In this document: piece by piece, positions 1 to 64,000 of the stretch
Numbering within the stretch: the first letter of the stretch is position 1
Layout: every line of letters starts with the position of its first letter
Origin: Clostridium sp.
GTDB lineage: Bacteria; Bacillota; Clostridia; Lachnospirales; Lachnospiraceae
Assembly: GCA_023664605.1 (NCBI GenBank)
Contig: JAMPFF010000005.1
Location: 44,118-108,117 of the forward strand
DNA: 64,000 nt
Direction: 5' to 3'
Translations under genes and position numbers: made by a program
The notes under the pieces: model-generated
What the model saw: only the letters and a program-made list of their open reading frames with translations
The model's database searches: none
What the model was told of the DNA's origin: nothing

Positions 1-618
1 CTCATCCGCAATATTTAAAATGCGCTCCTGATGGGAAATAATGACAATGGAACCGTCACGATTTTTTTTCTGCATTCTTTCAAAGACCTGTATCAAATTC
101 TGGAAGCTCCATAAATCGATTCCCGCCTCCGGTTCATCAAAGACGGACACTTTGCTGCCTCTCGCCAAAACCGTGGCAATCTCAATCCGTTTCAGTTCCC
201 CGCCCGAAAGACTCGCGTTCACTTCCCGCCTGATATAATCTCTGGCACAGAGCCCGACCTGCGAAAGATACTCGCAGGCATCCGCCACGGAAAGCTGTTT
301 GCCGGACGCGATACGAAGCAAATCCAATACTTCCAGCCCTTTAAAACGCACCGGCTGTTGAAACGCAAAGCTGATGCCCAGGTTAGCGCGCTCCGTAATG
401 CTTTTATCCGTAATATCATCACCGTCTAAATAGATGCGTCCGGACGTCGGTTTCTTGATTCCCGCAATCAGCTTGGCCAGCGTGGATTTCCCGCTGCCGT
501 TCGGTCCCGTAATGACTACAAATTTATTTTCCTGTATCGTCAGGCTGATATCCCGCACGATTTCTTTCTGTGTTTCCTCCTCCGAGACTTCAAAGGAGAT
601 GTTTTTTAATTCCAGCAT
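1..618 (-). CDS. sufC: SufC-like Fe-S assembly ABC ATPase (C-terminus beyond window)
   Basis: ATPase that energises the SufB-type scaffold in iron-sulfur cluster assembly, acting in the cytosol. Only the first 206 codons are present because the gene runs off the left edge. Visible in order are the Walker A motif GPNGSGKST (residues 38-46), a Q-loop (SFAFQQP), the signature LSGGELKR (about 137), Walker B VFDEPEAGID (about 159-168) and the H-loop ISHQ (His about 196). The reading DEPEAGID and the short soluble layout are typical of SufC rather than of transporter ATPases. The start follows GGAGGATTATC. A SufB-like partner would be expected downstream, outside the window. The main alternative is another SufC-like soluble ABC ATPase. 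Confidence 0.8.
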   Translation of the reverse strand, partial: MLELKNISFEVSEEETQKEIVRDISLTIQENKFVVITGPNGSGKSTLAKLIAGIKKPTSGRIYLDGDDITDKSITERANLGISFAFQQPVRFKGLEVLDLLRIASGKQLSVADACEYLSQVGLCARDYIRREVNASLSGGELKRIEIATVLARGSKVSVFDEPEAGIDLWSFQNLIQVFERMQKKNRDGSIVIISHQERILNIADE

Positions 619-760
619 GATAATCCTCCGTCACCGCCCAGCCCGCGGGCTGGACATCTTTCTTTCCTATTGTATTATATCTCTTGACAGGCAATTATGT
701 AAATATTTAAAATAAGATATGCTCTTAAATCCACAGTCCATAGAAAGATAGGGTATTTTT

Positions 761-1270
761 ATGAACATACGGCGGCTGTCTAAAACATATCAGGTGACAA
801 GGTTACATGAGCGCCATGTGCATTCCGTACTTGCGCTTTGTCAAAAAAATCCGCAATATTATAAATACTGTCCGCCCGCGGTCAGTATAGAAAGCCTTCT
901 CACCGATATGTCGGCGCTGCCGCCCTCTAAAACGGCAAATGATAAGTATTATCTGGGTTTTTGGCAGGGAGAAAAACTCATTGCGGTTATGGATTTGATT
1001 TTAGCATATCCAAATAAGGAAACGGCATGGATTGGCTTTTTTATGATGGAGTCCGATATGCAGGGCTGGGGAATCGGTTCCGGCATCATTGAAGATGTCT
1101 GCCGCTATCTGTCAAAGAAGTTCTCTTATATCGAACTCGGTTATGTGAAAGGCAATCTGCAGAGCGAGCATTTCTGGCTGAAAAATAAATTCGTTCCCAC
1201 AGGCGTTATCACGCAGACAAACGATTATGAAATTGTGGTAATGCAGCGGAAACTGGCGGGAATGGTATGA
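761..1270 (+). CDS. GNAT family N-acetyltransferase
   Basis: Probable acetyl-CoA-dependent N-acetyltransferase of 169 residues, substrate unknown. The acetyl-CoA pyrophosphate loop is visible as MQGWGIGSGI in the middle of the protein, preceded by the beta strand WIGFFMM. The later segment LGYVKGNLQSEHFWLKNKF matches the usual GNAT motif B region (residue pair with Asn, then a bulge-forming FW). It stands alone on the plus strand and its 3' end overlaps the end of the convergent gene at 1225-1890 by 46 bp. No membrane segment or signal peptide is present. Acetylation of a small molecule is more likely than of a ribosomal protein, but this is inference. Confidence 0.8.
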   Translation: MNIRRLSKTYQVTRLHERHVHSVLALCQKNPQYYKYCPPAVSIESLLTDMSALPPSKTANDKYYLGFWQGEKLIAVMDLILAYPNKETAWIGFFMMESDMQGWGIGSGIIEDVCRYLSKKFSYIELGYVKGNLQSEHFWLKNKFVPTGVITQTNDYEIVVMQRKLAGMV

Positions 1271-1890
1271 GGTGCAGTGGTGAGAGACGGGCTTATGATA
1301 TGCCCAATGATATTTTGGTATTTATGTAGAATTTTTTTATCACCTATTATTATTTCATCAAAAAACTCTGTTCCGGATTTTTTTCTTAATACCAGTTCCA
1401 CCATTTTGGGATTTTTTAGCGCATTTCCTTTTATTAACGACTTGGGTCTTGCTTTTTTTGATACAAAAAATCCTAATGTACAACTTCCGTTTGCTGCTGC
1501 AAAAGAACAAAACACTTTATTCTTTTGGAAATTTTCTTCCGCCAGCAATTCTATCTCAAAAAGTTTCATCATATCCGGCAAAACTTTGATTTTCCGACGC
1601 ACAGTACCTTTTACGGATTTCTCATCCTGCTCTTTTTTCACAAAATCAAAATCTTTTTCCGTTAAAGTTCCCTGATAGCATTTATCAAAAAATGTTTGTG
1701 GATTTATGTACGAATGTACTCCGGTCAAATGTTGGAAATTGTCTTTTTTCGCATTTACTATATAATATTTATTATATTCAAATGCCTCCGAATAAATTAA
1801 ATACTCATAATCCAAGTATACTTCCTTATACCGCTTCGCTGCCTGTATGATTTCCAGACAAACACGCTTCTTAAAATTTTGTTCTGTCAT
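1225..1890 (-). CDS. PBECR4-domain-like protein (RelE/barnase-like fold), function unknown
   Basis: A 221-residue protein whose middle resembles the PBECR4 group (phage-barnase-EndoU-colicin-RelE-like nuclease domains): FQHLTGVHSYINPQTFF, then a CYQG...LTEKDFDF block, then a Lys-rich strand and the segment KVLPDMMKLFEIELLAEENF. The family name is from memory of this motif order, not from a search. Such domains usually sit at the end of phage or ICE polyproteins, whereas here the domain is a stand-alone gene with no antitoxin-like neighbour. The last roughly 20 residues overlap the convergent acetyltransferase gene. AT content is higher than in the neighbouring pur genes, which may reflect transfer. 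Confidence 0.5.
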   Translation of the reverse strand: MTEQNFKKRVCLEIIQAAKRYKEVYLDYEYLIYSEAFEYNKYYIVNAKKDNFQHLTGVHSYINPQTFFDKCYQGTLTEKDFDFVKKEQDEKSVKGTVRRKIKVLPDMMKLFEIELLAEENFQKNKVFCSFAAANGSCTLGFFVSKKARPKSLIKGNALKNPKMVELVLRKKSGTEFFDEIIIGDKKILHKYQNIIGHIISPSLTTAPHTIPASFRCITTIS

Positions 1891-1910
1891 TCGTTCCTTT
1901 CTTTATCAAA

Positions 1911-1936
1911 AAAAGGATGACCGCAGTCATCCTTTT
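1911..1936 (-). terminator. Intrinsic terminator downstream of purA
   Basis: Perfect 11-bp stem (1911-1921 with 1926-1936, AAAAGGATGAC) and a 4-nt loop. On the minus strand the stem is followed by a run of seven T residues. It lies between purA and the start of the PBECR4-like gene and should end the purine transcript after the two tandem hairpins at 1961-2026. Confidence 0.8.
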
Positions 1937-1960
1937 CTGATTTTTAGCAGTTTACTCTGT

Positions 1961-2026
1961 AATGGGAATAGGTTTTAGGTCTCTATCCCGACCAATGGAA
2001 ACGGGTTTTCAGTCTCCGTTCCGACC
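1961..2026 (-). repeat. Tandem pair of 33-nt hairpin units with compensatory stem changes
   Basis: Two abutting units, 1961-1993 and 1994-2026, are 25/33 identical. Each folds into a 7-bp stem with the same single bulged A on the plus strand (GGGAATAG with CTATCCC; GGAAACGG with CCGTTCC). All six stem differences are three compensatory base-pair exchanges, while the loop (GTTTT..GTCT on plus) and the flanking AATGG and CCGACC are mostly conserved. It lies in the 3' untranslated region of purA, upstream of the terminator. No family name is known to me. Confidence 0.7.
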
Positions 2027-2114
2027 TTATTATCTACTTTTCTGATTCCAATATACATTATTATATAGCGAAAGTCAATGTTTTTTGAAAACTTTTTTAA
2101 ACTTTCTACCGAAT

Positions 2115-3407
2115 TTATTTCGCCAGCGGACTCTTGCGGTAAATAATATCGTCGCGCCCCGGGCCGTTGGAAACCATCGTAATCGGATAGCCAATCTGCT
2201 GTTCGATAAATTCCACATAAGCGCGGCAGTTTTCCGGTAATTCCTCATAGTTTTTGATACCGCGAATCTCACATTTCCATCCCGGCATTTTCTTTAAGAC
2301 AGGTTTTGCCTTTTCTAACTTCGCCGTCACCGGAAAATCGGTTGTCACCTCACCGTCTATTTCATAGCCGACGCAGACCGGAATTTCATCCAGATAACCC
2401 AGCACATCCAGCACGGTAAACGCTACGTCCGTTGCGCCCTGTAAGCGGCATCCGTATTTGGAGGCAACGCAGTCGAACCAGCCCATACGGCGCGGACGTC
2501 CCGTGGTTGCGCCAAACTCGCCGCCGTCACCGCCGCGGCGTCTCAATTCGTCGGCTTCGTCTCCGAAAATCTCAGAAACAAAGGCTCCCGCTCCTACCGC
2601 GGAGGAATATGCCTTGCATACCGTCACAATCTGCTTGATTTCATAGGGCGGAATGCCTGCGCCGATTGCGCCATAAGCCGCTAACGTGGAGGAGGACGTT
2701 ACCATCGGATAAATTCCGTGGTCGGGGTCTTTCAATGTGCCAAGCTGTCCCTCTAACAAAATCGTCTTACCGTCTTTTAACGCCTGATGCAGATACGCCG
2801 AAACATCGCATACATAAGGCGCAATCATTTCTTTATACTGCTGCAGAGTCTTTAAAAGCTCTGCGGGTACAATCAACGGTTTATGGTATAAATGCTCCAA
2901 TAATACGTTCTTTGTCTCGCAGATTCTTTCGACTTTCTCTTTTAACAATTCCTCGTCAAAAAGTTCACTGACCTGGAATCCTATCTTTGCATATTTATCT
3001 GAATAGAACGGTGCGATGCCCGACTTGGTAGAGCCGAAAGATTTGCCACCGAGCCGCTCCTCTTCATACTGGTCGAACAGAATATGATAAGGCATCACAA
3101 TCTGACATCTGTCCGATACCAAAATCTTTGGCATTGGAACATTTCTATCCGTAATGGATTTAATCTCCTCAAATAAAATCGGAATATTTAGCGCAACACC
3201 GTTACCGATAACGCTTGTCGTATGGTCATAAAATACGCCTGACGGCAATGTATGAAGCGCAAATTTTCCGTAATTATTTACGATTGTATGTCCGGCGTTG
3301 GCTCCTCCCTGAAAACGAATGACAATATCAGCCTCTTTTGCCATCATATCCGTAATCTTGCCTTTGCCCTCATCGCCCCAATTAGCGCCTACGATTGCTT
3401 TTACCAT
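2115..3407 (-). CDS. purA: Adenylosuccinate synthetase
   Basis: Catalyses GTP-dependent condensation of IMP and aspartate to adenylosuccinate, the first committed step to AMP. At 430 residues it has full family length. The N-terminal P-loop variant NWGDEGKGK is at residues 9-17 with the catalytic Asp, followed by GGANAGHT with the catalytic His near 41. Later come the GQLGTLKDPDHGIYPMVTSS block and TTGRPRRMGWFD near residue 305. It is the most distal gene of the purine cluster but has its own promoter (3489-3517) and a leader hairpin (3444-3468). PurB, which uses the product, is encoded 1.2 kb upstream. Confidence 0.97.
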   Translation of the reverse strand: MVKAIVGANWGDEGKGKITDMMAKEADIVIRFQGGANAGHTIVNNYGKFALHTLPSGVFYDHTTSVIGNGVALNIPILFEEIKSITDRNVPMPKILVSDRCQIVMPYHILFDQYEEERLGGKSFGSTKSGIAPFYSDKYAKIGFQVSELFDEELLKEKVERICETKNVLLEHLYHKPLIVPAELLKTLQQYKEMIAPYVCDVSAYLHQALKDGKTILLEGQLGTLKDPDHGIYPMVTSSSTLAAYGAIGAGIPPYEIKQIVTVCKAYSSAVGAGAFVSEIFGDEADELRRRGGDGGEFGATTGRPRRMGWFDCVASKYGCRLQGATDVAFTVLDVLGYLDEIPVCVGYEIDGEVTTDFPVTAKLEKAKPVLKKMPGWKCEIRGIKNYEELPENCRAYVEFIEQQIGYPITMVSNGPGRDDIIYRKSPLAK

Positions 3408-3443
3408 AATTTTCCCTCCACACTTTTATTTTTTCCACAGTAA

Positions 3444-3468
3444 AAGCAGGTCTGTAAAAAACCTGCTT
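3444..3468 (-). promoter_or_regulatory. Leader hairpin in the purA 5' untranslated region
   Basis: An 8-bp perfect stem (AAGCAGGT with ACCTGCTT) around a 9-nt loop lies between the purA promoter and its start codon. On the minus strand the stem is followed by TTTACTG, too weak a T-tract for a convincing terminator. It could be a leaky attenuator or an mRNA-stabilising hairpin, or the end of the upstream gene's transcript. Confidence 0.4.
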
Positions 3469-3488
3469 CTGCCGTTTCTTACTTTATG

Positions 3489-3517
3489 ATTATAAAACAT
3501 TTTTTATCATAAGTAAA
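3489..3517 (-). promoter_or_regulatory. Predicted sigma-A promoter of purA
   Basis: On the minus strand there is TTTACT (3512-3517), a 17-nt spacer and a perfect TATAAT (3489-3494), about 80 bp upstream of the purA ATG. The surrounding 100 bp is very AT-rich. Confidence 0.6.
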
Positions 3518-3580
3518 ATCAATATTTATTATATGTTATATAATTATAAGTTATGATACATCTCTTATTTCTAATTCTTC

Positions 3581-4516
3581 CTAAATACTAAAATCAAACT
3601 TTTCGCCATATTCCGGCTTCTTTTCTGATTTCACGGCATCCCATTCTACCGATGCTATTTTTTCCATTAATTCTTCCATGCTGTCCGCCTGTACACTGGT
3701 GCGCTTGGTATCTTTACTGTTTTTGGCGTAACTGAGCATTTCTTTCTTAGTCTCTTTTTCCTGTTCCTTTCTATCGGCACGTTTTTCCTCTCTGGATTTT
3801 TCTAAACGCTCCCGTTGATTTGCGCTCGATTTTTCCAGTTCCGCAAAGAAACTTGTTGTACCGTCTTCATGAAATACCATGCCTATCTTAGTGATTTCGG
3901 AGTTTCCTTGTCCAAAGCCGAATTTCTGATTGATTTTCTCAGACATTTTTACGGCATGTTCCATAGATTGTAATTTTTCTTTTGCATATTCCCCATCTTC
4001 CGCCATACGTTCCAGTTCTTCATTGGAAAAAACAACGGAAAATTCTTTTGTGCCGCTTTTTACTAAAGTTTTCAAATCATCCGTACTGTTTCCGACGAAA
4101 AAATCGTATTTTCCATACTGTTTCCTCAAGTTTTTCAAAAAGTCCTGCGCCTTTGAGGAAAGTTTCGACTCATTGGCTTTGGATATTTCACTTGTACTGT
4201 TAGCAGATTCGTTCTTTACTCCTTTTTTAACACTATCCATCCAACGGGAAAGGAATGCCAGCCCGCTCTGGGTTCTTGCCCCATTCGCCCCTGTAGCAAT
4301 TTTAGAATACTGTGCATAAGCTTCCGGGTCATATTTCTCCATAAGTTTCTCTAAATCTGCGGTTCTGAAAGACTTACCGGTCGTATCGCCTTTGATATCG
4401 TCCAGCGTTTCCGCCTTAGAAACAGCTCTGTCCTCAATTCTTTTTAACTCGTCTTTTGCTTTCTTAGTGATGTTTTGATAATCTGCTGCAATGTTCATAT
4501 CCATGTTTACACTCAT
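3581..4516 (-). CDS. Conserved Lachnospiraceae-type hypothetical protein (possibly DUF6033-like)
   Basis: 311 residues, function unknown. The chosen start (MSVNMDMN) follows an AGGAGGA ribosome site; an upstream in-frame ATG at 4564 lacks one. The protein is hydrophilic and rich in Lys and Glu, with no signal peptide or membrane segment. The central part reads LSSKAQDFLKNLRKQYGKYDFFVGN, split here by a conserved-looking FFVGNSTDD turn, followed by EFSVVFSNEELERMA and a long charged coiled-coil-like region (ANQRERLEKSREEKRADRK). I recall similar clostridial proteins under the label DUF6033 but cannot verify it. It sits between purB and purA in the same orientation, with no evident link to purine synthesis. 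Confidence 0.6.
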   Translation of the reverse strand: MSVNMDMNIAADYQNITKKAKDELKRIEDRAVSKAETLDDIKGDTTGKSFRTADLEKLMEKYDPEAYAQYSKIATGANGARTQSGLAFLSRWMDSVKKGVKNESANSTSEISKANESKLSSKAQDFLKNLRKQYGKYDFFVGNSTDDLKTLVKSGTKEFSVVFSNEELERMAEDGEYAKEKLQSMEHAVKMSEKINQKFGFGQGNSEITKIGMVFHEDGTTSFFAELEKSSANQRERLEKSREEKRADRKEQEKETKKEMLSYAKNSKDTKRTSVQADSMEELMEKIASVEWDAVKSEKKPEYGEKFDFSI

Positions 4517-4655
4517 ATTTTTTCCTCCTGAAATTTGTATTTGAAATCCGTTTCTGCCTAACATGGTCTTATATAATATATCGGCTGCCTCTTATAATAA
4601 TTTTAGACCTGTAATGTCATACCATAATGAGCGTATTTGGATTATTTCAAAACCT

Positions 4656-6107
4656 CTACACACTTATCTCCGCTTTCATCCCAAGCAGTTCCTTATTCTC
4701 CTCCAAAATCGGGTTGACAATTTCTTCTATGAATTTCTCCACTTGCAGCGGCGCGCGTCCGACATATTTGGACGGTTCCATTGTCTCTTGCAGTTCTTCA
4801 AGATTCATCGGGAAAGCGTCATCTTTTGCAATCAGCTCTAACAGGTTATTGTCTTTGCCCTCTTTCTTGACATTGGCGCCCGCCTCCATGGAAAGTTCGC
4901 GGATTTTCTCATGAAGTTCCTGACGGTTGCCACCCATCTTCACGGCGTCCATCATAATATTTTCCGTCGCCATAAACGGCAGTTCGCTCATCAGGCGTTT
5001 GGTAATGACTTTATCATAAACCACAAGACCATCCACCACGTTAAGGCATAAATCCAGAATACCGTCAACGGCAAGAAATGCCTCCGGAATGGAAAGTCTC
5101 TTATTGGCGGAATCGTCGAGCGTTCTTTCAAACCACTGTGTCGCGGATGTAATCGCGGGATTTAACGCGTCCACCATCACGAAACGGGAAAGCGATGCGA
5201 TTCTTTCGCTTCTCATCGGATTGCGTTTATATGCCATCGCGGAGGAACCAATCTGTCCTTTTTCAAACGGCTCCTCGATTTCTTTCAAGTGCTGCAAAAG
5301 CCGGATATCGTTTGACATCTTATGCGCAGACGCCGCGATGCCCGCCAGCACGTTGCAGACTCTTGTATCAACTTTTCGGGAGTAGGTCTGTCCCGAAACC
5401 GGGTAGCATTTTTCAAAGCCCATCTTCTTTGCTATCATCGGGTCGATTTTATCAATCGTTTCCTGGTCGCCGTCAAATAATTCCAGAAAAGACGCCTGCG
5501 TACCGGTTGTTCCTTTGGAACCGAGCAGTTTCATGGTAGAAAGCACATAGTCCAAATCCTCTAAATCCAGGCAAAATTCCTGCGCCCAAAGCGTCGCCCT
5601 TTTGCCCACGGTCGTCGGCTGCGCCGGCTGGAAATGAGTAAATGCAAGCGTCGGGAGCGATTTATATTCTTTTGCAAACTCCGCCAGCTCCGCAATGACG
5701 TTTACCAGTTTCTTTTTCACAAGCTTCAGCGCCTGCGTCATTACAATAATGTCCGTATTGTCGCCGACGTAGCAGGACGTCGCGCCTAAGTGGATGATAC
5801 CCGCCGCTTTCGGGCATTGCTGCCCATATGCATATACATGGCTCATAACGTCGTGGCGCACTTCCTTTTCCCTTGCTTTCGCCACATCATAATTAATATC
5901 GTCCGCATGGCTTTTCAATTCGTCAATCTGTTCTTTTGTAATAACGGGCTTTCCGTCCTGGCTTAAACCTAACTCCATCTCCGTCTCCGCAAGGGCAATC
6001 CAGAGCTTACGCCATGTCCTGAATTTCATATCCGGTGAAAAAATATACTGCATTTCCTTACTTGCATACCGTTCCGACAACGGGCTTACATATCTGTCTG
6101 TACTCAT
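4656..6107 (-). CDS. purB: Adenylosuccinate lyase
   Basis: Cleaves fumarate from SAICAR and from adenylosuccinate, serving both the IMP and AMP branches. The start MSTDRYVSPLSERY gives 483 residues, near the family length; a longer frame begins upstream at 6191 but overlaps the end of purF and lacks family similarity. The fumarase/lyase signature is GSSAMAYKRNP (about 287-297), containing the catalytic flexible loop serines. The conserved FTHFQPAQPTT with the catalytic His is at 156-166. It lies 73 bp downstream of purF on the same strand and is probably co-transcribed with it. Confidence 0.96.
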   Translation of the reverse strand: MSTDRYVSPLSERYASKEMQYIFSPDMKFRTWRKLWIALAETEMELGLSQDGKPVITKEQIDELKSHADDINYDVAKAREKEVRHDVMSHVYAYGQQCPKAAGIIHLGATSCYVGDNTDIIVMTQALKLVKKKLVNVIAELAEFAKEYKSLPTLAFTHFQPAQPTTVGKRATLWAQEFCLDLEDLDYVLSTMKLLGSKGTTGTQASFLELFDGDQETIDKIDPMIAKKMGFEKCYPVSGQTYSRKVDTRVCNVLAGIAASAHKMSNDIRLLQHLKEIEEPFEKGQIGSSAMAYKRNPMRSERIASLSRFVMVDALNPAITSATQWFERTLDDSANKRLSIPEAFLAVDGILDLCLNVVDGLVVYDKVITKRLMSELPFMATENIMMDAVKMGGNRQELHEKIRELSMEAGANVKKEGKDNNLLELIAKDDAFPMNLEELQETMEPSKYVGRAPLQVEKFIEEIVNPILEENKELLGMKAEISV

Positions 6108-6180
6108 AGTATCAAATATCTCCCTCTCTTCATGATAATCCCCATTTTTACTCAACCTGCAGGTTTTGGCAGCGCAAAAT

Positions 6181-7617
6181 TTATTCTTCAAACTCTCCCC
6201 TTATGTCATCCTTTGGGGGTTCCATAGGGTAGCTGCCTGTAAAGCATCCTCTGCATATGCCAAGATGCCCTGCAATTTCATCCAGCCGCTCCATCCGCAG
6301 ATAAGCCAGCGTATCCGCCCCGATAATACTGCGGATATCCTCTACGGAACGTTCATAAGCGATAAGCTGCTCCCTTGCCGGTACATCCGTTCCGAAATAG
6401 CATGGATATAAAAACGGCGGCGAACTGACCCGCATATGTACTTCGGCTGCCCCCGCCTCGCGTAACATCCTGACTATCCTGTCGGAAGTCGTACCGCGTA
6501 CAATGGAATCATCTATCATGATAATCCGCTTTCCTTTGACTGCCTCCCTGATAGGATTCAGTTTTACCTGTACGCTGCTTTCGCGGTTTTTCTGTTTCGG
6601 TTTGATAAAAGTGCGCCCTACATAAGTATTCTTCACAAACGCCTGTCCGTAGGGGATACCGGACTGCATAGAATAACCAAGTGCCGCACAGTTGCCTGAT
6701 TCCGGAACGCCCACAACCAAGTCTGCCTCTATGGGAGAGTCTATCGCAAGATACTTTCCCGCCAGAATGCGGGAATCATAAACGCTGACGCCGTCAATAT
6801 GGCTGTCCGGTCTTGCAAAGTAGATATACTCAAAGACGCATCTTGCCTGTTTTTCTTTCGCGATGCAGTGTCTTTTATCCGACTCGATTCCTTTATCGGG
6901 GGAAATGGTTACAATTTCTCCCGGTTCCACATCCCTGACAAATTCGGCTCCTATCGTATCGAGCGCACAAGTCTCGGAGGCAAGAATATAGGCGTTCTCC
7001 CTTTTCCCGATACAAAGCGGTCTGAATCCGTACGGGTCTCTTGCTCCGATAAGTTTTCTGGGCGACATGATTATCAGAGAATACGCTCCTTTTATTTTTA
7101 ACATCGCCCGTCCTACGGCCTCTTCCACAGTACCGCAGTTTAGACGCTGCCTTGCGACATGATAGGCGATTACTTCGGAATCAATCGTTGTCTGAAAAAT
7201 GGCTCCCGAATATTCCAATTCATGCCGCAGCGTCGGCGCGTTTATTAAATTACCGTTATGCGCCAGCGCCAACGTGCCTTTTACATAATTTAAAACAAGC
7301 GGCTGCGCGTTTTCCCTTGTGCTGCTGCCGGCTGTCGAATATCTGACATGCCCCACGCCGATATCACCCTTTAATTTCTCCAGCGTATCGGGCGTAAAAT
7401 TTTCATGTAAAAGCCCCATTTCTTTTGCACTTAAGACTTTACCTTTCGGACCGTTCGTATCGCTGACCGCGATGCCGCAGCTTTCCTGTCCTCTGTGCTG
7501 CAATGCGAACAATCCGTAATAAATCGTGGAGGCTACGTCGTTTCCATCAAAATCATAGATACCAAAAACACCACACTCTTCCCTTAGTTTGCCTGTTTTC
7601 TCTATCTGATTTTTCAT
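6181..7617 (-). CDS. purF: Amidophosphoribosyltransferase
   Basis: Makes 5-phosphoribosylamine from PRPP and glutamine, the first step of de novo purine synthesis. The N-terminal nucleophile domain begins at Cys15 (ECGVFGIYD), so a 14-residue propeptide must be removed, as in the Bacillus-type enzyme. The PRPP-binding loop IIMIDDSIVRGTTS is at 365-378. The Cys residues in the C-terminal half (such as FLYPCYFGTD and GICRGCF) fit the 4Fe-4S cluster of this oxygen-sensitive class. 478 residues is full length. Two hairpins separate it from purC, so its expression may be partly uncoupled from that gene. Confidence 0.97.
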   Translation of the reverse strand: MKNQIEKTGKLREECGVFGIYDFDGNDVASTIYYGLFALQHRGQESCGIAVSDTNGPKGKVLSAKEMGLLHENFTPDTLEKLKGDIGVGHVRYSTAGSSTRENAQPLVLNYVKGTLALAHNGNLINAPTLRHELEYSGAIFQTTIDSEVIAYHVARQRLNCGTVEEAVGRAMLKIKGAYSLIIMSPRKLIGARDPYGFRPLCIGKRENAYILASETCALDTIGAEFVRDVEPGEIVTISPDKGIESDKRHCIAKEKQARCVFEYIYFARPDSHIDGVSVYDSRILAGKYLAIDSPIEADLVVGVPESGNCAALGYSMQSGIPYGQAFVKNTYVGRTFIKPKQKNRESSVQVKLNPIREAVKGKRIIMIDDSIVRGTTSDRIVRMLREAGAAEVHMRVSSPPFLYPCYFGTDVPAREQLIAYERSVEDIRSIIGADTLAYLRMERLDEIAGHLGICRGCFTGSYPMEPPKDDIRGEFEE

Positions 7618-7637
7618 GTTAATCTCCTATCAATGTG

Positions 7638-7680
7638 AAAAATGCCATGTGACGCTTAGTCACATTTATATGGCATTTTT
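7638..7680 (-). terminator. Strong hairpin upstream of purF (terminator/attenuator)
   Basis: A 10-bp outer stem (AAAAATGCCA with TGGCATTTTT) encloses a second 7-bp stem (ATGTGAC with GTCACAT). The minus-strand arm ends in TTTTT. It is symmetrical enough to act on either strand. It lies 20 bp before the purF start and so could stop most transcripts leaving purC. Confidence 0.65.
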
Positions 7681-7682
7681 CT

Positions 7683-7747
7683 GGGTGAAATTTAGATGTT
7701 CTTGGCGAAACAGCCTCTGCTGTGAGCTTTAGAACATCTTTTCACCC
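7683..7747 (-). promoter_or_regulatory. Long interrupted hairpin overlapping the purC stop codon
   Basis: Outer arms GGGTGAAA (7683-7690) and TTTCACCC (7740-7747), inner arms AGATGTTCT (7694-7702) and AGAACATCT (7731-7739). The purC TGA stop (7742-7744) lies inside one arm. A 28-nt apical loop remains. No T-tract follows it directly, so it looks like a processing or stability structure placed before the terminator at 7638-7680. Confidence 0.55.
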
Positions 7748-8449
7748 TAGTCCAAGCCTCTTAAATACCTCGTTATACGCCTCTTCCACGTTCCCTAAAT
7801 CCCTGCGGAAACGGTCCTTATCCAGTTTTTCATTCGTGTGGACATCCCACAATCTGCAGGTATCGGGGCTTGTTTCGTCCGCAAGGATAATCTGTCCGTG
7901 ATAACGTCCGAATTCTATCTTAAAGTCAATCAGCTTGATATCCGCCTGCAAAAAGTATTTTTTCAATACTTCATTGACTTTAAAAGCGTATTTTTTAATG
8001 GTCTCGATTTCCTCCCACGTCGCAAGCTTCATCGCTACCGCGAAATAGCTGTTGATAAGCGGGTCGCCAAGTTCATCATTTTTATAGCTGAATTCAATGG
8101 TCGGCTCCTCAAACGGCGTACCCTCCGGCACGCCCAGTCTCTTGGAAAAACTTCCTGCCGCCACGTTACGGATAATGACTTCAAGCGGTACAATCTCCAC
8201 TTTTTTTACTGCGGTTTCCCTGTCGCTTAATTCTTCTATGAAATGTGTCGGAACGCCCTCTTTTTCCAAAAGCTGGAATACACGGTTCGTCATTTTGTTA
8301 TTGATGACGCCTTTTCCAACAATCGTGCCTTTTTTCTCGCCGTTAAACGCCGTTGCGTCATCCTTATAATCCACGATTAAAATATCCGGGTCATCCGTCT
8401 TAAAAACTTTCTTTGCCTTTCCCTCATAAAGCTGGTCTAATTTCTGCAT
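7742..8449 (-). CDS. purC: SAICAR synthetase
   Basis: Phosphoribosylaminoimidazole-succinocarboxamide synthase, joining aspartate to CAIR with ATP. 235 residues, the usual bacterial length. It shows the N-terminal [10 protein letters not shown] block, the first family signature around [15 protein letters not shown] and the second around [10 protein letters not shown]. The start follows AGGAGGAAAAGC. It is first in the pur cluster and only 35 bp downstream of the unrelated coiled-coil gene at 8485-9672, so transcription may read in from the 8.5-15.5 kb operon. Confidence 0.97.
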
Positions 8450-8484
8450 AATGCTTTTCCTCCTTTGGTTTCACAGTTTCTATT

Positions 8485-9672
8485 CTACATACTTTTTTCA
8501 TACTTTTCAACTGCCGCTATAATTTCCTTGGCATATTTCGGATAGCGGTGTACCAAATCCATAATATCCCTCTGGGAACTTTTCGCCACCACTTCTTTGT
8601 TATAATCCATCCTGCGCCGTAAAGACTGCCTTCTGATAATCAGTCCGTGTCTGATTTCCACCATTTCCTTATGGTCTAAAATAGCTTCCGTCTGATGCAG
8701 CCAGATAGCCGGGTCCTGAATCTGATACCGCTTCAAAATCCGCAAAAGCTCCTGCTGGTTATAATCCAAATCCAATTCGGCGCGTTTGCATTTTTCCCGT
8801 TCCTCTTTTTCCTGATAATACATATTCCACGCTTTTTCCAATTCCTCCGCGCTTGTTACGTCGTATTTCAAATATAAATAGTCTAACAGGTTCTTATTAT
8901 TCACATAACGGATTTTTACCTTATTCTGCAAAAGGATAATCTTATTAATGCTCAACTCGACCCGTTTCAAATCGCGCTTCGCCTCTGTATGCTTGACATA
9001 GATAAGCGTAATGGCAAAAGCGGCTACACCAGCCGTCAACAGATATCCCGCTTTCGTGTCCATCTCCAGAATAAACTGCAATGCCAACAGCAGCGTAAAA
9101 CATAGACCCAGTGCGGTTATACAGATAATCGCCATACCCTTAGTGTCCGCAATAGCGCCCATCAATTCATTCTTACGGTACAAGTAGGCGTGCTTTTCGC
9201 CCTCCAGTCGGCTTAAATCTTTCTTTATCAGTTCGTGGTATTCCTCCGCCTCTTTTATCTTGGCGCAGCCTTCTTCGATTTCATCCAGCATACGCTCTAT
9301 CTGGCGGAAACGTTCATCGCTCATCCGGCGCTTTCTGCCGACATAATCGTCTCTGCTGTTCTGCAAAAGTTCCACTTTCTTGGCAACAGTCTGCAGTTCC
9401 TGCGCCTCTTCTTCCGGAAGGGCCTCTATTTCTTCCATATCCTTTAAGTAGGAAGTTACCATATTGTATTCAAAGGTCAGGTTCTCCAGCTCCTTTGTCG
9501 CATCCGCCATTTTTTCCAGGCAGTTGCGCACATATGCGTCACGGACTTCCTTATTGTCAAAGTCTACGTTCTTTTCTTCCTCTTCATCTTCGTCTTCCCA
9601 GTCTGTTTCTTCATATTCCTCTTCGTCGATATCCCTGTTCCATCTTTTAAATATCTTTTTAAAAATATTCAT
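8485..9672 (-). CDS. Acidic coiled-coil membrane protein, last gene of the DUF5716/5717 operon
   Basis: 395 residues, function unknown. The start MNIFKKIFKRW is preferred because AAAGG stands 7 nt before it; a second ATG two codons upstream is too close to that site. After a basic start comes an extremely acidic stretch (about residues 14-35, runs of Glu and Asp), then a long coiled coil. Two hydrophobic helices follow at about 180-225 (AIICITALGLCFTLLLAL and YLLTAGVAAFAITLIYV), forming a hairpin, and then a second long coiled coil. Both coiled-coil arms would face the same side of the membrane. It is 14 bp from the upstream TPR-like gene. Confidence 0.75.
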   Translation of the reverse strand: MNIFKKIFKRWNRDIDEEEYEETDWEDEDEEEEKNVDFDNKEVRDAYVRNCLEKMADATKELENLTFEYNMVTSYLKDMEEIEALPEEEAQELQTVAKKVELLQNSRDDYVGRKRRMSDERFRQIERMLDEIEEGCAKIKEAEEYHELIKKDLSRLEGEKHAYLYRKNELMGAIADTKGMAIICITALGLCFTLLLALQFILEMDTKAGYLLTAGVAAFAITLIYVKHTEAKRDLKRVELSINKIILLQNKVKIRYVNNKNLLDYLYLKYDVTSAEELEKAWNMYYQEKEEREKCKRAELDLDYNQQELLRILKRYQIQDPAIWLHQTEAILDHKEMVEIRHGLIIRRQSLRRRMDYNKEVVAKSSQRDIMDLVHRYPKYAKEIIAAVEKYEKSM

Positions 9673-9686
9673 AACCATGCCTTTCT

Positions 9687-10529
9687 CTATCTTGCCACGC
9701 TCTCTCTGTAAGCGTCTTTGAGCGTGCTTGTCAATCTTTCTATTTCATCATAATACGGCACTGCGCTTCCCGCGCCGCCGTCCTCCTTACAGACGCGCAG
9801 GGTAAAAAGCATCCTGTTTTCCTGTGTCATTTCAAACTGACCCGCGGCCTGTTCCACCATACGTTCCACCTGCAGGGAGCTTTCATGCAAATCCGGGTGT
9901 TTGGCTATATAATCCAGGTATTCCTTGTCGCCGCTGCGCATCCTGCGTGCGATAAGAGACTGCTTTAAGCTTTCGGCATTGCCGCTTACCTGATATGCCT
10001 TATCAAAATAATCCTGCGCCCGTTCAAAGAAAAAAAGTCTGGCATTGACAACACCCATGTTATGAAGCACTTTGCCCCGCAATGCCGTTTCCTCTTCAGG
10101 AAGATTTGACAATAATTCATCATATCTTTCCAGCGCAAGGGCATATCTTTTATTTTGCAGCATATAGTCCGCTTTCGCCTTCTGCTTCTCATAAGAACTT
10201 AACCCGGCGTTGTTTTTAATAAGCGTCTCCGTCTTAGATACCGTTTCCGCCGGATAAAGCCCCGCATACTCTAATATCATTCCCACATACGCGCTTGGCG
10301 AACCCTTTTGATTCACAAGCGCATACAAGGCATGGGCAAGCTTGGAAAGTCCGCACTCCTCGTCCAGCCAGCGCGCCAGTTTCTCACTCACGATTTCCTG
10401 GTCTAACAGTTCCGCATTCTCCACGAGGCAGTAACAAAGCTCTTCCAGCGAATATAGGTTTACATAAGTTTTTTCAAAGAAATATGGCGTCTGCGCATAA
10501 TTTCCTGTGCTTAATATGATACGGCTCAT
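9687..10529 (-). CDS. TPR-like helical repeat protein
   Basis: 280 residues, probably a soluble scaffold. The middle third contains helix-turn-helix pairs with the TPR spacing of Ala, Gly and aromatic residues, for example KADYMLQNKRYALALERYDE followed by GKVLHNMGVVNARLFFFERA and DYFDKAYQV. The N-terminal part (MSRIILSTGNYAQTPYFF) is compact and not recognisable. It lies between the actin-like ATPase gene and the coiled-coil membrane gene in one operon (45-bp and 14-bp gaps), so it may bridge the two. No signal peptide. Confidence 0.7.
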   Translation of the reverse strand: MSRIILSTGNYAQTPYFFEKTYVNLYSLEELCYCLVENAELLDQEIVSEKLARWLDEECGLSKLAHALYALVNQKGSPSAYVGMILEYAGLYPAETVSKTETLIKNNAGLSSYEKQKAKADYMLQNKRYALALERYDELLSNLPEEETALRGKVLHNMGVVNARLFFFERAQDYFDKAYQVSGNAESLKQSLIARRMRSGDKEYLDYIAKHPDLHESSLQVERMVEQAAGQFEMTQENRMLFTLRVCKEDGGAGSAVPYYDEIERLTSTLKDAYRESVAR

Positions 10530-10574
10530 ATTCCGCCTGCCTTTCTCTTCTTTTGTGAATGTTATTACGATATT

Positions 10575-11888
10575 TTATACCGTAAACTGTTTCGTCCAGA
10601 CTTTTTTTCCTGCCGGAAACAATTCTCCAAATCCCAAATCCGTTACCTTAATTTCCACGCACTCCTGAGAAGTCATATAAATTTCCATCGCATACCGTCC
10701 AAATGCGTTTTCCCTGACAGGCGCTCCCTCCAGGACTATCTCTTTGACCTGAATCTGTCTTCCCGTCAGCGGCGTAATCGTGAAGGAAACGGCATTTTCC
10801 TCTCCTGCCAGCAAAAACTCGCACTCCTTGTGTACTTCATACCAGTTCTCACCCGCATCCAAAAGCGCGTAATACGATTCCTGCCCTCTTTTTATCACAT
10901 TCATTCCGATATTGGATTTTAGTTTGTCCGGTCCGAGGAAAATATGCTCTTTTGACGCCTCCCCCGGCTCTATTTTCTCTAACAGCCCGTAGCAGGCTCC
11001 CTTACAGAAAAGATTGTTCCCCTGAAAGACCCTTCTGTTTCTGCATAAAAACTGCAGCGATTGCTTTGCCCATCCATCCCGAAAGCCGTCTCCGAGAAGA
11101 TAGGCTGACGAAACGATTCTGTCAGCGCATGCCTCTTCTAAAATATGCAAAAACTTTTCATCCGCAAACGCATAACTGTCCGCCTTAATTTTTTCTTCTT
11201 CCTCTTCACCGGGCAGAACCAGTGAATGATGCTCTTTCTCTTCAATCAAAACAACGATAGGCGTCGTTTTTTTGTTACGCTCCATCCGATACGTTTTCAG
11301 CCTTGTGCCGTTATGCTCACAGGCAAGCACCTGATAATTCCACAACTCCTCCGGCTGATGCAGCACAAAATAGTAAAAACTCTCCGTATGGCTTTGAAAA
11401 TAAATATGGGAAGTCTTTAGATGCAGATTCACCGCCGCTTTCGCCAGCACTTCCACCATCCTGTCATCCAGATTATCCGTCGTAAACATCAAAGCGGCTA
11501 TATTTTCCGCCGGTACAATGAAGTTTAGCAGCGAAAGGCTCCTTTTCATAAACAGGGCAAGCAGGGCAATCGGGTCAAAAGGCTCCTCTTCTATTGTAAT
11601 CATTTCTCCCTTTCTTGCAAGCTCCATTAAATCCGTAACCAAAGTTCCTTCTTCCGGCCCGCCATTTTTCAGCGCGTCCTTACCGTAAAGCCATTGGTTG
11701 ACTCCTTTTCGTTTACATAACACAGTCGGAATATGGTACTGCTTCGTACCGATAACGGTGGCAACGCTTTCTACCGCATCTTCTCCATAGACGCAGTAAC
11801 TAATCTGGGAAAAGTCATTTCCCAAATCATAGCCCACAAGGATGCTGCCTGTATGCACTTTTTCCTCCGCCTTTTTATCAAAAAACAT
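10575..11888 (-). CDS. DUF5716-like protein with actin/Hsp70-like ATPase fold
   Basis: 437 residues, cytosolic, function unknown. The N-terminus reads ILVGYDLGNDFSQISYCVY, which fits the phosphate-1 loop of the actin/Hsp70 superfamily (compare GIDLGTT). Around residues 255-300 the segment LLGDGFRDGWAKQSLQFLC, followed by a GACYGL turn, resembles the adenosine motif of Hsp70-like proteins. A C-terminal beta-rich region (FTITPLTGRQIQVKEIVLEG) recalls a substrate-binding beta sandwich. The family number is from memory. The start follows AGGAGACGGAAAG. It lies 30 bp downstream of the giant DUF5717-like gene, suggesting a complex. Confidence 0.7.
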   Translation of the reverse strand: MFFDKKAEEKVHTGSILVGYDLGNDFSQISYCVYGEDAVESVATVIGTKQYHIPTVLCKRKGVNQWLYGKDALKNGGPEEGTLVTDLMELARKGEMITIEEEPFDPIALLALFMKRSLSLLNFIVPAENIAALMFTTDNLDDRMVEVLAKAAVNLHLKTSHIYFQSHTESFYYFVLHQPEELWNYQVLACEHNGTRLKTYRMERNKKTTPIVVLIEEKEHHSLVLPGEEEEEKIKADSYAFADEKFLHILEEACADRIVSSAYLLGDGFRDGWAKQSLQFLCRNRRVFQGNNLFCKGACYGLLEKIEPGEASKEHIFLGPDKLKSNIGMNVIKRGQESYYALLDAGENWYEVHKECEFLLAGEENAVSFTITPLTGRQIQVKEIVLEGAPVRENAFGRYAMEIYMTSQECVEIKVTDLGFGELFPAGKKVWTKQFTV

Positions 11889-11918
11889 CTTTCCGTCTCC
11901 TGCCCGTCCGTTTATCCG

Positions 11919-14900
11919 TTATAATTCCGTAAACAGCTTATCTGCCATAAAGTCCTTTTTATAATATTCTTCCAACAGTTTATCCACCGTATCATAATCC
12001 TGCAGCGTCTTGCCAATCATGATATCGTTCAGCATATGAAAACGGCTCGATGTATGCGGCGTATTGCTGTCGTTTACGCTGATGGTTCCGCTCTGCGTCA
12101 ACTGCTCGCCTTTGTCGGAACTTTCTTTGATATAGTATTGCAGGCGTTCCCCGAAAAACAGGACAAATTCTTTTACACAGATGCCCGCAAACATATCTTT
12201 CATTGTCTCCTGACTGTATTCTTTCCCGTCATCACCCTCCTGCTGCAGCAGATAGTTGATAGTAACGCGATGCCCCGGCGCCGCCCGGTATTCCAAAATG
12301 GACTTATCCTGCAAAAGGTCCAATGCCGGAAGATAGCCCTGATATTCCTTAAACTGCGGCAAAATAATCTGCTGGCGCAGTAACTGCTGCAAAAATGTGC
12401 GAATCACTTCTTTTATTTCTTCCGTAATCTCCTGCGGATTCTCTGCATAGTATTTCAAATACGCTATTTTACATACCAGATGCATCCGGCTCTTTTCCTT
12501 ATACATCTGCAGAACGCTCTGCGCCAAAAACGAATCCGCGATTTTTTCTCTTATCACATAGTCATAGCAATACTGTGACACAAATGCCAAAATAACTTCT
12601 TCTTTTCCGCCCTCTTTAGCGTATGTACGGAAAATATCCGTCTTTTGGGCGATATGGAAGCCCGTATAAAGCGCCTGCACAATAATACGCTCGCTTAAGT
12701 CATAAACATCCACGCCAAAGTCTCTTGCCGCTTTCCAGATATCCCGCATATCCTGCATACTGCCATTATAATAATGCACAAGATAACGCAGGATTTCTTC
12801 GTCGTATTTTCCTCTTTTCATAATGTAATACAGGATGCCCGTCATGAACTCGTCCTCTTCCTGTTCACCACGGCTTAAAAGCCTGCTGCACAGTTTGAAG
12901 AGCGTTTTTACCTCAATGCCGTACGGTCCGGTATAACGCACCCACGCATACGCTTCCTCGCAAAGCCCCCGCAGCGTCATAATACGCACGATTTCCTTTC
13001 TGTCCTCCAAAGCGATTTCCTCGGGGCGCAGGGATACCAAATAATCATCCAGTTCCCACATTCTGTCTTTTTCATAGTAAAATTGTACCAGCCTGCTCTT
13101 AATTTCCTGTCTGCGGGTTTCCATCAAAAAATCAGAACCGGCCAGCCTTTTAAAACGTTCCACATTATCTTCCTGTATATCGGGCGTACCCTGATGCCCA
13201 TAGCAGACATAAATATCATAGCCGAAATGCTCCCTGACAAAAGACGCCGCCATCTGCGCCAGCTTTCCGGTTTTTATAAGCGGCTCGCATGTAAAAGGGA
13301 TGCTCGCTGTATAACGGTTGCCTTCTCCGTCCTCCAAAATCACTTGGCATTCCTCGTCAAACACAGGAACTAACGCCCGTCTGCCCGATACGGGATAGGA
13401 AAGCCTTTTTTCACCATACGGATATGCCAGAATCACCTTTTTTACGGCATCGCTTTCGATGGTAATCTCCTGCATAAACGCAAGTTCCATAAGCCCTTTG
13501 GCCACTTCCTCATCCACCAGAGACTGTGTCAGGACATTCCGGTAAATATAGGCTAAAGACTTATTGATTCTGCCTTTTTTCACCTGCTCTATGGCAAACT
13601 GCTCAATCGCCGGCATGTAGTTTACATAAATATCCGGTATCTCTTCCTGATGTTTTATTACATAGGCATACAGCCATGCGGTAATTTCATAGTTTAAATC
13701 ACTCTGATAAGAAAAATACATCAGCGCCATCTTCGGAAGCGACTGTTTATCATCCAACGTGACGGACATCATATAATATTCATATAATCTGGTAATCCGC
13801 AGATTCTGCTCCACACCCGCCTGATACCATGTAAAATATTTGCTGCCAAATTTATTTCCTTTAATAAGCGCCCCGCATATGGCATGGAGGGTATCGTTTT
13901 GCGGTTTATACTGATAGCAGGTAATCAAAATCTGCAGCAAAAGTCCGGAATAACCTTTCTGTTTCTGCGCCAGATATAATAACTGTATCATGACGTCGTC
14001 TTTCATGACTTCATTTTTTGCCGCATAGTTTAACACCTGCAATTCAAATTCATCCAGTTTCATTAACATGGCCGGATTCATGCAGATGAGGTTCCACGCC
14101 TCAATATATATCATCGGGCTGCGGCATTCATAGGCAAAAAGTTCTTCCAAAAGCGCCCATTTTCTAGCCGGCGTACGGGTATACTCATCCGCTATAAACA
14201 AAAGCAGCCATGCAATCCGCCAGTTCCCGCGGTGTTTCTCATAATACCCGGCAATGGTATGCGCCACTTCGTCAATATACTGCTCGTTCTTGCTGCAAAG
14301 CGTTGTTAAATACAGATAGTAGCACCATAATTCCAGATTGCTTTCCTGCATGTCCTCTATCAACTCTTTATCCTGTTCCAGAATCCATTTTGCTTCATGA
14401 AAACGCTCCTGAGCCATAAAAAGCTGCGCCTGGAACATTCTTGCCAGTATGTCTTTTCCATCTATCTCTTTTAAACGTTCTATCAGTTTATCGGTCTCTT
14501 CCATCCATGTTGCCGCGCTTATTTTCTTTAAACGGAACGCCTGATAATACTGCATAAGCTGCATGATAATCCGCTTTTTTTCCTGATAGAATCCGGGTAC
14601 GCCGCGCCTGTTTTCCGGGCGGCACACCACCGTTATCGGAACCGTAACCGTCCGTTCAAAACTAATCAGGCGGATGCAGCCGTAATTATTACCCGCATGG
14701 AGCTTGTCATCCTGTATATAATAATACAAACGATATAAATTTCCAAGAAAAGCATCCTCCGAAACGTTTCTTTCGTTGACGCTCAAAAAATCTCCCTCCG
14801 TCTCAATCCGCAGATATGTATATCCCCAGCCGTTTCGATTGACAACAAGGGCATAACGGGATAACGGAGTCGGATTTTCTATTTTAATCTGCTTTTCCTC

Positions 14901-15485
14901 CGGAATGTATTCCACCGGTTTCTTTTTATGAATCTCCAACAGAAACTCTTCTACGTTATGTTCATTTCCATGGACTTCGGAAAGCCCTTTGTATGCGCTG
15001 TAATACTGTTTGTCATTGCCGGTAAAAATCCGTTCAAATTCCTTGCTGTAAAACAGGTTCACCGCTTCCGTCCAGTTGCTTTTAGCCAGATTGGTAAAGT
15101 GAAACAAATTCTTAATATTGCCAAGGCTCGAATCAATCACATCCGCCTTTATCGTAACAGAAAAAGGGAGATTATATTCTCCCTGATTTGATACAATATG
15201 AAAATCGCCTTTTATCTCTTCTCCCGCCTTGGCGCCCGCAGCATCAACACGGTAAAAGATTTCATCCTGGCTGCCGGAAAAAGACGCGGTAAGGCACTCC
15301 ATGCGCAGGTCCGTGGATATTACATAGCCTTCCGTTAAAACGCCCTCCGGCCCGTAAATAATAAAAGAACCCTCCCGGCTTTCTCCTGCCTGCATAGACA
15401 ATTCGATACACGGACATGAAAAATTTAGGGAAGTATTGTCATACCTGAATTTTCCTTCCAGTATTTCACGAATGATCTGTTTCAC
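11919..15485 (-). CDS. DUF5717-like giant repeat protein
   Basis: 1188 residues if started at the GTG at 15485, which follows AGGAACGCCACA. An open frame continues upstream to 15605 but only by reading through an intergenic repeat, so that extension is rejected. The N-terminal ~230 residues look like two beta-sandwich domains (SFIIYGPEGVLTEGYVIS; FHIVSNQGEYNLPFSVTIKA). The rest is almost entirely helical, with short repeats rich in Tyr, Leu and Glu (for example WCYYLYLTTLC, MALMYFSYQSDL), like a long alpha-solenoid. There is no signal peptide or membrane helix. It is first in the operon with the actin-like ATPase. Family number from memory; function unknown. Confidence 0.7.
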   Translation of the reverse strand: MKQIIREILEGKFRYDNTSLNFSCPCIELSMQAGESREGSFIIYGPEGVLTEGYVISTDLRMECLTASFSGSQDEIFYRVDAAGAKAGEEIKGDFHIVSNQGEYNLPFSVTIKADVIDSSLGNIKNLFHFTNLAKSNWTEAVNLFYSKEFERIFTGNDKQYYSAYKGLSEVHGNEHNVEEFLLEIHKKKPVEYIPEEKQIKIENPTPLSRYALVVNRNGWGYTYLRIETEGDFLSVNERNVSEDAFLGNLYRLYYYIQDDKLHAGNNYGCIRLISFERTVTVPITVVCRPENRRGVPGFYQEKKRIIMQLMQYYQAFRLKKISAATWMEETDKLIERLKEIDGKDILARMFQAQLFMAQERFHEAKWILEQDKELIEDMQESNLELWCYYLYLTTLCSKNEQYIDEVAHTIAGYYEKHRGNWRIAWLLLFIADEYTRTPARKWALLEELFAYECRSPMIYIEAWNLICMNPAMLMKLDEFELQVLNYAAKNEVMKDDVMIQLLYLAQKQKGYSGLLLQILITCYQYKPQNDTLHAICGALIKGNKFGSKYFTWYQAGVEQNLRITRLYEYYMMSVTLDDKQSLPKMALMYFSYQSDLNYEITAWLYAYVIKHQEEIPDIYVNYMPAIEQFAIEQVKKGRINKSLAYIYRNVLTQSLVDEEVAKGLMELAFMQEITIESDAVKKVILAYPYGEKRLSYPVSGRRALVPVFDEECQVILEDGEGNRYTASIPFTCEPLIKTGKLAQMAASFVREHFGYDIYVCYGHQGTPDIQEDNVERFKRLAGSDFLMETRRQEIKSRLVQFYYEKDRMWELDDYLVSLRPEEIALEDRKEIVRIMTLRGLCEEAYAWVRYTGPYGIEVKTLFKLCSRLLSRGEQEEDEFMTGILYYIMKRGKYDEEILRYLVHYYNGSMQDMRDIWKAARDFGVDVYDLSERIIVQALYTGFHIAQKTDIFRTYAKEGGKEEVILAFVSQYCYDYVIREKIADSFLAQSVLQMYKEKSRMHLVCKIAYLKYYAENPQEITEEIKEVIRTFLQQLLRQQIILPQFKEYQGYLPALDLLQDKSILEYRAAPGHRVTINYLLQQEGDDGKEYSQETMKDMFAGICVKEFVLFFGERLQYYIKESSDKGEQLTQSGTISVNDSNTPHTSSRFHMLNDIMIGKTLQDYDTVDKLLEEYYKKDFMADKLFTEL

Positions 15486-15519
15486 TGTGGCGTTCCTGTT
15501 CCTTTCGCTCTTCTGTCCT

Positions 15520-15733
15520 TTCACTCGCAAAGCCGCGCTGCGCGCTCCTCGTTCGATTCCATCGAACCTTTGCTCGTTACTAAGCGCAGAAAAACAAATG
15601 TCCAAGTGACGAAGTCACTTTGTGCTTTTGTTTTTCTTTTGCGTTCTCTTTCGCTCGCAAAGACGCGCTGTCGCGCTCCTTGTTCGATTTCATCGAACCT
15701 TTGCTCGTTACTAAGCGCAGAAAAACAAATGTC
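15520..15733. repeat. Two copies of an ~83-bp palindrome-rich intergenic repeat
   Basis: Copy 1 spans 15520-15602 and copy 2 spans 15650-15733, nearly identical. Each contains the inverted repeat GTTCGAT..ATCGAAC and ends in CTAAGCGCAGAAAAACAAATGTC. After each copy comes a short variable hairpin (AAGTGAC/GTCACTT after copy 1; GCTGCGCAGC after copy 2) and then TTGTTTTTCTTTTGCG, which can pair back with GCGCAGAAAAACAA. The whole thus forms stem-loops like a REP/BIME-type repeat or a terminator cassette. No transposase is nearby. Confidence 0.75.
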
Positions 15734-15826
15734 TGCTGCGCAGCCGCTTGTTTTTCTTTTGCGCTTAGTACATTATAACATTGAAGTCTTGTTCTCTGCA
15801 AGGTAAAACGAAGAGATGAGGATTAA

Positions 15827-16410
15827 TTAACCCGGTTCCGATATGCGGCTGACGCCTACGTAAATTTCGGAAATCTCATACCATGTGGGATAGTCTACAA
15901 TACCGCTTTGCGGCAGACCGAACACTTTCTGGAAGACACGTACCGCCTGCGCCGTATTCGCGCCGTATATGCCGTCGGCCGTAACAGTCGGAATCGCCGG
16001 ATAGTTCTGGGCAATCCGGTTCAACTGCTGCTGAATCTGTCTGACTTTATCGCCGGATGCTCCGATTGTCAGATTGTAGCCCGGCCAGGAAGAGGGTACG
16101 CCGGATACGCTGACAGCCGTATTGATATACATATCGCTGCCATAGTAATAACGGATAATTTCTATCGCTGAATATCCCTCGTCGCCTAAATACTTGGAAC
16201 CCCACTGGCTGAGTCCGTTGCAGCTCACTCGCTGCCCATCGCAGTAGGATGTGAAAATCGGCTGTCTGACGCCGGGTCTTGAGAGATAATTGGCAAATAT
16301 CGTATCTACCAGCCTGTCAATATTTTCATAGGTATTTCTGCCTCGAATCCACTTCTGGTCATATGCGGTGGAAGAAGTAATTGTGAAATTATAGCCCTGA
16401 TTCCGGTACC
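15827..16410 (-). pseudogene. C-terminal part of a split SpoIID-like/peptidoglycan-binding protein
   Basis: This fragment begins mid-domain at the codon Tyr of YRNQGYNFTITSS and has no proper start; the only upstream start in frame is a GTG inside the element with no ribosome site. It encodes the second half of a SpoIID-like fold (GLSQWGSKYLGDEGYSAIEI, then RYYYGSDMYI, matching the G-x-SQWG...YY pattern of SpoIID) and a C-terminal peptidoglycan-binding type 1 domain (IQQQLNRIA...DGIYGANTAQAVRVFQKVFGL). The matching N-terminal half is at 20273-20959, on the same strand and in the same frame once the 3.87-kb insert is removed. Joined length would be 421 residues. Whether it is dead or restorable by excision is the open question. 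Confidence 0.85.
16398..16410. repeat. att-like end of serine-recombinase element (gene C-terminal side)
   Basis: TGATTCCGGTACC, matching TGATTCCGCTACC at 20265-20277 in 12 of 13 positions in direct orientation. The chromosome gene continues to the left and the element begins to the right. Confidence 0.8.
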
Positions 16411-16435
16411 GCGAAGCCACCGCTGATTCAATAGT

Positions 16436-16464
16436 AAAAGCGCAAGCCGATAAACAGCCTGCGC
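16436..16464 (-). terminator. Terminator of the DUF5722-like gene
   Basis: Minus-strand stem GCGCAGGC with GCTTGCGC (one G-U pair), loop of 9 nt, then TTTT. It lies 26 bp downstream of the DUF5722-like stop and 26 bp inside the left end of the element, insulating the gene fragment beyond. Confidence 0.75.
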
Positions 16465-16489
16465 CTTATGAAATTTCACAATTTTTTCT

Positions 16490-18154
16490 TTACTGCACAA
16501 CCCCCGTACCGCTTCTCGTCCACATGATGTTCTGGCTAATCATCTCGTCGATATCCATACCGATAATCTCCGAAGCCCTTGCCTTAGCGGACGCTTCGTT
16601 TGCCGTGCCGAGGTTTTTATAAATCTCATACGCCGGTTTTTTATTACCATCCAAATCGTATATACCAAGCGCTAAATGGCTTTCCATTTCATGTGCGTCG
16701 TCGGTCTGACGGAACAGCATAAAAGCGTCTATATCAGGAATCGAAGCCGCTTTTAAATAGCCATAAGCAATGGAAGCCTCCTGCTTTTCCGTACCAAAAC
16801 TGGAAGTATAGCCGATTTCCGCAAGAGAAATGCTTCTGACTTCACCTGCCGGATTTAAGAAATGGCTCTGGTGCATATAGTTCACTAAAAGGTCGATATT
16901 CTGCATCGTAATATACGGCGACGTCAGGCTGTTCTTCACCCACACTTCCGGTCCGTTCCAGGCATACGGGTCATAAAGGGGCGAGTTATACGGATGGAAA
17001 GAAAGCCCCCAGTCGATATTGCCCTCTCTGTTTATATAATAGTTAAACTGGTCTAAATACTCTTTGGAAAGGAAACTTCCCGAATTGGACTTCCGGTTCC
17101 ATTCCTGGTCGATGGAATTGTATATCTGCACATTGGCGTTCATGCTTTTCATTTCATTATAAATAATGCGGAACGCTTTTACATAAATGCCCACGTTAAA
17201 ATCAAGGGAGGAAGAACTGGTATACCACCACTCCGTACGGGCGTTGACTTCGTTTCCTAAAATCCAGTTATCTACCTGTCCGTATCCGGTCTGCCCGGAA
17301 TAGCGCTGCCCTAAAAAGGCTCCTATGGCTTTTAAGTGGTTCGTTCCCTCTGCATCCGCCACATTGAGAGCATATCCCGGACACTCAATTTCCGCTTCCC
17401 TCGCCATCGGGTGAACCAAATCCTGTGAAAAGTCACCCTCGCCGCGGTTTAAAAGCACAAGCGTCACCTGAATGCCATAGGCGTTCAAACTCTTTATCAT
17501 GGAATCAAAGCTCGCGATTCTGCCGCCGTTAAAATAGTATGTTGCACCGTTATAAGAAAACGGAATGGCTCCCGGCTGGGATGCGTCCGAGCATATTTCG
17601 TCAACGGATATATTATAGACAACCTGCTGTATGCCAAGCGCCTGTAACTCCTCTTTGGAGGCTTTGTTCAAGTCGGGTAGAATCCCTTTGATGCCCGTCT
17701 GTCTGCGTGCGGACGTATAAGCCGCAATCGCTTCCGGGTTCGTAATATAATGCTCGTCACTCACCTGTACCATGCTGCCGCCCCGTTTTACCGCCACGAT
17801 GAACTTACGGCTCAAGTTTGATTCCGCCGTATTGTAATTGAGCGGAAAGCTGACCGAAACGGACGAAGCCGCAGTTACGGAAGCTACCATGCTGCCGGTC
17901 GTACCGTCCAAATAAACCTCGTCCGCATAAATATAATATTTGCCGTCGTCGCTCGTCGGAACGCTGCCCGCGCTTAACTGGCACACCACGTTACCGCCGG
18001 AAATCAGGCAGGATTCAATTTTGACGGGTCTGCCCGCCGCCTGCGCATCTATCGCGGCGTCAGCAGGATAAAAGCTGCCGATTATCGCTATAAAAGCGGC
18101 AATAACCACCATCCCTATTATTTTTTTCATCCTTATTCTTTTTCGATTCTTCAT
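16490..18154 (-). CDS. Secreted DUF5722-like (glycosidase-fold) protein, element cargo
   Basis: 554 residues with a basic start, a hydrophobic core (IIGMVVIAAFIAIIGSFY) and a likely signal-peptidase I site near AQA-AG, so exported. The N-terminal ~150 residues look like a beta-sandwich. The rest has the order of a TIM-barrel hydrolase: GIQQVVYNISVDEIC, then YGIQVTLVLLNRGEG, VDNWILGNEVNAR (Asn-Glu as in clan A acid/base residues), GLSFHPYNSPLYDPYAW and SLAEIGYTSS (second Glu). I recall this layout as DUF5722; substrate unknown. A good promoter (18187-18215) and its own terminator show it is an independent unit. It is inside the recombinase element. Confidence 0.7.
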   Translation of the reverse strand: MKNRKRIRMKKIIGMVVIAAFIAIIGSFYPADAAIDAQAAGRPVKIESCLISGGNVVCQLSAGSVPTSDDGKYYIYADEVYLDGTTGSMVASVTAASSVSVSFPLNYNTAESNLSRKFIVAVKRGGSMVQVSDEHYITNPEAIAAYTSARRQTGIKGILPDLNKASKEELQALGIQQVVYNISVDEICSDASQPGAIPFSYNGATYYFNGGRIASFDSMIKSLNAYGIQVTLVLLNRGEGDFSQDLVHPMAREAEIECPGYALNVADAEGTNHLKAIGAFLGQRYSGQTGYGQVDNWILGNEVNARTEWWYTSSSSLDFNVGIYVKAFRIIYNEMKSMNANVQIYNSIDQEWNRKSNSGSFLSKEYLDQFNYYINREGNIDWGLSFHPYNSPLYDPYAWNGPEVWVKNSLTSPYITMQNIDLLVNYMHQSHFLNPAGEVRSISLAEIGYTSSFGTEKQEASIAYGYLKAASIPDIDAFMLFRQTDDAHEMESHLALGIYDLDGNKKPAYEIYKNLGTANEASAKARASEIIGMDIDEMISQNIMWTRSGTGVVQ

Positions 18155-18186
18155 AACCGCTCCCCACTTCCCAGTTTATTATATGA

Positions 18187-18215
18187 ATTATACCATGCCA
18201 TCTTTTAAAAGTCAT
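18187..18215 (-). promoter_or_regulatory. Predicted promoter of the DUF5722-like gene
   Basis: Minus strand ATGACT (18210-18215), 17-nt spacer, perfect TATAAT (18187-18192), 33 bp before the start codon. The 200-bp divergent region 18155-18356 also must hold the promoter of the plus-strand recombinase operon; TTATAAAATATGATA near 18315 is its best -10 candidate. Confidence 0.6.
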
Positions 18216-18356
18216 TATCCTCTTTCCGATTTTGACATTTTTTAGTATTTTTTAACATTTTAGGCCGCCGTTTCCACCTCCGTATCTGCAAAATACACGA
18301 ATGAACCAGCCTGTTATAAAATATGATAAAAGCAAGAAATAAAATCAGGAGTTAGT

Positions 18357-18635
18357 ATGAAAACAACTCTTTATCAACAGGCTGACGCCTCCCTTGAACA
18401 GCCCCGTATTCTTTTACAGTTTCCGGAAACTTTACCCGTCTGCGCGAAAACAAGCGCCAGATGCGAAAAACACATTTCGGATAAAACGCACACCACAGAA
18501 TCCGAAAAATGCGTGGAGGATGTCCGCGCCCTTCTGCACCATGCCTTATCAGAACATCTGAAAAAATCAAAGCAGCTTAACACAGCAGACCGCTCTCCCG
18601 AAACAGAACGGCTGAACAAGGGGGAACGTATATGA
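18357..18635 (+). CDS. Small protein translationally coupled to the serine recombinase
   Basis: 92 residues, no recognised family. The start follows AGGAG (AGGAGTTAGT). It has two Cys in the first half and a helical, basic C-terminal half (RALLHHALSEHLKKSKQL). Its stop overlaps the recombinase start (ATGA), so the two are made together. Position and size suggest an accessory factor such as a recombination directionality factor, but this is inference only; a short leader with no separate role is possible. Confidence 0.6.
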   Translation: MKTTLYQQADASLEQPRILLQFPETLPVCAKTSARCEKHISDKTHTTESEKCVEDVRALLHHALSEHLKKSKQLNTADRSPETERLNKGERI

Positions 18636-20260
18636 AAAGAGTCCGTATGTTATTACGCGTCAGCTCCAACCAACAGCTCGACCCGGACGGAGATTTATCC
18701 ATACAGCGCCGCCTTGTTCTGGATTACATCGCCGGACATGAGGACTGGACTTTAGACGAAAAGGAATACTATGAGGGCAGTAACAGCGGATATAAAAACG
18801 CCGTCAGCGAAAGACAGATTTTACAGGAGGCGCTTACGGATGCCGAAAAACACGAATACGATATCCTGACCGCCTATAAGGATGACAGAATCGGCCGGCG
18901 TATGTGGGAAATCGGCGCCTATGTCATGCGCCTGAAAAGTCTGGGCGTCGATATCTATACGGTAAAAGACGGCTGCATCTCCCCGGAAAGTGATGACATT
19001 ATGGGGCAGATGATGCTGGCGCTGCGCTATGGAAACGCGCAAAAAAGCAGCTCCGATACGGGAATGCGCGTAAAAGACACGGCCAAAAAACTGGTACAGC
19101 AGGGAAAATTTATGGGCGGCGCGGCTCCTTACGGCTACCGTCTGATATATTCCGGGCAGCTTAGTAAGCACGGCCGCGCACTGCACAAACTGGAAATCGT
19201 TCCCGAACAGGCGCAGGTTATCGAATATATCTATCAACTTTCCTGTTACCGGGAACTCGGCTCTCTTAAAATCGCCAAACTTCTAAATGAAGATGACTGC
19301 TGCCGCGCACTGGCTCCCATCGATATCTGGAAAGCGGGAACGGTAAGCAGTATTTTAAAAAATCCTATCTATGCCGGTTACACCGCTTATAAACGCCGGG
19401 AGCGCGTAAACGGAAGCTGTCACAGGCTGGGTCAGGCGGACTGGATTATGGCGGATATGCCCAATGAAGACATACAGATAATCTCTCCCTCGCTCTGGAA
19501 TAAAACGCAGGAGAAACGCCGGGAGCGCGCCGATAAATACCGCCCATCTTCCGCTGCCGCCAAAACCAATACGGATATTATTACAAGAAACGACGCTATA
19601 CTGCCGCTAATCGACGTCCTCTACTGTCCTCTTTGCGGAAAAAAAATGACAAACGGCACAAAGTACCATTACTGGCATGTTAAAGGCAGTCTTGAAAAAC
19701 GCTCTAAAAAAATACGCGCCTATTGCTGTAAAGCGCCGCAAAACGGCCTGCCTTTCCACTCCCCCCTGCTGCTTCGCGCTGATGAGATAGACGATATCAT
19801 TTTAAATTGTCTCGCCGTCTGTATCGAAAGACTGCAAAAGGATGAAAATATCGCCGATATTCTTCTGCACTGCCGCCAAAACGAGCAACAGGCAAAAAAA
19901 GCGCATAAAAAGAAACTGCAAAAAGAAGCGGACAATATCGACGGACATCTGCAAGTCCTACGGGAACATATTCCCGATGCCCTTGCCGGAAACGGTCCGC
20001 TCTCTGCGTCCGAAATTGCCGCCTCCATCCACAGGCTGGAAGAAAAACGCGCTTTATTAGCTATGCAGATAAAAGAAAACGAATCCGTCTCGCAAAAGGG
20101 GAAAAAATATGATATGCCGACATGGCATCAGATTTTTCTGGAGGCGGATAAGGAAATACAACGAAGCCTTATTCGCAAGCTGGTAGAACGCATAGATGCC
20201 GATAAGGGAAATATTCTGATTCGTTTTCGGATAGGCGTAGAGTACTTTTATCCTGAATGA
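18632..20260 (+). CDS. Large serine recombinase
   Basis: 542 residues. The N-terminal resolvase domain carries the nucleophile Ser11 in LLRVSSNQQ and the catalytic Arg pair region YKDDRIGRR. The recombinase domain follows (GKFMGGAAPYGYRLIYS; GTVSSILKNPIYAGYTAYKR). A zinc ribbon has CPLCGKKM near 332 and YCCKAP near 364. A coiled coil (about 410-480) and a C-terminal RKLVERIDAD block complete the usual large serine integrase plan. It is intact and in frame. It lies directly beside the right end of the element and is the obvious enzyme for integration and, with a partner, excision. Related enzymes include SpoIVCA, which excises skin from sigK. Confidence 0.93.
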   Translation: MKRVRMLLRVSSNQQLDPDGDLSIQRRLVLDYIAGHEDWTLDEKEYYEGSNSGYKNAVSERQILQEALTDAEKHEYDILTAYKDDRIGRRMWEIGAYVMRLKSLGVDIYTVKDGCISPESDDIMGQMMLALRYGNAQKSSSDTGMRVKDTAKKLVQQGKFMGGAAPYGYRLIYSGQLSKHGRALHKLEIVPEQAQVIEYIYQLSCYRELGSLKIAKLLNEDDCCRALAPIDIWKAGTVSSILKNPIYAGYTAYKRRERVNGSCHRLGQADWIMADMPNEDIQIISPSLWNKTQEKRRERADKYRPSSAAAKTNTDIITRNDAILPLIDVLYCPLCGKKMTNGTKYHYWHVKGSLEKRSKKIRAYCCKAPQNGLPFHSPLLLRADEIDDIILNCLAVCIERLQKDENIADILLHCRQNEQQAKKAHKKKLQKEADNIDGHLQVLREHIPDALAGNGPLSASEIAASIHRLEEKRALLAMQIKENESVSQKGKKYDMPTWHQIFLEADKEIQRSLIRKLVERIDADKGNILIRFRIGVEYFYPE

Positions 20261-20264
20261 GCGG

Positions 20265-20277
20265 TGATTCCGCTACC
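20265..20277. repeat. att-like end of serine-recombinase element (gene N-terminal side)
   Basis: TGATTCCGCTACC, the partner of 16398-16410. The single mismatch (C at 20273 against G at 16406) creates the TAG stop that ends the N-terminal half of the split gene. The shared TACC (20274-20277) is the segment where strand exchange would restore a Tyr codon. Confidence 0.8.
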
Positions 20278-20959
20278 ACTCCGTATATACCCTGTTTAAC
20301 GTAAAGGAAAGAATCGCCAGAATATTGGCATAAATGGAACTCTCCGGCCAGGTCGCATAAATTTCAGACGAGGCGACATTTTTAATATAATCTTTATATC
20401 GTACATAGTAATTTGGCGCGCTGCTGTCGGAAGGAACGCCGTCGTGAACGACGACATATTCCGGAATGACGACTCTGCTTAAGACAATTTCCCCGGTTTC
20501 ATCCGTCGGTTTGATTTCATCCTCAGGAATTTTCGGCGGATATTCTCCGTAAAGCGTGTGGTCGGGAATCGTCAGCATCTCTTCTGACGCAGTCGCCGTT
20601 TCCGTCGGTGTCATCCGGATATTCTGCACGGCGGTTACGTCCGGAAGCACCTCCACGCCGGAAACCATAACCGGTTCATATCCGGGCGCCTCCACGGTTA
20701 CGTTATATTCCGAATAGGGCATCGGGGATTCCGGTGTAAGGCTGTAGGAAAGCGGCGGCGCCATAAGCTGTACCTCCTGCGCCTGACCGGATATATCCGT
20801 TTCCAGCCTCTCTAACGTTGTCTCGGGCGTTCTCGTATATGCAATGGAAATCACGGCATTCTGAATCGGTATCAGCCCGATATCCGAGGTTACATTGATT
20901 TGCAGTCCTCCGGTCTGTTCCTCCTCCGTCTGCGCAATCTTAAACGTTTCTTCGCTCAT
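20273..20959 (-). CDS. N-terminal part of a split SpoIID-like/peptidoglycan-binding protein
   Basis: 228 codons ending at a TAG created at the element boundary. Residues 1-120 form a beta-sandwich like a carboxypeptidase-regulatory domain (GLQINVTSDIG; YNVTVEAPGYEPVMVSGVEV). After a linker comes VVVHDGVPSDSSAPNYYVRY and YIKNVASSEIYATWPESSIY, the first half of a SpoIID-like domain with the position of the catalytic Glu (ASEI, compare SpoIID VxxEMP). The frame stops at ..LNRVYTEW, and the missing part continues at YRNQGYNF in the fragment ending at 16410. The start follows AGCAGG. As it stands it would make a truncated protein without the peptidoglycan-binding domain. Confidence 0.85.
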   Translation of the reverse strand: MSEETFKIAQTEEEQTGGLQINVTSDIGLIPIQNAVISIAYTRTPETTLERLETDISGQAQEVQLMAPPLSYSLTPESPMPYSEYNVTVEAPGYEPVMVSGVEVLPDVTAVQNIRMTPTETATASEEMLTIPDHTLYGEYPPKIPEDEIKPTDETGEIVLSRVVIPEYVVVHDGVPSDSSAPNYYVRYKDYIKNVASSEIYATWPESSIYANILAILSFTLNRVYTEW

Positions 20960-20996
20960 ATAATTACCTGCTTTACCCTTTTTTATCTTTCTAGTT

Positions 20997-21025
20997 ATTA
21001 TATGCAGGCATTAAGAAGTCGTCAC
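20997..21025 (-). promoter_or_regulatory. Promoter candidate of the split SpoIID-like gene
   Basis: Minus strand GTGACG (21020-21025), 17-nt spacer, TATAAT (20997-21002). The same site reads AC-N16-CATATAATA, which fits the sigma-K pattern AC-N16/17-CATANNNTA known from Bacillus. Both readings are possible from sequence alone. It overlaps the end of the upstream gene. Confidence 0.4.
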
Positions 21026-23257
21026 CGGCGCCAGAGTTTTAAACTGCTCCTGTATCATATAGTAGCTTTTCCGAAGCCTCTCAAAATACGGATAATAATC
21101 CCAGTTTTCCCACTGATACTCTTTCATATTTATCCTTTTATTTCCGTCGGAAAGGCCAATCCGGATACCATCTACCGTATCTTCGCAAAACCATTCGTTC
21201 GCCCAAAAATCACCCTCTATTTCCTTTCTGGAGGGATCCCTGAAATTCAACATCAGCCACGGAATGCGGATTTCCAGAATATCGCCGTCATAATAAAAGT
21301 CGGCGAGCGAATTATATCCGTCCGCGTCATAGTCACTGATGCCGTAAACAAGTTCACCGGCCGGAAATTTCTGCACCGGGATAATTTCCGCCCTGTCCTG
21401 TAATATCAATTCTCTTTCCACAAAAAAGTAAAGCGGCTGGAACAGGTCATTGTCAGGCTCTTTCATCTGCTGTGTCGTCGTAATTTCCTTATCGTGCTTA
21501 TCATATTCAAACTGGTATAAGTCATAATAACTGTGAACAAGAAGCTGCGAGTTCTCCTTACCGTCAATTATCATAACGAAATCGGCAGGATGGTCAAAAC
21601 GGTTTTCCTCATACACATAACTGCCCGAATGAGGGGTAACGTCAAACGGAATGATAAGTTTCTCCGTATCATAGTCCGCGTTCTGCTTTTTTACCATCAG
21701 ATATAAATAGGCGCAGTCATGCTTCACTGATAAGGACGCATCGCCTGTTTCAAGCAGGATATCATCATCGCTCCACTCATTGTCGTCGCCGTCTAAAACA
21801 ACCGTAGGCGTATTTTCTTCTCCCGGTACAAAATCAAGCAGTCCGAAATGCTGTTCGCATGTCATAACGTCATACCAGTAAGCTCTTCTGTTCGGATTCG
21901 TATATTCCTCCGTATTCCAGGTTCTTTTAAACCATTCGTCCTGCCATGTGAAAATAATGCCCCCGGCGTAACCGGTATCATGGATATCCTCCATCATGGA
22001 CGTAAGCATTTCTCCCTGCTCTTCTTCCGTCTTATTGCCCTGGTCGAATCCCGTATAGATATTGGAATGGGTCATGCCTCTGGAAACAGGGATGCCAAAC
22101 TCGGCAACGACAACCGGTATGTTATGTTTGGCAATCAACTCCTCCAGATACGGCTTATAAGTATTGTGATTCCCATCTTCATCCCGGTAGTCAATATATT
22201 CTTTCTGTGTATACAAAAAATTCGGATAATACGGATAGATATGATAGGATGCAAACAACCCGCATACAAACGCATCCGTTGTCCGCAGATTTTCCACATT
22301 CAAATCGACGCTGTATTCTTCTGCCATCGTCTCGCTGGGATGTTCCAGAATATCCGCCGTCGGCCAGTTGGAATAACTAAGCGGTCTCTGCATACCGTAA
22401 TTTTCCATCTCATAAGACAAAATATAATCGCCCGTCTGCGCCCAGAACACTTCAAAAGGTTCTAAATTATCAGCGCAGATATAGGTTCCTTCATAGGAAT
22501 GAATTTCCGGGTGGTTGGCATTGGTCGTCGAGACAAACTCCGCATCCGACTCGATACCCAGAATCCAGCCGATAACATAAGAGGAAATATCATACCGGTA
22601 TATGCCGGAAGCTTTCCCGGGCTGCGGTGCAATAGTACAGTTTCCATGCAGCACATCCACGAGGTTTCGCATATCCTGCTGTAAAATCGCATACAACTGC
22701 TCGTCAAAGGCATCCGCCGCCTCTACCAACCTTGTTTCGTCATACCATGTTCCGTGAAAAAGATAAAGCGGTTCTTTAGCCGTCTGGTTAAATTCATAAA
22801 ATGCTTCATAAAAGGACGGCGGCTGAATCGTATATACCCTGATACAGTTAGCGTTCATCTCGCTAATCTGCTTAAACCATGCGGCGTATTCAGCCTTGGT
22901 AATGGCCGTCTCCCCCGGAAAATATCCCGGTTTTCCAAGGCCTAAATTAACGCCCTTTAAATAGAGTTCTTCAAATTCCTCACCGTTATATACGCTTAAA
23001 TATTTACCGTCCGCCTTATAATAGAAGCTGGCATCATCCACAACATACGGACTTACGATATGTTCAGGCGCGAATGTCTGTATTTTGTCCGCTTCCGGCT
23101 CTTCTTCCTGCTCTTCTTCTTTTTGTGGTTTTTCCACTGCCGTTTCGCTTTTATCCTGCATATCGTATATCATTCTCCCATATTCGCTTTCACAACCCGT
23201 CAACAGGAAAATCAAAGCCGTGGAAAGAAGAATTTTCCCTACATTTATCTTTTTCAT
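21011..23257 (-). CDS. Lipoprotein with TIM-barrel glycosidase-like domain
   Basis: 748 residues from the ATG at 23257, which places the signal peptide correctly (ILLSTALIFLLTGC, lipobox LTGC, lipidated Cys about residue 21); the frame opens 11 codons earlier. A Glu-rich linker follows. Residues ~70-470 resemble a clan-A glycoside hydrolase: LYLKGVNLGLGKP, MNANCIRVYT, SYVIGWILGIESDAEF, PVVVAEFGIPVSRG (candidate catalytic Glu) and GGIIFTWQDEWFKRTW. The C-terminal ~250 residues look like a beta-sandwich (carbohydrate-binding or Ig-like). Substrate unknown; it may process a surface polysaccharide. It precedes the split SpoIID-like gene, 51 bp away. Confidence 0.7.
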   Translation of the reverse strand: MKKINVGKILLSTALIFLLTGCESEYGRMIYDMQDKSETAVEKPQKEEEQEEEPEADKIQTFAPEHIVSPYVVDDASFYYKADGKYLSVYNGEEFEELYLKGVNLGLGKPGYFPGETAITKAEYAAWFKQISEMNANCIRVYTIQPPSFYEAFYEFNQTAKEPLYLFHGTWYDETRLVEAADAFDEQLYAILQQDMRNLVDVLHGNCTIAPQPGKASGIYRYDISSYVIGWILGIESDAEFVSTTNANHPEIHSYEGTYICADNLEPFEVFWAQTGDYILSYEMENYGMQRPLSYSNWPTADILEHPSETMAEEYSVDLNVENLRTTDAFVCGLFASYHIYPYYPNFLYTQKEYIDYRDEDGNHNTYKPYLEELIAKHNIPVVVAEFGIPVSRGMTHSNIYTGFDQGNKTEEEQGEMLTSMMEDIHDTGYAGGIIFTWQDEWFKRTWNTEEYTNPNRRAYWYDVMTCEQHFGLLDFVPGEENTPTVVLDGDDNEWSDDDILLETGDASLSVKHDCAYLYLMVKKQNADYDTEKLIIPFDVTPHSGSYVYEENRFDHPADFVMIIDGKENSQLLVHSYYDLYQFEYDKHDKEITTTQQMKEPDNDLFQPLYFFVERELILQDRAEIIPVQKFPAGELVYGISDYDADGYNSLADFYYDGDILEIRIPWLMLNFRDPSRKEIEGDFWANEWFCEDTVDGIRIGLSDGNKRINMKEYQWENWDYYPYFERLRKSYYMIQEQFKTLAPVTTS

Positions 23258-23294
23258 CGTTATGGTATGCCCTTCTTTGTGGTAATGCACGTTT

Positions 23295-25418
23295 TTATTT
23301 CGTTAAAAGCATCATAATGTCATTGCTTCTTGCTACAAACTTCGTCATTGCCTCCGGTTCAAGCGGCGCCTGCTGCAATAAGGCAAGGTCATATAACTGC
23401 TCGCAGATCATCTTGACGTTTTCGCCGTCCTTATGCTCCAATACATACTGTACAAGCGGATGATTGGCATTTAAAATAAGCGTTTCTCCCTCTTTATTGC
23501 CAAACATACCCATATCCATACCCGGCATGGAATACATCTTCATCATATCCTGCATTCTTCTGCTTTCCTCGGATAAGGTAATCATGGAAGAAATCTTCTT
23601 ATTCTTTAATTTCTCCACTTTAACCGTAATCGCGTCTTTCTTTAAGACTTTTTTCATCAGCTTGGAAACTTCCTCCGCCTGTTCTTCCAGTTCTTTTTCG
23701 GCCTTTTTCGAGGTCTTCGCCTTAAAGGTATCCGTCAAATCGGCGTCGATTCTCTGGAATTTGATACCCTCGTTCTTAGCCTCTAACTGTGATACAAACG
23801 GCTGGTCTATGTTATGCGTTAAAATGACCGCGTCCATTTTTGCCGCCTTGAACATATTGATATACTGGCTCTGCTGCTTTTCATCAGTTACATAGTAGAT
23901 GACTTTTTCTTTCTTTTCCTCTTCTGCTCCATCCGCATCATCATCTGTAACGGTATCGCCGTTTTCGTCTACAATTTCTGCCTCAACTTTTTCACCGCTT
24001 TCATCTACGACTTCCGCTTCGACCTTTTCTCCGTTCTCGTCTACGGCAGAAGCCGCCGCTCCGTCCTCTCCTACCTCGTCCGGGTCGATTTTATTGACTT
24101 CCAGGCATTCGGGCAGCGTTAAATATTTGCCGTCCAGATTTTTGAATAAGATATAATCCGTCATCTTCTCACAGAATTTATCGTCCTTTAAGCAGCCGAA
24201 TTTAATAAACGGACTGATATCATCCCAGTATTTTTCGTACTCGTCTTTTTCGGTCTTGCACATGCCGGATAATTTATCCGCCACTTTCTTGGTAATATAT
24301 TCGTTGATTTTTTTCACAAACCCGTCGTTTTGCAATGCGCTTCTGGAAACGTTAAGCGGCAGATCCGGACAGTCGATAACGCCTTTTAAAAGCATTAAAA
24401 ATTCCGGAATGACCTCCTTGATATTATCGGCAATAAATACCTGATTGTTATATAACTTAATCGTTCCTTCAATGGATTCATATTCCATATTGATTTTCGG
24501 GAAATATAAAATACCCTTTAAATTAAACGGATAGTCCATATTCAAATGAATCCAGAATAAAGGCTCTTTATAATCCTGGAATACTTTGCGGTAAAATTCC
24601 AGATACTCTTCTTTCGTGCATTCATTCGGGTGTTTTGCCCATAACGGCTGCGTTTCGTTTAACAGTTCCGGACGCTTCGTAATCTTTAACTTCTGCTCAT
24701 CCTCTTCTTTTTCTTTCTTGATTTCTTCTATTACGGTATCGGAATCCAGCTTCTCGGCCTCCGTAATAATCTGTGTCTCCGTTGTATTTGCCTTGGATAA
24801 ATAAATCTCTATCGGCATGAAAGAACAGTATTTCTTAATAACTTCCCTTGCCTTGTATTCGTTACAAAACTCCAGGCAGTCCTCATTGATAAAAAGGGTA
24901 ATCTCCGTTCCCACTTCGCTTCTTGTACCCTCGTCCATATCAAACTCCGTACCGCCGTCGCATTCCCAGTGAACCGCTTGTGCGCCCTCTTTATAGGAAA
25001 GGCTGTCGATATGCACTTCATCCGCTACCATAAAGGCGGAATAAAAGCCCAGTCCAAAATGTCCGATAATCTGGTCGTCATTCGTCTTGTCCTTATACTT
25101 TTCAATAAAATCCGCCGCTCCCGAAAAGGCAATCTGATTAATGTATTCTTCTACTTCATCAGCCGTCATACCCAGTCCATTATCAATAAATTTCAGTGTT
25201 TTTTCTTCCGGATTCACAATTACCTGAATCTTGCTCTGATAATCCTCAGGCAGGGAATATTCTCCCATCATATCCAGTTTCTTCAATTTCGTAATAGCGT
25301 CGCAGCCATTGGAAATCAATTCGCGGAAGAAAATGTCATGATCCGAATATAACCATTTTTTTATAATCGGAAAAATATTGTCGCTGTTAATAGATAAATT
25401 ACCATGCTTTACTGCCAT
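23295..25418 (-). CDS. htpG: Molecular chaperone HtpG (Hsp90)
   Basis: Cytosolic Hsp90 homologue of 707 residues. The GHKL ATPase motifs are present: ELISNGCDAITKL (catalytic Glu and Asn), IDNGLGMT, GHFGLGFYSAFMVAD and GTEITLFI. The middle and C-terminal domains follow (NVSRSALQNDG; NANHPLVQYVLEH). It is longer than the ~620-residue norm because of an insertion near residues 440-500 made of a 12-residue acidic repeat (VVDESGEKVEAE-type units) and an Asp/Glu run. A CIRCE site and promoter lie upstream, indicating HrcA control. Confidence 0.97.
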   Translation of the reverse strand: MAVKHGNLSINSDNIFPIIKKWLYSDHDIFFRELISNGCDAITKLKKLDMMGEYSLPEDYQSKIQVIVNPEEKTLKFIDNGLGMTADEVEEYINQIAFSGAADFIEKYKDKTNDDQIIGHFGLGFYSAFMVADEVHIDSLSYKEGAQAVHWECDGGTEFDMDEGTRSEVGTEITLFINEDCLEFCNEYKAREVIKKYCSFMPIEIYLSKANTTETQIITEAEKLDSDTVIEEIKKEKEEDEQKLKITKRPELLNETQPLWAKHPNECTKEEYLEFYRKVFQDYKEPLFWIHLNMDYPFNLKGILYFPKINMEYESIEGTIKLYNNQVFIADNIKEVIPEFLMLLKGVIDCPDLPLNVSRSALQNDGFVKKINEYITKKVADKLSGMCKTEKDEYEKYWDDISPFIKFGCLKDDKFCEKMTDYILFKNLDGKYLTLPECLEVNKIDPDEVGEDGAAASAVDENGEKVEAEVVDESGEKVEAEIVDENGDTVTDDDADGAEEEKKEKVIYYVTDEKQQSQYINMFKAAKMDAVILTHNIDQPFVSQLEAKNEGIKFQRIDADLTDTFKAKTSKKAEKELEEQAEEVSKLMKKVLKKDAITVKVEKLKNKKISSMITLSEESRRMQDMMKMYSMPGMDMGMFGNKEGETLILNANHPLVQYVLEHKDGENVKMICEQLYDLALLQQAPLEPEAMTKFVARSNDIMMLLTK

Positions 25419-25463
25419 GTCATCACATCCCTTTCTTCGTTTAATAGCATTTTTCTACAAAAC

Positions 25464-25492
25464 AGTTTAATGCGTATGAAAAGAAAAGTCAA
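25464..25492 (-). promoter_or_regulatory. Predicted htpG promoter
   Basis: Minus strand TTGACT (25487-25492), exactly 17 nt, TAAACT (25464-25469), 46 bp before the htpG start codon. The CIRCE element ends 8 bp upstream of the -35. Confidence 0.6.
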
Positions 25493-25499
25493 GGAAAAA

Positions 25500-25526
25500 T
25501 TAGCACTCGTTTAAAGTGAGTGCTAA
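25500..25526 (-). promoter_or_regulatory. CIRCE operator (HrcA binding site)
   Basis: Perfect match to the CIRCE consensus: TTAGCACTC, 9-nt spacer, GAGTGCTAA. It lies 82 bp upstream of htpG, between htpG and the end of the PrsA-like gene. HrcA would repress htpG until heat shock. Its place just upstream of the predicted -35 rather than over the start is less usual. Confidence 0.93.
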
Positions 25527-25547
25527 CAATTTTCATTTTAATAAGGA

Positions 25548-26609
25548 TTATTCCTCAAAATACGTATCATAAATATCAAAAAAATCCATTGTCACAACGT
25601 TTTCATCATGGATAAAACGGACATTCTCCCATACTTCCTCATTCAGTTTTCTGGTTAAGGTATCGACAAAATCATCATATTCCTGTCCAAACACTTCATC
25701 TTTTCTCTTTTCGACAATCTTTATTTTATTGCTGTCCGTTTCTTCTTTATCAAAGGTACTGATACATTTAATGATATGATATCCGTATCCGGTCTCCACT
25801 ATGTCGCTGATTTCTCCCGTTCCCAGATTAAACGCAGCCCGCTCGTAAGCAGGGTCCATTTCTCCCTTGCCGAAAGAATACGTGCTTTTATCATCCTCAT
25901 TGTAATGCCTGATGAGTTCATCAAAATCATCCCCGGCCACAGCCTTTTCCCAGACCTCTTTGGCGATACGGTAACTGTCCTCTTTAGCTTTCTCGGTATA
26001 CTCAATCTTTTTGCCGGTTCCGTCTAACGCATATGTCTTAATGAGGATATGCTGGACGGTGATGGTTCTTGCCTCGTCATCGCTGATTTCCGGATTGATG
26101 TCTTTGATAATATACTGATATACTTTATGGGCAAGCGCATATTCCCTATACAGGCTTTCAATGATATCTTCATCCACGCCCATTGTCTGTTTTTCCATAT
26201 CGTTTAAGGAGGTATAGTAAGCCTGCGCGGCATGTTCTATTTGTGTCTCTTCCTCTTTGGCCAGCGTCAGTCCATACCGCTTCGCCATCAGATTCATGGT
26301 CTTTACCTGCGCAATCTGCGCTAACGCCATATCCTTGACATTCTGCTCCAACGTCACATCGCCCAGATTAATATTCCAGATTTCCGTACCGTATGCGCTT
26401 TCATATTGGTTCTGGATGTTCGTCAGATAGACCATCATTTCCGGCATCGTGCAGGAAATGGTTTCAATGCGGAATATCTCGTCTTTATCAAAGCCGGTTG
26501 TCAGCACGACTTTGACATTATCCACATCCTCGCCCGCACATCCTGTCAGCGAAAACGTCAATATCCCTATCATCAGTAAGCACAGCGCAGTCTTTTTTCT
26601 ATTTTTCAT
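25548..26609 (-). CDS. Parvulin-type peptidyl-prolyl isomerase lipoprotein (PrsA/SurA-like)
   Basis: 353 residues. The signal peptide ends in a lipobox (LTFSLTGC, Cys24), so the protein is anchored outside the membrane. A SurA-like N-terminal helical region is followed by a rotamase domain: ARTITVQHILIKT near 185, then FDELIRHYNED, the YSFGKGEMDPAYERAAFNLG core and GYGYHIIKCIS. It likely helps folding of exported proteins. Its start overlaps the stop of the PHP gene by ATGA, so the two are co-translated; there is no obvious functional link. htpG, another chaperone gene, is next downstream. Confidence 0.9.
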   Translation of the reverse strand: MKNRKKTALCLLMIGILTFSLTGCAGEDVDNVKVVLTTGFDKDEIFRIETISCTMPEMMVYLTNIQNQYESAYGTEIWNINLGDVTLEQNVKDMALAQIAQVKTMNLMAKRYGLTLAKEEETQIEHAAQAYYTSLNDMEKQTMGVDEDIIESLYREYALAHKVYQYIIKDINPEISDDEARTITVQHILIKTYALDGTGKKIEYTEKAKEDSYRIAKEVWEKAVAGDDFDELIRHYNEDDKSTYSFGKGEMDPAYERAAFNLGTGEISDIVETGYGYHIIKCISTFDKEETDSNKIKIVEKRKDEVFGQEYDDFVDTLTRKLNEEVWENVRFIHDENVVTMDFFDIYDTYFEE

Positions 26610-27361
26610 AATATCTTTCCTTCTTTACTATACCAGCATTCCCCGTTTGTCAATACATAATCCTCCCCCGATAAAACCGCCTTAATATAATCCGCCGGAG
26701 AGGAAAGTTTCCTTTTAAAAGCGACGCCCGCTCCCAGAATTTTGGTAATATGGATATCCGAACCCGCCGTCATGGGAAGATGATGTTTGGCCGCATAAGC
26801 TATCGCTCTTTTATCAAACTCGGGATTATGGTGCGCCCTGCTCTGTGAATGGGAGTGCATGGCATTGATGCCCTCCACGCCGTCCACCCATTCGGGGAAA
26901 AGCCGGACTTCAGGAATATATCCCTCCTCCCGATAGGGATGCGCATGGATTACCATACCGTTATTTTGATGTACAAGCCGGTATTGTTCCTCTATATCCG
27001 CCTGGCGGATACCCAGATTGGCAAGCATCCATTCCTTATCGATTCCATAAAGTAAAAACTCTGTTCCGTGAAATCCCGCCTCATAGCCAAAGAAAACGTC
27101 CAGTCCGATTTTATCGCCCTCCTCTTTCGCATTTTCATATCCTTTGCAAAATTCATTCACCCACTCTTCCCAGGGCTTCTTTCTGTCTATCGCCGTATTT
27201 CCGCCCCAGTTGTGGTCCGTCACAAAAATACCTGTATAACCGTATTCCTTACAGGCCCTCGCCATCTCTTTTCCCGTACTGGCGCCACAGGCGCTTGCTT
27301 CGGATGTATGAAGATGCGTTTCATATAAAAACGGGTATTCTTCTCTTATTTTATCAGACAT
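26606..27361 (-). CDS. PHP-domain phosphoesterase
   Basis: 251 residues from the ATG at 27361, which has GGAAGG 7 nt before it. Metal-binding PHP motifs are visible: YETHLHTSEAS (HxH) near the start, FVTDHNWGG (DH), the Glu in FFGYEAGFHG, VIHAHPYREEG and TAGSDIHI near the C-terminus. Such proteins hydrolyse phosphate monoesters or nucleotide-derived substrates; the actual substrate cannot be read from the sequence. It is cytosolic and in an operon with the PrsA-like gene. Confidence 0.85.
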   Translation of the reverse strand: MSDKIREEYPFLYETHLHTSEASACGASTGKEMARACKEYGYTGIFVTDHNWGGNTAIDRKKPWEEWVNEFCKGYENAKEEGDKIGLDVFFGYEAGFHGTEFLLYGIDKEWMLANLGIRQADIEEQYRLVHQNNGMVIHAHPYREEGYIPEVRLFPEWVDGVEGINAMHSHSQSRAHHNPEFDKRAIAYAAKHHLPMTAGSDIHITKILGAGVAFKRKLSSPADYIKAVLSGEDYVLTNGECWYSKEGKIL

Positions 27362-27403
27362 TTTTATACCTTCCATTGCTGCCCGGCCGCATAATCTCCT
27401 CGT

Positions 27404-27434
27404 AAAAAGTGGCTATGCGTCTCCACATAGCCAC
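27404..27434 (-). terminator. ilvE terminator
   Basis: Perfect 9-bp stem (GTGGCTATG with CATAGCCAC), 8-nt loop, then TTTTT on the minus strand, between the ilvE stop and the PHP gene. Confidence 0.85.
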
Positions 27435-27459
27435 CACCATGCCCTACTGCTCCATTTAC

Positions 27460-28485
27460 CTATTTAATCACATGAATCCATCCCTCGGGTGCGTCGATAC
27501 GTCCCATCTGGATGCCTGTCAATGTTTCGTACAATTTCTTCGTAATCGGTCCCATCTCGCTCATGCCGCTTGGAAATACAATCTCTTTGCCATGGTCAAC
27601 CACTTTGCCGACCGGAGAAATAACCGCCGCGGTACCGCACAAACCGCACTCCGCAAAATCTTTCACCTCTTCAAAAGCAACCGGCCTTTCCTCTACTTCC
27701 AGCCCCAGATAATCCTTGGCAACAACCATCAGGGAACGGCGGGTAATGGACGGCAAAATACTGTCCGATTTCGGCGTTACCACTTTATTGTCTTTCGTTA
27801 CGAAGATAAAGTTGGCGCCGCCGGTCTCCTCCACATAAGTTCTGGTTGCCGCATCCAAATACATATTCTCGTCAAAGCCCTCTTCATGCGCCGTTACAAT
27901 GGCATACAGGCTCATCGCGTAGTTAAGGCCCGCTTTGATATGCCCCGTGCCATGCGGCGCAGCCCTGTCAAAATCACTGACTTTAATGGTCAACGGTTTA
28001 ATGCCGCCTTTAAAGTATGGACCGACAGGCGTTGTGAAAACTCTGAACTGATATTCCTCCGCCGGTTTTACGCCGATAACGGATGAAGAGCCGAAAATGA
28101 ACGGACGGATATATAATGTCGCCCCCGAACCATACGGCGGCACATAAGCCTCGTTTGCCGCTACCGTCTGCGTTACCGCTTCCACAAAACGCTCCTTGGG
28201 AAATACCGGTATCTCCAATCTTTTGCAGGAATCCTCCATACGCTGTCCGTTTAAATCCGGACGGAACGTAACGATACGTCCATCCTGTGTCGTATAAGCC
28301 TTTAAGCCCTCGAAGCAGGTCTGCGCATACTGTAATACGCCCGCACACTCGCTCATGGTAATCGCCGCATCGGAAATAAGCGCGCCCTCATCCCACGCAC
28401 CGTTTTTATAATTGGATACATAGCGCTTGTCCGTCTCGTGATATCCAAATCCCAGATTTGCCCAATCTATGTTTTTCTTTTCCAT
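27460..28485 (-). CDS. ilvE: Branched-chain amino acid aminotransferase
   Basis: PLP enzyme of fold type IV that interconverts valine, leucine and isoleucine with their keto acids. 341 residues. Recognisable family blocks are GALISDAAITMSECAGVLQYAQTCFEG (split: CFEGLKAY), the Lys-containing GHIKAGLNYAMSL with the PLP Lys, YVEETGGANFIFV and GTAAVISPVG near the C-terminus. It is monocistronic, with a clear terminator. No T-box or leader peptide is seen in the 64 bp upstream of the start. Confidence 0.96.
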   Translation of the reverse strand: MEKKNIDWANLGFGYHETDKRYVSNYKNGAWDEGALISDAAITMSECAGVLQYAQTCFEGLKAYTTQDGRIVTFRPDLNGQRMEDSCKRLEIPVFPKERFVEAVTQTVAANEAYVPPYGSGATLYIRPFIFGSSSVIGVKPAEEYQFRVFTTPVGPYFKGGIKPLTIKVSDFDRAAPHGTGHIKAGLNYAMSLYAIVTAHEEGFDENMYLDAATRTYVEETGGANFIFVTKDNKVVTPKSDSILPSITRRSLMVVAKDYLGLEVEERPVAFEEVKDFAECGLCGTAAVISPVGKVVDHGKEIVFPSGMSEMGPITKKLYETLTGIQMGRIDAPEGWIHVIK

Positions 28486-28549
28486 TGTTTCTTCTCTCCT
28501 TCCTCAACCTGTCTTCTTATTATTATTCTTTTATCCGTAAAAGTCAAGA

Positions 28550-30520
28550 CTATAGCGCAGACGCCACAATATCCATGGCAATATCATAGGCAAAGTCATT
28601 AATCGCTTTCTCGCACATTCTAAGCAGTTTCTGCCTTTCCGGCGACAATTCATATTGATATAATCCCTTTATGCCCTCGGTGATGCCGTCACTGTCAAAA
28701 TCATCCAGATACTGATTCAAAATCCGCAGCCTCTGTTTCCATTCTTCTTCGGAAAGGAAAAGCTTTTCTTTGGCCGCCTTTTCATTTTCCTCCTGCTCTT
28801 TCGGCAGTTCCGCAACCAGATACCTGTCCAGATTTTCGCCAAGCGTCCGCATCATATTGAAGATAATCGGCGACTGCACTTCGACTTCCTCCAGTCTGCC
28901 CGCCTTGCTCTTTTTCTCCAGTTCAAACGCTTCTTCCGCCAGTTCGTCCGCGCCTACGTTGCGCGCATTTCCTTTCAGGGCATGGACGATAATCGCATAG
29001 CCCGACACATCTTCCTTATTTAACATTGCCTTTAACTGCTCTTCTTTTTCCAAAAGCATTTCCCTGAAATCGCGCAGCACTTTCAGATACAGGGCATGGC
29101 TGCCTCCCATATACTTCAAGCCGTGGGCGGCATTGATGCCCATATCAATCAGGCTTTCTTCATTCAATTCCATCTGCTCCCCGCCAAGGGATTCTCCCGT
29201 ATCTTCTGCCAGATAGACCAGTTCTTTGGGCAGATATTTGATTAACATATCCTCCAGCTTTTCCGGCTCAATCGGTTTGGATAAATAATCTTCAAATCCC
29301 TCATTTAAATAAAACTCCTTGGCTCCCACAACCGCATTGGCCGTCAGGGCGATAATCGGAATATCTTTTGAGGGATTTCCCTCCAGTTCCCGTATGGCAT
29401 GCAGCGTCTGTACGCCGTCCATAACCGGCATCATATGATCCATGCAGATAAGATGGTATTCTTTACGTTTCACCATTTCCAGACATTCCTCACCGCTTGA
29501 GGCCACATCAATCTGTAACTTTGTCTTGCGCAAAAGATCCTGCGCTACGGCAAGGTTCATGGCGTTATCATCCACCACCAGAATCTTTCCAAGCGGCGCA
29601 ATGAATTTTTCCCTGTAACTGACGGAATTTTTAACGCTCCTGTCATACTGCTCCTGAAAATCTCCAAGCGGTTCTTTACTTATCACTTTCTGCGGAATGG
29701 CAAAAGAGAACACGGAACCTTTTCCATATTTGCTCTTAACCGTAAGCTTTCCGCCCATCATCTCTACCAGCCTGTTGGTTACGGCAAGCCCTAAGCCGGT
29801 TCCTTCTTCGCTGCGGCTTGCCTCCATATCCAGTCTGTTAAAGGTTTCAAAAATCTTGGCAAGATCTTTTTCCTTGACGCCGACGCCGGTATCCTCCACC
29901 GCAACCTCCATCAATATTTTATCCTCTTCCAACGGCTTCCAGGATAAATGCAGCGTCACCATACCCGTCTTGGTATACTTGACGGCGTTCGATAACAGGT
30001 TGCCGATAATCTGGCGTAAATGGACTTCGTCGCCCGATAATTTATACGGCACATCCGATGCGATATCCAAAGAAAGGCGCAGTTTCTTTTTTCTAAGCGG
30101 AATGGAAATGCTGTTAATGATATCGTTTAATAAGGAACTGATATCGTACGTTCCCTCCGCAAGTTCCATCTTGCCGGACTGCAGTTTGGAAAAATCCAAA
30201 ATATCACTGACTAAGGATAACAGTACGGTTCCCGCCTGCTTAATATCCAGCGCATATCCCGTGATTGTCTCATCCTGGCTTTCTCTTAAAATCAGTTCGT
30301 TCAAGCCTAAAATCGTATTAATCGGCGTCCTGATTTCATGCGACATATTGGAAAGAAAGAGGTCTCTTGCGCGTCCTGCTTTTTTTGCTTCCTCCATGGC
30401 GTTTTCCAAATCGGTGTTTTTCTTTTCCAGTTCGTCTTTTGCCAGTAAGAGCGAAACCGCCTGCTTTTCTAATTTGGAAGTAAATCCGCCCGTTGTCTTA
30501 TTGTTCTTATTTTCGCTCAT
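28550..30520 (-). CDS. Cytosolic hybrid histidine kinase (HisKA-HATPase-REC-HPt)
   Basis: 656 residues with no membrane segment and only a ~45-residue coiled coil before the kinase core, so input must come through a partner or the coiled coil. HisKA has SNMSHEIRTPINT (phospho-His about 61). HATPase_c shows IGNLLSNAVKYT, VEDTGVGV and GTGLGLAV. The receiver domain has VVDDNAMN, CMDHMMPVMDG (phospho-Asp) and LTANAV. An HPt domain follows with VHALKGNARNVGA. A full phosphorelay is thus in one protein, but no output regulator lies nearby. It begins 7 bp after folA. Confidence 0.93.
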   Translation of the reverse strand: MSENKNNKTTGGFTSKLEKQAVSLLLAKDELEKKNTDLENAMEEAKKAGRARDLFLSNMSHEIRTPINTILGLNELILRESQDETITGYALDIKQAGTVLLSLVSDILDFSKLQSGKMELAEGTYDISSLLNDIINSISIPLRKKKLRLSLDIASDVPYKLSGDEVHLRQIIGNLLSNAVKYTKTGMVTLHLSWKPLEEDKILMEVAVEDTGVGVKEKDLAKIFETFNRLDMEASRSEEGTGLGLAVTNRLVEMMGGKLTVKSKYGKGSVFSFAIPQKVISKEPLGDFQEQYDRSVKNSVSYREKFIAPLGKILVVDDNAMNLAVAQDLLRKTKLQIDVASSGEECLEMVKRKEYHLICMDHMMPVMDGVQTLHAIRELEGNPSKDIPIIALTANAVVGAKEFYLNEGFEDYLSKPIEPEKLEDMLIKYLPKELVYLAEDTGESLGGEQMELNEESLIDMGINAAHGLKYMGGSHALYLKVLRDFREMLLEKEEQLKAMLNKEDVSGYAIIVHALKGNARNVGADELAEEAFELEKKSKAGRLEEVEVQSPIIFNMMRTLGENLDRYLVAELPKEQEENEKAAKEKLFLSEEEWKQRLRILNQYLDDFDSDGITEGIKGLYQYELSPERQKLLRMCEKAINDFAYDIAMDIVASAL

Positions 30521-30527
30521 GCAGTCT

Positions 30528-31031
30528 TTATTCCCCTTTCTTCTTTTTCCGCTCGTACTTTACAAACTGATAGGCAATATCAAAATAAGTCTGTTCCTCG
30601 CTGTCCGCCGTCACTTCCCACTCGTCCATTTCATCCAGATTGGGAAAATAAGCGTCCGCTTCATATTCATGGTCGATTTTCGTCACATGCGCTACATCAC
30701 AGTAGGGAAGCATCATACTATAAACGCTCTCTCCGCCGATAATATAAATTTCATCATCCTGATATTTAGAAAGTTCTTCTAACAGTTCCTCTTTACTGTG
30801 TACGACAATGGCGTCTTTTACCTTATAATCCGGATTGGTGGAAAGAATGATATTCGTCCGGTTCTCAAGCGGCATCCCCTGCGGAAACGTCTCCAGCGTC
30901 TTTCTGCCCAGCACGACGACTTTTCCCGTCGTCTCTTTCCTGAAATTTTTATGGTCATTCGGAATCCGTACAAGGAGGCCTCCCTTACAGCCGATTGCCC
31001 AGTTATTATCCACTGCAACAATCATATTCAT
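30528..31031 (-). CDS. folA: Dihydrofolate reductase
   Basis: Reduces dihydrofolate to tetrahydrofolate with NADPH; 167 residues. Family features are MIVAVDNNWAIGCKGGLLVRIPNDHKNF at the N-terminus (here AIGCKG and PNDHKNF; Asp is the catalytic acid), VVLGRKTLETFP (NADPH loop) and IYIIGGESVYSMML. It follows thyA by 23 bp, the usual thymidylate-folate pairing, and is followed directly by the hybrid kinase. Confidence 0.96.
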   Translation of the reverse strand: MNMIVAVDNNWAIGCKGGLLVRIPNDHKNFRKETTGKVVVLGRKTLETFPQGMPLENRTNIILSTNPDYKVKDAIVVHSKEELLEELSKYQDDEIYIIGGESVYSMMLPYCDVAHVTKIDHEYEADAYFPNLDEMDEWEVTADSEEQTYFDIAYQFVKYERKKKKGE

Positions 31032-31054
31032 TTTATTTTATCCTGCCCTTTCTT

Positions 31055-31903
31055 TTATATTGCAATCGGGATATTGGTAATCTGTTCCCCCGTTACATAG
31101 TTATCCACTTTTACGTCGTTTCTGGTAAATTGGTAAAAATCCTTAATCTCCGGATTCAACCAAAACGTCGGCGCATCATATGCGGGTCTTTCTATCAACT
31201 CTTCGATAATAGGAATATGCCTGTCGTAAATGTGGGCGTCCGCAATCACATGGACAAACTCTCCCACCTGCATATCGCAGACCTGTGCCAGCATATGGAC
31301 TAACACCGCATACTGCACGACGTTCCAGTTATTCGCCGCCAGCACATCCTGGGAACGCTGGTTTAAGATGGCGTTTAACGTCAGCTTGTCCTCTCCCTTT
31401 TTCTGGGTCACATTGAATGTCATGCTGTAGGCGCAGGGGTAAAGGCGCATTTCATGCAAATCCTGATGCACATAGATATTCGTCATAATACGTCTGCTGA
31501 ACGGATTGTTTTTTAAATCATAAATCACCCTGTCCACCTGGTCCATCATGCCCTCTTTATACTGGTGTTTTATCCCCATCTGATAGCCGTACGCCTTGCC
31601 GATAGAGCCGTCCTCATCCGCCCATTCATCCCATATATGGCTGTGCAAATCATGGATATTATTGGACTTTTGCTGCCATATCCATAACATCTCGTCCGTT
31701 GCGCTCTTTAGCGCCGTACGCCGCAATGTAAGAATGGGAAATTCTTCCCGCAAATCGTATCTGTTGACAACGCCGAATTTTTTAAGCGTATATGCCGGCG
31801 CGCCGTCCTCCCAGTGCGGTCTGACTTTCTCCCCCTCCGTGCTTGTGCCGTTTGCTAAGATATCTTTGCACATATTAATAAAAATCGTATCCGCTAAACT
31901 CAT
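31055..31903 (-). CDS. thyA: Thymidylate synthase
   Basis: Methylates dUMP to dTMP using methylene-tetrahydrofolate. The start MSLADTIFIN follows GGGGATTAGA; a longer frame exists to 31936. 282 residues. The catalytic Cys is in RLYPCAYSMTFNV, where most enzymes have PPCH, so this belongs to the variant subgroup with Tyr-Pro-Cys-Ala. ILNQRSQDVLAANNWNV holds the phosphate/nucleotide-binding residues, and HIYDRHIP the conserved His-x-Tyr. It is upstream of folA, which regenerates its cofactor. Confidence 0.94.
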   Translation of the reverse strand: MSLADTIFINMCKDILANGTSTEGEKVRPHWEDGAPAYTLKKFGVVNRYDLREEFPILTLRRTALKSATDEMLWIWQQKSNNIHDLHSHIWDEWADEDGSIGKAYGYQMGIKHQYKEGMMDQVDRVIYDLKNNPFSRRIMTNIYVHQDLHEMRLYPCAYSMTFNVTQKKGEDKLTLNAILNQRSQDVLAANNWNVVQYAVLVHMLAQVCDMQVGEFVHVIADAHIYDRHIPIIEELIERPAYDAPTFWLNPEIKDFYQFTRNDVKVDNYVTGEQITNIPIAI

Positions 31904-31948
31904 TCTAATCCCCATTCCGGAGCATTTTCGCTCCATAAAACAATACTG

Positions 31949-33547
31949 CTATTTGTCGTATTTATCGCATAACGCGTTAATCTGGTCTGCAAACCGCGCC
32001 ATATCCTTATTTGCGCTTCCCTCGTTCTTATGGATAACTGCAATAAGCCTCTGTCCGGCAGCCAAAAGTCTCGCAAAGACATCGGAAATGCCATGCGCTT
32101 TCTTCTTAATGGCAACAGGGCCTGCCTCATAAATAAATTCACCGGATAGCAAATCATATCTGGTTCCGCTGTACGGCGCATATGCATTTAACCCGTGTTC
32201 TATTTTCAAACATTCGGTAAAAAGCTTGCAGACGCTGTCCTCGCCATGTACGACAAAGACCTTGTCCGGCTTTTTTTCAAAGCCTGTTATCCAGCGTAAT
32301 AACCCTGCCTTATCCGCATGGCCGCTCATGCCTACCAGCTTTTCTATTTTAGCGCGGATTTCTATGGTCTCGCCAAAAAGCCTTACTTCATTCGCGCCCT
32401 CCACAATGGCGCGCCCTAACGTACCGTTCGCCTGATAGCCGACAAAAAGAATCGTGCATTCCTGCCGCCACAGATTATGCTTTAAATGGTGCCTGATTCG
32501 CCCGGCCTCACACATACCGGAGGCGGAAATAATGACTTTCGGCGTATTTTCAAAGTTAATGGCCTTGGACTCGTCGCTGGTAATGGCAAGATGCAGCCCC
32601 GGAAACATAATCGGGTTGATGCCTTTTTTGACAAGAGCCATTGCTTCCTCGTCAAAACATTCCATGCTGTTTCGCTGGAAAATACCGGTTGCCTCCACGG
32701 CAAGCGGGCTGTCCACATAAACCGGGAAATCCTCATGCCCTTTGACGAGGCGTTCCTCCTTAATCTGGCGTAAAAAGTAGAGCATTTCCTGCGTCCTGCC
32801 AACCGCAAAGGAGGGTATCACAACGTTGCCGCCCTTATCGAAAGTCGTTTTTAAAATTTTGACCAGTTCCCCGATATAATCTATTTTTTCTTCACTGTGA
32901 TATCTGTTGCCGTATGTGGATTCCATAACGACATAGTCCGCTTCCGGCGTCAGTTTGGGGTCTTTTAAAAGCGGCAGGTTTAAATTTCCAATATCTCCGG
33001 AAAAAACCAGTTTCTTTGTGACGCCGCCCTCCGTCGCCCAGACCTCAATACTGGAGGAACCAAGTAAATGCCCGATATCCGTAAAACGGATAACAACGCC
33101 CGGACACACCGTAATCTTTCTGTCATACGGACACGGCAACAGCCTCTTGATTGCGCCGTCCGCATCCTCCATCTTATAAAGAGGTTCTATCGGCGCATTG
33201 TCCGCGCTTCTTTTCGCTTTCCGGTTCTTCCACTCCGCTTCCTGCATCTGGATATGCGCGCTGTCGCGTAACATAATGCTGCACAAGTCCGCCGTCGCGT
33301 CGGTCGCATAAATGCTGCCCCTGAATCCCCTCGCATATAAAAACGGCAAAAGCCCGGAATGGTCGATATGCGCATGGGTCAAAAATATATAATCTATCAC
33401 CGCCGGTTCCACAGGCAGTTCACAACTCTCAAACACCTGCATTCCCTGTTCCATACCATAATCTACCAGAATATTGACATCTCCCACACGAAGATAATGA
33501 CAACTCCCCGTAACCTCATGGTCCGCTCCGATAAACATTAATTCCAT
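31949..33547 (-). CDS. Metallo-beta-lactamase/beta-CASP hydrolase (RNase-like)
   Basis: 532 residues of the CPSF/RNase J-like superfamily. The metal site is THAHIDHSG (HxHxDH), with GHLLGSSSIE, VFSGDIGN (Asp) and the beta-CASP motifs VIISASGMCEAGRIRHHL (split here: SGMCEAGR; IRHHLKHN). The C-terminal zinc-metallo-hydrolase block has GMSGHADKAGLL and VFVVHGE. These proteins are predicted RNA-processing nucleases of the cytosol; the exact target is unknown. It is the first gene of the minus-strand run into thyA (45-bp gap). Confidence 0.88.
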   Translation of the reverse strand: MELMFIGADHEVTGSCHYLRVGDVNILVDYGMEQGMQVFESCELPVEPAVIDYIFLTHAHIDHSGLLPFLYARGFRGSIYATDATADLCSIMLRDSAHIQMQEAEWKNRKAKRSADNAPIEPLYKMEDADGAIKRLLPCPYDRKITVCPGVVIRFTDIGHLLGSSSIEVWATEGGVTKKLVFSGDIGNLNLPLLKDPKLTPEADYVVMESTYGNRYHSEEKIDYIGELVKILKTTFDKGGNVVIPSFAVGRTQEMLYFLRQIKEERLVKGHEDFPVYVDSPLAVEATGIFQRNSMECFDEEAMALVKKGINPIMFPGLHLAITSDESKAINFENTPKVIISASGMCEAGRIRHHLKHNLWRQECTILFVGYQANGTLGRAIVEGANEVRLFGETIEIRAKIEKLVGMSGHADKAGLLRWITGFEKKPDKVFVVHGEDSVCKLFTECLKIEHGLNAYAPYSGTRYDLLSGEFIYEAGPVAIKKKAHGISDVFARLLAAGQRLIAVIHKNEGSANKDMARFADQINALCDKYDK

Positions 33548-33646
33548 ATGTCAACTTCCTCCTTCCGTCCTTTATCCTCCGCCATTTATCTTTCTTGGCC
33601 CGCGATATTTGCGGATGACGCAGCGCGCCAGAGCAAATTCGCAACG

Positions 33647-33665
33647 AAAGGGATTTCATCCCTTT
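33647..33665 (+). terminator. Hairpin with T-rich tail between the beta-CASP gene and ytaF
   Basis: 8-bp perfect stem (AAAGGGAT with ATCCCTTT), 3-nt loop, followed on plus by TGTTTATTTT. No plus-strand gene precedes it, so either an unannotated short transcript ends here or it is a leader structure in front of ytaF. The rest of 33548-33762 shows no gene. Confidence 0.4.
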
Positions 33666-33762
33666 TGTTTATTTTACCATTTTTCCAGATAAGCGTACAG
33701 TCAATTTCTAAAGATTTACATATGATAAATCAATAACACAAAATATGACATGAGGTAACACT

Positions 33763-34398
33763 ATGTTTTCGACAATTCTGCCTGTGCTTTTATTTATGCT
33801 CGCCGTCTCCGTAGACTCCTTAAGTGCAGGTTTTTCCTACGGCGCATCCAGGGTCCGCATCAGGCCGTTAGCCGGTGTCTTTCTTGTTCTGGTTCCCTCG
33901 GTTTCCATTACGCTCATGACACGCGTCGGCTCTTTCCTGTTTTCTTTCCTGCCGGTTTCCATATTTTCCGTTCTTTCGTTTTTCATTCTTTTCTTCCTTG
34001 CCTGCGAAAAATTACTCGAAAGCCTGATACGCTGTTTTGCAAAAAAATATCCCAATATCGTCGGCAAGCGGGTCTATAAAATCAAACAGGTCAACATTAT
34101 CTTTACCATTTATTTTTCTCCGGAAGATGCCAATAAAGAAGACGTACAGGTACTCAGCGCGAAAGAAGCCTTTTTCTTAAGCCTTGCCCTATCTCTTGAC
34201 AGTATTTTTACCAGCATGGCGTTTTCCTGTCAGGTTCCGTCCTTATTATTATTTTTCCTGCTGGCGGCATTTTTCCATTTCCTGCTTTTTAGCGGCGGTT
34301 TTTTATGCGGCCTGCTGGTATCGAAAAAATTCTCCATTGACCTTTCCTGGCTCAGTGGGCTGTTTCTTCTGCTGCTAGCGGTGTATGCTCTTTTATAG
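33763..34398 (+). CDS. ytaF: Sporulation membrane protein YtaF family
   Basis: 211 residues with about six hydrophobic helices, related to the MntP/YtaF group of small transporters. The paired motif AVSVDSLSAGFSYGA near the start and its repeat ALSLDSIFTSMAF near residue 145 (two Asp-Ser repeats in inverted topology) are diagnostic. The hydrophilic loop between holds FAKKYPNIVGKRV. In Bacillus ytaF is sporulation-associated; transport substrate unknown. Its last 47 bp overlap the 3' end of the convergent P-type ATPase gene. Confidence 0.85.
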   Translation: MFSTILPVLLFMLAVSVDSLSAGFSYGASRVRIRPLAGVFLVLVPSVSITLMTRVGSFLFSFLPVSIFSVLSFFILFFLACEKLLESLIRCFAKKYPNIVGKRVYKIKQVNIIFTIYFSPEDANKEDVQVLSAKEAFFLSLALSLDSIFTSMAFSCQVPSLLLFFLLAAFFHFLLFSGGFLCGLLVSKKFSIDLSWLSGLFLLLLAVYALL

Positions 34399-37138
34399 TT
34401 TCTTTTGCAGTCTCTTTTTTCTCTACGCCGTAATAGACGGCAACAAGCAGTTCATGCACGATTACAGGCGTCAACGACAACGCAAGAAGCTGCATCCATT
34501 CCATCAGACTCAGCCTTACCGTGCCGAATAAGACAATCAGAGGCTCTATTTCCGTAACAATAACCTGTAAAAACAATCCCAGCGCCACCGCAGCTATCAT
34601 AAACGGGTTTTTCTTATGATTCATGCGAAAGATAGAACGGTTCACATCCCGCATACCTACCGCATGGAAAAGCTGACTCATGCCAAGCACCATGAACGCG
34701 TGTGTCTGCGCTTTGGCTAAAACGGCGGAAATCCGATAACTGTCGATTATGTTATGTAAACTAACAGGAAGCTGTTCCGCAATCAATTTATCGTATGGCA
34801 CTTTCAAAAAGGCCGCCAGGCTGACGCCGCCTATTACAAGCCCGTAACAAATCACGCACAAAAGCCCTCCCTTGGCAAAAAGCGATTCGTCCTTTTTACG
34901 CGGCGCCTCTTTCATCAATAAGTCCGTCTCATTGTCATCCACCCCCAGCGCAAGCGCCGGAAGCGAATCCGTAATCAAATTAATCCATAAAATAAAACTT
35001 GCCTTTAAAGGACTTGGAAAACCGGCGATAATCGTTACAAGCATCGTCATAATTTCTCCCAGATTGGAGGAAAGTAAAAACAGCACCGATTTTCTGATAT
35101 TTTCATAAATGCCCCTGCCCTCTTTAATGGCAAGATGTATCGTCGCAAAATTATCGTCCATCAGCACAAAGTCGGCTGCGTTCCTTGCCACGTCCGTGCC
35201 ATTCATGCCCATGGCAATGCCGATATCCGCCGCTTGCAGCGAGGGCGCGTCATTTACGCCGTCGCCCGTCATTGCCACTGTCTTTCCAAGCTCTTTAAAA
35301 CCCTCCACAATTTTCACTTTATGTTCCGGCGTCACTCTGGCAAAAACTTTTAAGTGTGAAAGTTTTTTTAGGAAAACATGTTTTTCCATATTGTCCAGTT
35401 CCCTGCCGGAGATACATTCGTTTAAAGAAGAAGCGATTCCTAACTGCCTGGCTATGGAAAAAGCCGTGTTTTGATGGTCGCCGGTAATCATAACCGTTTC
35501 CACGCCCGCCTTTTTAAACTCTGCAACCGCTTCCACCGCTTCTTGTCTGACCGGGTCCTGCATACTGACAAAACCGAGAAACACCATGTCCTTTTCCTGC
35601 ATTTTCCCATCCGGCTCCATGGCGAGGGCCAGCACTCTTCTGCCCTCGTTCATCAATCGTTCAAACACTTTATAAAGCGCATTTTTATCCGTATCATACA
35701 GCGCGCAGATACGCCCGTTCTGATAATAGTATGCGCACCGCTCCACTATCTTTTCGGCCGCGCCCTTTACATATGCCGTCATATTGGCACTCGTTTTCGT
35801 GGAAGAGTCTTTTCGTTTTCCGATAGTAAGATGCGCGGTCGCCATCATTTTTCTGTCGGAATCAAATCCCTTTTCGCCTTTTCTCGGAAAATATTCCCGG
35901 AAGGCCGCGATATCAACGCCGCATTCCAGCGCCATACGCAGTAGCGCCAGTTCCGTAGGGTCGCCAAGTTCCTCCCCGCCGGATATATCCGCATCATTAC
36001 ATAAAATGCAGCCCAGTAAAAAATGCCGTCTGCTGTCATCTGCCCCCTCGTATGCAAGGTTGCTTTGTTTCGCAAAATAACGGGGAAGCCTTTCTCTTTC
36101 TATCATTCTGCCGTCAATATAGCATTCCATTACCGTCATCTTATTCTGTGTCAGAGTACCCGTCTTATCGGAGCAGACCACATCCACCGCTCCTAACGTC
36201 TCCACGGAAGAAAGTTTCCTGACTATCGTTTTGGCACGCACCATCCGCGACACGCTAAGAGCCAGTACAATGGTAACAATCGCGGGTAAGCCCTCCGGCA
36301 CTGCCGCTACCGTCAAAGATACGGATGTTAATAACATTTCCCCGACATTTCGTTTCTGCATAACGGCAATGACAAAGAGCAGCGCGCATATACCCACTGC
36401 CAGGACGCTTAGGACCTTACCCAGTTCCCCCAGTTTTACCTGCAGGGGCGTCAGTTTCTCCCCGTTTTCATGAAGCATATCCGCAATATGTCCGATTCGG
36501 GTATCCATGCCGATTGCCGTCACAATACCTTTTGCCCTGCCGCGTGTTACATAGGTTGACATATAGGCCATATTTTCGCAACTGTTACTGCCCTGTAATG
36601 CTTCTATATAATCGGCGTTCTTCTCTACGGGAACAGACTCTCCCGTTAGGGCAGACTCTTCAACCTGAAGCCCCTGTGTTTCAAGCAGACGCATATCGGC
36701 AGGAACCATATTTCCGGCTTCCAGTAATACGATATCGCCCGTCACAAGCTCTTCAGCGGATATTTTCACCGCCCTGCCCTCACGTATGACATGCGCCTGC
36801 GGACAGGAGATTTTTTTCAGCGCTTCGACCGCCTTTCCGGCCTTTCCCTCCTGTATGACGCCTATTACCGCATTCAAAACGACAACCGCCACAATAATCA
36901 CCGCATCGCCGACTTCTCCCAACAAAAGGGAAATCGCCATTGCTACAATGAGAATCAATATCAATGGGTCGTTTAGCTGTCCTAACACCATCTGCCAGAC
37001 GCTTTTTTTCTCCTGTTCCCTCAGGCGGTTTGCGCCCTGTTTCTCTTTTCTTTCCAGAATTGCCCGCCTGTCCAATCCGACTTTTCTGTCGGACTGCAGC
37101 AGCCTGATTGTTTCCGACGCCGACTTCATTTCATACAT
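34352..37138 (-). CDS. P-type ATPase, calcium (IIA) type
   Basis: Cation pump of the cytoplasmic membrane, 928 residues from the ATG at 37138, which follows GAGGAAAAAGGT (an upstream ATG at 37189 lacks a site). Features in order are the N-terminal cation domain, LTGESVPVEKN, the M4 motif VPEGLPAIV, the phosphorylation site CSDKTGTLTQNKM, the KGAAEKIVERC nucleotide domain, TGDGVNDAPSL and the M5-M6 region NLITDSLPALALGVDD. The PEGLP and NxxxD pattern points to Ca2+ (possibly Mn2+) export rather than heavy metals. Monocistronic. Confidence 0.93.
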   Translation of the reverse strand: MYEMKSASETIRLLQSDRKVGLDRRAILERKEKQGANRLREQEKKSVWQMVLGQLNDPLILILIVAMAISLLLGEVGDAVIIVAVVVLNAVIGVIQEGKAGKAVEALKKISCPQAHVIREGRAVKISAEELVTGDIVLLEAGNMVPADMRLLETQGLQVEESALTGESVPVEKNADYIEALQGSNSCENMAYMSTYVTRGRAKGIVTAIGMDTRIGHIADMLHENGEKLTPLQVKLGELGKVLSVLAVGICALLFVIAVMQKRNVGEMLLTSVSLTVAAVPEGLPAIVTIVLALSVSRMVRAKTIVRKLSSVETLGAVDVVCSDKTGTLTQNKMTVMECYIDGRMIERERLPRYFAKQSNLAYEGADDSRRHFLLGCILCNDADISGGEELGDPTELALLRMALECGVDIAAFREYFPRKGEKGFDSDRKMMATAHLTIGKRKDSSTKTSANMTAYVKGAAEKIVERCAYYYQNGRICALYDTDKNALYKVFERLMNEGRRVLALAMEPDGKMQEKDMVFLGFVSMQDPVRQEAVEAVAEFKKAGVETVMITGDHQNTAFSIARQLGIASSLNECISGRELDNMEKHVFLKKLSHLKVFARVTPEHKVKIVEGFKELGKTVAMTGDGVNDAPSLQAADIGIAMGMNGTDVARNAADFVLMDDNFATIHLAIKEGRGIYENIRKSVLFLLSSNLGEIMTMLVTIIAGFPSPLKASFILWINLITDSLPALALGVDDNETDLLMKEAPRKKDESLFAKGGLLCVICYGLVIGGVSLAAFLKVPYDKLIAEQLPVSLHNIIDSYRISAVLAKAQTHAFMVLGMSQLFHAVGMRDVNRSIFRMNHKKNPFMIAAVALGLFLQVIVTEIEPLIVLFGTVRLSLMEWMQLLALSLTPVIVHELLVAVYYGVEKKETAKETIKEHTPLAAEETAH

Positions 37139-37245
37139 ACCTTTTTCCTCCTCAAACGCATGGGATATCTGAAACCGATAGCTTGTCATGCTCTATCTCT
37201 ATACCATATGCCTGTTCAGAAAAAGTTATGCCAAACGGCTTGTTC

Positions 37246-38883
37246 TTAGCGGAAGCTCTTAATCCAGTTTATCAAAGAGTCATGATATACATTGTCCGTT
37301 ACGTCTTTTTTCATCTGTTGTGTAACCTGCCCGTTCTTTTCCATAATGGCAAGAATCGCCTCCTGCAATCCGGCTATCTTCCCCTTTTCGTAGGCGTCCT
37401 CGCAGCTTTCAAATGAACATGCTGGTGCAGAAGCGTTCTCCGTAACGGCTGCTTCGGGAAGCGGGGTACCTCCCGCAGCGTCCTCTACATGCAGGGTTAC
37501 CGGAGTTTTTGGCACATCCGCCTCTTTTGGTCCGGCAGATACCGGCAGCCAGATTTCTCCGGAATTTGCCTTTATCGTGACAACGATATTCCCGCCCGTT
37601 ACGGATACGCGCGTTCCCGATAACGCCCCGATATACTCCGCCGCATTTCCGGCAGGCAGCGTCATCATAAAATCGCCGTCGTCATTATTCACGCTCACAA
37701 TAACCGATTCCCCATTATGATTTCTTGCAAACGCATACTGACGGTTTGTTAAAAGCAGTTCGTTAAAATCGCCATAGGAAAGCGCTTTCGTATTCTGCCG
37801 AATCTTCCCTAAAGCCGCAATCAGACGGGTATAGGAATTTTTTTCGATCGCGTCCGCATAATCGGAAAGCGTAAGCGCAGGACGCAGGGAATCATCCGAA
37901 AAACGCTCCTTTTTGCCTTCTATGCCAAATTCTGAACCATAATAAATGGAGGGAATACCCGGCAGCGTATACAGCAATATATGAACAGGCATAAAATGCG
38001 CCTTATTATTAAGCTTCGTATAAATCCGCTCCACGTCATGATTGTCCACAAAATTATATAATTTCAGACCGTCCGGGCGGTTCCCGCCTAGCGCATACAG
38101 TCTCTTGACCGTATGGGCGATTTCAAAATAATTGTGGTCGTTATGCCCGGAATAAAGCGCCTTATGTAAATGGTAGTTCGTGACGGAATGTAACGTTCCC
38201 TCGTTTGCCCATCTCGTATAGTCGCCATGGATGACCTCACCCATCAGCCAAAACTCCGGTTTTACCACATCCGCCACGCGGCGCAGCGCCTGCATATAAT
38301 CAAAGTCAAGCACATCCGCAGCATCTAAGCGGATGCCGTCAATATCAAACTCACTGACCCAGAAACGCACGACATCGCAGATATAATCCCTGACCGCGGG
38401 ATTACGCTGATTTAACTTGACGAGCAGATTATAACCGCCCCAGTTTTCATAGGAAAATCCATCGTTATATTCGTTATTGCCGCCAAAGTTGACATTGCAA
38501 AACCAATCCCTATAGGGAGAGTTTTCACGATTTTTCTTTACATCCTGAAAAGCAAAAAAATCCCGCCCCGTATGGTTAAAGACCCCGTCCAGAATCACTT
38601 TAACGCCCTGCTTATGGCACTGCGCCACAAACTCTGCCAAATCCTCATTGGTGCCAAGCCTGCTGTCTAATTTCTTATAATCCGTTGTTTCATATCCGTG
38701 ACCGACCGACTCAAAAAGCGGGCCGATATAAATTGCATTACAGCCAATCTCCTTAATATGTGATATCCATGGAAGCAGTGTCAAAAGACGATGCTCCGGC
38801 TCCCCGTAAGAATTTTCCTTTGGCGCCCCCGTCAGCCCCAACGGATAAATGTGATAAAATACTGCCTCATCATACCATGCCAT
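37246..38883 (-). CDS. Cytosolic alpha-amylase-family glycosyl hydrolase (GH13)
   Basis: 545 residues, no signal peptide, so it acts on internal alpha-glucans or imported maltodextrins. GH13 regions are clear: VILDGVFNHTGRD (region I), DGIRLDAADVLD (nucleophile Asp), LMGEVIHGD (acid/base Glu) and YNFVDNHDVERI (third Asp), with a C-terminal beta domain. The last ~90 residues (from about 455) are an unusual extension: a Pro/Ala/Glu linker and a helical tail (AYEKGKIAGLQEAILAIM) resembling a small coiled-coil. Next to greA and the glgCD genes, it may take part in glycogen turnover. Confidence 0.9.
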   Translation of the reverse strand: MAWYDEAVFYHIYPLGLTGAPKENSYGEPEHRLLTLLPWISHIKEIGCNAIYIGPLFESVGHGYETTDYKKLDSRLGTNEDLAEFVAQCHKQGVKVILDGVFNHTGRDFFAFQDVKKNRENSPYRDWFCNVNFGGNNEYNDGFSYENWGGYNLLVKLNQRNPAVRDYICDVVRFWVSEFDIDGIRLDAADVLDFDYMQALRRVADVVKPEFWLMGEVIHGDYTRWANEGTLHSVTNYHLHKALYSGHNDHNYFEIAHTVKRLYALGGNRPDGLKLYNFVDNHDVERIYTKLNNKAHFMPVHILLYTLPGIPSIYYGSEFGIEGKKERFSDDSLRPALTLSDYADAIEKNSYTRLIAALGKIRQNTKALSYGDFNELLLTNRQYAFARNHNGESVIVSVNNDDGDFMMTLPAGNAAEYIGALSGTRVSVTGGNIVVTIKANSGEIWLPVSAGPKEADVPKTPVTLHVEDAAGGTPLPEAAVTENASAPACSFESCEDAYEKGKIAGLQEAILAIMEKNGQVTQQMKKDVTDNVYHDSLINWIKSFR

Positions 38884-38914
38884 TAACTCGTCCTCCTAAA
38901 TCGTATTGTATTTT

Positions 38915-39418
38915 TTAAAAGCTTCTCAGCTTATCCGTTCCGTCATCTACCGTATTTTCAATAGAACGAATGGTAATATCATACCCGTAACTTTCATTGA
39001 CCGTTACATGCACCCAATCCCCAACTTTATGCCCTAAAAGGGCTTTGCCTAGAGGCGATTCCGTACTGATAAGCCCCTCTAAGGAATTGCCGCGTACGGT
39101 TGTCACCAACTTATATTTTTCTATGCTGCCGTCTTCCTCAAAATACACTTCCACCGTATTGTTGACGCCGACCTCATCCTCCGCCGATTCGTCGGAAATC
39201 ACGACAGCCGTTTTAATCATCCTCTCCAGATAGCGGATGCGGCTTTCATTCTGATTTTTCACCTTTTTGGCCGCATGATATTCAAAATTCTCACTTAAAT
39301 CACCATGCGCCCGCGCCTCTTTGACGTCCTCTAACGCCTCTTTACGCACCACTATCTTACGATATTCAATCTCCTCTTGCATTTTCTTAATATCGCTTTC
39401 GGTCAATTCATTATGCAT
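38915..39418 (-). CDS. greA: Transcript cleavage factor GreA
   Basis: Rescues backtracked RNA polymerase by stimulating transcript cleavage. 167 residues, with an N-terminal coiled coil (LTESDIKKMQEEIEYRKIVV) whose tip holds the acidic pair in the loop ARAHGDLSENFEYHAAK, and a C-terminal FKBP-like domain ending SPLGKALLGHKVGDWVHVTV. This order is diagnostic. 31 bp upstream of the amylase gene. Confidence 0.95.
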   Translation of the reverse strand: MHNELTESDIKKMQEEIEYRKIVVRKEALEDVKEARAHGDLSENFEYHAAKKVKNQNESRIRYLERMIKTAVVISDESAEDEVGVNNTVEVYFEEDGSIEKYKLVTTVRGNSLEGLISTESPLGKALLGHKVGDWVHVTVNESYGYDITIRSIENTVDDGTDKLRSF

Positions 39419-39498
39419 GTCTTATCTTCCCTTTCTTTCGCCTGCCGATTTGCAGACATCATTTCCCCTCTATTCTGATTTTCCCGTTTCACAAAATC

Positions 39499-39530
39499 TG
39501 ACCGTATCACGTTTTACCATGATACGGTCA
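39499..39530 (-). terminator. Terminator after glgCD
   Basis: Perfect 11-bp stem (TGACCGTATCA with TGATACGGTCA) and 10-nt loop, followed on the minus strand by GATTTTG, in the gap between glgD and greA. The tail is only moderately T-rich. Confidence 0.65.
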
Positions 39531-39573
39531 TTATGAATTATAAATATACTGCCAAAACCGATAACGCCAGCCG

Positions 39574-40716
39574 TTAAACCGTCTGGAACTTACTGATATA
39601 AACCGGGAAGCTGTCCGTTCCTTTCATGGTTTTGCCTGCGCTTATCGTAACATTCTTATCGGTAACCAGATATTCGATATCCGCTCCCGCTTCCACCATG
39701 GTTCCCTGCATTAAAATGCAGTTTTTCACTTTCGCGCCCTTGGCAATTTTTACGCTTCTGAACAGAATGCTGTTTTCCACTTCACCCTCGACGATACATC
39801 CGTCCGCCGCCATAACATTCTGCACTTTTGCACCCTCCACATATCTGGCCGGATTGCCGCCGTGCAGCTTCGTATAAATCGGCGGGCCTGCGAAAAGAGC
39901 GTTTAAGTTATACTCGTCAAGAAGCTTCATATTCTCGTCAAAATAACTCTTTAAGCTGCTGATACGCGCAATGTAACTTTCACATTTATACGCACGCACA
40001 TTTAACTGATTTAAGCTTGTCAACAGAATGTCGCGCTCAAAATACTGGTGTCCGTGAACAAAAGATTCGTCAATCAAGTCAATCAGCAGTTCTCTCTTCA
40101 ACACATAAATATTCATGGAGAAGTTCTGCACGCCGCTTTCTTTTGAGTTTACATAAATCTTAGTCACCCTGCCGTCATCAATATCAAACGTATAATAAAA
40201 TCCCTTATTCGGAGAGGAATCCTGAATAATACTCTCCGGCAATTCCTGCTCGTTATAGGCAATCGTAACGTCCGCGCCGCTTTCAATATGTTCGTTGAGC
40301 ATAGCTTTAAAATCAAAATTCACCGCTATATTGGTATCGGTTATGAAAACATAGTCTTCCTTCTGTCCTCTTAGGAAATTCAGGATGCCTGCCAATGCTC
40401 CCACGCGTCCGACATAAGGCTTCGCATCCTTTTCAGCAAACGGAGGGAAAATATTCAACCCACCGTTTTTACGAACCAAATCCCATTCCCTGCCGGAAGC
40501 CAAATGATCCATCAAGGAATGGTAATTATTATTTACCATAATGGAAACATTGCTGATATCGCAGTTTGTCATGCTGGATAAAATGAAATCAATCAAACGA
40601 TAACGGCTGGCAAATGGAATCGACGCCATCAAACGCACATTCACTAACTCCGGAACCCATGAGTCATAACTATTAGGAAATATAATGCCAAGCGCACTTG
40701 CCTTAGAATTTACCAT
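39574..40716 (-). CDS. glgD: GlgD, ADP-glucose pyrophosphorylase-like subunit
   Basis: 380 residues. It has the nucleotidyltransferase fold and left-handed beta-helix of GlgC, but the N-terminal nucleotide loop is degenerate ([15 protein letters not shown] in place of GGxGxRL), as in GlgD regulatory subunits of Firmicutes. It still keeps [16 protein letters not shown] (split: SRYRLIDF) and C-terminal hexapeptide-like repeats ([13 protein letters not shown] type). It would form a heteromer with GlgC and tune its activity. Its start overlaps the glgC stop by 7 bp. Confidence 0.93.
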
Positions 40717-41918
40717 TGTTCTTCACCGCCTTCCACATTTTTGTTCACCATTGCTTTCGGTCCAACTTTTGCATTGTCGCCAATCGTAATGCCTGCGCCG
40801 ATTGTGGCAACGCCGCTTTCATCATCAGAAGGCATCGCGCCTACTACGGCGTTATTTCCGATAGTAACGTTTTCCGCTACGATACAGTGTTTTACCACCG
40901 CGCCGGATTTTACGACCGTATTCCCCATAACAACCGCGTCTTCAATCACTGCGCCTTTTTCCACCTTAACGCCTTCAAACAAAATGGAGTACTTCACCGT
41001 GCCTTTTATCTGGCAGCCGTCGGTGACCATGGCATTTTCCACAACCGCGCCCGCGCTTATCATATGTCCTGTCATAGCGCTCTTACGGCTGTATATTTTC
41101 CAGTCTTCGTCGAATAAGTTGATGCCGCTGTGTTCCGGATCCAAAACTTCCATATTTGCTTCCCACAAAGAAGAAATCGTTCCCACATCTTTCCAGTAGC
41201 CGCTGAAATGATAAGCATACATTCTGCGCTTGTCTCTAAGCAGATTCGGAATAATGTTATTGCCGAAATCATTTTCGGAATTCGGGTCGGCTTCATCCTC
41301 TTCCAGATATTTCTTTAAAATATCCCAGTTAAAAATGTAAATTCCCATTGACGCCAGATTAGACTTCGGATTTTTCGGTTTCTCCTGAAATTCCGTAATT
41401 TTATCGTCCTCATCCGCTACCATCAGTCCAAAACGGGAAGCCTCCTCCCACGGAACCTCCATAACCGCAACGCTGAATTCGGCATTCTTTTCTTTATGGA
41501 ACTCCAGAAAATCGTTGTAATCCTGCTTACATATCTGGTCGCCGGAAAGAATGATGACATACTGCGGGTCATAGCGTTCAATAAAGGAAATATTCTGATA
41601 AATTGCATTTGCCGTTCCCTTGTACCAGTCTGATTTATTCGCCTTTTGATAAGGCGGCAGAACATGTACACCCCCATAGAGACGGTCCAAATCCCACGGC
41701 TGGCCGTTGCCGATATACTCGTTGAGTACAAGCGGCTGATACTGCGTCAAAATACCTACCGTATCGATTCCGGAATTTACACAGTTAGACAGCGGAAAGT
41801 CGATGATACGATATTTTCCGCCGAACGGAACTGCCGGTTTCGCAAGTTTCTCTGTCAGCGCATACAAACGGGAACCCTGTCCGCCGGCAAGAAGCATTGC
41901 TATCATTTCTTTTGCCAT
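40710..41918 (-). CDS. glgC: Glucose-1-phosphate adenylyltransferase GlgC
   Basis: Forms ADP-glucose for glycogen synthesis. 402 residues from the ATG at 41918, which has GGAGG 8 nt before it; a longer frame to 41966 is rejected. The nucleotide loop [20 protein letters not shown] is intact (Lys and Arg catalytic residues), with [11 protein letters not shown], the LSGDQI Asp and a C-terminal left-handed helix of hexapeptide repeats. Expected product with GlgD is a hetero-oligomer. No synthase or branching enzyme gene is in the window. Confidence 0.96.
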
Positions 41919-42102
41919 AATCTCACCCTCCATTATAATAGTCTTTATATAAAAATAATACCTCAAAATGACAATAAAAGGAAGTCTGAATTTTGTTATT
42001 TTATGCGTGGAGGGAAAGTTGGTTTCCGTGTGGGGATTATGGCGGGGGTTATACGGGGCTGTAAGTCTGACATTGTGGGAGGCTTATATTATTTCCCTCC
42101 TA

Positions 42103-42882
42103 TTACCAGCCTTTTTTCATTATTACCTTTTTTGATTTTTTAACATTTTTTCCAGATTCTTTTCCTTTTATTGTTAATACAAAAAGAACAGAAAGCGCAA
42201 ACGCAGCCGACATACTGCCAAGGCAAAGCGTCATATTCCAATGCACCGCCGGGTCATAATTACGATAGCCGATTAAACCCAGACTCGCTGTGATAGGATA
42301 AATGCTTGCCGTTTTTACACTGCCGGCGGCAAACATCCCGCCATAACCATACACAAACGCCACTATCGTTCCTATCATATGCCCGTTCGCCATACGGGCG
42401 GTAAATGCAATCACCGGCATAACGGCAATATAAAGAAACAGACAGTTCGCTATTATCTGCACAAAAGTCTGTGCGGCTGCCGCCGCCGAAAATCCCGGAA
42501 ACCCCATAAACAGATTTGCCGCTACCGTAAATACTGCGCTTATAAACCCCAAAAACACAGAAACCAAAGCGCAGACAAGTAACTTTCCCCATAATAATCT
42601 GCGGTAAAAAACAGGAACCGTCAAAATACTTTTTAACGTATCGTCTCTTTCTTCCCTGACAATAATATATCCGGCAATCAGGCTAATGCACATTGGAAAA
42701 ATCATAGAAAAATTATTTTTGATTACCTGCTCCGTAAAAAAAGAAAATGTCCAGACGTCGTCGTTTATCGCCGTAGTCGTAAATAATGTCAGCAAAACAG
42801 AAAGCAGCATTAAAAGCACGCCTGCCCATATCATATGATATCGCTTCAATTTCCAAATTTCGCTTCTAACTACACGAAACAT
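42103..42882 (-). CDS. ABC-2 type permease (BcrB-like), second subunit
   Basis: 259 residues from MFRVVRSEIWKLKR, following AGGAGGGGGG. About six hydrophobic helices, with the cytoplasmic start EIWKLKRYHMIW typical of these permeases and a conserved VREERDDTLKSILTVPV element after the second helix. It starts 1 bp after the stop of the other permease gene. Together with the ATPase upstream it forms a three-gene transporter of the bacitracin/lantibiotic immunity (BcrAB, LanFEG) type. Confidence 0.85.
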   Translation of the reverse strand: MFRVVRSEIWKLKRYHMIWAGVLLMLLSVLLTLFTTTAINDDVWTFSFFTEQVIKNNFSMIFPMCISLIAGYIIVREERDDTLKSILTVPVFYRRLLWGKLLVCALVSVFLGFISAVFTVAANLFMGFPGFSAAAAAQTFVQIIANCLFLYIAVMPVIAFTARMANGHMIGTIVAFVYGYGGMFAAGSVKTASIYPITASLGLIGYRNYDPAVHWNMTLCLGSMSAAFALSVLFVLTIKGKESGKNVKKSKKVIMKKGW

Positions 42883-42883
42883 A

Positions 42884-43678
42884 TTATTCCCCCCTCCTTT
42901 TATACAAATAATCAATGACTATAACTGAAATCCCTGCCCAAGCACACAAAATGGCTATTGTCTGGGAGGTGGTCGGCATTAAATACGCCAGCGAACCATT
43001 AACATCTATCACCCCATGCCGTACCATATCGCCTGCACTCCAAAGCGTTGTAAGCGGAATCGGCATAAGCCAGCATACGGCTTTCGGCAATACACCAAAA
43101 CAACTTTCCGCAGTCATACTCAAAACACTGTAAAAAATACACAGCAATATGGAAAAAATATATGTCTTACTGAAAAATACAATTAAAATAACTAACGGCA
43201 GCGTTCCGGCTGTCGTCAAAATTCCCATTTCAACCGCAATTAGCAGTTTATAACCAATTCCGTTTACTTCCGATATCAGGCAGCCGCATAGAACTGCTGC
43301 GACAGATGATGCAACGCTGAAAATAATTCCCATAACAAATAAAACAAAAATTTTCGCTAAAATCATCTGCGTACTCGTCACAGGAATTACCCGAAGATTT
43401 TTAAAAGTATCATTGTCTCTCTCCATAAAAAATAGTATGGCGGCAATGACGCCAATCACACAGGGTAAAAGCAGTTCCACCCCGTATCCCATAATAAACT
43501 GAAAAGTCGCATTAAAAATCTCTGTTTCGCTCTCAAAACGTCCTGCCATCTGCGGCGTTGCCATCATCACAGTAATCGGTATGGGAAACATAAACGCAGA
43601 CAAGATGGTAAGCAAGACAAACTTTTTGCGCCTTAATTTCACACACTCACAAATAATCAGTTTAAGCAATCCCCTCAC
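42884..43678 (-). CDS. ABC-2 type permease (BcrB-like), first subunit
   Basis: 264 residues if the GTG at 43678 is used; a TTG three codons later is an alternative with the same G-rich region upstream. Six helices, with the start LIICECVKLRRKKFVLL and the loop FMERDNDTFKNLRVIPV matching the E-R-D-N-T-x-K pattern of lantibiotic immunity permeases (LanE/G). Its 5' end overlaps the ATPase gene by 17 bp. Likely gives resistance to, or senses, a cell-wall-active peptide. Confidence 0.83.
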   Translation of the reverse strand: MRGLLKLIICECVKLRRKKFVLLTILSAFMFPIPITVMMATPQMAGRFESETEIFNATFQFIMGYGVELLLPCVIGVIAAILFFMERDNDTFKNLRVIPVTSTQMILAKIFVLFVMGIIFSVASSVAAVLCGCLISEVNGIGYKLLIAVEMGILTTAGTLPLVILIVFFSKTYIFSILLCIFYSVLSMTAESCFGVLPKAVCWLMPIPLTTLWSAGDMVRHGVIDVNGSLAYLMPTTSQTIAILCAWAGISVIVIDYLYKRRGE

Positions 43679-44585
43679 CCCCTGTTACGCGCTTGAAATA
43701 ATCTTCCAGACTTTCCTCCAGCGTTACAGCTTTCGACACGGTAAGACCGTTTTGTACAAAAGCGGTAACAATATGACCGACACATAGATTCAGGTTGTGC
43801 AGCGACAGATTGTGGTCGTCTTGTATCGTAAACTCTCTTTCATGAAATGACTCTTCCAAAATTCTTGCCGCCTGCGCCGTATCAGAAACCGTAAAGCAAA
43901 TCCGTTTCATACTCTTTGCCTCCAGCTGCGCAAGACTTTCTTCCTCCAGCAGCATACCGTGGTCGATAATCCCAATATCGTCAGCCAATAAGGCAATCTC
44001 AGATAGGATATGGCTGGAGATAAAAATCGTTTTTCCCCGCTGACTGCAAAGTTCACGAATAAAAGTACGCACCTGTGCAATCCCAATCGGGTCAAGCCCG
44101 TTTATCGGCTCATCTAAAATCAAAAGCTCCGGGTCGTGCATCACGGCAAGCGCAATCGCTAAACGCTGCTTCATCCCAAGGGAATACTGCATATACAGTT
44201 TTTTGTCTTTATACGGCAGCCCCACCAGCTCCAGCGCGTTTTTGACAGCATCCTTATTCGGTACGCCCCGCAGCGTAGCAAAAATACGCAGATTTTCCGT
44301 GGCTGTCAGGTTGGGATAAAATCCGGGTGTTTCAATCAGACTGCCAATACGCGGCAACAGCCTTTTTTCATTCGCCTTTAAAGGTTTTCCAAAAATTTCC
44401 ACTTCTCCGGCTGTCGGCTTTGTCAGTCCAAGCAGCATCTTCATGGTCGTGGTTTTACCTGCGCCATTTCTGCCAAGCAGACCATAAATACGTCCTTTCT
44501 GTATATGGAGATTTAAACCGGCGACGCTTTTTACCGCTCCATATTGTTTTGTCAGATTTTTTGTTTCAATGATATATTTGCTCAT
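43662..44585 (-). CDS. ABC transporter ATPase, bacitracin/lantibiotic resistance type
   Basis: 307 residues. Walker A LLGRNGAGKTTT near residue 37, Q-loop SLIETPGFYPNLTATENL (the SLIE-P-FY variant is typical of BcrA/LanF), signature YSLGMKQRLAIALA (no second Gly-Gly, as in this subfamily), Walker B LLILDEPINGLDP and H-loop FISSHIL. It powers the two permeases encoded directly downstream. The two-component genes at 44755-46386 lie upstream on the same strand and are the likely regulators. Confidence 0.92.
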   Translation of the reverse strand: MSKYIIETKNLTKQYGAVKSVAGLNLHIQKGRIYGLLGRNGAGKTTTMKMLLGLTKPTAGEVEIFGKPLKANEKRLLPRIGSLIETPGFYPNLTATENLRIFATLRGVPNKDAVKNALELVGLPYKDKKLYMQYSLGMKQRLAIALAVMHDPELLILDEPINGLDPIGIAQVRTFIRELCSQRGKTIFISSHILSEIALLADDIGIIDHGMLLEEESLAQLEAKSMKRICFTVSDTAQAARILEESFHEREFTIQDDHNLSLHNLNLCVGHIVTAFVQNGLTVSKAVTLEESLEDYFKRVTGGEGIA

Positions 44586-44715
44586 TACAAAACCTCCTTT
44601 TCACATCTGCTATTCTACTATGCCAATCTTACAAAAACCTTGCGAAAACCTTGCATTATCCTTGCATCAATTATCACAGGCTGCGCCGATTTTGAAAAGG
44701 CTCTGCTCTTCCAAA

Positions 44716-44746
44716 TAAAAAAAGCGCAAACTTAACGGCTTGCGCT
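44716..44746 (-). terminator. Terminator after the BceS-like kinase gene
   Basis: 7-bp stem (AGCGCAA with TTGCGCT) and 10-nt loop followed by seven T on the minus strand, 9 bp after the kinase stop. It separates the two-component operon from the ABC operon. Confidence 0.85.
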
Positions 44747-44754
44747 CTAAGAAT

Positions 44755-45690
44755 TTACTGTATTTCTAACCTTTCCAATGGAAAACACAGCGTAAAAATT
44801 GTTCCACTGCCCGGTATGCTTTCTACATAGATACTGCCGCTCATTTTTTCTACAAGCTGGCTCACGATGGACAGTCCAAGACCGCTGCCCTTTTGAGAAC
44901 GTCCTTTATCACATTTATATAATCTTTCAAAAATATGCTTCAAGTCCTCTTTGTCCATTCCCACGCCGTTATCCGATAATAATATTCTGATACTGCCATC
45001 TTGTTCCAGCAGGGTTATTTCTATTTTATCCGCATGACTGTGAGAAACCGCATTTTGTACCAGATTATTTATTATCCGCAAATATCCGTCCTCATCTACC
45101 TTTACCCAAAAAGGATATTCAGGGATTGTTGCCGCAAAATCTATCTTAGCATCTTCAAAGACCGGTATCCAATCCGCCAAGATATTCCGCGTCAATTCCG
45201 TTAAATCAACTGTTTTTATATTCATGGAAAATTCATTGGAGCCCAGCTTAAACCAATCGAATAATACGTCAATGTATTCCTTTAAATCATACGCTTTATG
45301 ACGGGCTGTTTCGATATAATCATCACGTTCTTTTCCAGAAACAACACCCTTATGCGCAGCGTCAAGATATCCAATCAGGGTGGTAAGCGGCGTTCTGACA
45401 TCATGGGAAAGACTCGTCATCAACTGTTTATTCGTCTCCTCTGTCTGTCGGAAAGCGGAAAGTCTACTTTCATAAGATACAATAATATCATTCATTTCAT
45501 AGGCAAGCGACGCGGTAATATCATGCGTTTCCGCTAAAATACGTCTGCCTCCGTTTCCGTTTTTTACCTCCTCCAAAATATTTGCCATTTCCGCTATCTG
45601 CCTTTTAACACGACGAAGAATAAATACCGCTGTACAGACGGCAATAATGGCTATGATAAGCGCCGTTGCTGCCGCAATCTCCATCCACAC
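44755..45690 (-). CDS. Sensor histidine kinase, partner of the ABC transporter
   Basis: 311 residues with one N-terminal membrane helix (about 6-27) and almost no extracellular domain, so the stimulus probably comes through the transporter or membrane. A HAMP-like linker is followed by HisKA (SLSHDVRTPLTTLIGY) and HATPase_c (INNLVQNAVSHSH, LSDNGVGMDKED, GSGLGLSIV). It is 3 bp downstream of its response regulator. The three-gene ABC operon downstream is a likely target. Confidence 0.9.
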   Translation of the reverse strand: MWMEIAAATALIIAIIAVCTAVFILRRVKRQIAEMANILEEVKNGNGGRRILAETHDITASLAYEMNDIIVSYESRLSAFRQTEETNKQLMTSLSHDVRTPLTTLIGYLDAAHKGVVSGKERDDYIETARHKAYDLKEYIDVLFDWFKLGSNEFSMNIKTVDLTELTRNILADWIPVFEDAKIDFAATIPEYPFWVKVDEDGYLRIINNLVQNAVSHSHADKIEITLLEQDGSIRILLSDNGVGMDKEDLKHIFERLYKCDKGRSQKGSGLGLSIVSQLVEKMSGSIYVESIPGSGTIFTLCFPLERLEIQ

Positions 45691-45693
45691 TGC

Positions 45694-46386
45694 TCACACC
45701 TCCTTATTAAAACGATACCCAATTCCTTTTACCGTCTGTATATATCGGGGAACGCCGGGATTTTGCTCTATTTTTTTGCGCAAACGGCTGATAACCGCCA
45801 TAATATTGCTGTCATCATAAACATACTCTTCCTGCCATACATTTTCATAAATCTGCTGTTTTGTCAATATCCGTCCCTGGTTTTTAGCAAGAAATATCAG
45901 TACATCAAATTCTTTCGGCGGCAAAAGAAAATCACCGTTTACCGCATGGACAATGCGCTCATCGAAATCAACCGTCAATCCATCAAAATTGAGTATCCGC
46001 GGCTGCCCGTCTTTTTGATTAAAACGGGTATAGCGTCTGATTAAAGAGATAATGCGCGCTATTAATTCCTCCATATCAAAGGGTTTGGTTAAATAATCAT
46101 CTGCGCCCGCCCGCAGTCCGCGCACTTTGGATGCGCTGTCATCTTTTGCGGTAAACATCAAAACAGGCAGACTGCTTTCTTTTCTAATCTGCTCCAGCGT
46201 TTCAAAACCGTCGGCTCCGGGCATCATAACGTCTAATATCACAAGCTGGTATTCATGCTCTTTCAACATCATTAAACCGGCTTTCCCCAAATATACGCAG
46301 TCGGCTTCTATGTTCTCCCGTAAAACGCTTCTCTTAATCAGGGCGCCAAGTTCCTTATCATCATCTATCACCAAAATCCTGTTCAT
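45694..46386 (-). CDS. OmpR-family response regulator, partner of the ABC-linked kinase
   Basis: 230 residues. Receiver domain with VIDDDKELG, phospho-Asp in LVILDVMMPGADG, FTAKDD and the conserved Lys in YLTKPFD. The C-terminal winged helix ends with YIQTVKGIGYRF. Its first 26 bp overlap the end of phoR, so it may be translated from the phosphate transcript as well as from its own. Confidence 0.92.
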   Translation of the reverse strand: MNRILVIDDDKELGALIKRSVLRENIEADCVYLGKAGLMMLKEHEYQLVILDVMMPGADGFETLEQIRKESSLPVLMFTAKDDSASKVRGLRAGADDYLTKPFDMEELIARIISLIRRYTRFNQKDGQPRILNFDGLTVDFDERIVHAVNGDFLLPPKEFDVLIFLAKNQGRILTKQQIYENVWQEEYVYDDSNIMAVISRLRKKIEQNPGVPRYIQTVKGIGYRFNKEV

Positions 46387-48073
46387 TGTCTGCTCCTATA
46401 TCCCTCAAATCACATCTTATGTAAATCCGTATTGTTGTTCCCTCGCCGAGAATACTCTGTAACTCAATCCTGCCATGCAATGATTGAACGGCGTGTTTTA
46501 CAATGGAAAGCCCCAGACCGGTTCCGCCCGATTCCTTGGAACGGCTCTTATCCACCCGGTAAAAGCGTTCAAATATTCGCTCCTGATGCTCCGGCAAAAT
46601 GCCGATGCCGGAATCTTTTACGCAAATCAGCGCATCATCATCTTTCCTGCCTGCAAAAACCTCCACCGTGCCTCCCGCTTTATTATATTTAATAGCATTA
46701 ACGCAAAGATTATAGATAATTTCCGTTACAAGCTGCCTGACGCCTTTTATCGTGACGCTTTCTCCCGTTACGCTGACGGTAACGTCTGCTGTTGCCGCCA
46801 TTTCTTCCAGCCCCGTCACGACCTCTGCTGCCGTCTCATATAAATCGACGTCCTCCCAAGACTCTTCCATAGACGTTTCATATCCCTCGTCTAACTTCGA
46901 TAAACGGATAATATCCTCAATCAGTGTCAGAAGCCGTCCGGCTTCCGTGCGGATATGCCCTACGAAACGCGTCATATCCTCCGGTTTTACCAGACCGTTT
47001 TCCAATAACTCCGCGCTTCCCATAATGGATTGCAGCGGTGTTTTTAATTCATGCGATACATTGGCGGTAAACTCCCGGCGATTTTTCTCTGCATAAGCTG
47101 CCTCCGTTCTATCAAAGGCAAGCACAACCGCTCCGATAACCAGACCGTTTGACGCAATACGGTTCACATGAAGCTGATATTCTTTCTCCTCCCGTTCCAT
47201 GCGTATTTCGCTGTATCCGTTCAAAAACGCCTCCTGTATCGCCCGGCTTACATTACGGCTGCGTTCCACCGCCAGAAAATCTTTGCCCACACAGGATTTT
47301 TCCGCATGAAATAATTTTAACGCCGCAGGATTGATGGCTAAAATCACGCTTTTTTCATTCAAAAGCACAAGCCCCTCCGTCATGCTGTGTGCAATCTGCG
47401 TAAATTCGTCGTTTTTTCTTTCTAATTCCAATAATTGCATGGTGATCTGTTTATGCTGCTTATTGATACGGCTCAATAACGGCGCCAATTCCTCATAAGT
47501 ATCATTTTCCAAAGGCTTTTCCAAATCAAGATTGTTTAACGGTTCCATAATATGTTTGGAAATGCGGCTTGCCAGCGCGCCTGATAAACAAAACGCCACA
47601 ACAAGCACAATCAAAACCGGCTGCACCATCCCTAATACCAAAACCCATATTGTCGCGCTGCTGACCGAAATTCTCAGTACCGATCCATCCTCGAGCCGCC
47701 TCGCATGATAAAGCGTTTTTTCTAAAAGCGTCGTAGAATAACGCGAACTCTTTCCTTCTTTACTCAAAAGCGCCTGTTGAATTTCCTCTCTGTCCGCATG
47801 GTTTTCCATGTTCTGTTTCTCGGACTGCGTATCATATAAAACATCTCCGTTGGCGGCAACCCATGTCAGGCGATACTGTCCGGGCTGTATTTTTTCCAAG
47901 TATTCCTGACCGTTTTTTTCAACGGCAGCCGCCGCTAACGCCAGCTCATCCTCTAACTGTTTTTCCTGAATATTACTGAAATATCCATAAAGCCCGCCCA
48001 TAATAATAACAAGGCTTGCCGCTAAAACGGCTAATGCCGCAATCATAATCGACTTAAAAATCCTCTTTGTCAT
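46361..48073 (-). CDS. phoR: Phosphate regulon sensor kinase PhoR-like
   Basis: 570 residues from MTKRIFKSIMI, which follows GAGGAAATT. Two membrane helices (about 8-32 and 145-170) border an extracellular domain of ~110 residues, followed by a HAMP region, a PAS domain (IAHSMTEGLVLLNE) and the kinase core: NVSHELKTPLQSIMGS, YNLCVNAIKYN, KDSGIGILPEHQ and GTGLGLSIV. Its place directly after pstSCAB-phoU-phoP and the PAS layout support PhoR. It ends inside the start of the next response regulator gene. Confidence 0.85.
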   Translation of the reverse strand: MTKRIFKSIMIAALAVLAASLVIIMGGLYGYFSNIQEKQLEDELALAAAAVEKNGQEYLEKIQPGQYRLTWVAANGDVLYDTQSEKQNMENHADREEIQQALLSKEGKSSRYSTTLLEKTLYHARRLEDGSVLRISVSSATIWVLVLGMVQPVLIVLVVAFCLSGALASRISKHIMEPLNNLDLEKPLENDTYEELAPLLSRINKQHKQITMQLLELERKNDEFTQIAHSMTEGLVLLNEKSVILAINPAALKLFHAEKSCVGKDFLAVERSRNVSRAIQEAFLNGYSEIRMEREEKEYQLHVNRIASNGLVIGAVVLAFDRTEAAYAEKNRREFTANVSHELKTPLQSIMGSAELLENGLVKPEDMTRFVGHIRTEAGRLLTLIEDIIRLSKLDEGYETSMEESWEDVDLYETAAEVVTGLEEMAATADVTVSVTGESVTIKGVRQLVTEIIYNLCVNAIKYNKAGGTVEVFAGRKDDDALICVKDSGIGILPEHQERIFERFYRVDKSRSKESGGTGLGLSIVKHAVQSLHGRIELQSILGEGTTIRIYIRCDLRDIGADNEQDFGDR

Positions 48074-48087
48074 GTTAATTTCCTCTA

Positions 48088-48774
48088 TCATATATCCTGT
48101 ACACACTCGAACCTGTACCCGACGCCGCGCACCGTCTCAATCATTTTCCCGTAACCGCCCAGTTTTGCGCGCAGTGTACGGATGTGCATATCAACCGTTC
48201 TTGTTTCCCCGATATAATCGGTTCCCCATATGTCGTTAAAAAGCTGATCGCGGGTATATACAATGCCCGGATGCGAAAGAAACAGTTTAAGCAGTTCAAA
48301 TTCCTTTAAGGTAAGCTTAATCCGTTTTCCGTCAATGGTAACGATATGCTCATCCAGATTGACGACGAGCGCGCCCGCTTTTAAAAGATGCTGCACCTGC
48401 GCGGGATGACATCTGCGAAGCACAGCCTTGACGCGGGAAACCATTTCCATCATGCCAAACGGTTTTACCAGATAATCGTCCGCCCCCAGATCAAGACTTT
48501 GAATCTTATCATACTCCATTCCCTTTGCCGTCGCCATGATAACGGGAATCCTGCAAGTGTCAGGACTTTCTTTTAAAAATTTCAACAATTCCACGCCGCT
48601 TTCTCCGGGCAGCATAATATCAAGCAGAATCAAATCCGGCTTCTCTGCGCTTAAAGCGTCCCGAAAAGCCGCCGCGTCCGAAAAACCCGCCGCGTCAAAA
48701 CCGGTGGAATGTAACGTATATACTTCGATATCACGGATGCTCTCATCATCCTCTACACACCATATTCTCATCAA
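48088..48774 (-). CDS. phoP: Phosphate regulon response regulator PhoP/PhoB-like
   Basis: 228 residues. Receiver domain: CVEDDESIRD, LLDIMLPGESG with the phospho-Asp, ATAKGMEYDK and LVKPFGMMEM. The DNA-binding winged helix has YTRDQLFNDIWG and MIETVRGVGYRFE. The start overlaps the phoU stop by ATGA. It would bind the TTTACA repeats in front of pstS. Confidence 0.88.
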   Translation of the reverse strand: MMRIWCVEDDESIRDIEVYTLHSTGFDAAGFSDAAAFRDALSAEKPDLILLDIMLPGESGVELLKFLKESPDTCRIPVIMATAKGMEYDKIQSLDLGADDYLVKPFGMMEMVSRVKAVLRRCHPAQVQHLLKAGALVVNLDEHIVTIDGKRIKLTLKEFELLKLFLSHPGIVYTRDQLFNDIWGTDYIGETRTVDMHIRTLRAKLGGYGKMIETVRGVGYRFECVQDI

Positions 48775-49418
48775 TCTGCTCCCTTATGCACTCCCGTTAC
48801 GGAAAAAACAACCCATTCTGCAATATTTACCGCATGGTCTCCGATACGCTCAAAATATTTGGCTATCATCAATAAATCCAGCGCATATCCGCCGTCCGCC
48901 GGTTTATCCGCTATCATTTTAATTAAAGATTCCCTGACCTGCACAAACAAATTATCCACTACATCATCACGTTCAATAGCCCCGTCAGCCAGTATAACGT
49001 CCTGCTTTACAAAAGCGTCGATGCTTTCCGTCACCATCCGGCTTGCCTCTTGTGCCATGAAGCGGATATGTTCGCATTCCTCTCCGCATCTTCCGCCCAG
49101 AAACGTAATAATCTCCGCAATATCCGCCGCCTGCGTTCCAATACGTTCCATATCAGTAATCATTTTAAGGGCGGCGGAAATCTGCCGCAAATCGCCCGCC
49201 ACCGGCTGCTGCTGTAACAACAGTTTCAGGCACAACGCTTCTATCGTACGCTCCATCCGGTCGATCTCCCCGTCCAGAGACAGCACCTTATCCGCAAGCT
49301 TTCCATCTCCCGCGCTCAGCGCCTTTGAGGCAGCGGCAATCGCCTCCTCGCACATGGCGCCCATCCGGGTAAGCTCATTATGAAGCGTGGCAAGCTGCTT
49401 ATCAAAACGACTTCTCAT
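48771..49418 (-). CDS. phoU: Phosphate signalling protein PhoU
   Basis: 215 residues of two three-helix repeats, each with the metal-binding E/D-x-x-x-D pattern: MGAMCEEAI...LDGEIDRMERTIEA in the first, and MAQEASRMVTESIDAF...RDDVVDNLFVQV in the second. It couples the Pst transporter to PhoR. The start shares TAATG with the pstB stop. Confidence 0.93.
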   Translation of the reverse strand: MRSRFDKQLATLHNELTRMGAMCEEAIAAASKALSAGDGKLADKVLSLDGEIDRMERTIEALCLKLLLQQQPVAGDLRQISAALKMITDMERIGTQAADIAEIITFLGGRCGEECEHIRFMAQEASRMVTESIDAFVKQDVILADGAIERDDVVDNLFVQVRESLIKMIADKPADGGYALDLLMIAKYFERIGDHAVNIAEWVVFSVTGVHKGAD

Positions 49419-50173
49419 TATCCAAACCTCCCCGTAATATAATCCTCTGTCCTCTTATCCTTTGGCTGCTCAAACATTTTCTGCGTATTGCCGTATTCGA
49501 TTAAATCGCCGAGGAGAAAAAAAGCCGTATTATCAGAAATCCGCACAGCCTGCTGCATATTGTGCGTGACGATGATAATAGTATACTTATTCTTTAGTTC
49601 CATTGCAAGCTCCTCGATTTTGGATGTAGAAATCGGGTCGAGGGCGCTTGTCGGCTCATCCATCAAAAGCACATCCGGCTCCACCGCCAATGCGCGGGCA
49701 ATACAGAGCCGCTGCTGCTGTCCGCCGGAAAGTCCCAACGCCGATTTTTTCAATCGGTCTTTTACCTCATCCCAGATAGCCGCGCCGCGCAGGGAACGTT
49801 CCACGATATCGTCCAGCTTCGCCTTATTTTTCATGCCATGCGTCCTCGGTCCGTAAGCAATGTTATCGTAAATGCTCATAGGAAAAGGCGTCGGTTTTTG
49901 AAAAACCATGCCGATGCTGCGGCGAAGCTCATTCACATCAGTTCCCGCATCATAAATATTTCTCTCTCTGTAACGCACCTCTCCCGTAATCCGCACCCCG
50001 GCAATCAGGTCGTTCATCCTGTTTAACGATTTTAAAAAAGTAGATTTACCACATCCGGACGGGCCGATAAACGCCGTAATGCTGCGTTCTTCAATGTCAA
50101 TATTGATATTTTTAAGAGCCTGTGTGCTTCCATACCAAAGGCACAAATCTTTTACCGTCATAATACCATTCAT
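49418..50173 (-). CDS. pstB: Phosphate ABC transporter ATPase PstB
   Basis: 251 residues. [23 protein letters not shown] is the near-invariant PstB Walker A block (here GPSGCGKST and LNRMNDL), followed by [21 protein letters not shown] (split: VFQKPTPFP), [28 protein letters not shown] and VTHNMQQA. Full length. Overlaps pstA by ATGA. Confidence 0.97.
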
Positions 50174-51033
50174 TCGTTTCCTCTTTTCTGAAAATATCTG
50201 CCAGCAAGCTGTGCCGACAGGTTAATGCACACCGTTAAAATCATCAAAATCGCAGCAATGGCAAATGCAATTTCAAACTCTCCGTTTTCCTTTGCATAGA
50301 CATATAATGCGACCGTCAGCGTCGCGCCCGAGCTGCCAAGCCCTTTAAAAATCCCGTTTAAAGCATGGGCAAAACCCGCCGTAAATAGAAGCGCCGCCGA
50401 TTCCCCTAAAATCCGTCCAATAGACAATATACAGCCCGTTATCACGCCATCGATGCAGCCGGGAAGTACAACCGTATAAATGACCCGCCATTTTCCTGCT
50501 CCCAGCCCAAAAGCGCTTTCCCTATAACTTACCGGCACCGTTTTCAAACTCTCCTGCGTAGTGCGCATGACCGTCGGCAGATTCATAATAACCAGCGTAA
50601 GAGCTCCCGCCATAAGAGAAGTTTTCATACCGAAAAACTGGCAGAAAAACAACATACCTACCAGACCGTAAATAATAGACGGAATCCCCGATAAGGTCTC
50701 GGCAGCATATTCAATGATACCCACCAGTTTTTTATTTGCCGCATATTCCGTCAAATAAACTGCCGCGCCTACTCCAAGAGGGAGAACAAACGCCAGCGTT
50801 GCCAGCACGATATAAATCGTATTTAAAATATCCGGCAAAATCCCTATCCGCCCGGACAGATAGCTTGGTTTGGTCGTCAACAGCTCCCATGTTACATGGG
50901 GAAGCCCTTTCCACAAAACATAACCGATTAAAAATAATACCAGCGTACAGGTAATGCTGACGCAAATCCCCATCAATGCCCGCATAAATGTAACGTAGGT
51001 TTTCCTTTTGAACAAAACAAACTGTTTTTGCAT
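50170..51033 (-). CDS. pstA: Phosphate ABC transporter permease PstA
   Basis: 287 residues, about six membrane helices with the PstA-typical [16 protein letters not shown] segment and the EAA loop ALKT-like block [21 protein letters not shown]. The charged periplasmic entry residues and [15 protein letters not shown] near the C-terminus match the family. Starts 16 bp after pstC. Confidence 0.95.
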
Positions 51034-51049
51034 TCCATCCCTTCTTTCT

Positions 51050-51925
51050 TCATTTTCTTTTTAAAAAGAAATTCAATGCGGCATTTATCAGCATGATAAA
51101 GAAAAACAATACCAGCGCAATGGAGTATAGCGCCTGTTTTTGCAAACTTCCATCGGCAGCATATGACATCTCGCTTGCCACGGCGGTTGTCAAAAAACGG
51201 ACGCTCTGGAAAATACCCGGCATATTAGGGGCGTTCCCCGCTACCATCATAACCGCCATCGACTCGCCAATCGCCCTGCCAACGCCTAAAACCACCGCCG
51301 CCGCAATACCGCTTTTTGCCGCCGGAACGGATACCCTAAAATAAGTTTCAACCGGCGTTGCGCCAAGGGCAAGAGACGCATCCTCATACTCTTTGGGAAC
51401 TGCCTCCAACGCCGTAAGCGACACCTTAACGATAGACGGCAGAATCATAATGGCAAGTACAATCACCGCCGCAAATAAACCGGCTCCGTCCGGGATATGG
51501 AAAACAGTCCGTATCCCCGGAACAAGCGCCATCATTCCTACCAGACCGTAAACCACCGAAGGAATACCCGCCAGCAGACTGACCGCCGCCGCGATTACGC
51601 TCTTTACTTTCGGCTTCGCTATCTTCGCAAGATAAACCGCCGTCATAAAACCAATCGGCACTCCAATCAGGATAGCGCCCGCCGTACCGTAAATGCTTGT
51701 CAAAATAAAAGGCAAAATGCCATATTGAGGCTGCGCGGCCGTAGACGCCCACTTTTTTCCAAAAAGGAAATGGAACACACCTATTTTACGGATAGCCGGA
51801 ATACCGGATATAACAAGATAAACGGTAATTAAAAGCACACAGCCGACCGTAATCAGACCAAGTATCAGGAAAATGCCATGTATGACATTTTCCACAAACC
51901 GCTTTCTGCTTTTCATCCAATTCAC
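51050..51925 (-). CDS. pstC: Phosphate ABC transporter permease PstC
   Basis: 291 residues, six helices. FLFGKKWASTAAQPQYGILPF is the usual PstC external segment (here GKKWASTAAQPQYGILP). SLLAGIPSVVYGLVG and the EAA loop ALEAVPKEYEDASLALGATP follow, and GVGRAIGESMAVMMVAGN ends the conserved part. 14 bp after pstS. Confidence 0.95.
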   Translation of the reverse strand: MNWMKSRKRFVENVIHGIFLILGLITVGCVLLITVYLVISGIPAIRKIGVFHFLFGKKWASTAAQPQYGILPFILTSIYGTAGAILIGVPIGFMTAVYLAKIAKPKVKSVIAAAVSLLAGIPSVVYGLVGMMALVPGIRTVFHIPDGAGLFAAVIVLAIMILPSIVKVSLTALEAVPKEYEDASLALGATPVETYFRVSVPAAKSGIAAAVVLGVGRAIGESMAVMMVAGNAPNMPGIFQSVRFLTTAVASEMSYAADGSLQKQALYSIALVLFFFIMLINAALNFFLKRK

Positions 51926-51939
51926 CTCAATGCCGCTAT

Positions 51940-52821
51940 CTAGTTCACGGGAACCGCGCCCGCTGCCAGAATAATCTCGTCCGCCTCGGATGAAGTCGCA
52001 TAGTCGAAAAACTGCTGCGCTGTTTTTGAAAGCTCTGCGCCCTCTTTCGTTACCAGCACAAAAGGCCGCTGTACCACATAACTTCCGTCTTTGACAGTTT
52101 CTTCCGTGGGGACGATACCATCTATGGAAAGCGCTTTGACCGTTTCCTTAACAGAAGCAAGGGACGCATATCCTACCGCTCCCGGATTGCCTGCAACCGT
52201 TGTAATGACGTCTCCCGTAGAAGTGAGTTCCTGACGATACTGACAGACGTCCTCCGTTTTCGTAATGGACTCAAACCCGTCTCTCGTACCGCTGCCCGCT
52301 TCTCTGCCAATCAGGACGATTTCCAAGTCATTGCCGCCGACGTCTTTCCAGTTCGTTATTTCGCCCGTATACATTCTGCCAATCGTATCAAGGTCAAGGT
52401 CATCGACCGGATTATCGGGATTTACGATAATCGCAATGCCGTCAAGGGCAAGTATGGTTTCCGTCAATCCCTGCGCTTTTTCCTCATCCTTTAACGCACG
52501 GCTGGAAAGACCGATATCACAGCGTCCCTCCGCTGCCGCCGTAATGCCTGAACCGGAGCCGGTCGGATTATAGGTAAAGGTTACGCCGGGATTATTTTCC
52601 TCAAAAGATTCTCCTAATGCGCCGATAACCTTTTCCATGGAAGTCGAGCCGTCCGTAGATACCGTTCCGGTCTCTGCCGCACTACCCGCAGCCGTTGTTT
52701 CTCTGACTGCCTCCTTGCCCGCTGATACCGTATTGCTTTCTGTTTTTCCGCATCCCGCCATCATAGCGGCGCTAAACGCCAGAATCATAATAGAACCGAT
52801 ACATTTTCTCATTTTTTTCAT
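51940..52821 (-). CDS. pstS: Phosphate-binding lipoprotein PstS
   Basis: 293 residues. The signal peptide ends in AAMMAGC (lipidated Cys about 24), so the protein is anchored outside. Phosphate-binding motifs are DGSTSMEKVI, YNPTGSGSGITA and IGREAGSGTRDGFE, with VAGNPGAVGYASLASV near the C-terminus. It is the first gene of pstSCAB-phoU-phoPR, under a PHO-box promoter. Confidence 0.96.
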   Translation of the reverse strand: MKKMRKCIGSIMILAFSAAMMAGCGKTESNTVSAGKEAVRETTAAGSAAETGTVSTDGSTSMEKVIGALGESFEENNPGVTFTYNPTGSGSGITAAAEGRCDIGLSSRALKDEEKAQGLTETILALDGIAIIVNPDNPVDDLDLDTIGRMYTGEITNWKDVGGNDLEIVLIGREAGSGTRDGFESITKTEDVCQYRQELTSTGDVITTVAGNPGAVGYASLASVKETVKALSIDGIVPTEETVKDGSYVVQRPFVLVTKEGAELSKTAQQFFDYATSSEADEIILAAGAVPVN

Positions 52822-52868
52822 AATACTTTTCTCTCCTTTTTCTGTTTGTATTTTGTTCTACATTTATG

Positions 52869-52923
52869 ATGATAGACGCCGCCTGTAAAATCCAAAACAC
52901 AGCTTTTGTAAAATTCTTGTAAA
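52869..52923 (-). promoter_or_regulatory. PHO box and promoter of the pst-pho operon
   Basis: On the minus strand two TTTACA hexamers are 11 bp apart (52918-52923 and 52907-52912), with a third at 52884-52889, nearly in phase. TATCAT (52869-52874) can serve as -10. The 11-bp period and hexamer match the PhoP box known from Bacillus. Confidence 0.75.
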
Positions 52924-53040
52924 ATCGGATAAAAGCCCGCCCGTATCGGTAAAAACTTGCGCAAAGCCTCCTTTCATGCTACGATTATAAGGTAATTACG
53001 AAACGTCTATATGATGATTTTATCTGAATGGAGGCTTTTT

Positions 53041-54216
53041 ATGATATACAGTGATTTTGACAACCGGAAACTTTCTCTTTTAGGATTTGGCGCCATGCGG
53101 CTTCCGCTTGTGTCTGATGCGCCGGACGCTGCGGTAGACGAGACCCGCACCGCCGAAATGGTAGACTATGCAATTTCCCACGGCGTCAATTATTTTGATA
53201 CCGCCTACCCGTACCACAACGGGGAATCCGAGAAGATTATGGGCAGGATTTTAAAAAAATACCCCAGAGAGCAATTCTATCTCGCGACCAAATATCCCGG
53301 ACATCAAATCAGCGAAAGCTATAACCCGGCGGACATTTTTGAAAAACAGCTCACCAAATGCGGCGTGGAATACTTTGACTTTTATCTGCTGCACAACGTC
53401 TATGAAAACTCGATACAGACCTACTTAGACCCCAAATGGGGCATTATCGACTATTTTATTGAGCAGAAAAAGCGCGGACGGATTCGTTATCTCGGTTTTT
53501 CCAGCCACGGGCGGGTGGACTGTCTGGAACAATTTCTGGATATATGCGGCGCGCAGATGGACTTTTGCCAGATTCAGCTAAACTATCTGGATTGGACATT
53601 ACAGAACGCAAAAGAAAAATATGACCTTTTAACAAAGAGAAATATCCCCGTCTGGGTTATGGAACCTGTCAGGGGCGGTCGTCTCGCGCATCTGGATGAA
53701 ACGTCCGAGAAGCGTTTGCGCGACAGACATCCGTCAGAGAGCGTTTCCTCGTGGGCTTTCCGTTTTTTACAAGGACTTCCTAACGTACATATGATTTTAA
53801 GCGGTATGTCCAATATGGAACAGATGAAAGACAATGTAGAAACATTTAAAGAGCGGAAACCTTTAAATGAAGAAGAAAAAGAACTGCTTTTCGAGATTGC
53901 GGAGGGCATGAAAGATTCCATTCCCTGTACGGCGTGCCGTTACTGCGTGGAGGGTTGCCCAAAAGGACTGGATATCCCGATGTTACTTGCCACTTATAAC
54001 GAAATCCGCTTCTCCCAGAATCTTACGGTAAAAATGCGCTTAGATGCCTTAGCCTCGGAGAAACAGCCCGACGCCTGCATCAAGTGCGGTAAATGCGCCA
54101 AAGTCTGCCCACAGAAAATTAATATTCCGACACATCTTCATGAGTTCTCAGATGCCCTTGCCAAAATGCCGAGCTGGGCGGAAATGTGCAGACAGCGGGA
54201 TGCGGTGCAAAAATAA
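53041..54216 (+). CDS. Aldo/keto reductase with C-terminal 2x4Fe-4S domain
   Basis: 391 residues from the ATG at 53041, which follows GGAGGCTTTTT; an in-frame ATG at 53011 is rejected. The AKR barrel shows GFGAMRLP, FDTAYPYHNGESE (catalytic Asp and Tyr), YLATKYPG (Lys) and YFDFYLLHNVY. The C-terminal domain carries CTACRYCVEGCPKGLDIP and CIKCGKCAKVCPQKINIP, two clusters of the ferredoxin type. This fused family is common in anaerobes and may pass electrons from ferredoxin to the substrate. Lone gene on the plus strand. Confidence 0.93.
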   Translation: MIYSDFDNRKLSLLGFGAMRLPLVSDAPDAAVDETRTAEMVDYAISHGVNYFDTAYPYHNGESEKIMGRILKKYPREQFYLATKYPGHQISESYNPADIFEKQLTKCGVEYFDFYLLHNVYENSIQTYLDPKWGIIDYFIEQKKRGRIRYLGFSSHGRVDCLEQFLDICGAQMDFCQIQLNYLDWTLQNAKEKYDLLTKRNIPVWVMEPVRGGRLAHLDETSEKRLRDRHPSESVSSWAFRFLQGLPNVHMILSGMSNMEQMKDNVETFKERKPLNEEEKELLFEIAEGMKDSIPCTACRYCVEGCPKGLDIPMLLATYNEIRFSQNLTVKMRLDALASEKQPDACIKCGKCAKVCPQKINIPTHLHEFSDALAKMPSWAEMCRQRDAVQK

Positions 54217-54227
54217 AGACTTTTCTT

Positions 54228-55163
54228 TTATAATAAGTCAAAGATATCCATCTGTCCGTTCCTCCACGGCTTTTGCTGCGCCTGTTTTATCACATCATCT
54301 TCGGACACCTCTCCGATTAAAAGCGGCGAGAGGACGTTGTGCAGTTTACGGTTTTGCATGACGGTGTCTTTATCATAATTGGCGTAGCAATACAAACAGC
54401 CATGTCCGCATGTATTATATGCGCCGATATCTGCACCAAGGAGGCAGCCGCATTCATTGCGCGCTGTCCTTTTTTTCGGCACGTTTAATTTTGCGCCCAG
54501 CGCTTTCTCAAGCACGGCTTTGGACATACAGCCGTCCGCATCCACATTTTCCCTGACAAGCGCAGCATTCTCACAGCATAAATGTATCTGCAAATCATTC
54601 TCTTTCGCAACCTGGGAAAATGCGCTTATCAGCTTTTCCTGCTCTTGTCCTGTAACGCTTCTTACGCCTCGGAAATTGCGCTTCGTTTTTTCATATAAAT
54701 CGATAAAACTTACCACGCACTGATGCGTATATCCCGCAAGCGCTTCTGCCATCTGTCCAAACTGCTCTATATGATAATCAACTGAATAGATATCCGTAAT
54801 AAAAACCGGGTCGTAACGCCAGCTCATCCGACTGCTCCCGACTATCCCGGACAGTTGCCTGAATGACTGAATAACCTGCTCTTTCGGCGGCACATACGGC
54901 TCAATATCCTTTCCATACGGCGTAATCGTCACAAACCAAAACATTTCAAACGCCGATAAAAGGGCGAGCCTGTCCAGCATGGGCTGTGGATTTTTCGTGC
55001 AAAACACCATCATATCTATAACGTCCGGCGAGAGCAGATATCTGGTTATCTGCGCCGGATAATAAGGGTTACGCACCAAAACGTAACCCTCTTTAATGCG
55101 GTTATAGAACCAGTCGCTATAATACGCAGGAATGTCCGTCCTGCTGCCTGTGTTGAGTATCAT
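54228..55163 (-). CDS. DUF1848 family protein
   Basis: 311 residues from MILNTGSRTDIPAYYSDWF, after AGGAG at 9-nt spacing. RTDIPAYYSDWFYNRIKEGY and VVFCTKNP-like blocks (here MVFCTKNPQPML) are characteristic. The C-terminal C-x-C plus ADIGAYNTCGHGCLYCYANY cluster suggests a metal or Fe-S centre. Function unknown; spore photoproduct lyase-like folds have been suggested for the family, which I cannot confirm. Convergent with the AKR gene, 11 bp apart. Confidence 0.85.
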   Translation of the reverse strand: MILNTGSRTDIPAYYSDWFYNRIKEGYVLVRNPYYPAQITRYLLSPDVIDMMVFCTKNPQPMLDRLALLSAFEMFWFVTITPYGKDIEPYVPPKEQVIQSFRQLSGIVGSSRMSWRYDPVFITDIYSVDYHIEQFGQMAEALAGYTHQCVVSFIDLYEKTKRNFRGVRSVTGQEQEKLISAFSQVAKENDLQIHLCCENAALVRENVDADGCMSKAVLEKALGAKLNVPKKRTARNECGCLLGADIGAYNTCGHGCLYCYANYDKDTVMQNRKLHNVLSPLLIGEVSEDDVIKQAQQKPWRNGQMDIFDLL

Positions 55164-55342
55164 TGGGGGTATCTCCTGATGGGGGATTTCTCTTACCATA
55201 ACGTTTCAACGTCATATTGCGGTATTATCACATCTTTTGTAATAATTTGTAATAATGATATATTTTACGCTATTACAGTTCAAGTATAACAAATGATTAT
55301 CAATTTTTCTATCCATATATCTTGATAAACGATTCAAACATT

Positions 55343-57193
55343 TTATTTCACATTTTCATCATTATAATCATATGGTTGATTTTCTTTTAAAACAAATAAT
55401 TTATTAGAATAATTATGATCATTGCAAAGTTTTTCTCCAATATTCTCAAGCAATTTATAATCAACTTTTCCAACTGCTGTTCTGGGTAATTCATTAGTTA
55501 TTCGTATTATATGAGGTAATTGTTTTTCAGATAAATTGCTTTTAATATTATACATTATGCTTTTTATAGCATCTTTCTCAGATAGACCTGTAAAATTATC
55601 AACTGACAGATGTAATACTAATTTCCCTTTATGGAATGTCAGTTTACAATTCTTTACATTTCTATCCTTTTTTATTATCTCAACAATATCAAGTAAATTA
55701 ATTTTTTCAGCATGCGTAATCTGAATAGGTTCTATATATCTATCTAAAACTGTCAAACAACCATCATCATCTATAACTGCATAATCTCCCGTATTATACC
55801 AAGTAACTCCAGTCTCATCAATATATAAGGCTTGCTTTGTCAAATCATCTCTCTTATAGTAGCCATTCATCAAACATGGACCCGTGATAAATAATTTACC
55901 CGCAATATTGTATGTAACATCTTGAAATGAATCATTAACAATTTTCACATTATTAAACGGCAAGGGTATTCCAGCAGTACCAATTTTAATACAATTCGGA
56001 TGTGTAATACTGAAAGTTGTATTGACCTCAGAAGCCCCAAATCCTGCCATTTGAACAATACCTGTTCGATTATAAAAAATTTCCGCATCATTTATTTCAC
56101 ATCGTTCTCCGCCGACAATTACGTGTTGCAAATGTTTACTAACCTCTCTTAAATCTTTTTCAGGCAACAATAATAGTGAACTCCACAAATATTGTGACCA
56201 TATTCCCATATTAGCCTTATGTTTTGTAAAATATTGTGGTATTTTGTCATAATTCAATTCCAATTCAATTATATTTTCACCACCTTGACATAACACTGCA
56301 TGAACAATATCTGCATCCCAGAAAGCTAAAAAAGGGGGAACCAAAGCTAAATTTTTCGTTCTTTCCTTAAATCCAAATTCTCCAATCTTTTGTTGAAATG
56401 CCAATGCATTATTAGCATCATGCGAAAGTAATACTGCTTTATTTATCCCAGTTGTACCACTAGTAAATGAAATATTACATGGCAGCCGTTCCTCATATAG
56501 TTCTTCTATATTTTCTACTTTAATATTTTTTCCAAGTAACAAAAAATCATTTAGGGATATTTTATTGTTGATTACCTTTCCAGACAAAAAATTTTTCATC
56601 ACTTTCAAAGCAATCACAAATCTTTCTGGATTATACTTAGGTGCAGAATATCCTAAAGGCATAGATACTTTAATCGCTTGAGCAAATTGCACGTCATTGA
56701 TTATTGAAAATAGTTTTTCTTCAAAAATATCCAATATAAATATCATTTTAGGATCTATATTTTCCATTTGCCTATATAGTCTATTTTTCCCATCATCATC
56801 TATTCCAACATCAAAAATATTTAAGTTACACAAAATGAGTCCAAGAGATGTAGCCGAATATTTAATTACATACATTTCAGGCGTTGTTAATCCGATTGTA
56901 CAAATAACATCACCTTTCTTTAATCCCATAGTGGCAAATGCTTTCTCATATTCCAAAATCATTTTATCAAATTCATTAACTGTGATTCTTCTCATTCCAC
57001 GATTATTTATAATAATACGTGATTTTTCATTTCCAATGCAATTCAACAAGTAATCTTTTTGATTCATTTGGGGAAATTCTAAAGAAAAGATTGATTGATC
57101 ATACCACTGTTCCCAAACTCGATCATTTTGAATAATCCCCGTTATTGGGCGATTTAATTTCTGCCTTTTTCTTTCGTTTATTATATCTTCCAT
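55343..57193 (-). CDS. Class I adenylate-forming ligase (acyl/aryl/amino acid-AMP ligase)
   Basis: 616 residues. Adenylation core motifs are ISFTSGTTGINKAVLLSHDA (phosphate loop, split as TSGTTGINKA), QMAGFGASEVNTTFS (A5), YNTGDYAVIDDDG (A7) and ELPRTAVGKVDYKLL with the catalytic Lys (A10). The N-terminal 60 residues are not conserved in the family. No carrier protein or thioesterase gene is adjacent, so the product fate is unclear. The gene is much richer in A+T than the genes before 55.2 kb. A divergent XRE regulator lies 233 bp away. Confidence 0.85.
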   Translation of the reverse strand: MEDIINERKRQKLNRPITGIIQNDRVWEQWYDQSIFSLEFPQMNQKDYLLNCIGNEKSRIIINNRGMRRITVNEFDKMILEYEKAFATMGLKKGDVICTIGLTTPEMYVIKYSATSLGLILCNLNIFDVGIDDDGKNRLYRQMENIDPKMIFILDIFEEKLFSIINDVQFAQAIKVSMPLGYSAPKYNPERFVIALKVMKNFLSGKVINNKISLNDFLLLGKNIKVENIEELYEERLPCNISFTSGTTGINKAVLLSHDANNALAFQQKIGEFGFKERTKNLALVPPFLAFWDADIVHAVLCQGGENIIELELNYDKIPQYFTKHKANMGIWSQYLWSSLLLLPEKDLREVSKHLQHVIVGGERCEINDAEIFYNRTGIVQMAGFGASEVNTTFSITHPNCIKIGTAGIPLPFNNVKIVNDSFQDVTYNIAGKLFITGPCLMNGYYKRDDLTKQALYIDETGVTWYNTGDYAVIDDDGCLTVLDRYIEPIQITHAEKINLLDIVEIIKKDRNVKNCKLTFHKGKLVLHLSVDNFTGLSEKDAIKSIMYNIKSNLSEKQLPHIIRITNELPRTAVGKVDYKLLENIGEKLCNDHNYSNKLFVLKENQPYDYNDENVK

Positions 57194-57426
57194 ATATAAT
57201 CCGCCTTTCTGTAATAGTGCTAATAGAATTATGAACTACATCAGTTGGCTTTCACTTTTTAAACTTAGCTTTCCCCATCTGATTCCTTTAATTAATTTTT
57301 CTTCATAGTTTTCATACATTATTTTTAACTAAATAAGCATATAATAGCCTATATAGTTTATGTAATCATAACATAATAGTACATATAATTCAAGTAATAT
57401 TAAACTAATAAGGCGGATATTTTTGT

Positions 57427-57759
57427 ATGGATTATTATACAATTGGACAAAGAATACGAAAAATCAGAAAAGCAAGAGGATTATCACAAGAAAACTTAGC
57501 AGAAAAAGTTGGTATCTCCACTACTCATATGAGCCACATTGAAACGGCAAATACTAAGATGAGTTTGCCTACTTTTGCAAAAATTGCTTCTGTATTAGAA
57601 GTACGGACTGATGAACTACTCTATGGTGACAGACCACAGGAACGCAGTGCTTCTATAGCCTATATTACAGAATTATTAGATGACTGTTCAATTCAACAAG
57701 TGCGAATTATTGAGGATATCGTTAAAGCAACGAAAGAATCTTTGAATAAAAATATGTGA
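57427..57759 (+). CDS. XRE-family transcriptional regulator
   Basis: 110 residues. The helix-turn-helix is in the first half: IGQRIRKIRKARGLSQENLAEKVGIS..HMSHIETANTKMSL (typical Q-x-x-L-A-x-x-x-G-x-S). The C-terminal ~45 residues may dimerise. It is transcribed away from the adenylate-forming ligase; the shared 233-bp region (57194-57426) is very AT-rich and must hold both promoters. It may regulate the ligase. Confidence 0.85.
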   Translation: MDYYTIGQRIRKIRKARGLSQENLAEKVGISTTHMSHIETANTKMSLPTFAKIASVLEVRTDELLYGDRPQERSASIAYITELLDDCSIQQVRIIEDIVKATKESLNKNM

Positions 57760-57930
57760 TTTTGTGAAGCTCTCCGCCTTGTACAGAAAAAACTAGTTTT
57801 ATGATTTTTCATATCACATCTGGCATTTGATTTTAACTACAAATGCGAATGAAAGTAAAAGAATTCTGTAAACTTACATCGAAAATAAATAACGCGCATC
57901 ATGCTTCACAATTTACCCTTATATTAAAAA

Positions 57931-57959
57931 ACAGGCATAACTGCCACAGTTACGCCTGT
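57931..57959. terminator. Bidirectional terminator downstream of the XRE and toxin genes
   Basis: 13-bp stem with one mismatch (ACAGGCATAACTG with CAGTTACGCCTGT) and a 3-nt loop, flanked by AAAAAA on the left and CTATTTTT on the right, so usable on both strands. The rest of 57760-58030 holds no convincing gene. Confidence 0.8.
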
Positions 57960-58030
57960 CTATTTTTACCATTCTGCTTCATCCAGCTACATACCATAAA
58001 AAACTTTAACCATAAATATGATAATTCATA

Positions 58031-58345
58031 TTATCTTATCGCATTTTCATAATCCTGCAATTCATGATACATACCTTCCACTATCACATTTTTTTGTTTT
58101 ACACGATATACCAGTAAGTATCTATGTTTCTGAAAATTTATCTTATAGAATCCTAACTCTCTTAAACGCTCGCTACTACAATAACCCAAACTACCCGCTT
58201 GTTCTTCAAGTATTTTTATTGTATCGTCAAAATCCCGCATCAAACTGTCAGCCGCCTGCGGATTCATAAGCACATTATAAATATAATCTAAAAATTTATC
58301 ATACTGCCTGACCGCCATTTCAGAAATTTCTACGTTATATTGCAT
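58031..58345 (-). CDS. RelE/ParE-family toxin
   Basis: 104 residues of the small toxin fold: IQYN-like start (MQYNVEISEMAVRQYDKFLDYI, split: EMAVRQYDKF), middle helix, then LRELGFYKINFQKHRYLLVYRV and VIVEGMYHELQDYENAI, matching the ParE/RelE beta strands. It likely targets translation or gyrase; which cannot be told here. The gene overlaps its antitoxin by 11 bp. Confidence 0.85.
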   Translation of the reverse strand: MQYNVEISEMAVRQYDKFLDYIYNVLMNPQAADSLMRDFDDTIKILEEQAGSLGYCSSERLRELGFYKINFQKHRYLLVYRVKQKNVIVEGMYHELQDYENAIR

Positions 58346-58574
58346 ATTTCTCCTTCATTTGCTGCGACACAATATTAGCCGATGTTGTAACTCCCATATC
58401 ACTTTTTCTCATTGAATCAATAAGTTGCTGGACAATAACATCCTCACTAAGAGATTCTATAGGCATATCGCCCCTATCCAAAAAAATAAGATATTGAATA
58501 TACTTTTGAACCTCTCTTAATTTATCTTCAGGCATCATTTTCAGCAATGAAACCGTATATTCTAACGTACTCAT
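58335..58574 (-). CDS. Antitoxin of the RelE/ParE-type pair
   Basis: 79 residues, mostly helical, upstream of and overlapping the toxin as in type II systems. The N-terminus (TVSLLKMMPEDKLREVQKYI) resembles the dimer region seen in several small antitoxins; the C-terminal ~30 residues are likely disordered and bind the toxin. Start follows AGGAGGC. No clear DNA-binding motif is visible. Confidence 0.75.
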   Translation of the reverse strand: MSTLEYTVSLLKMMPEDKLREVQKYIQYLIFLDRGDMPIESLSEDVIVQQLIDSMRKSDMGVTTSANIVSQQMKEKYAI

Positions 58575-58721
58575 TAAGCGCCTCCTGTTATCCTTTCTTC
58601 ATTTCAAATATTATAATATACATTTCCTTCAAATTCAATCATTTTGATGATATGCAAAAAACATGAAAAATCGAAAAACAAAGACCTCCCGAAGAACGAA
58701 TCCTCGAAAAGCCTTTCCCAC

Positions 58722-58742
58722 AGCTGCTGACGGGAATCGGAC
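58722..58742. repeat. attachment-site copy of the tRNA-Thr 3' end (left end)
   Basis: 21 bp (AGCTGCTGACGGGAATCGGA plus C) identical to 63928-63948, which is the 3' end of the tRNA-Thr gene. This copy has no tRNA around it. The 335-bp stretch 58575-58909 holds this site and two arm-type repeats (58789-58806) and no gene. Confidence 0.88.
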
Positions 58743-58788
58743 TTGATTCCGCCCCAGAAAGCCTATAAAATCAAGGAGGAATGCACAC

Positions 58789-58806
58789 TGTCTACCATGT
58801 GTCTAC
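58789..58806 (+). promoter_or_regulatory. Arm-type integrase sites, left end
   Basis: TGTCTAC at 58789-58795 and again at 58800-58806, 11 bp apart, 47 bp inside the left att repeat. The same heptamer pair occurs near the right end (63847-63863). Confidence 0.55.
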
Positions 58807-58909
58807 AACTTTTCAACCCTAGTATATGGGAATTAAGTTAAGTATAGGCTTGGTTCCCATTACTTGTCAAATAACCTCTTTTTATTTCACTGTAACATAA
58901 TATAAAAAT

Positions 58910-59137
58910 TCAATTTAATTCTTTTTCTGGTGTTGAAGTGTCTGGCACAATTTCCAATATGTCATTAGGTGTACAATCCAAGATTAAGCATAACTTGTGA
59001 AGCGTATAGACTGTTATACTCTTATTTTTTCTTAAATCGTCAAGCGTTCCCGTAGAAACATGATATTTTTTTATTAACTGATATTGCGATATATTTTTCT
59101 TTTTTAGTGTTTCCCAAAGTGGATTATAGTTAAACAT
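58910..59137 (-). CDS. Small XRE-type regulator (Cro-like)
   Basis: 75 residues. A helix-turn-helix of the YozG/XRE type: KKKNISQYQLIKKYHVSTGTLDDLRKNKSI, split here as ISQYQLIKKYHVS and TLDDLRKNKS, then LHKLCLILDCTPNDILEI. It lies just inside the left end of the element and reads toward it. A control gene for element functions is likely. Confidence 0.8.
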   Translation of the reverse strand: MFNYNPLWETLKKKNISQYQLIKKYHVSTGTLDDLRKNKSITVYTLHKLCLILDCTPNDILEIVPDTSTPEKELN

Positions 59138-59242
59138 AAATGTACCTCTTATAAATAAAGTATAAGGTTATATATTTTTATTGAATATTGCCATACATTT
59201 GGCTATAATGATATTATGAAAACAAAAGGAAAGGGGTAAAAT

Positions 59243-59527
59243 ATGGAAAAAGACATTATGACGATTATTACGGAAAATCTGACAAATGAACGACTCGACC
59301 AGATTATTGTACAAACAAAAGAATACAGGCAGGCAGAACAGGAAGAAAAATACTTGTCAGAAAGATTTGAGAAAATGTTGGACAGGGAACAACGAAAGGC
59401 GTTTAATCAATATCAGACTGCCGAAAACAGCAGAATAGCTACATACATAGCTTTAACATATCAGCAAGGCATGAAAGATGTTGTAAATATATTCTTGTCG
59501 CTTGCAGGTGAAACAAAAAGTATATAG
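59243..59527 (+). CDS. Small helical protein, function unknown
   Basis: 94 residues, starting after GGAAAGGGGT. Strongly charged and helical (EQEEKYLSERFEKMLDREQR), with a less polar C-terminal helix (IATYIALTYQQGMKDVVNIF). No recognised family. A 12-bp perfect hairpin at 59603-59634 terminates it. Confidence 0.7.
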   Translation: MEKDIMTIITENLTNERLDQIIVQTKEYRQAEQEEKYLSERFEKMLDREQRKAFNQYQTAENSRIATYIALTYQQGMKDVVNIFLSLAGETKSI

Positions 59528-59602
59528 CTTGTCAATCCCTTTACCGCAGGCACTCGAAGAGTGGGGATTTACAAGCGGTGCATATTACAAATAATAAAGA
59601 CA

Positions 59603-59634
59603 GGGATATTTCAAATTACTGCTTGAAATATCCC
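59603..59634. terminator. Terminator between the 94-residue gene and the convergent XRE gene
   Basis: Perfect 12-bp stem (GGGATATTTCAA with TTGAAATATCCC), loop of 8, followed by TTGATTACATTTTT on plus. Placed between convergent genes, so probably serves both. Confidence 0.75.
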
Positions 59635-59646
59635 TTGATTACATTT

Positions 59647-59871
59647 TTATCTTTTGTGCGGCGGCGTTGTATCGTTTGTCAAACCGCCGATATAATCTAA
59701 TGACACATCGTAAAATTTAGCAAGTGTAACCGCCAGTTCAAATGGCAATTCTCTTTTCCCTGTTTCATAGTTATGGTAGGTCGTCCGCTGCATATGAAGT
59801 AAATCCGCAAGTTTTCTGATAGATAAGTCTTTATCTTCCCGTAAATCCCGCAATCGTGGATAATATCCCAT
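59647..59871 (-). CDS. XRE-family repressor of the element
   Basis: 74 residues from the ATG at 59871 (GGAGGTGATGCAA upstream); the frame stays open further but has no other start with a site. Classic repressor HTH: LREDKDLSIRKLADLLHMQRTTYHNYETGKREL, seen as LSIRKLADLLHMQ and YHNYETGKREL, then FYDVSLDYIGGLT. The first gene on the opposite strand is the lipoprotein; two operator-like sites lie between (59892-59911 and 59923-59942), so it probably controls itself and the rightward operon. Confidence 0.9.
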   Translation of the reverse strand: MGYYPRLRDLREDKDLSIRKLADLLHMQRTTYHNYETGKRELPFELAVTLAKFYDVSLDYIGGLTNDTTPPHKR

Positions 59872-59891
59872 TTGCATCACCTCCTTGACAG

Positions 59892-59942
59892 TGTACAACA
59901 AATGATGTACAATCCTGTTGTATGTCCAACGTATGATGGACA
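59892..59942. promoter_or_regulatory. Twin operator sites between the divergent XRE and lipoprotein genes
   Basis: Two inverted repeats of the same design: TGTACA-N8-TGTACA (59892-59911) and TGTCCA-N8-TGGACA (59923-59942). Centres are 31 bp apart, about three helix turns, so dimers would sit on one face of the DNA. Confidence 0.7.
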
Positions 59943-59972
59943 ATATTGCAATAAGAAGAGAGGATAAAAAAT

Positions 59973-60857
59973 ATGAAAACAAAAAGAGTACAAAAATTGT
60001 TATGTGGAATTAGCACACTTTCAGTTTGTTGTATGCTTACAGGATGTCATATGAGCCACGAATGGCAGGAAGCGACATGTACAACACCGAGGACGTGCAG
60101 TGTAGGAGGCGAAACAGAGGGCGAAGCATTAGGGCATACATGGGTAGACGCCACTTGTTCCGAAGCAAAACATTGTAGCGTATGCGGAGAAATCGAGGGA
60201 GAAACATTGGCGCATACATGGGTAGACGCTACTTGCAGCGCACCGAAAACATGTAGTGTATGCGGAGAGACAGAGGGCAAAGCGTTAGAACATACCTTGA
60301 CAGAAGCAAACTATCAACAACCTGCTACTTGTGAAGTGTGTGGGGAAACTGTGGGAGAACCTTTAACAGCATATTTTGAAGAAAATGGATTAGTATGTGA
60401 TGCACAGTTAGATACAGCATATCCATATACAGTTCTTTGCTACAATAATAATGACTATACTACAACAGGAACAGTTACTATTTCAGATTATGAAGTATTT
60501 TCATCTGATGAAACTCATAATGCCGTAGAAGGATATGAGTGGCAGACAATTATGGTGACATTTGTATTTGATGATGAAAACGCACAAAAATATGGACTAA
60601 GCTCTTACTTATCCCCAGTTGATTATTATACTGATAATTTGCTACTCGGTGAAATTTTTACAATAAATTATAATGGGATAGATTATGAAGAGTGTATAGG
60701 TGAATATGAAACCTTGCAAAGCGGCTGGAACGATAACATTTACACAAAACAATACCGCATTTTTATATGTGTTCCTAATGAATATGATGGTTTGGTAATA
60801 CGTATTTCAACTAATACCGAAGCAGATGACACATTATATTGTCGGTTGCCACAATAA
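59973..60857 (+). CDS. Lipoprotein with tandem Cys-rich HTW-ATC-CSVCG repeats
   Basis: 294 residues. The signal peptide ends in CMLTGC (lipidated Cys about 25). Residues ~35-130 hold three to four repeats of the pattern HTWVDATCSxxKxCSVCGExEGExL, written here as HTWVDATC and CSVCGE. Each repeat has three Cys (C-x5-C-x2-C), like small zinc- or disulfide-stabilised units. The C-terminal ~160 residues are beta-rich (TGTVTISDYEVFSS; IMVTFVFDDENAQKYG). Such repeats occur in clostridial surface proteins. It is cargo of the element, facing outward; ligand unknown. Confidence 0.8.
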   Translation: MKTKRVQKLLCGISTLSVCCMLTGCHMSHEWQEATCTTPRTCSVGGETEGEALGHTWVDATCSEAKHCSVCGEIEGETLAHTWVDATCSAPKTCSVCGETEGKALEHTLTEANYQQPATCEVCGETVGEPLTAYFEENGLVCDAQLDTAYPYTVLCYNNNDYTTTGTVTISDYEVFSSDETHNAVEGYEWQTIMVTFVFDDENAQKYGLSSYLSPVDYYTDNLLLGEIFTINYNGIDYEECIGEYETLQSGWNDNIYTKQYRIFICVPNEYDGLVIRISTNTEADDTLYCRLPQ

Positions 60858-60885
60858 GATTATAATACATAACGGAGGAAGAAGT

Positions 60886-61092
60886 ATGAGTCATAAAGTA
60901 TTAGAAAACCAAATGAGAAGCATAATCAACAATCTGCCAACAGGAACGGAATTTCAACTGAATGAAATTATTGATAATCCTCCTGCACAGTTAGGTCGAA
61001 CACTTTACGAAGATGTACAGAACAAAAAGATTGAAAATGTTATCTGCATTACACAAGCAAATGATACTATTCAAAAATATCGAAAACTCTAA
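60886..61092 (+). CDS. Small DNA-associated-like protein upstream of Rep
   Basis: 68 residues from the ATG at 60886 after GGAGGA; the frame opens earlier at 60826 within the previous gene. Reads MRSIINNLPTGTEFQLNEII and LGRTLYEDVQNKKIENVICI, a fold suggestive of a small winged-helix or copy-control protein (DUF1413-like spacing), not identified with certainty. Its position just before the origin and rep would suit a replication or copy-number factor; inference only. Confidence 0.6.
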   Translation: MSHKVLENQMRSIINNLPTGTEFQLNEIIDNPPAQLGRTLYEDVQNKKIENVICITQANDTIQKYRKL

Positions 61093-61116
61093 TATTGTAT
61101 TAATCATGTAATAATC

Positions 61117-61153
61117 AAGGGGTATTCCAAAGAAGTGAATTGGAATATCCCTT
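61117..61153 (+). terminator. Hairpin after the 68-residue gene
   Basis: 14-bp stem with one G-U pair (AAGGGGTATTCCAA with TTGGAATATCCCTT), loop of 9. The tail is CTTTGCAT, only weakly T-rich, so it may slow or end the transcript before the origin region. Confidence 0.55.
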
Positions 61154-61263
61154 TGCATATTTAGATATAAAGAATTGCTTCATATATGTACTCTCACTCA
61201 AATTCCGAATTTTGTATATTTTCTAAAGCAACAATATATGTTGAGGATGCATTGATTAATTTT

Positions 61264-61302
61264 GTAATGCAGTTAGTATTACCACAACTTCAGTGTCAGT
61301 GT
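61264..61302 (+). promoter_or_regulatory. Candidate rolling-circle origin (nonanucleotide plus iterons)
   Basis: TAGTATTAC at 61274-61282, identical to the nonanucleotide nicked in circovirus-type origins. GTAAT (61264-61268) can pair with its ATTAC end. Two tandem CAGTGT hexamers (61291-61302) follow as possible Rep-binding iterons. It lies 108 bp before the rep start codon, in the 297-bp non-coding stretch 61093-61389. Confidence 0.6.
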
Positions 61303-61389
61303 CAAAACATTTAAAAATCCAGTAAAAACGCACATTTTCAGCATATAAGTATTTGTGCCGGAACTGTGTCAAATTACAGAAAGGAATAT

Positions 61390-62397
61390 ATGAAAACAGA
61401 TAGAAATAAATATAATAACCGGCGAAGCCGAAAATACCAGCTTACATTTAACAACCCTGAAAAACATAAGAATTGTTCCCATGACGCTATTAAAACAACA
61501 TTAGAAAAATGGGATAGTCTTATATATTGGTGTATGTGTGATGAAATTGCTAAAACACCGCATACCCATTTATACATACAATTAAAAAACCCTATATACT
61601 TTTCCAGTGTAAAGAAAGCGTTTCCTACCGCTCATATTGAAGAAGCACAAGGAACTGCGGAAGAAAACAGGGCATACATACGAAAAGATGGAAAATGGAC
61701 AGACAGTGAAAAGGAGCAAACAAATCTAATAGAAACATTTGAAGAGTATGGAACGATACCCAAAACCAGACAAGGCAGACGCAACGATTTATCAAACCTC
61801 TATCAAATGATAAAAGACGGATATAGCAATGTAGAAATATTAGAAGCAAACCCTGATAATATTCTAAATCTGCAACATATTGATAAGGCTCGGCTAGAAA
61901 TACTTTCTGACCGCTATAAATCAGAACGTCGCTTAAATCTGCTAGTAACCTATGTACAAGGTAAAACCGGCTACGGAAAGTCAAGGGATATACTTGACGC
62001 TCATGGAGATGCAAACGTATATAGAGCAACCGATTATAAGCACCCCTTTGATACTTATTCCGGCGAAGATGTTTTAGTTTTAGAGGAATTTCGCAATGAT
62101 ATAAAAATCGGTGATATGCTGAACTATCTTGACATATACCCTATACAATTACCGGCAAGGTATAACAATCGGCAAGCCTGCTATAATTTCGTTTATATTG
62201 TATCTAACTGGAAATTAGAAGAACAATATCACAATGTAAGCATAGAGCAACCCGAAACCTATCAAGCATTTATAAGACGAATTAAAAAAGTAAGGATATA
62301 CACTTCCCCCGGCGTATATCAGGAATATGATACAAATGATTATTTATATGGTTTCCGCCCTGTTTCGGAATCGGAAACCCCATTTAAAAATAACTGA
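61390..62397 (+). CDS. rep: CRESS-type replication initiator (HUH endonuclease + SF3 helicase)
   Basis: 335 residues from the ATG at 61390, which follows GAAAGGAATAT; a GTG frame opens at 61366. Endonuclease motif I is YQLTFNNP, motif II HTHLYIQL (HUH pattern), motif III ENRAYIRKDG with the nicking Tyr and following Lys. The superfamily 3 helicase has Walker A GKTGYGKS, Walker B DVLVLEEF and motif C FVYIVSNW (sensor Asn). This combination is that of circo-, gemini- and related CRESS-DNA viruses and of bacterial pCRESS plasmids. It initiates rolling-circle replication at a stem-loop origin. Strong match in motif order; subgroup not determined. Confidence 0.9.
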   Translation: MKTDRNKYNNRRSRKYQLTFNNPEKHKNCSHDAIKTTLEKWDSLIYWCMCDEIAKTPHTHLYIQLKNPIYFSSVKKAFPTAHIEEAQGTAEENRAYIRKDGKWTDSEKEQTNLIETFEEYGTIPKTRQGRRNDLSNLYQMIKDGYSNVEILEANPDNILNLQHIDKARLEILSDRYKSERRLNLLVTYVQGKTGYGKSRDILDAHGDANVYRATDYKHPFDTYSGEDVLVLEEFRNDIKIGDMLNYLDIYPIQLPARYNNRQACYNFVYIVSNWKLEEQYHNVSIEQPETYQAFIRRIKKVRIYTSPGVYQEYDTNDYLYGFRPVSESETPFKNN

Positions 62398-62619
62398 ATT
62401 AAACAGGTGTAAGGAATTACACAAAAACAGATAATATTTTAAAACAACAACCAGAAATCATAATAAAGTTAAATAATTAAAAAAGAAAAACATTCAAACA
62501 AATTATTACATCATATTGCATCAAACAAATTTATTATAAAATATAATCAATCATACTCATATCAATAATAAATCCCTAATACTTCAATTCCTTGCACCAC
62601 TATAAAAAAGTGGTGGAAT

Positions 62620-63831
62620 ATGGACAATAATAAAAAATCAAACAATTTAAGGCTGACTATATTGAAAGAAGCCATAGACTACGGTATATTAGATATAGAC
62701 AGTGTGCTAGATATGCTTATGTCATCGAAGAAAGAACAAATTTTAAAAATACACCCTTATGCTATTACTCCACCAGCTACAGAAAACGGACGCTGGCAGA
62801 CTTGCTATAAGGACGAAGCTGGAAAAAGAAAGAATATCAAAGCACAATCAAAAGAGGAATTATTGGATAAACTGATTCCAATATATTTTTCTAATTCGCA
62901 CATTGACAAATTAACATTTTATGGATTGTATGAAGAATGGCTAGACTACAAGACTACTGTTACTAACAGTCCTAATACTATTAAAAGGCACAAACAACAT
63001 TATCGCAAATATTTTGAATCATCTGCACTACATGATAAGAAAATCAAAAAAATTGATGAACTATTACTGGAGCAGGAATGTAACCGCATAGTAAAGGAAT
63101 TTAATCTTCCCCGAAAAGAATGGTGCAATGCAAGAACAATCTTAAACGGAATGTTTGAATATGCCGTCAGGAAAAAATATTTAACTGAAAATCCTATGAA
63201 TAAAGTACAGATTCTAGTTAAATTCAGACAGGTAATAAGAAAAACCGGAAAAACAGAAACTTATAATTCAGAAGAACTTGCAGAGTTAAACAATTTTCTT
63301 GACCGCGAGTATGAAGAAACGCAAGACGCCTCTTTTCTTGCTGTCAAAGTCAATTTTCTGTTAGGCTTGCGTGTAGGCGAATTAGTGGCGTTGAAGTGGT
63401 CTGATTTATGCGACCCTAATCACATACATATTGTCCGTGAAGAAATTAGAGACCAGACAGATAATAGTTATGAGGTTGTAGAGCATACCAAAACAAATAA
63501 AGACAGGTTTGTTGTTGTAGTTCCCAAAGCATTGGAGATTCTAAACAAGATAGAGAAACAGGGCGAATATATATTTATGAGGAATGGGGAACGAATTACA
63601 GCAATCCGAATTGCAACAATTTTGAGGAAGTATGCAAATCATCAAGGCGTACGCATAAAGTCCAGTCATAAAATGCGTAAAACTTATGCAAGCAATCTAA
63701 ATGCCTGTGGTGTTCCATTGGACTGCATCAGGGAAATGCTAGGACATAGCAGTCTGAATACCACTCTTGGATATATTTACAATCCATTAACAGAAAAAGA
63801 AACTGTTGACCTTATTACTAAAGCATTGTAA
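62620..63831 (+). CDS. int: Tyrosine integrase
   Basis: 403 residues. N-terminal arm-binding region of the AP2-like type (GRWQTCYKDEAGKRKNI), then a SAM-like core-binding domain (LTFYGLYEEWLDYK...RHKQHYRKYF), and the catalytic domain with Arg in LLGLRVGELVALKW, HKMRKTYASN (His-x-x-Arg), GHSSLNTTLGYIY with the nucleophile Tyr. All key residues are present. It lies 97 bp from the tRNA-Thr gene, its attachment site. The AT-rich 222 bp before it (62398-62619) contain no gene. Confidence 0.94.
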   Translation: MDNNKKSNNLRLTILKEAIDYGILDIDSVLDMLMSSKKEQILKIHPYAITPPATENGRWQTCYKDEAGKRKNIKAQSKEELLDKLIPIYFSNSHIDKLTFYGLYEEWLDYKTTVTNSPNTIKRHKQHYRKYFESSALHDKKIKKIDELLLEQECNRIVKEFNLPRKEWCNARTILNGMFEYAVRKKYLTENPMNKVQILVKFRQVIRKTGKTETYNSEELAELNNFLDREYEETQDASFLAVKVNFLLGLRVGELVALKWSDLCDPNHIHIVREEIRDQTDNSYEVVEHTKTNKDRFVVVVPKALEILNKIEKQGEYIFMRNGERITAIRIATILRKYANHQGVRIKSSHKMRKTYASNLNACGVPLDCIREMLGHSSLNTTLGYIYNPLTEKETVDLITKAL

Positions 63832-63846
63832 ACAGAACAAATATTC

Positions 63847-63863
63847 TGTCTACAACTGTCTAC
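63847..63863 (+). promoter_or_regulatory. Arm-type integrase sites, right end
   Basis: TGTCTAC at 63847-63853 and 63857-63863, 10 bp apart, in the same orientation as the left pair at 58789-58806. TTTAGACA just beyond may be an inverted third site. Confidence 0.5.
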
Positions 63864-63886
63864 AGAATTTTAGACACATAAAAAAA

Positions 63887-63914
63887 CGGAAACCCTGCAA
63901 AATCAAGGTTTCCG
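63887..63914. terminator. Terminator between int and tRNA-Thr
   Basis: 8-bp stem (CGGAAACC with GGTTTCCG), 12-nt loop. On minus it is followed by TTTTTTT and would end the tRNA transcript; on plus by CTTTTA after int. Confidence 0.8.
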
Positions 63915-63927
63915 CTTTTACAATCAA

Positions 63928-63948
63928 AGCTGCTGACGGGAATCGGAC
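63928..63948. repeat. attachment site within tRNA-Thr (right end)
   Basis: 21 bp identical to 58722-58742, covering the acceptor 3' strand and T-arm of the tRNA gene. Confidence 0.88.
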
Positions 63949-64000
63949 CCGTGACCTCCGCACTACCAATGCGACGCACTACCGACTGTGCTACAGCAGC
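63929..64000 (-). tRNA. tRNA-Thr (GGT anticodon)
   Basis: 72 nt that fold into a complete cloverleaf: acceptor GCTGCTG/CAGCAGC, D-arm GCAC/GTGC, anticodon stem TCGCA/TGCGG with loop TTGGTAG (anticodon GGT, Thr), T-stem ACGGG/CCCGT. The T-loop reads TCCGATT, with C at the normally invariant position 55. The first base is the last base of the window. Host of the integrative element. Confidence 0.93.

Follow-up and report, generated by a model that had tools for sequence, protein, structure and literature searches.

A probable skin-type intervening element in the germination gene sleC of a Lachnospiraceae Clostridium

The 64,000-nucleotide stretch of Clostridium sp. DNA analyzed here (the window) carries a sleC gene that is interrupted by an intervening element of 3,867 bp (16409-20275). 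We propose that this is a skin-type sporulation gene-intervening element that is probably excised in the mother cell, and we place the probability of this reading at about 0.82. Programmed excision, as opposed to a fixed disruption of the gene, is suggested by the selection acting on both halves of sleC, by the poor translatability of its C-terminal halves, and by mother-cell-type promoter matches.

On sequence similarity the interrupted gene is sleC, encoding the clostridial cortex-lytic germination enzyme. The protein obtained by joining the two halves matches the pre-pro-form of the spore cortex-lytic enzyme SleC (PDB 9h68_A) across residues 15-418 of 421, with an E value of 8e-136 (456 bits). 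An earlier note on this DNA had called the product SpoIID-like; sleC is the better name, although a match to the SpoIID-type family PF08486 does exist at residues 186-250, spanning the break at 228/229. This match falls below the curated cut-off of 23 in the window protein (18.6 bits) and above it in the Parablautia intestinalis copy (25.9 bits). The peptidoglycan-binding domain expected in the joined protein is present in the C-half as PG_binding_1. The same genome also holds an intact sleC paralogue of 608 aa, which scores 253 bits compared with 456 for sleC. Among the 77 same-genus genomes that form our sample (drafts of 30 to 470 contigs), a SpoIVA gene was found in 71, and genes with the prodomain of CspB, the type of protease that would activate SleC, likewise in 71, the genome of the window being included in both cases.

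The boundaries of the element can be placed to the base (Table 1). The N-half (20276-20959) and the C-half (15827-16408) both lie on the reverse strand, and the TAG that follows codon 228 comes from the element. A GT core is present at both ends, formed by G20276/T20275 on one side and G16409/T16408 on the other, and exact joining of the two cores gives TGG/TAC and an in-frame gene of 421 codons, the length that the earlier note had predicted for the excised frame. Both halves and the recombinase also lie where that note had put them, and its estimate of about 3.87 kb of intervening DNA agrees with ours, whereas the recombinase, with its stop at 20260, ends 15 bp from the junction and not 13 bp. 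When the ends of the window element are joined, they read as an inverted repeat centered on the GT core, with matches at 16 of 22 positions (mean 5.6 and maximum 12 in 500 shuffles). Across the elements, attP arm symmetry reached at least 10 of 22 positions in 19 of 23 and exceeded every one of the 500 shuffles in 14 of 23, with G014, whose comparison is off by one base through a frameshift, kept in the count as a miss. Of 25 pieces, 24 passed an automatic check for the expected G and T where the element ends, the exception again being G014, where the frameshift shifts the script by one base.

Table 1. Positions of the sleC halves, the intervening element and associated features in the window.
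Feature	Position	Strand	Basis
sleC N-terminal half, codons 1-228 then element-supplied TAG	20273..20959	-	similarity and junction
sleC C-terminal half, codons 229-421, PG_binding_1 domain	15827..16408	-	similarity and junction
Intervening element, 3,867 bp	16409..20275	.	same break point in 18/18 genus genomes with both halves
N-half-side recombination junction: GT core 20275-20276 plus element arm	20254..20276	.	inverted-repeat analysis
C-half-side recombination junction: GT core 16408-16409 plus element arm	16408..16431	.	arms form inverted repeat, 16/22
Large serine recombinase, 542 aa, Resolvase and Recombinase domains	18632..20260	+	domain profiles
Small ORF of 92 aa that overlaps the recombinase start; putative directionality factor	18357..18635	+	position, conservation
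Cargo gene, 554 aa, DUF5722 (PF18989)	16490..18154	-	domain profile
CATATAATA, sigma-K-type -10 upstream of sleC	20996..21004	-	sequence match
CATATAATA, sigma-K/E-type -10 upstream of DUF5722 gene	18177..18185	-	sequence match
Sigma-E-like promoter match upstream of small ORF, GAATG-N16-AATA, relaxed pattern only	18299..18323	+	pattern search

The break recurs in the genus. In the 77 genomes sleC is intact in 54, has both halves apart in 18, is represented by the C-half only in one and is atypical in four. All 18 genomes with both halves share the identical break base, with the halves on one contig in 11 cases and on separate contigs in seven, and the break is therefore not a matter of chance. 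The comparison with related strains proposed in the earlier note yielded an in-frame empty site, with sleC as one continuous gene in the 54 intact genomes, and the two halves have therefore not been distinct genes all along. Furthermore, the sleC gene tree requires at least 14 switches between the split and intact states. Precise excision would restore the frame in 17 of the 18 split copies, seven of the 18 having their halves on separate contigs; the exception is the draft genome G014, with a frameshift in the C-half. Aligned frames are unbroken in the other 17, the last 22 residues of G060 being a run of N. Among named genomes, no split sleC was seen in the best 80 matches listed, all of which are near full-length.

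The conservation of both halves, together with the possibility of opening the window C-half ORF from a GTG 12 bases within the element, could be taken to mean that the two are translated separately, as proteins acting apart or jointly. This is extremely unlikely. No start having a Shine-Dalgarno sequence is available to 15 of 17 C-halves, and eight of the 17 lack any in-frame start ahead of the junction, six of these eight bearing the same near-identical type-B end. Moreover, relatives encode a single protein, and the break between residues 228 and 229 falls within a highly conserved stretch in which W228 and Y229 are invariant (20 relatives aligned).

A detailed comparison of the window genome (G000) with a sister genome, G034, that has the element in common with it speaks to the age of the split. 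Synonymous changes between their sleC genes number 60.5 and nonsynonymous ones 6.5; dN/dS is 0.064 for the N-half, and the C-half shows 33 synonymous changes and no nonsynonymous one. The binomial probability of 7/67 nonsynonymous changes is about 9e-28 under an assumed neutral nonsynonymous share of 0.74. Median dN/dS values were 0.053/0.025 for split-split pairs and 0.062/0.037 for intact-intact pairs. Split and intact copies of sleC are equally constrained, with purifying selection on both halves of the split copies. In the same pair dS is 0.21 for the recombinase, 0.27 for DUF5722 and 0.20/0.30 for the sleC halves, so that element and gene diverged on one clock and sleC therefore remained split all that time.

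These values bear directly on the suggestion that a mobile element simply integrates at conserved sleC codons, leaving sleC dead and germination covered by the paralogue. The genome does carry an intact paralogue, which could reduce the cost of losing sleC, and some insertions are evidently recent, since parts of the type-B elements show 99.3-99.5% identity even where the sleC halves of their hosts are separated by a dS of 0.9-2.8. The G014 frameshift and the element without a recombinase in G066 also fit such a fixed disruption. Conversely, the element shared by G000 and G034 persisted through a dS of 0.2-0.3 with sleC fully constrained, 17 of 18 split copies are free of frame breaks, and a dead site would not be expected to have promoter matches of mother-cell type ahead of its recombination operon. 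We consequently regard fixed disruption as very unlikely.

The recombinase of the window element scores above the cut-offs for both Resolvase (58.3 bits) and Recombinase (54.2 bits), its zinc ribbon falling just under (23.7 bits against 25.3). Profile searches returned no family match over the cut-off for the small ORF that overlaps its start; position and conservation lead us to guess that this ORF encodes a directionality factor. DUF5722 was considered as a defining cargo and rejected: it is present in six elements, but in G046 it sits directly upstream of a sleC that is intact, and in G007 it is located outside the element. A recombinase, or the part of it held on the contig, is found inside the element in 17 of the 18 split genus genomes. 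The remaining one, G066, carries a recombinase in its split sleC paralogue, unlike in its sleC element, and the latter may be excised in trans. Elements are stacked in tandem in G023.

The promoter patterns provide a possible basis for the timing of excision. A sigma-K-type -10, CATANNNTA, precedes sleC in 65 of the 70 upstream regions scored, against a mean of 3.0 and a maximum of 9 after shuffling, with a -35 AC only weakly visible, and sleC of Clostridioides difficile is reported to depend on sigma-K (PMC3789822). Ahead of the small ORF, a relaxed sigma-E-like match at -58 to -62 was found in 8 of 25 elements (mean 0.78, maximum 4 in 1,000 shuffles), using a pattern that was fixed after some of the scored upstream regions had been viewed. 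With a spacing of 15-17 bp this relaxed form has limited specificity, matching 23 of 70 sleC upstream regions; the strict form occurs before the recombination operon in 4 of 25 (shuffled mean 0.18) and before the control gene spoIVA in 17 of 18. By size, the sigma-E-like match is present in eight of nine elements under 5.2 kb and in none of seven over 7 kb, a comparison made on single-contig elements with G066 (no recombinase) excluded and G263 added by eye. The sigma-K -10 is not enriched before the recombination operon (3 of 25, shuffled mean 2.0), and a sigma-A-like promoter was seen there once in 25 (G064).

Excision might instead reflect the usual mobility of a phage-like element, or phase variation occurring at random, and not be timed by sporulation. 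Recombinases of the same clade in the phage-like contigs L219 and L221, the missing sigma-E pattern in the larger elements, the sigma-A-like match in G064 and the recent transfer indicated by the near-identical type-B elements are all in keeping with this. However, the concentration of sigma-E-like matches in the small elements, and a target that is itself a mother-cell-type gene, make it unlikely. Timing would still be compatible with a recombinase promoter active in vegetative cells, since in C. difficile skin a directionality factor driven by sigma-E is reported to gate a recombinase driven by sigma-A (PMC5025042).

The evidence supports the earlier note, which had proposed a sporulation-timed excision that rebuilds one gene and had named fixed disruption as the alternative. 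In our model of programmed excision, sigma-E in the mother cell would turn on the small ORF and the recombinase early in sporulation. Aided by the small protein as its putative directionality factor, the recombinase would then recombine the two GT cores and release a circle, making sleC whole in the mother cell just ahead of its transcription by sigma-K. SleC would be produced and incorporated into the spore as a zymogen, while the element would be kept in the forespore chromosome and inherited. The split would thus act as a DNA lock, barring synthesis of a cortex-degrading enzyme outside the terminal cell.

A single recombinase clade uses the same site in 11 further genera (12 with that of the window), once in a sleC paralogue, and its members also occur in two phage-like IMG/VR contigs (L219 and L221); the elements may therefore descend from phages integrating at the sleC site. 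A search of named phages and plasmids at 1e-60 found no relative of the window recombinase. We somewhat favor a broader model in which sleC commonly serves as a homing site in Lachnospiraceae and has been entered repeatedly at the same base (also in the paralogue) by one clade; resident copies would be pared down to recombinase, directionality factor and little cargo, gain sigma-E control and become a DNA lock.

Several known systems resemble this arrangement. The skin elements in sigK of Bacillus subtilis and C. difficile (skinCd) likewise place a serine recombinase within a mother-cell gene whose frame is restored by excision, as predicted here from the sequence, and their recombinase or directionality factor is reported to be under sigma-E (PMC5025042), a control that our sequence matches would tentatively predict. 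Here, in contrast, the target is a germination enzyme and not a sigma factor, the elements go down to 1.95 kb, and many different elements occupy one site across genera. The gin element in gerE of Bacillus cereus ATCC10987 is also a non-prophage element with a serine recombinase and a second factor, an inverted repeat at its att site and sporulation-timed excision (PMC5595907), a timing that we infer for sleC; gin has three recombinase genes, whereas the sleC element has one and an overlapping upstream small ORF, in another target and host family. In Clostridium botulinum V73, yin interrupts the sigma-K-regulated sporulation gene yabG and was found both integrated and as an excised circle (PMC10747680), a circle being predicted for our element; yin is reported as unique to one isolate, while the sleC base is used across 12 genera. 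The same source names vfbin, a phage or phage-like element in spoVFB. SPbeta likewise occupies a spore gene, being excised in sporulation to rebuild spsM (PMC4191935), but it is an active prophage, whereas in the window element a single cargo gene accompanies the recombinase and the small ORF. A literature search by title and the start of the abstract, with most subscription papers and bioRxiv outside its scope, found no description of an element in sleC.

If our reading is correct, this would be the first case in the literature searched of a cortex-lytic germination enzyme controlled by a programmed DNA rearrangement. Bacteria whose genomes seem to have no whole sleC would in fact produce SleC in every spore, and germination predicted from the genome would be wrong in about one in four of the species sampled in the genus (18 of the 72 genomes in which both sleC halves were found). 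Looking forward, the recombinase clade, with its single fixed site, would offer a ready set for directionality tests, and the gradation from phage-like contigs to minimal elements would show directly how a mobile element turns into a developmental switch.

The window's minus strand carries a 421-codon gene that is broken after codon 228 by an intervening element with its own large serine recombinase, leaving an N-terminal half (codons 1–228) and a C-terminal half (codons 229–421). Both junctions carry G|T, and recombination there gives TGG|TAC with the frame unbroken, in agreement with the earlier proposal that excision would restore a 421-codon frame. Imperfect direct repeats were also seen by eye at about 15490–15780, with the C-half upstream of them and a DUF5717 gene beyond.

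Features of the intervening element in the window
Feature	Position	Strand	Size	Remark
Intervening element	16409–20275		3,867 bp	
DUF5722 gene	16490–18154	minus	554 aa	in element
Small ORF	18357–18635	plus	92 aa	overlaps recombinase gene
Large serine recombinase	18632–20260	plus	542 aa	stop 15 bp from N-half junction

The earlier note had described the gene as SpoIID-like, and SpoIID-type matches of the joined protein to family models are present but weak. In a search of solved structures, by contrast, residues 15–418 match chain 9h68_A with 456 bits (E 8e-136), a chain named spore cortex-lytic enzyme pre-pro-form (the naming rests on the molecule name, organism aside), and a profile of 20 intact relatives matches the same chain at E 8.5e-157. 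We accordingly call the split gene sleC. The genome also encodes a 608-aa paralogue that scores lower against SleC (253 bits). For C. perfringens and C. difficile, the main enzyme hydrolysing the cortex appears to be SleC, whose efficient cleavage is described as requiring CspB (PMC3567191). SpoIVA was found in 71 of 77 host-genus genomes and the CspB prodomain likewise in 71, the window's own genome being among them in each case. Among the best 80 matches listed, the closest named relatives of the gene are from Parablautia intestinalis (76%) and Eisenbergiella (70–74%), and the copies at 87–90% are from MAGs, mostly labelled Lachnospiraceae and one Muribaculaceae.

When sleC was searched for and classed across the 77 genomes, it was intact in 54 (three of these cut by contig ends) and present as two separated halves in 18, with the break at the identical base in all 18. 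The halves share one contig in 11 of these, 3.2 to 17.1 kb apart, and lie on separate contigs in seven, where the element ends lead us to infer one element between them. One further genome (G038) has the C-half and an element end only. In G026 (G026:C38, L066) and G058 (G058:C153, L065) the same search found a sleC-like N-part, 67–68% identical as far as residue 169, but no C-part, and G006 and G056 gave no match at that level. The sleC gene tree (72 rows) requires at least 14 changes of state, 11 of them forced by well supported branches, and the split/intact label clusters only weakly on it (53 of 500 shuffles as low). Elements of one group with near-identical ends (type-B) share a 7.7 kb part at 99.3% between G048 and G036 and a 6.2 kb part at 99.5% between G048 and G060, although dS between the sleC halves of these hosts is 0.9–2.8; the elements' remaining parts are 88–97% alike, and those of G002 about 91–97%. 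The G033 element shares two kilobases at 97% identity with an element from a different genus (G424); elsewhere in the alignment identity is 82–96%. Given such near-identical parts in diverged hosts and genera, the larger elements are still mobile, and the window's element type is resident.

A recombinase profile run on 397 family genomes from 334 genera, with at most three candidates scored per genome, gave at least 21 loci passing 1e-110. The best 12 of the 21, including our own, have a sleC-type half within their 1.5-kb flanks and come from 12 different genera, whereas the nine weaker loci have none in flanks of that length. One of the twelve (G390) has the sleC paralogue split, by a 1.95-kb element. 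Two others, G394 and G179, are assemblies of 1 and 3 contigs, which speaks against split sleC being a general assembly artefact. Of 40 recombinases placed in a quick tree, 29 form one clade, 27 from the sleC site and two from IMG/VR contigs, with the remaining 11 outside it. These two contigs, L219 and L221 (68 and 145 kb), look phage-like by eye from their ORFs; immediately behind its recombinase L219 has an inverted repeat (18/22) whose central AC is the same core on the other strand, and no such repeat lies within the 160 bp examined in L221.

Joining the element ends produces an imperfect inverted repeat around GT, with 16/22 symmetric positions in the window. Symmetry reaches at least 10/22 in 19 of 23 elements (shuffled means 5.0–6.1), six of the 19 being near-identical type-B ends, and beats all 500 shuffles in 14. 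The four that fall short are G014, where a frameshift displaces the comparison by one base, G066, G390 and G023. The G023 case (L052) arises because two tandem elements occupy the sleC site, one of 4,058 bp and one of 7,233 bp; both carry a recombinase of their own, and each is symmetric (15/22) when the inner junction is taken. In all but one of the 18 split genus genomes, a junction has a recombinase close by, or the portion of it present on the contig, and in G394, from another genus, the recombinase end is 1.1 kb from the C-half. The exception is G066 (G066:C13 and C44; L067, L244), whose sleC element contains no recombinase; the paralogue in this genome is also split, and there the element does carry a recombinase, which may excise the sleC element in trans. 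By eye, about 24 of 27 loci (the exceptions being G047, L219 and L220) have a small ORF 5' of the recombinase with a recurring pattern, about KVxLxFP plus a helix-like tail, which gave no family model above cut-off. The placement of the DUF5722 gene (noted at the window, L010 and L049) varies: it lies within the element in six genomes, outside it in G007, and immediately 5' of an uninterrupted sleC in G046; the window's copy has a sigma-K/E-type -10.

Between the window and its sister genome G034, which shares its element, the two sleC halves together show 60.5 synonymous changes against 6.5 nonsynonymous ones, and the C-half alone shows 33 against 0. In this one pair for which element and host-gene clocks were compared, they are alike (dS 0.21 for the recombinase, 0.27 for DUF5722, 0.20 and 0.30 for the sleC halves), and therefore the common ancestor most likely already had the element and sleC has been under normal constraint while split in this lineage. 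Insertion may be more recent in the other split copies. Median dN/dS for N-half and C-half (pairs with dS 0.02–0.8) is 0.053 and 0.025 for split–split (4 and 3 pairs), 0.063 and 0.040 for intact–split (28 and 22) and 0.062 and 0.037 for intact–intact (49 and 39). Before the junction, a start codon preceded by a Shine-Dalgarno-like stretch is missing from 15 of the 17 C-halves examined, and eight have no in-frame start at all (six of the eight sharing the type-B end); G014 is omitted here as a partial match. As the C-half is conserved yet hardly translatable alone, its conservation is best explained by joining with the N-half. The G014 C-half carries a frameshift, and the last 22 residues of that of G060 are masked by N.

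Upstream patterns bear on timing. CATANNNTA, which we take to be the sigma-K -10, occurs within 90 bp 5' of sleC in 65 of the 70 genomes with an aligned start, seven being omitted (shuffled mean 3.0, maximum 9), and the sigma-K -35 AC is weak there. A sigma-E-like pattern, [GT][AC]AT[AG]-N16-[CA]ATA, stands at -58 to -62 of the small ORF in eight of the 25 elements (1,000 shuffles gave a mean of 0.78 and at most 4) and its strict form, ending CATA, in 4 (mean 0.18), the 25 including near-duplicates and doubtful script-picked starts (at least G047, L209, L218, L219 and L220). In G263 it is seen by eye at -60, given the second of two possible ATGs. The pattern was defined after some of these regions had been viewed, and the check that counts is therefore spoIVA, a classic sigma-E gene: in 18 of the 71 genomes with SpoIVA, the strict pattern lies at -55 to -58 in 17 regions, against a shuffled mean of 0.08, and none of the 18 has the sigma-K -10. 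This agrees with the published C. difficile consensus, with -35 ATA for sigma-E, AC for sigma-K and a similar -10 (PMC3789822). However, the relaxed form of the pattern ([CA]ATA), with 15–17 bp spacing, also precedes sleC in 23 of 70 genomes. Where element size could be measured on a single contig, the pattern is present in eight of nine elements under 5.2 kb (G000, the window's own genome, and its sister G034, both counted, with G043, G007, G029, the first G023 element, G390 and G263; G033 is the exception) and in none of seven over 7 kb. A sigma-K-like gene (G000:C55:30905-31522), scoring below its model's curated cut-off, lies 13 kb ahead of the window start, and its upstream region contains CATAGAATA.

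This kind of element is already known, having been described in sigK (PMC5025042), spsM (PMC4191935), gerE (PMC5595907) and yabG (PMC10747680), the last source also naming spoVFB. The literature searched, by title and start of abstract and with most subscription papers and bioRxiv outside it, yielded none in sleC. Likewise absent from it are the host family, an entire recombinase clade using the same base repeatedly, and cases in tandem or in the paralogue. The split is most simply accounted for by an intervening element of the skin type that lies in sleC and would be excised in the mother cell, with the small ORF as a candidate directionality factor.
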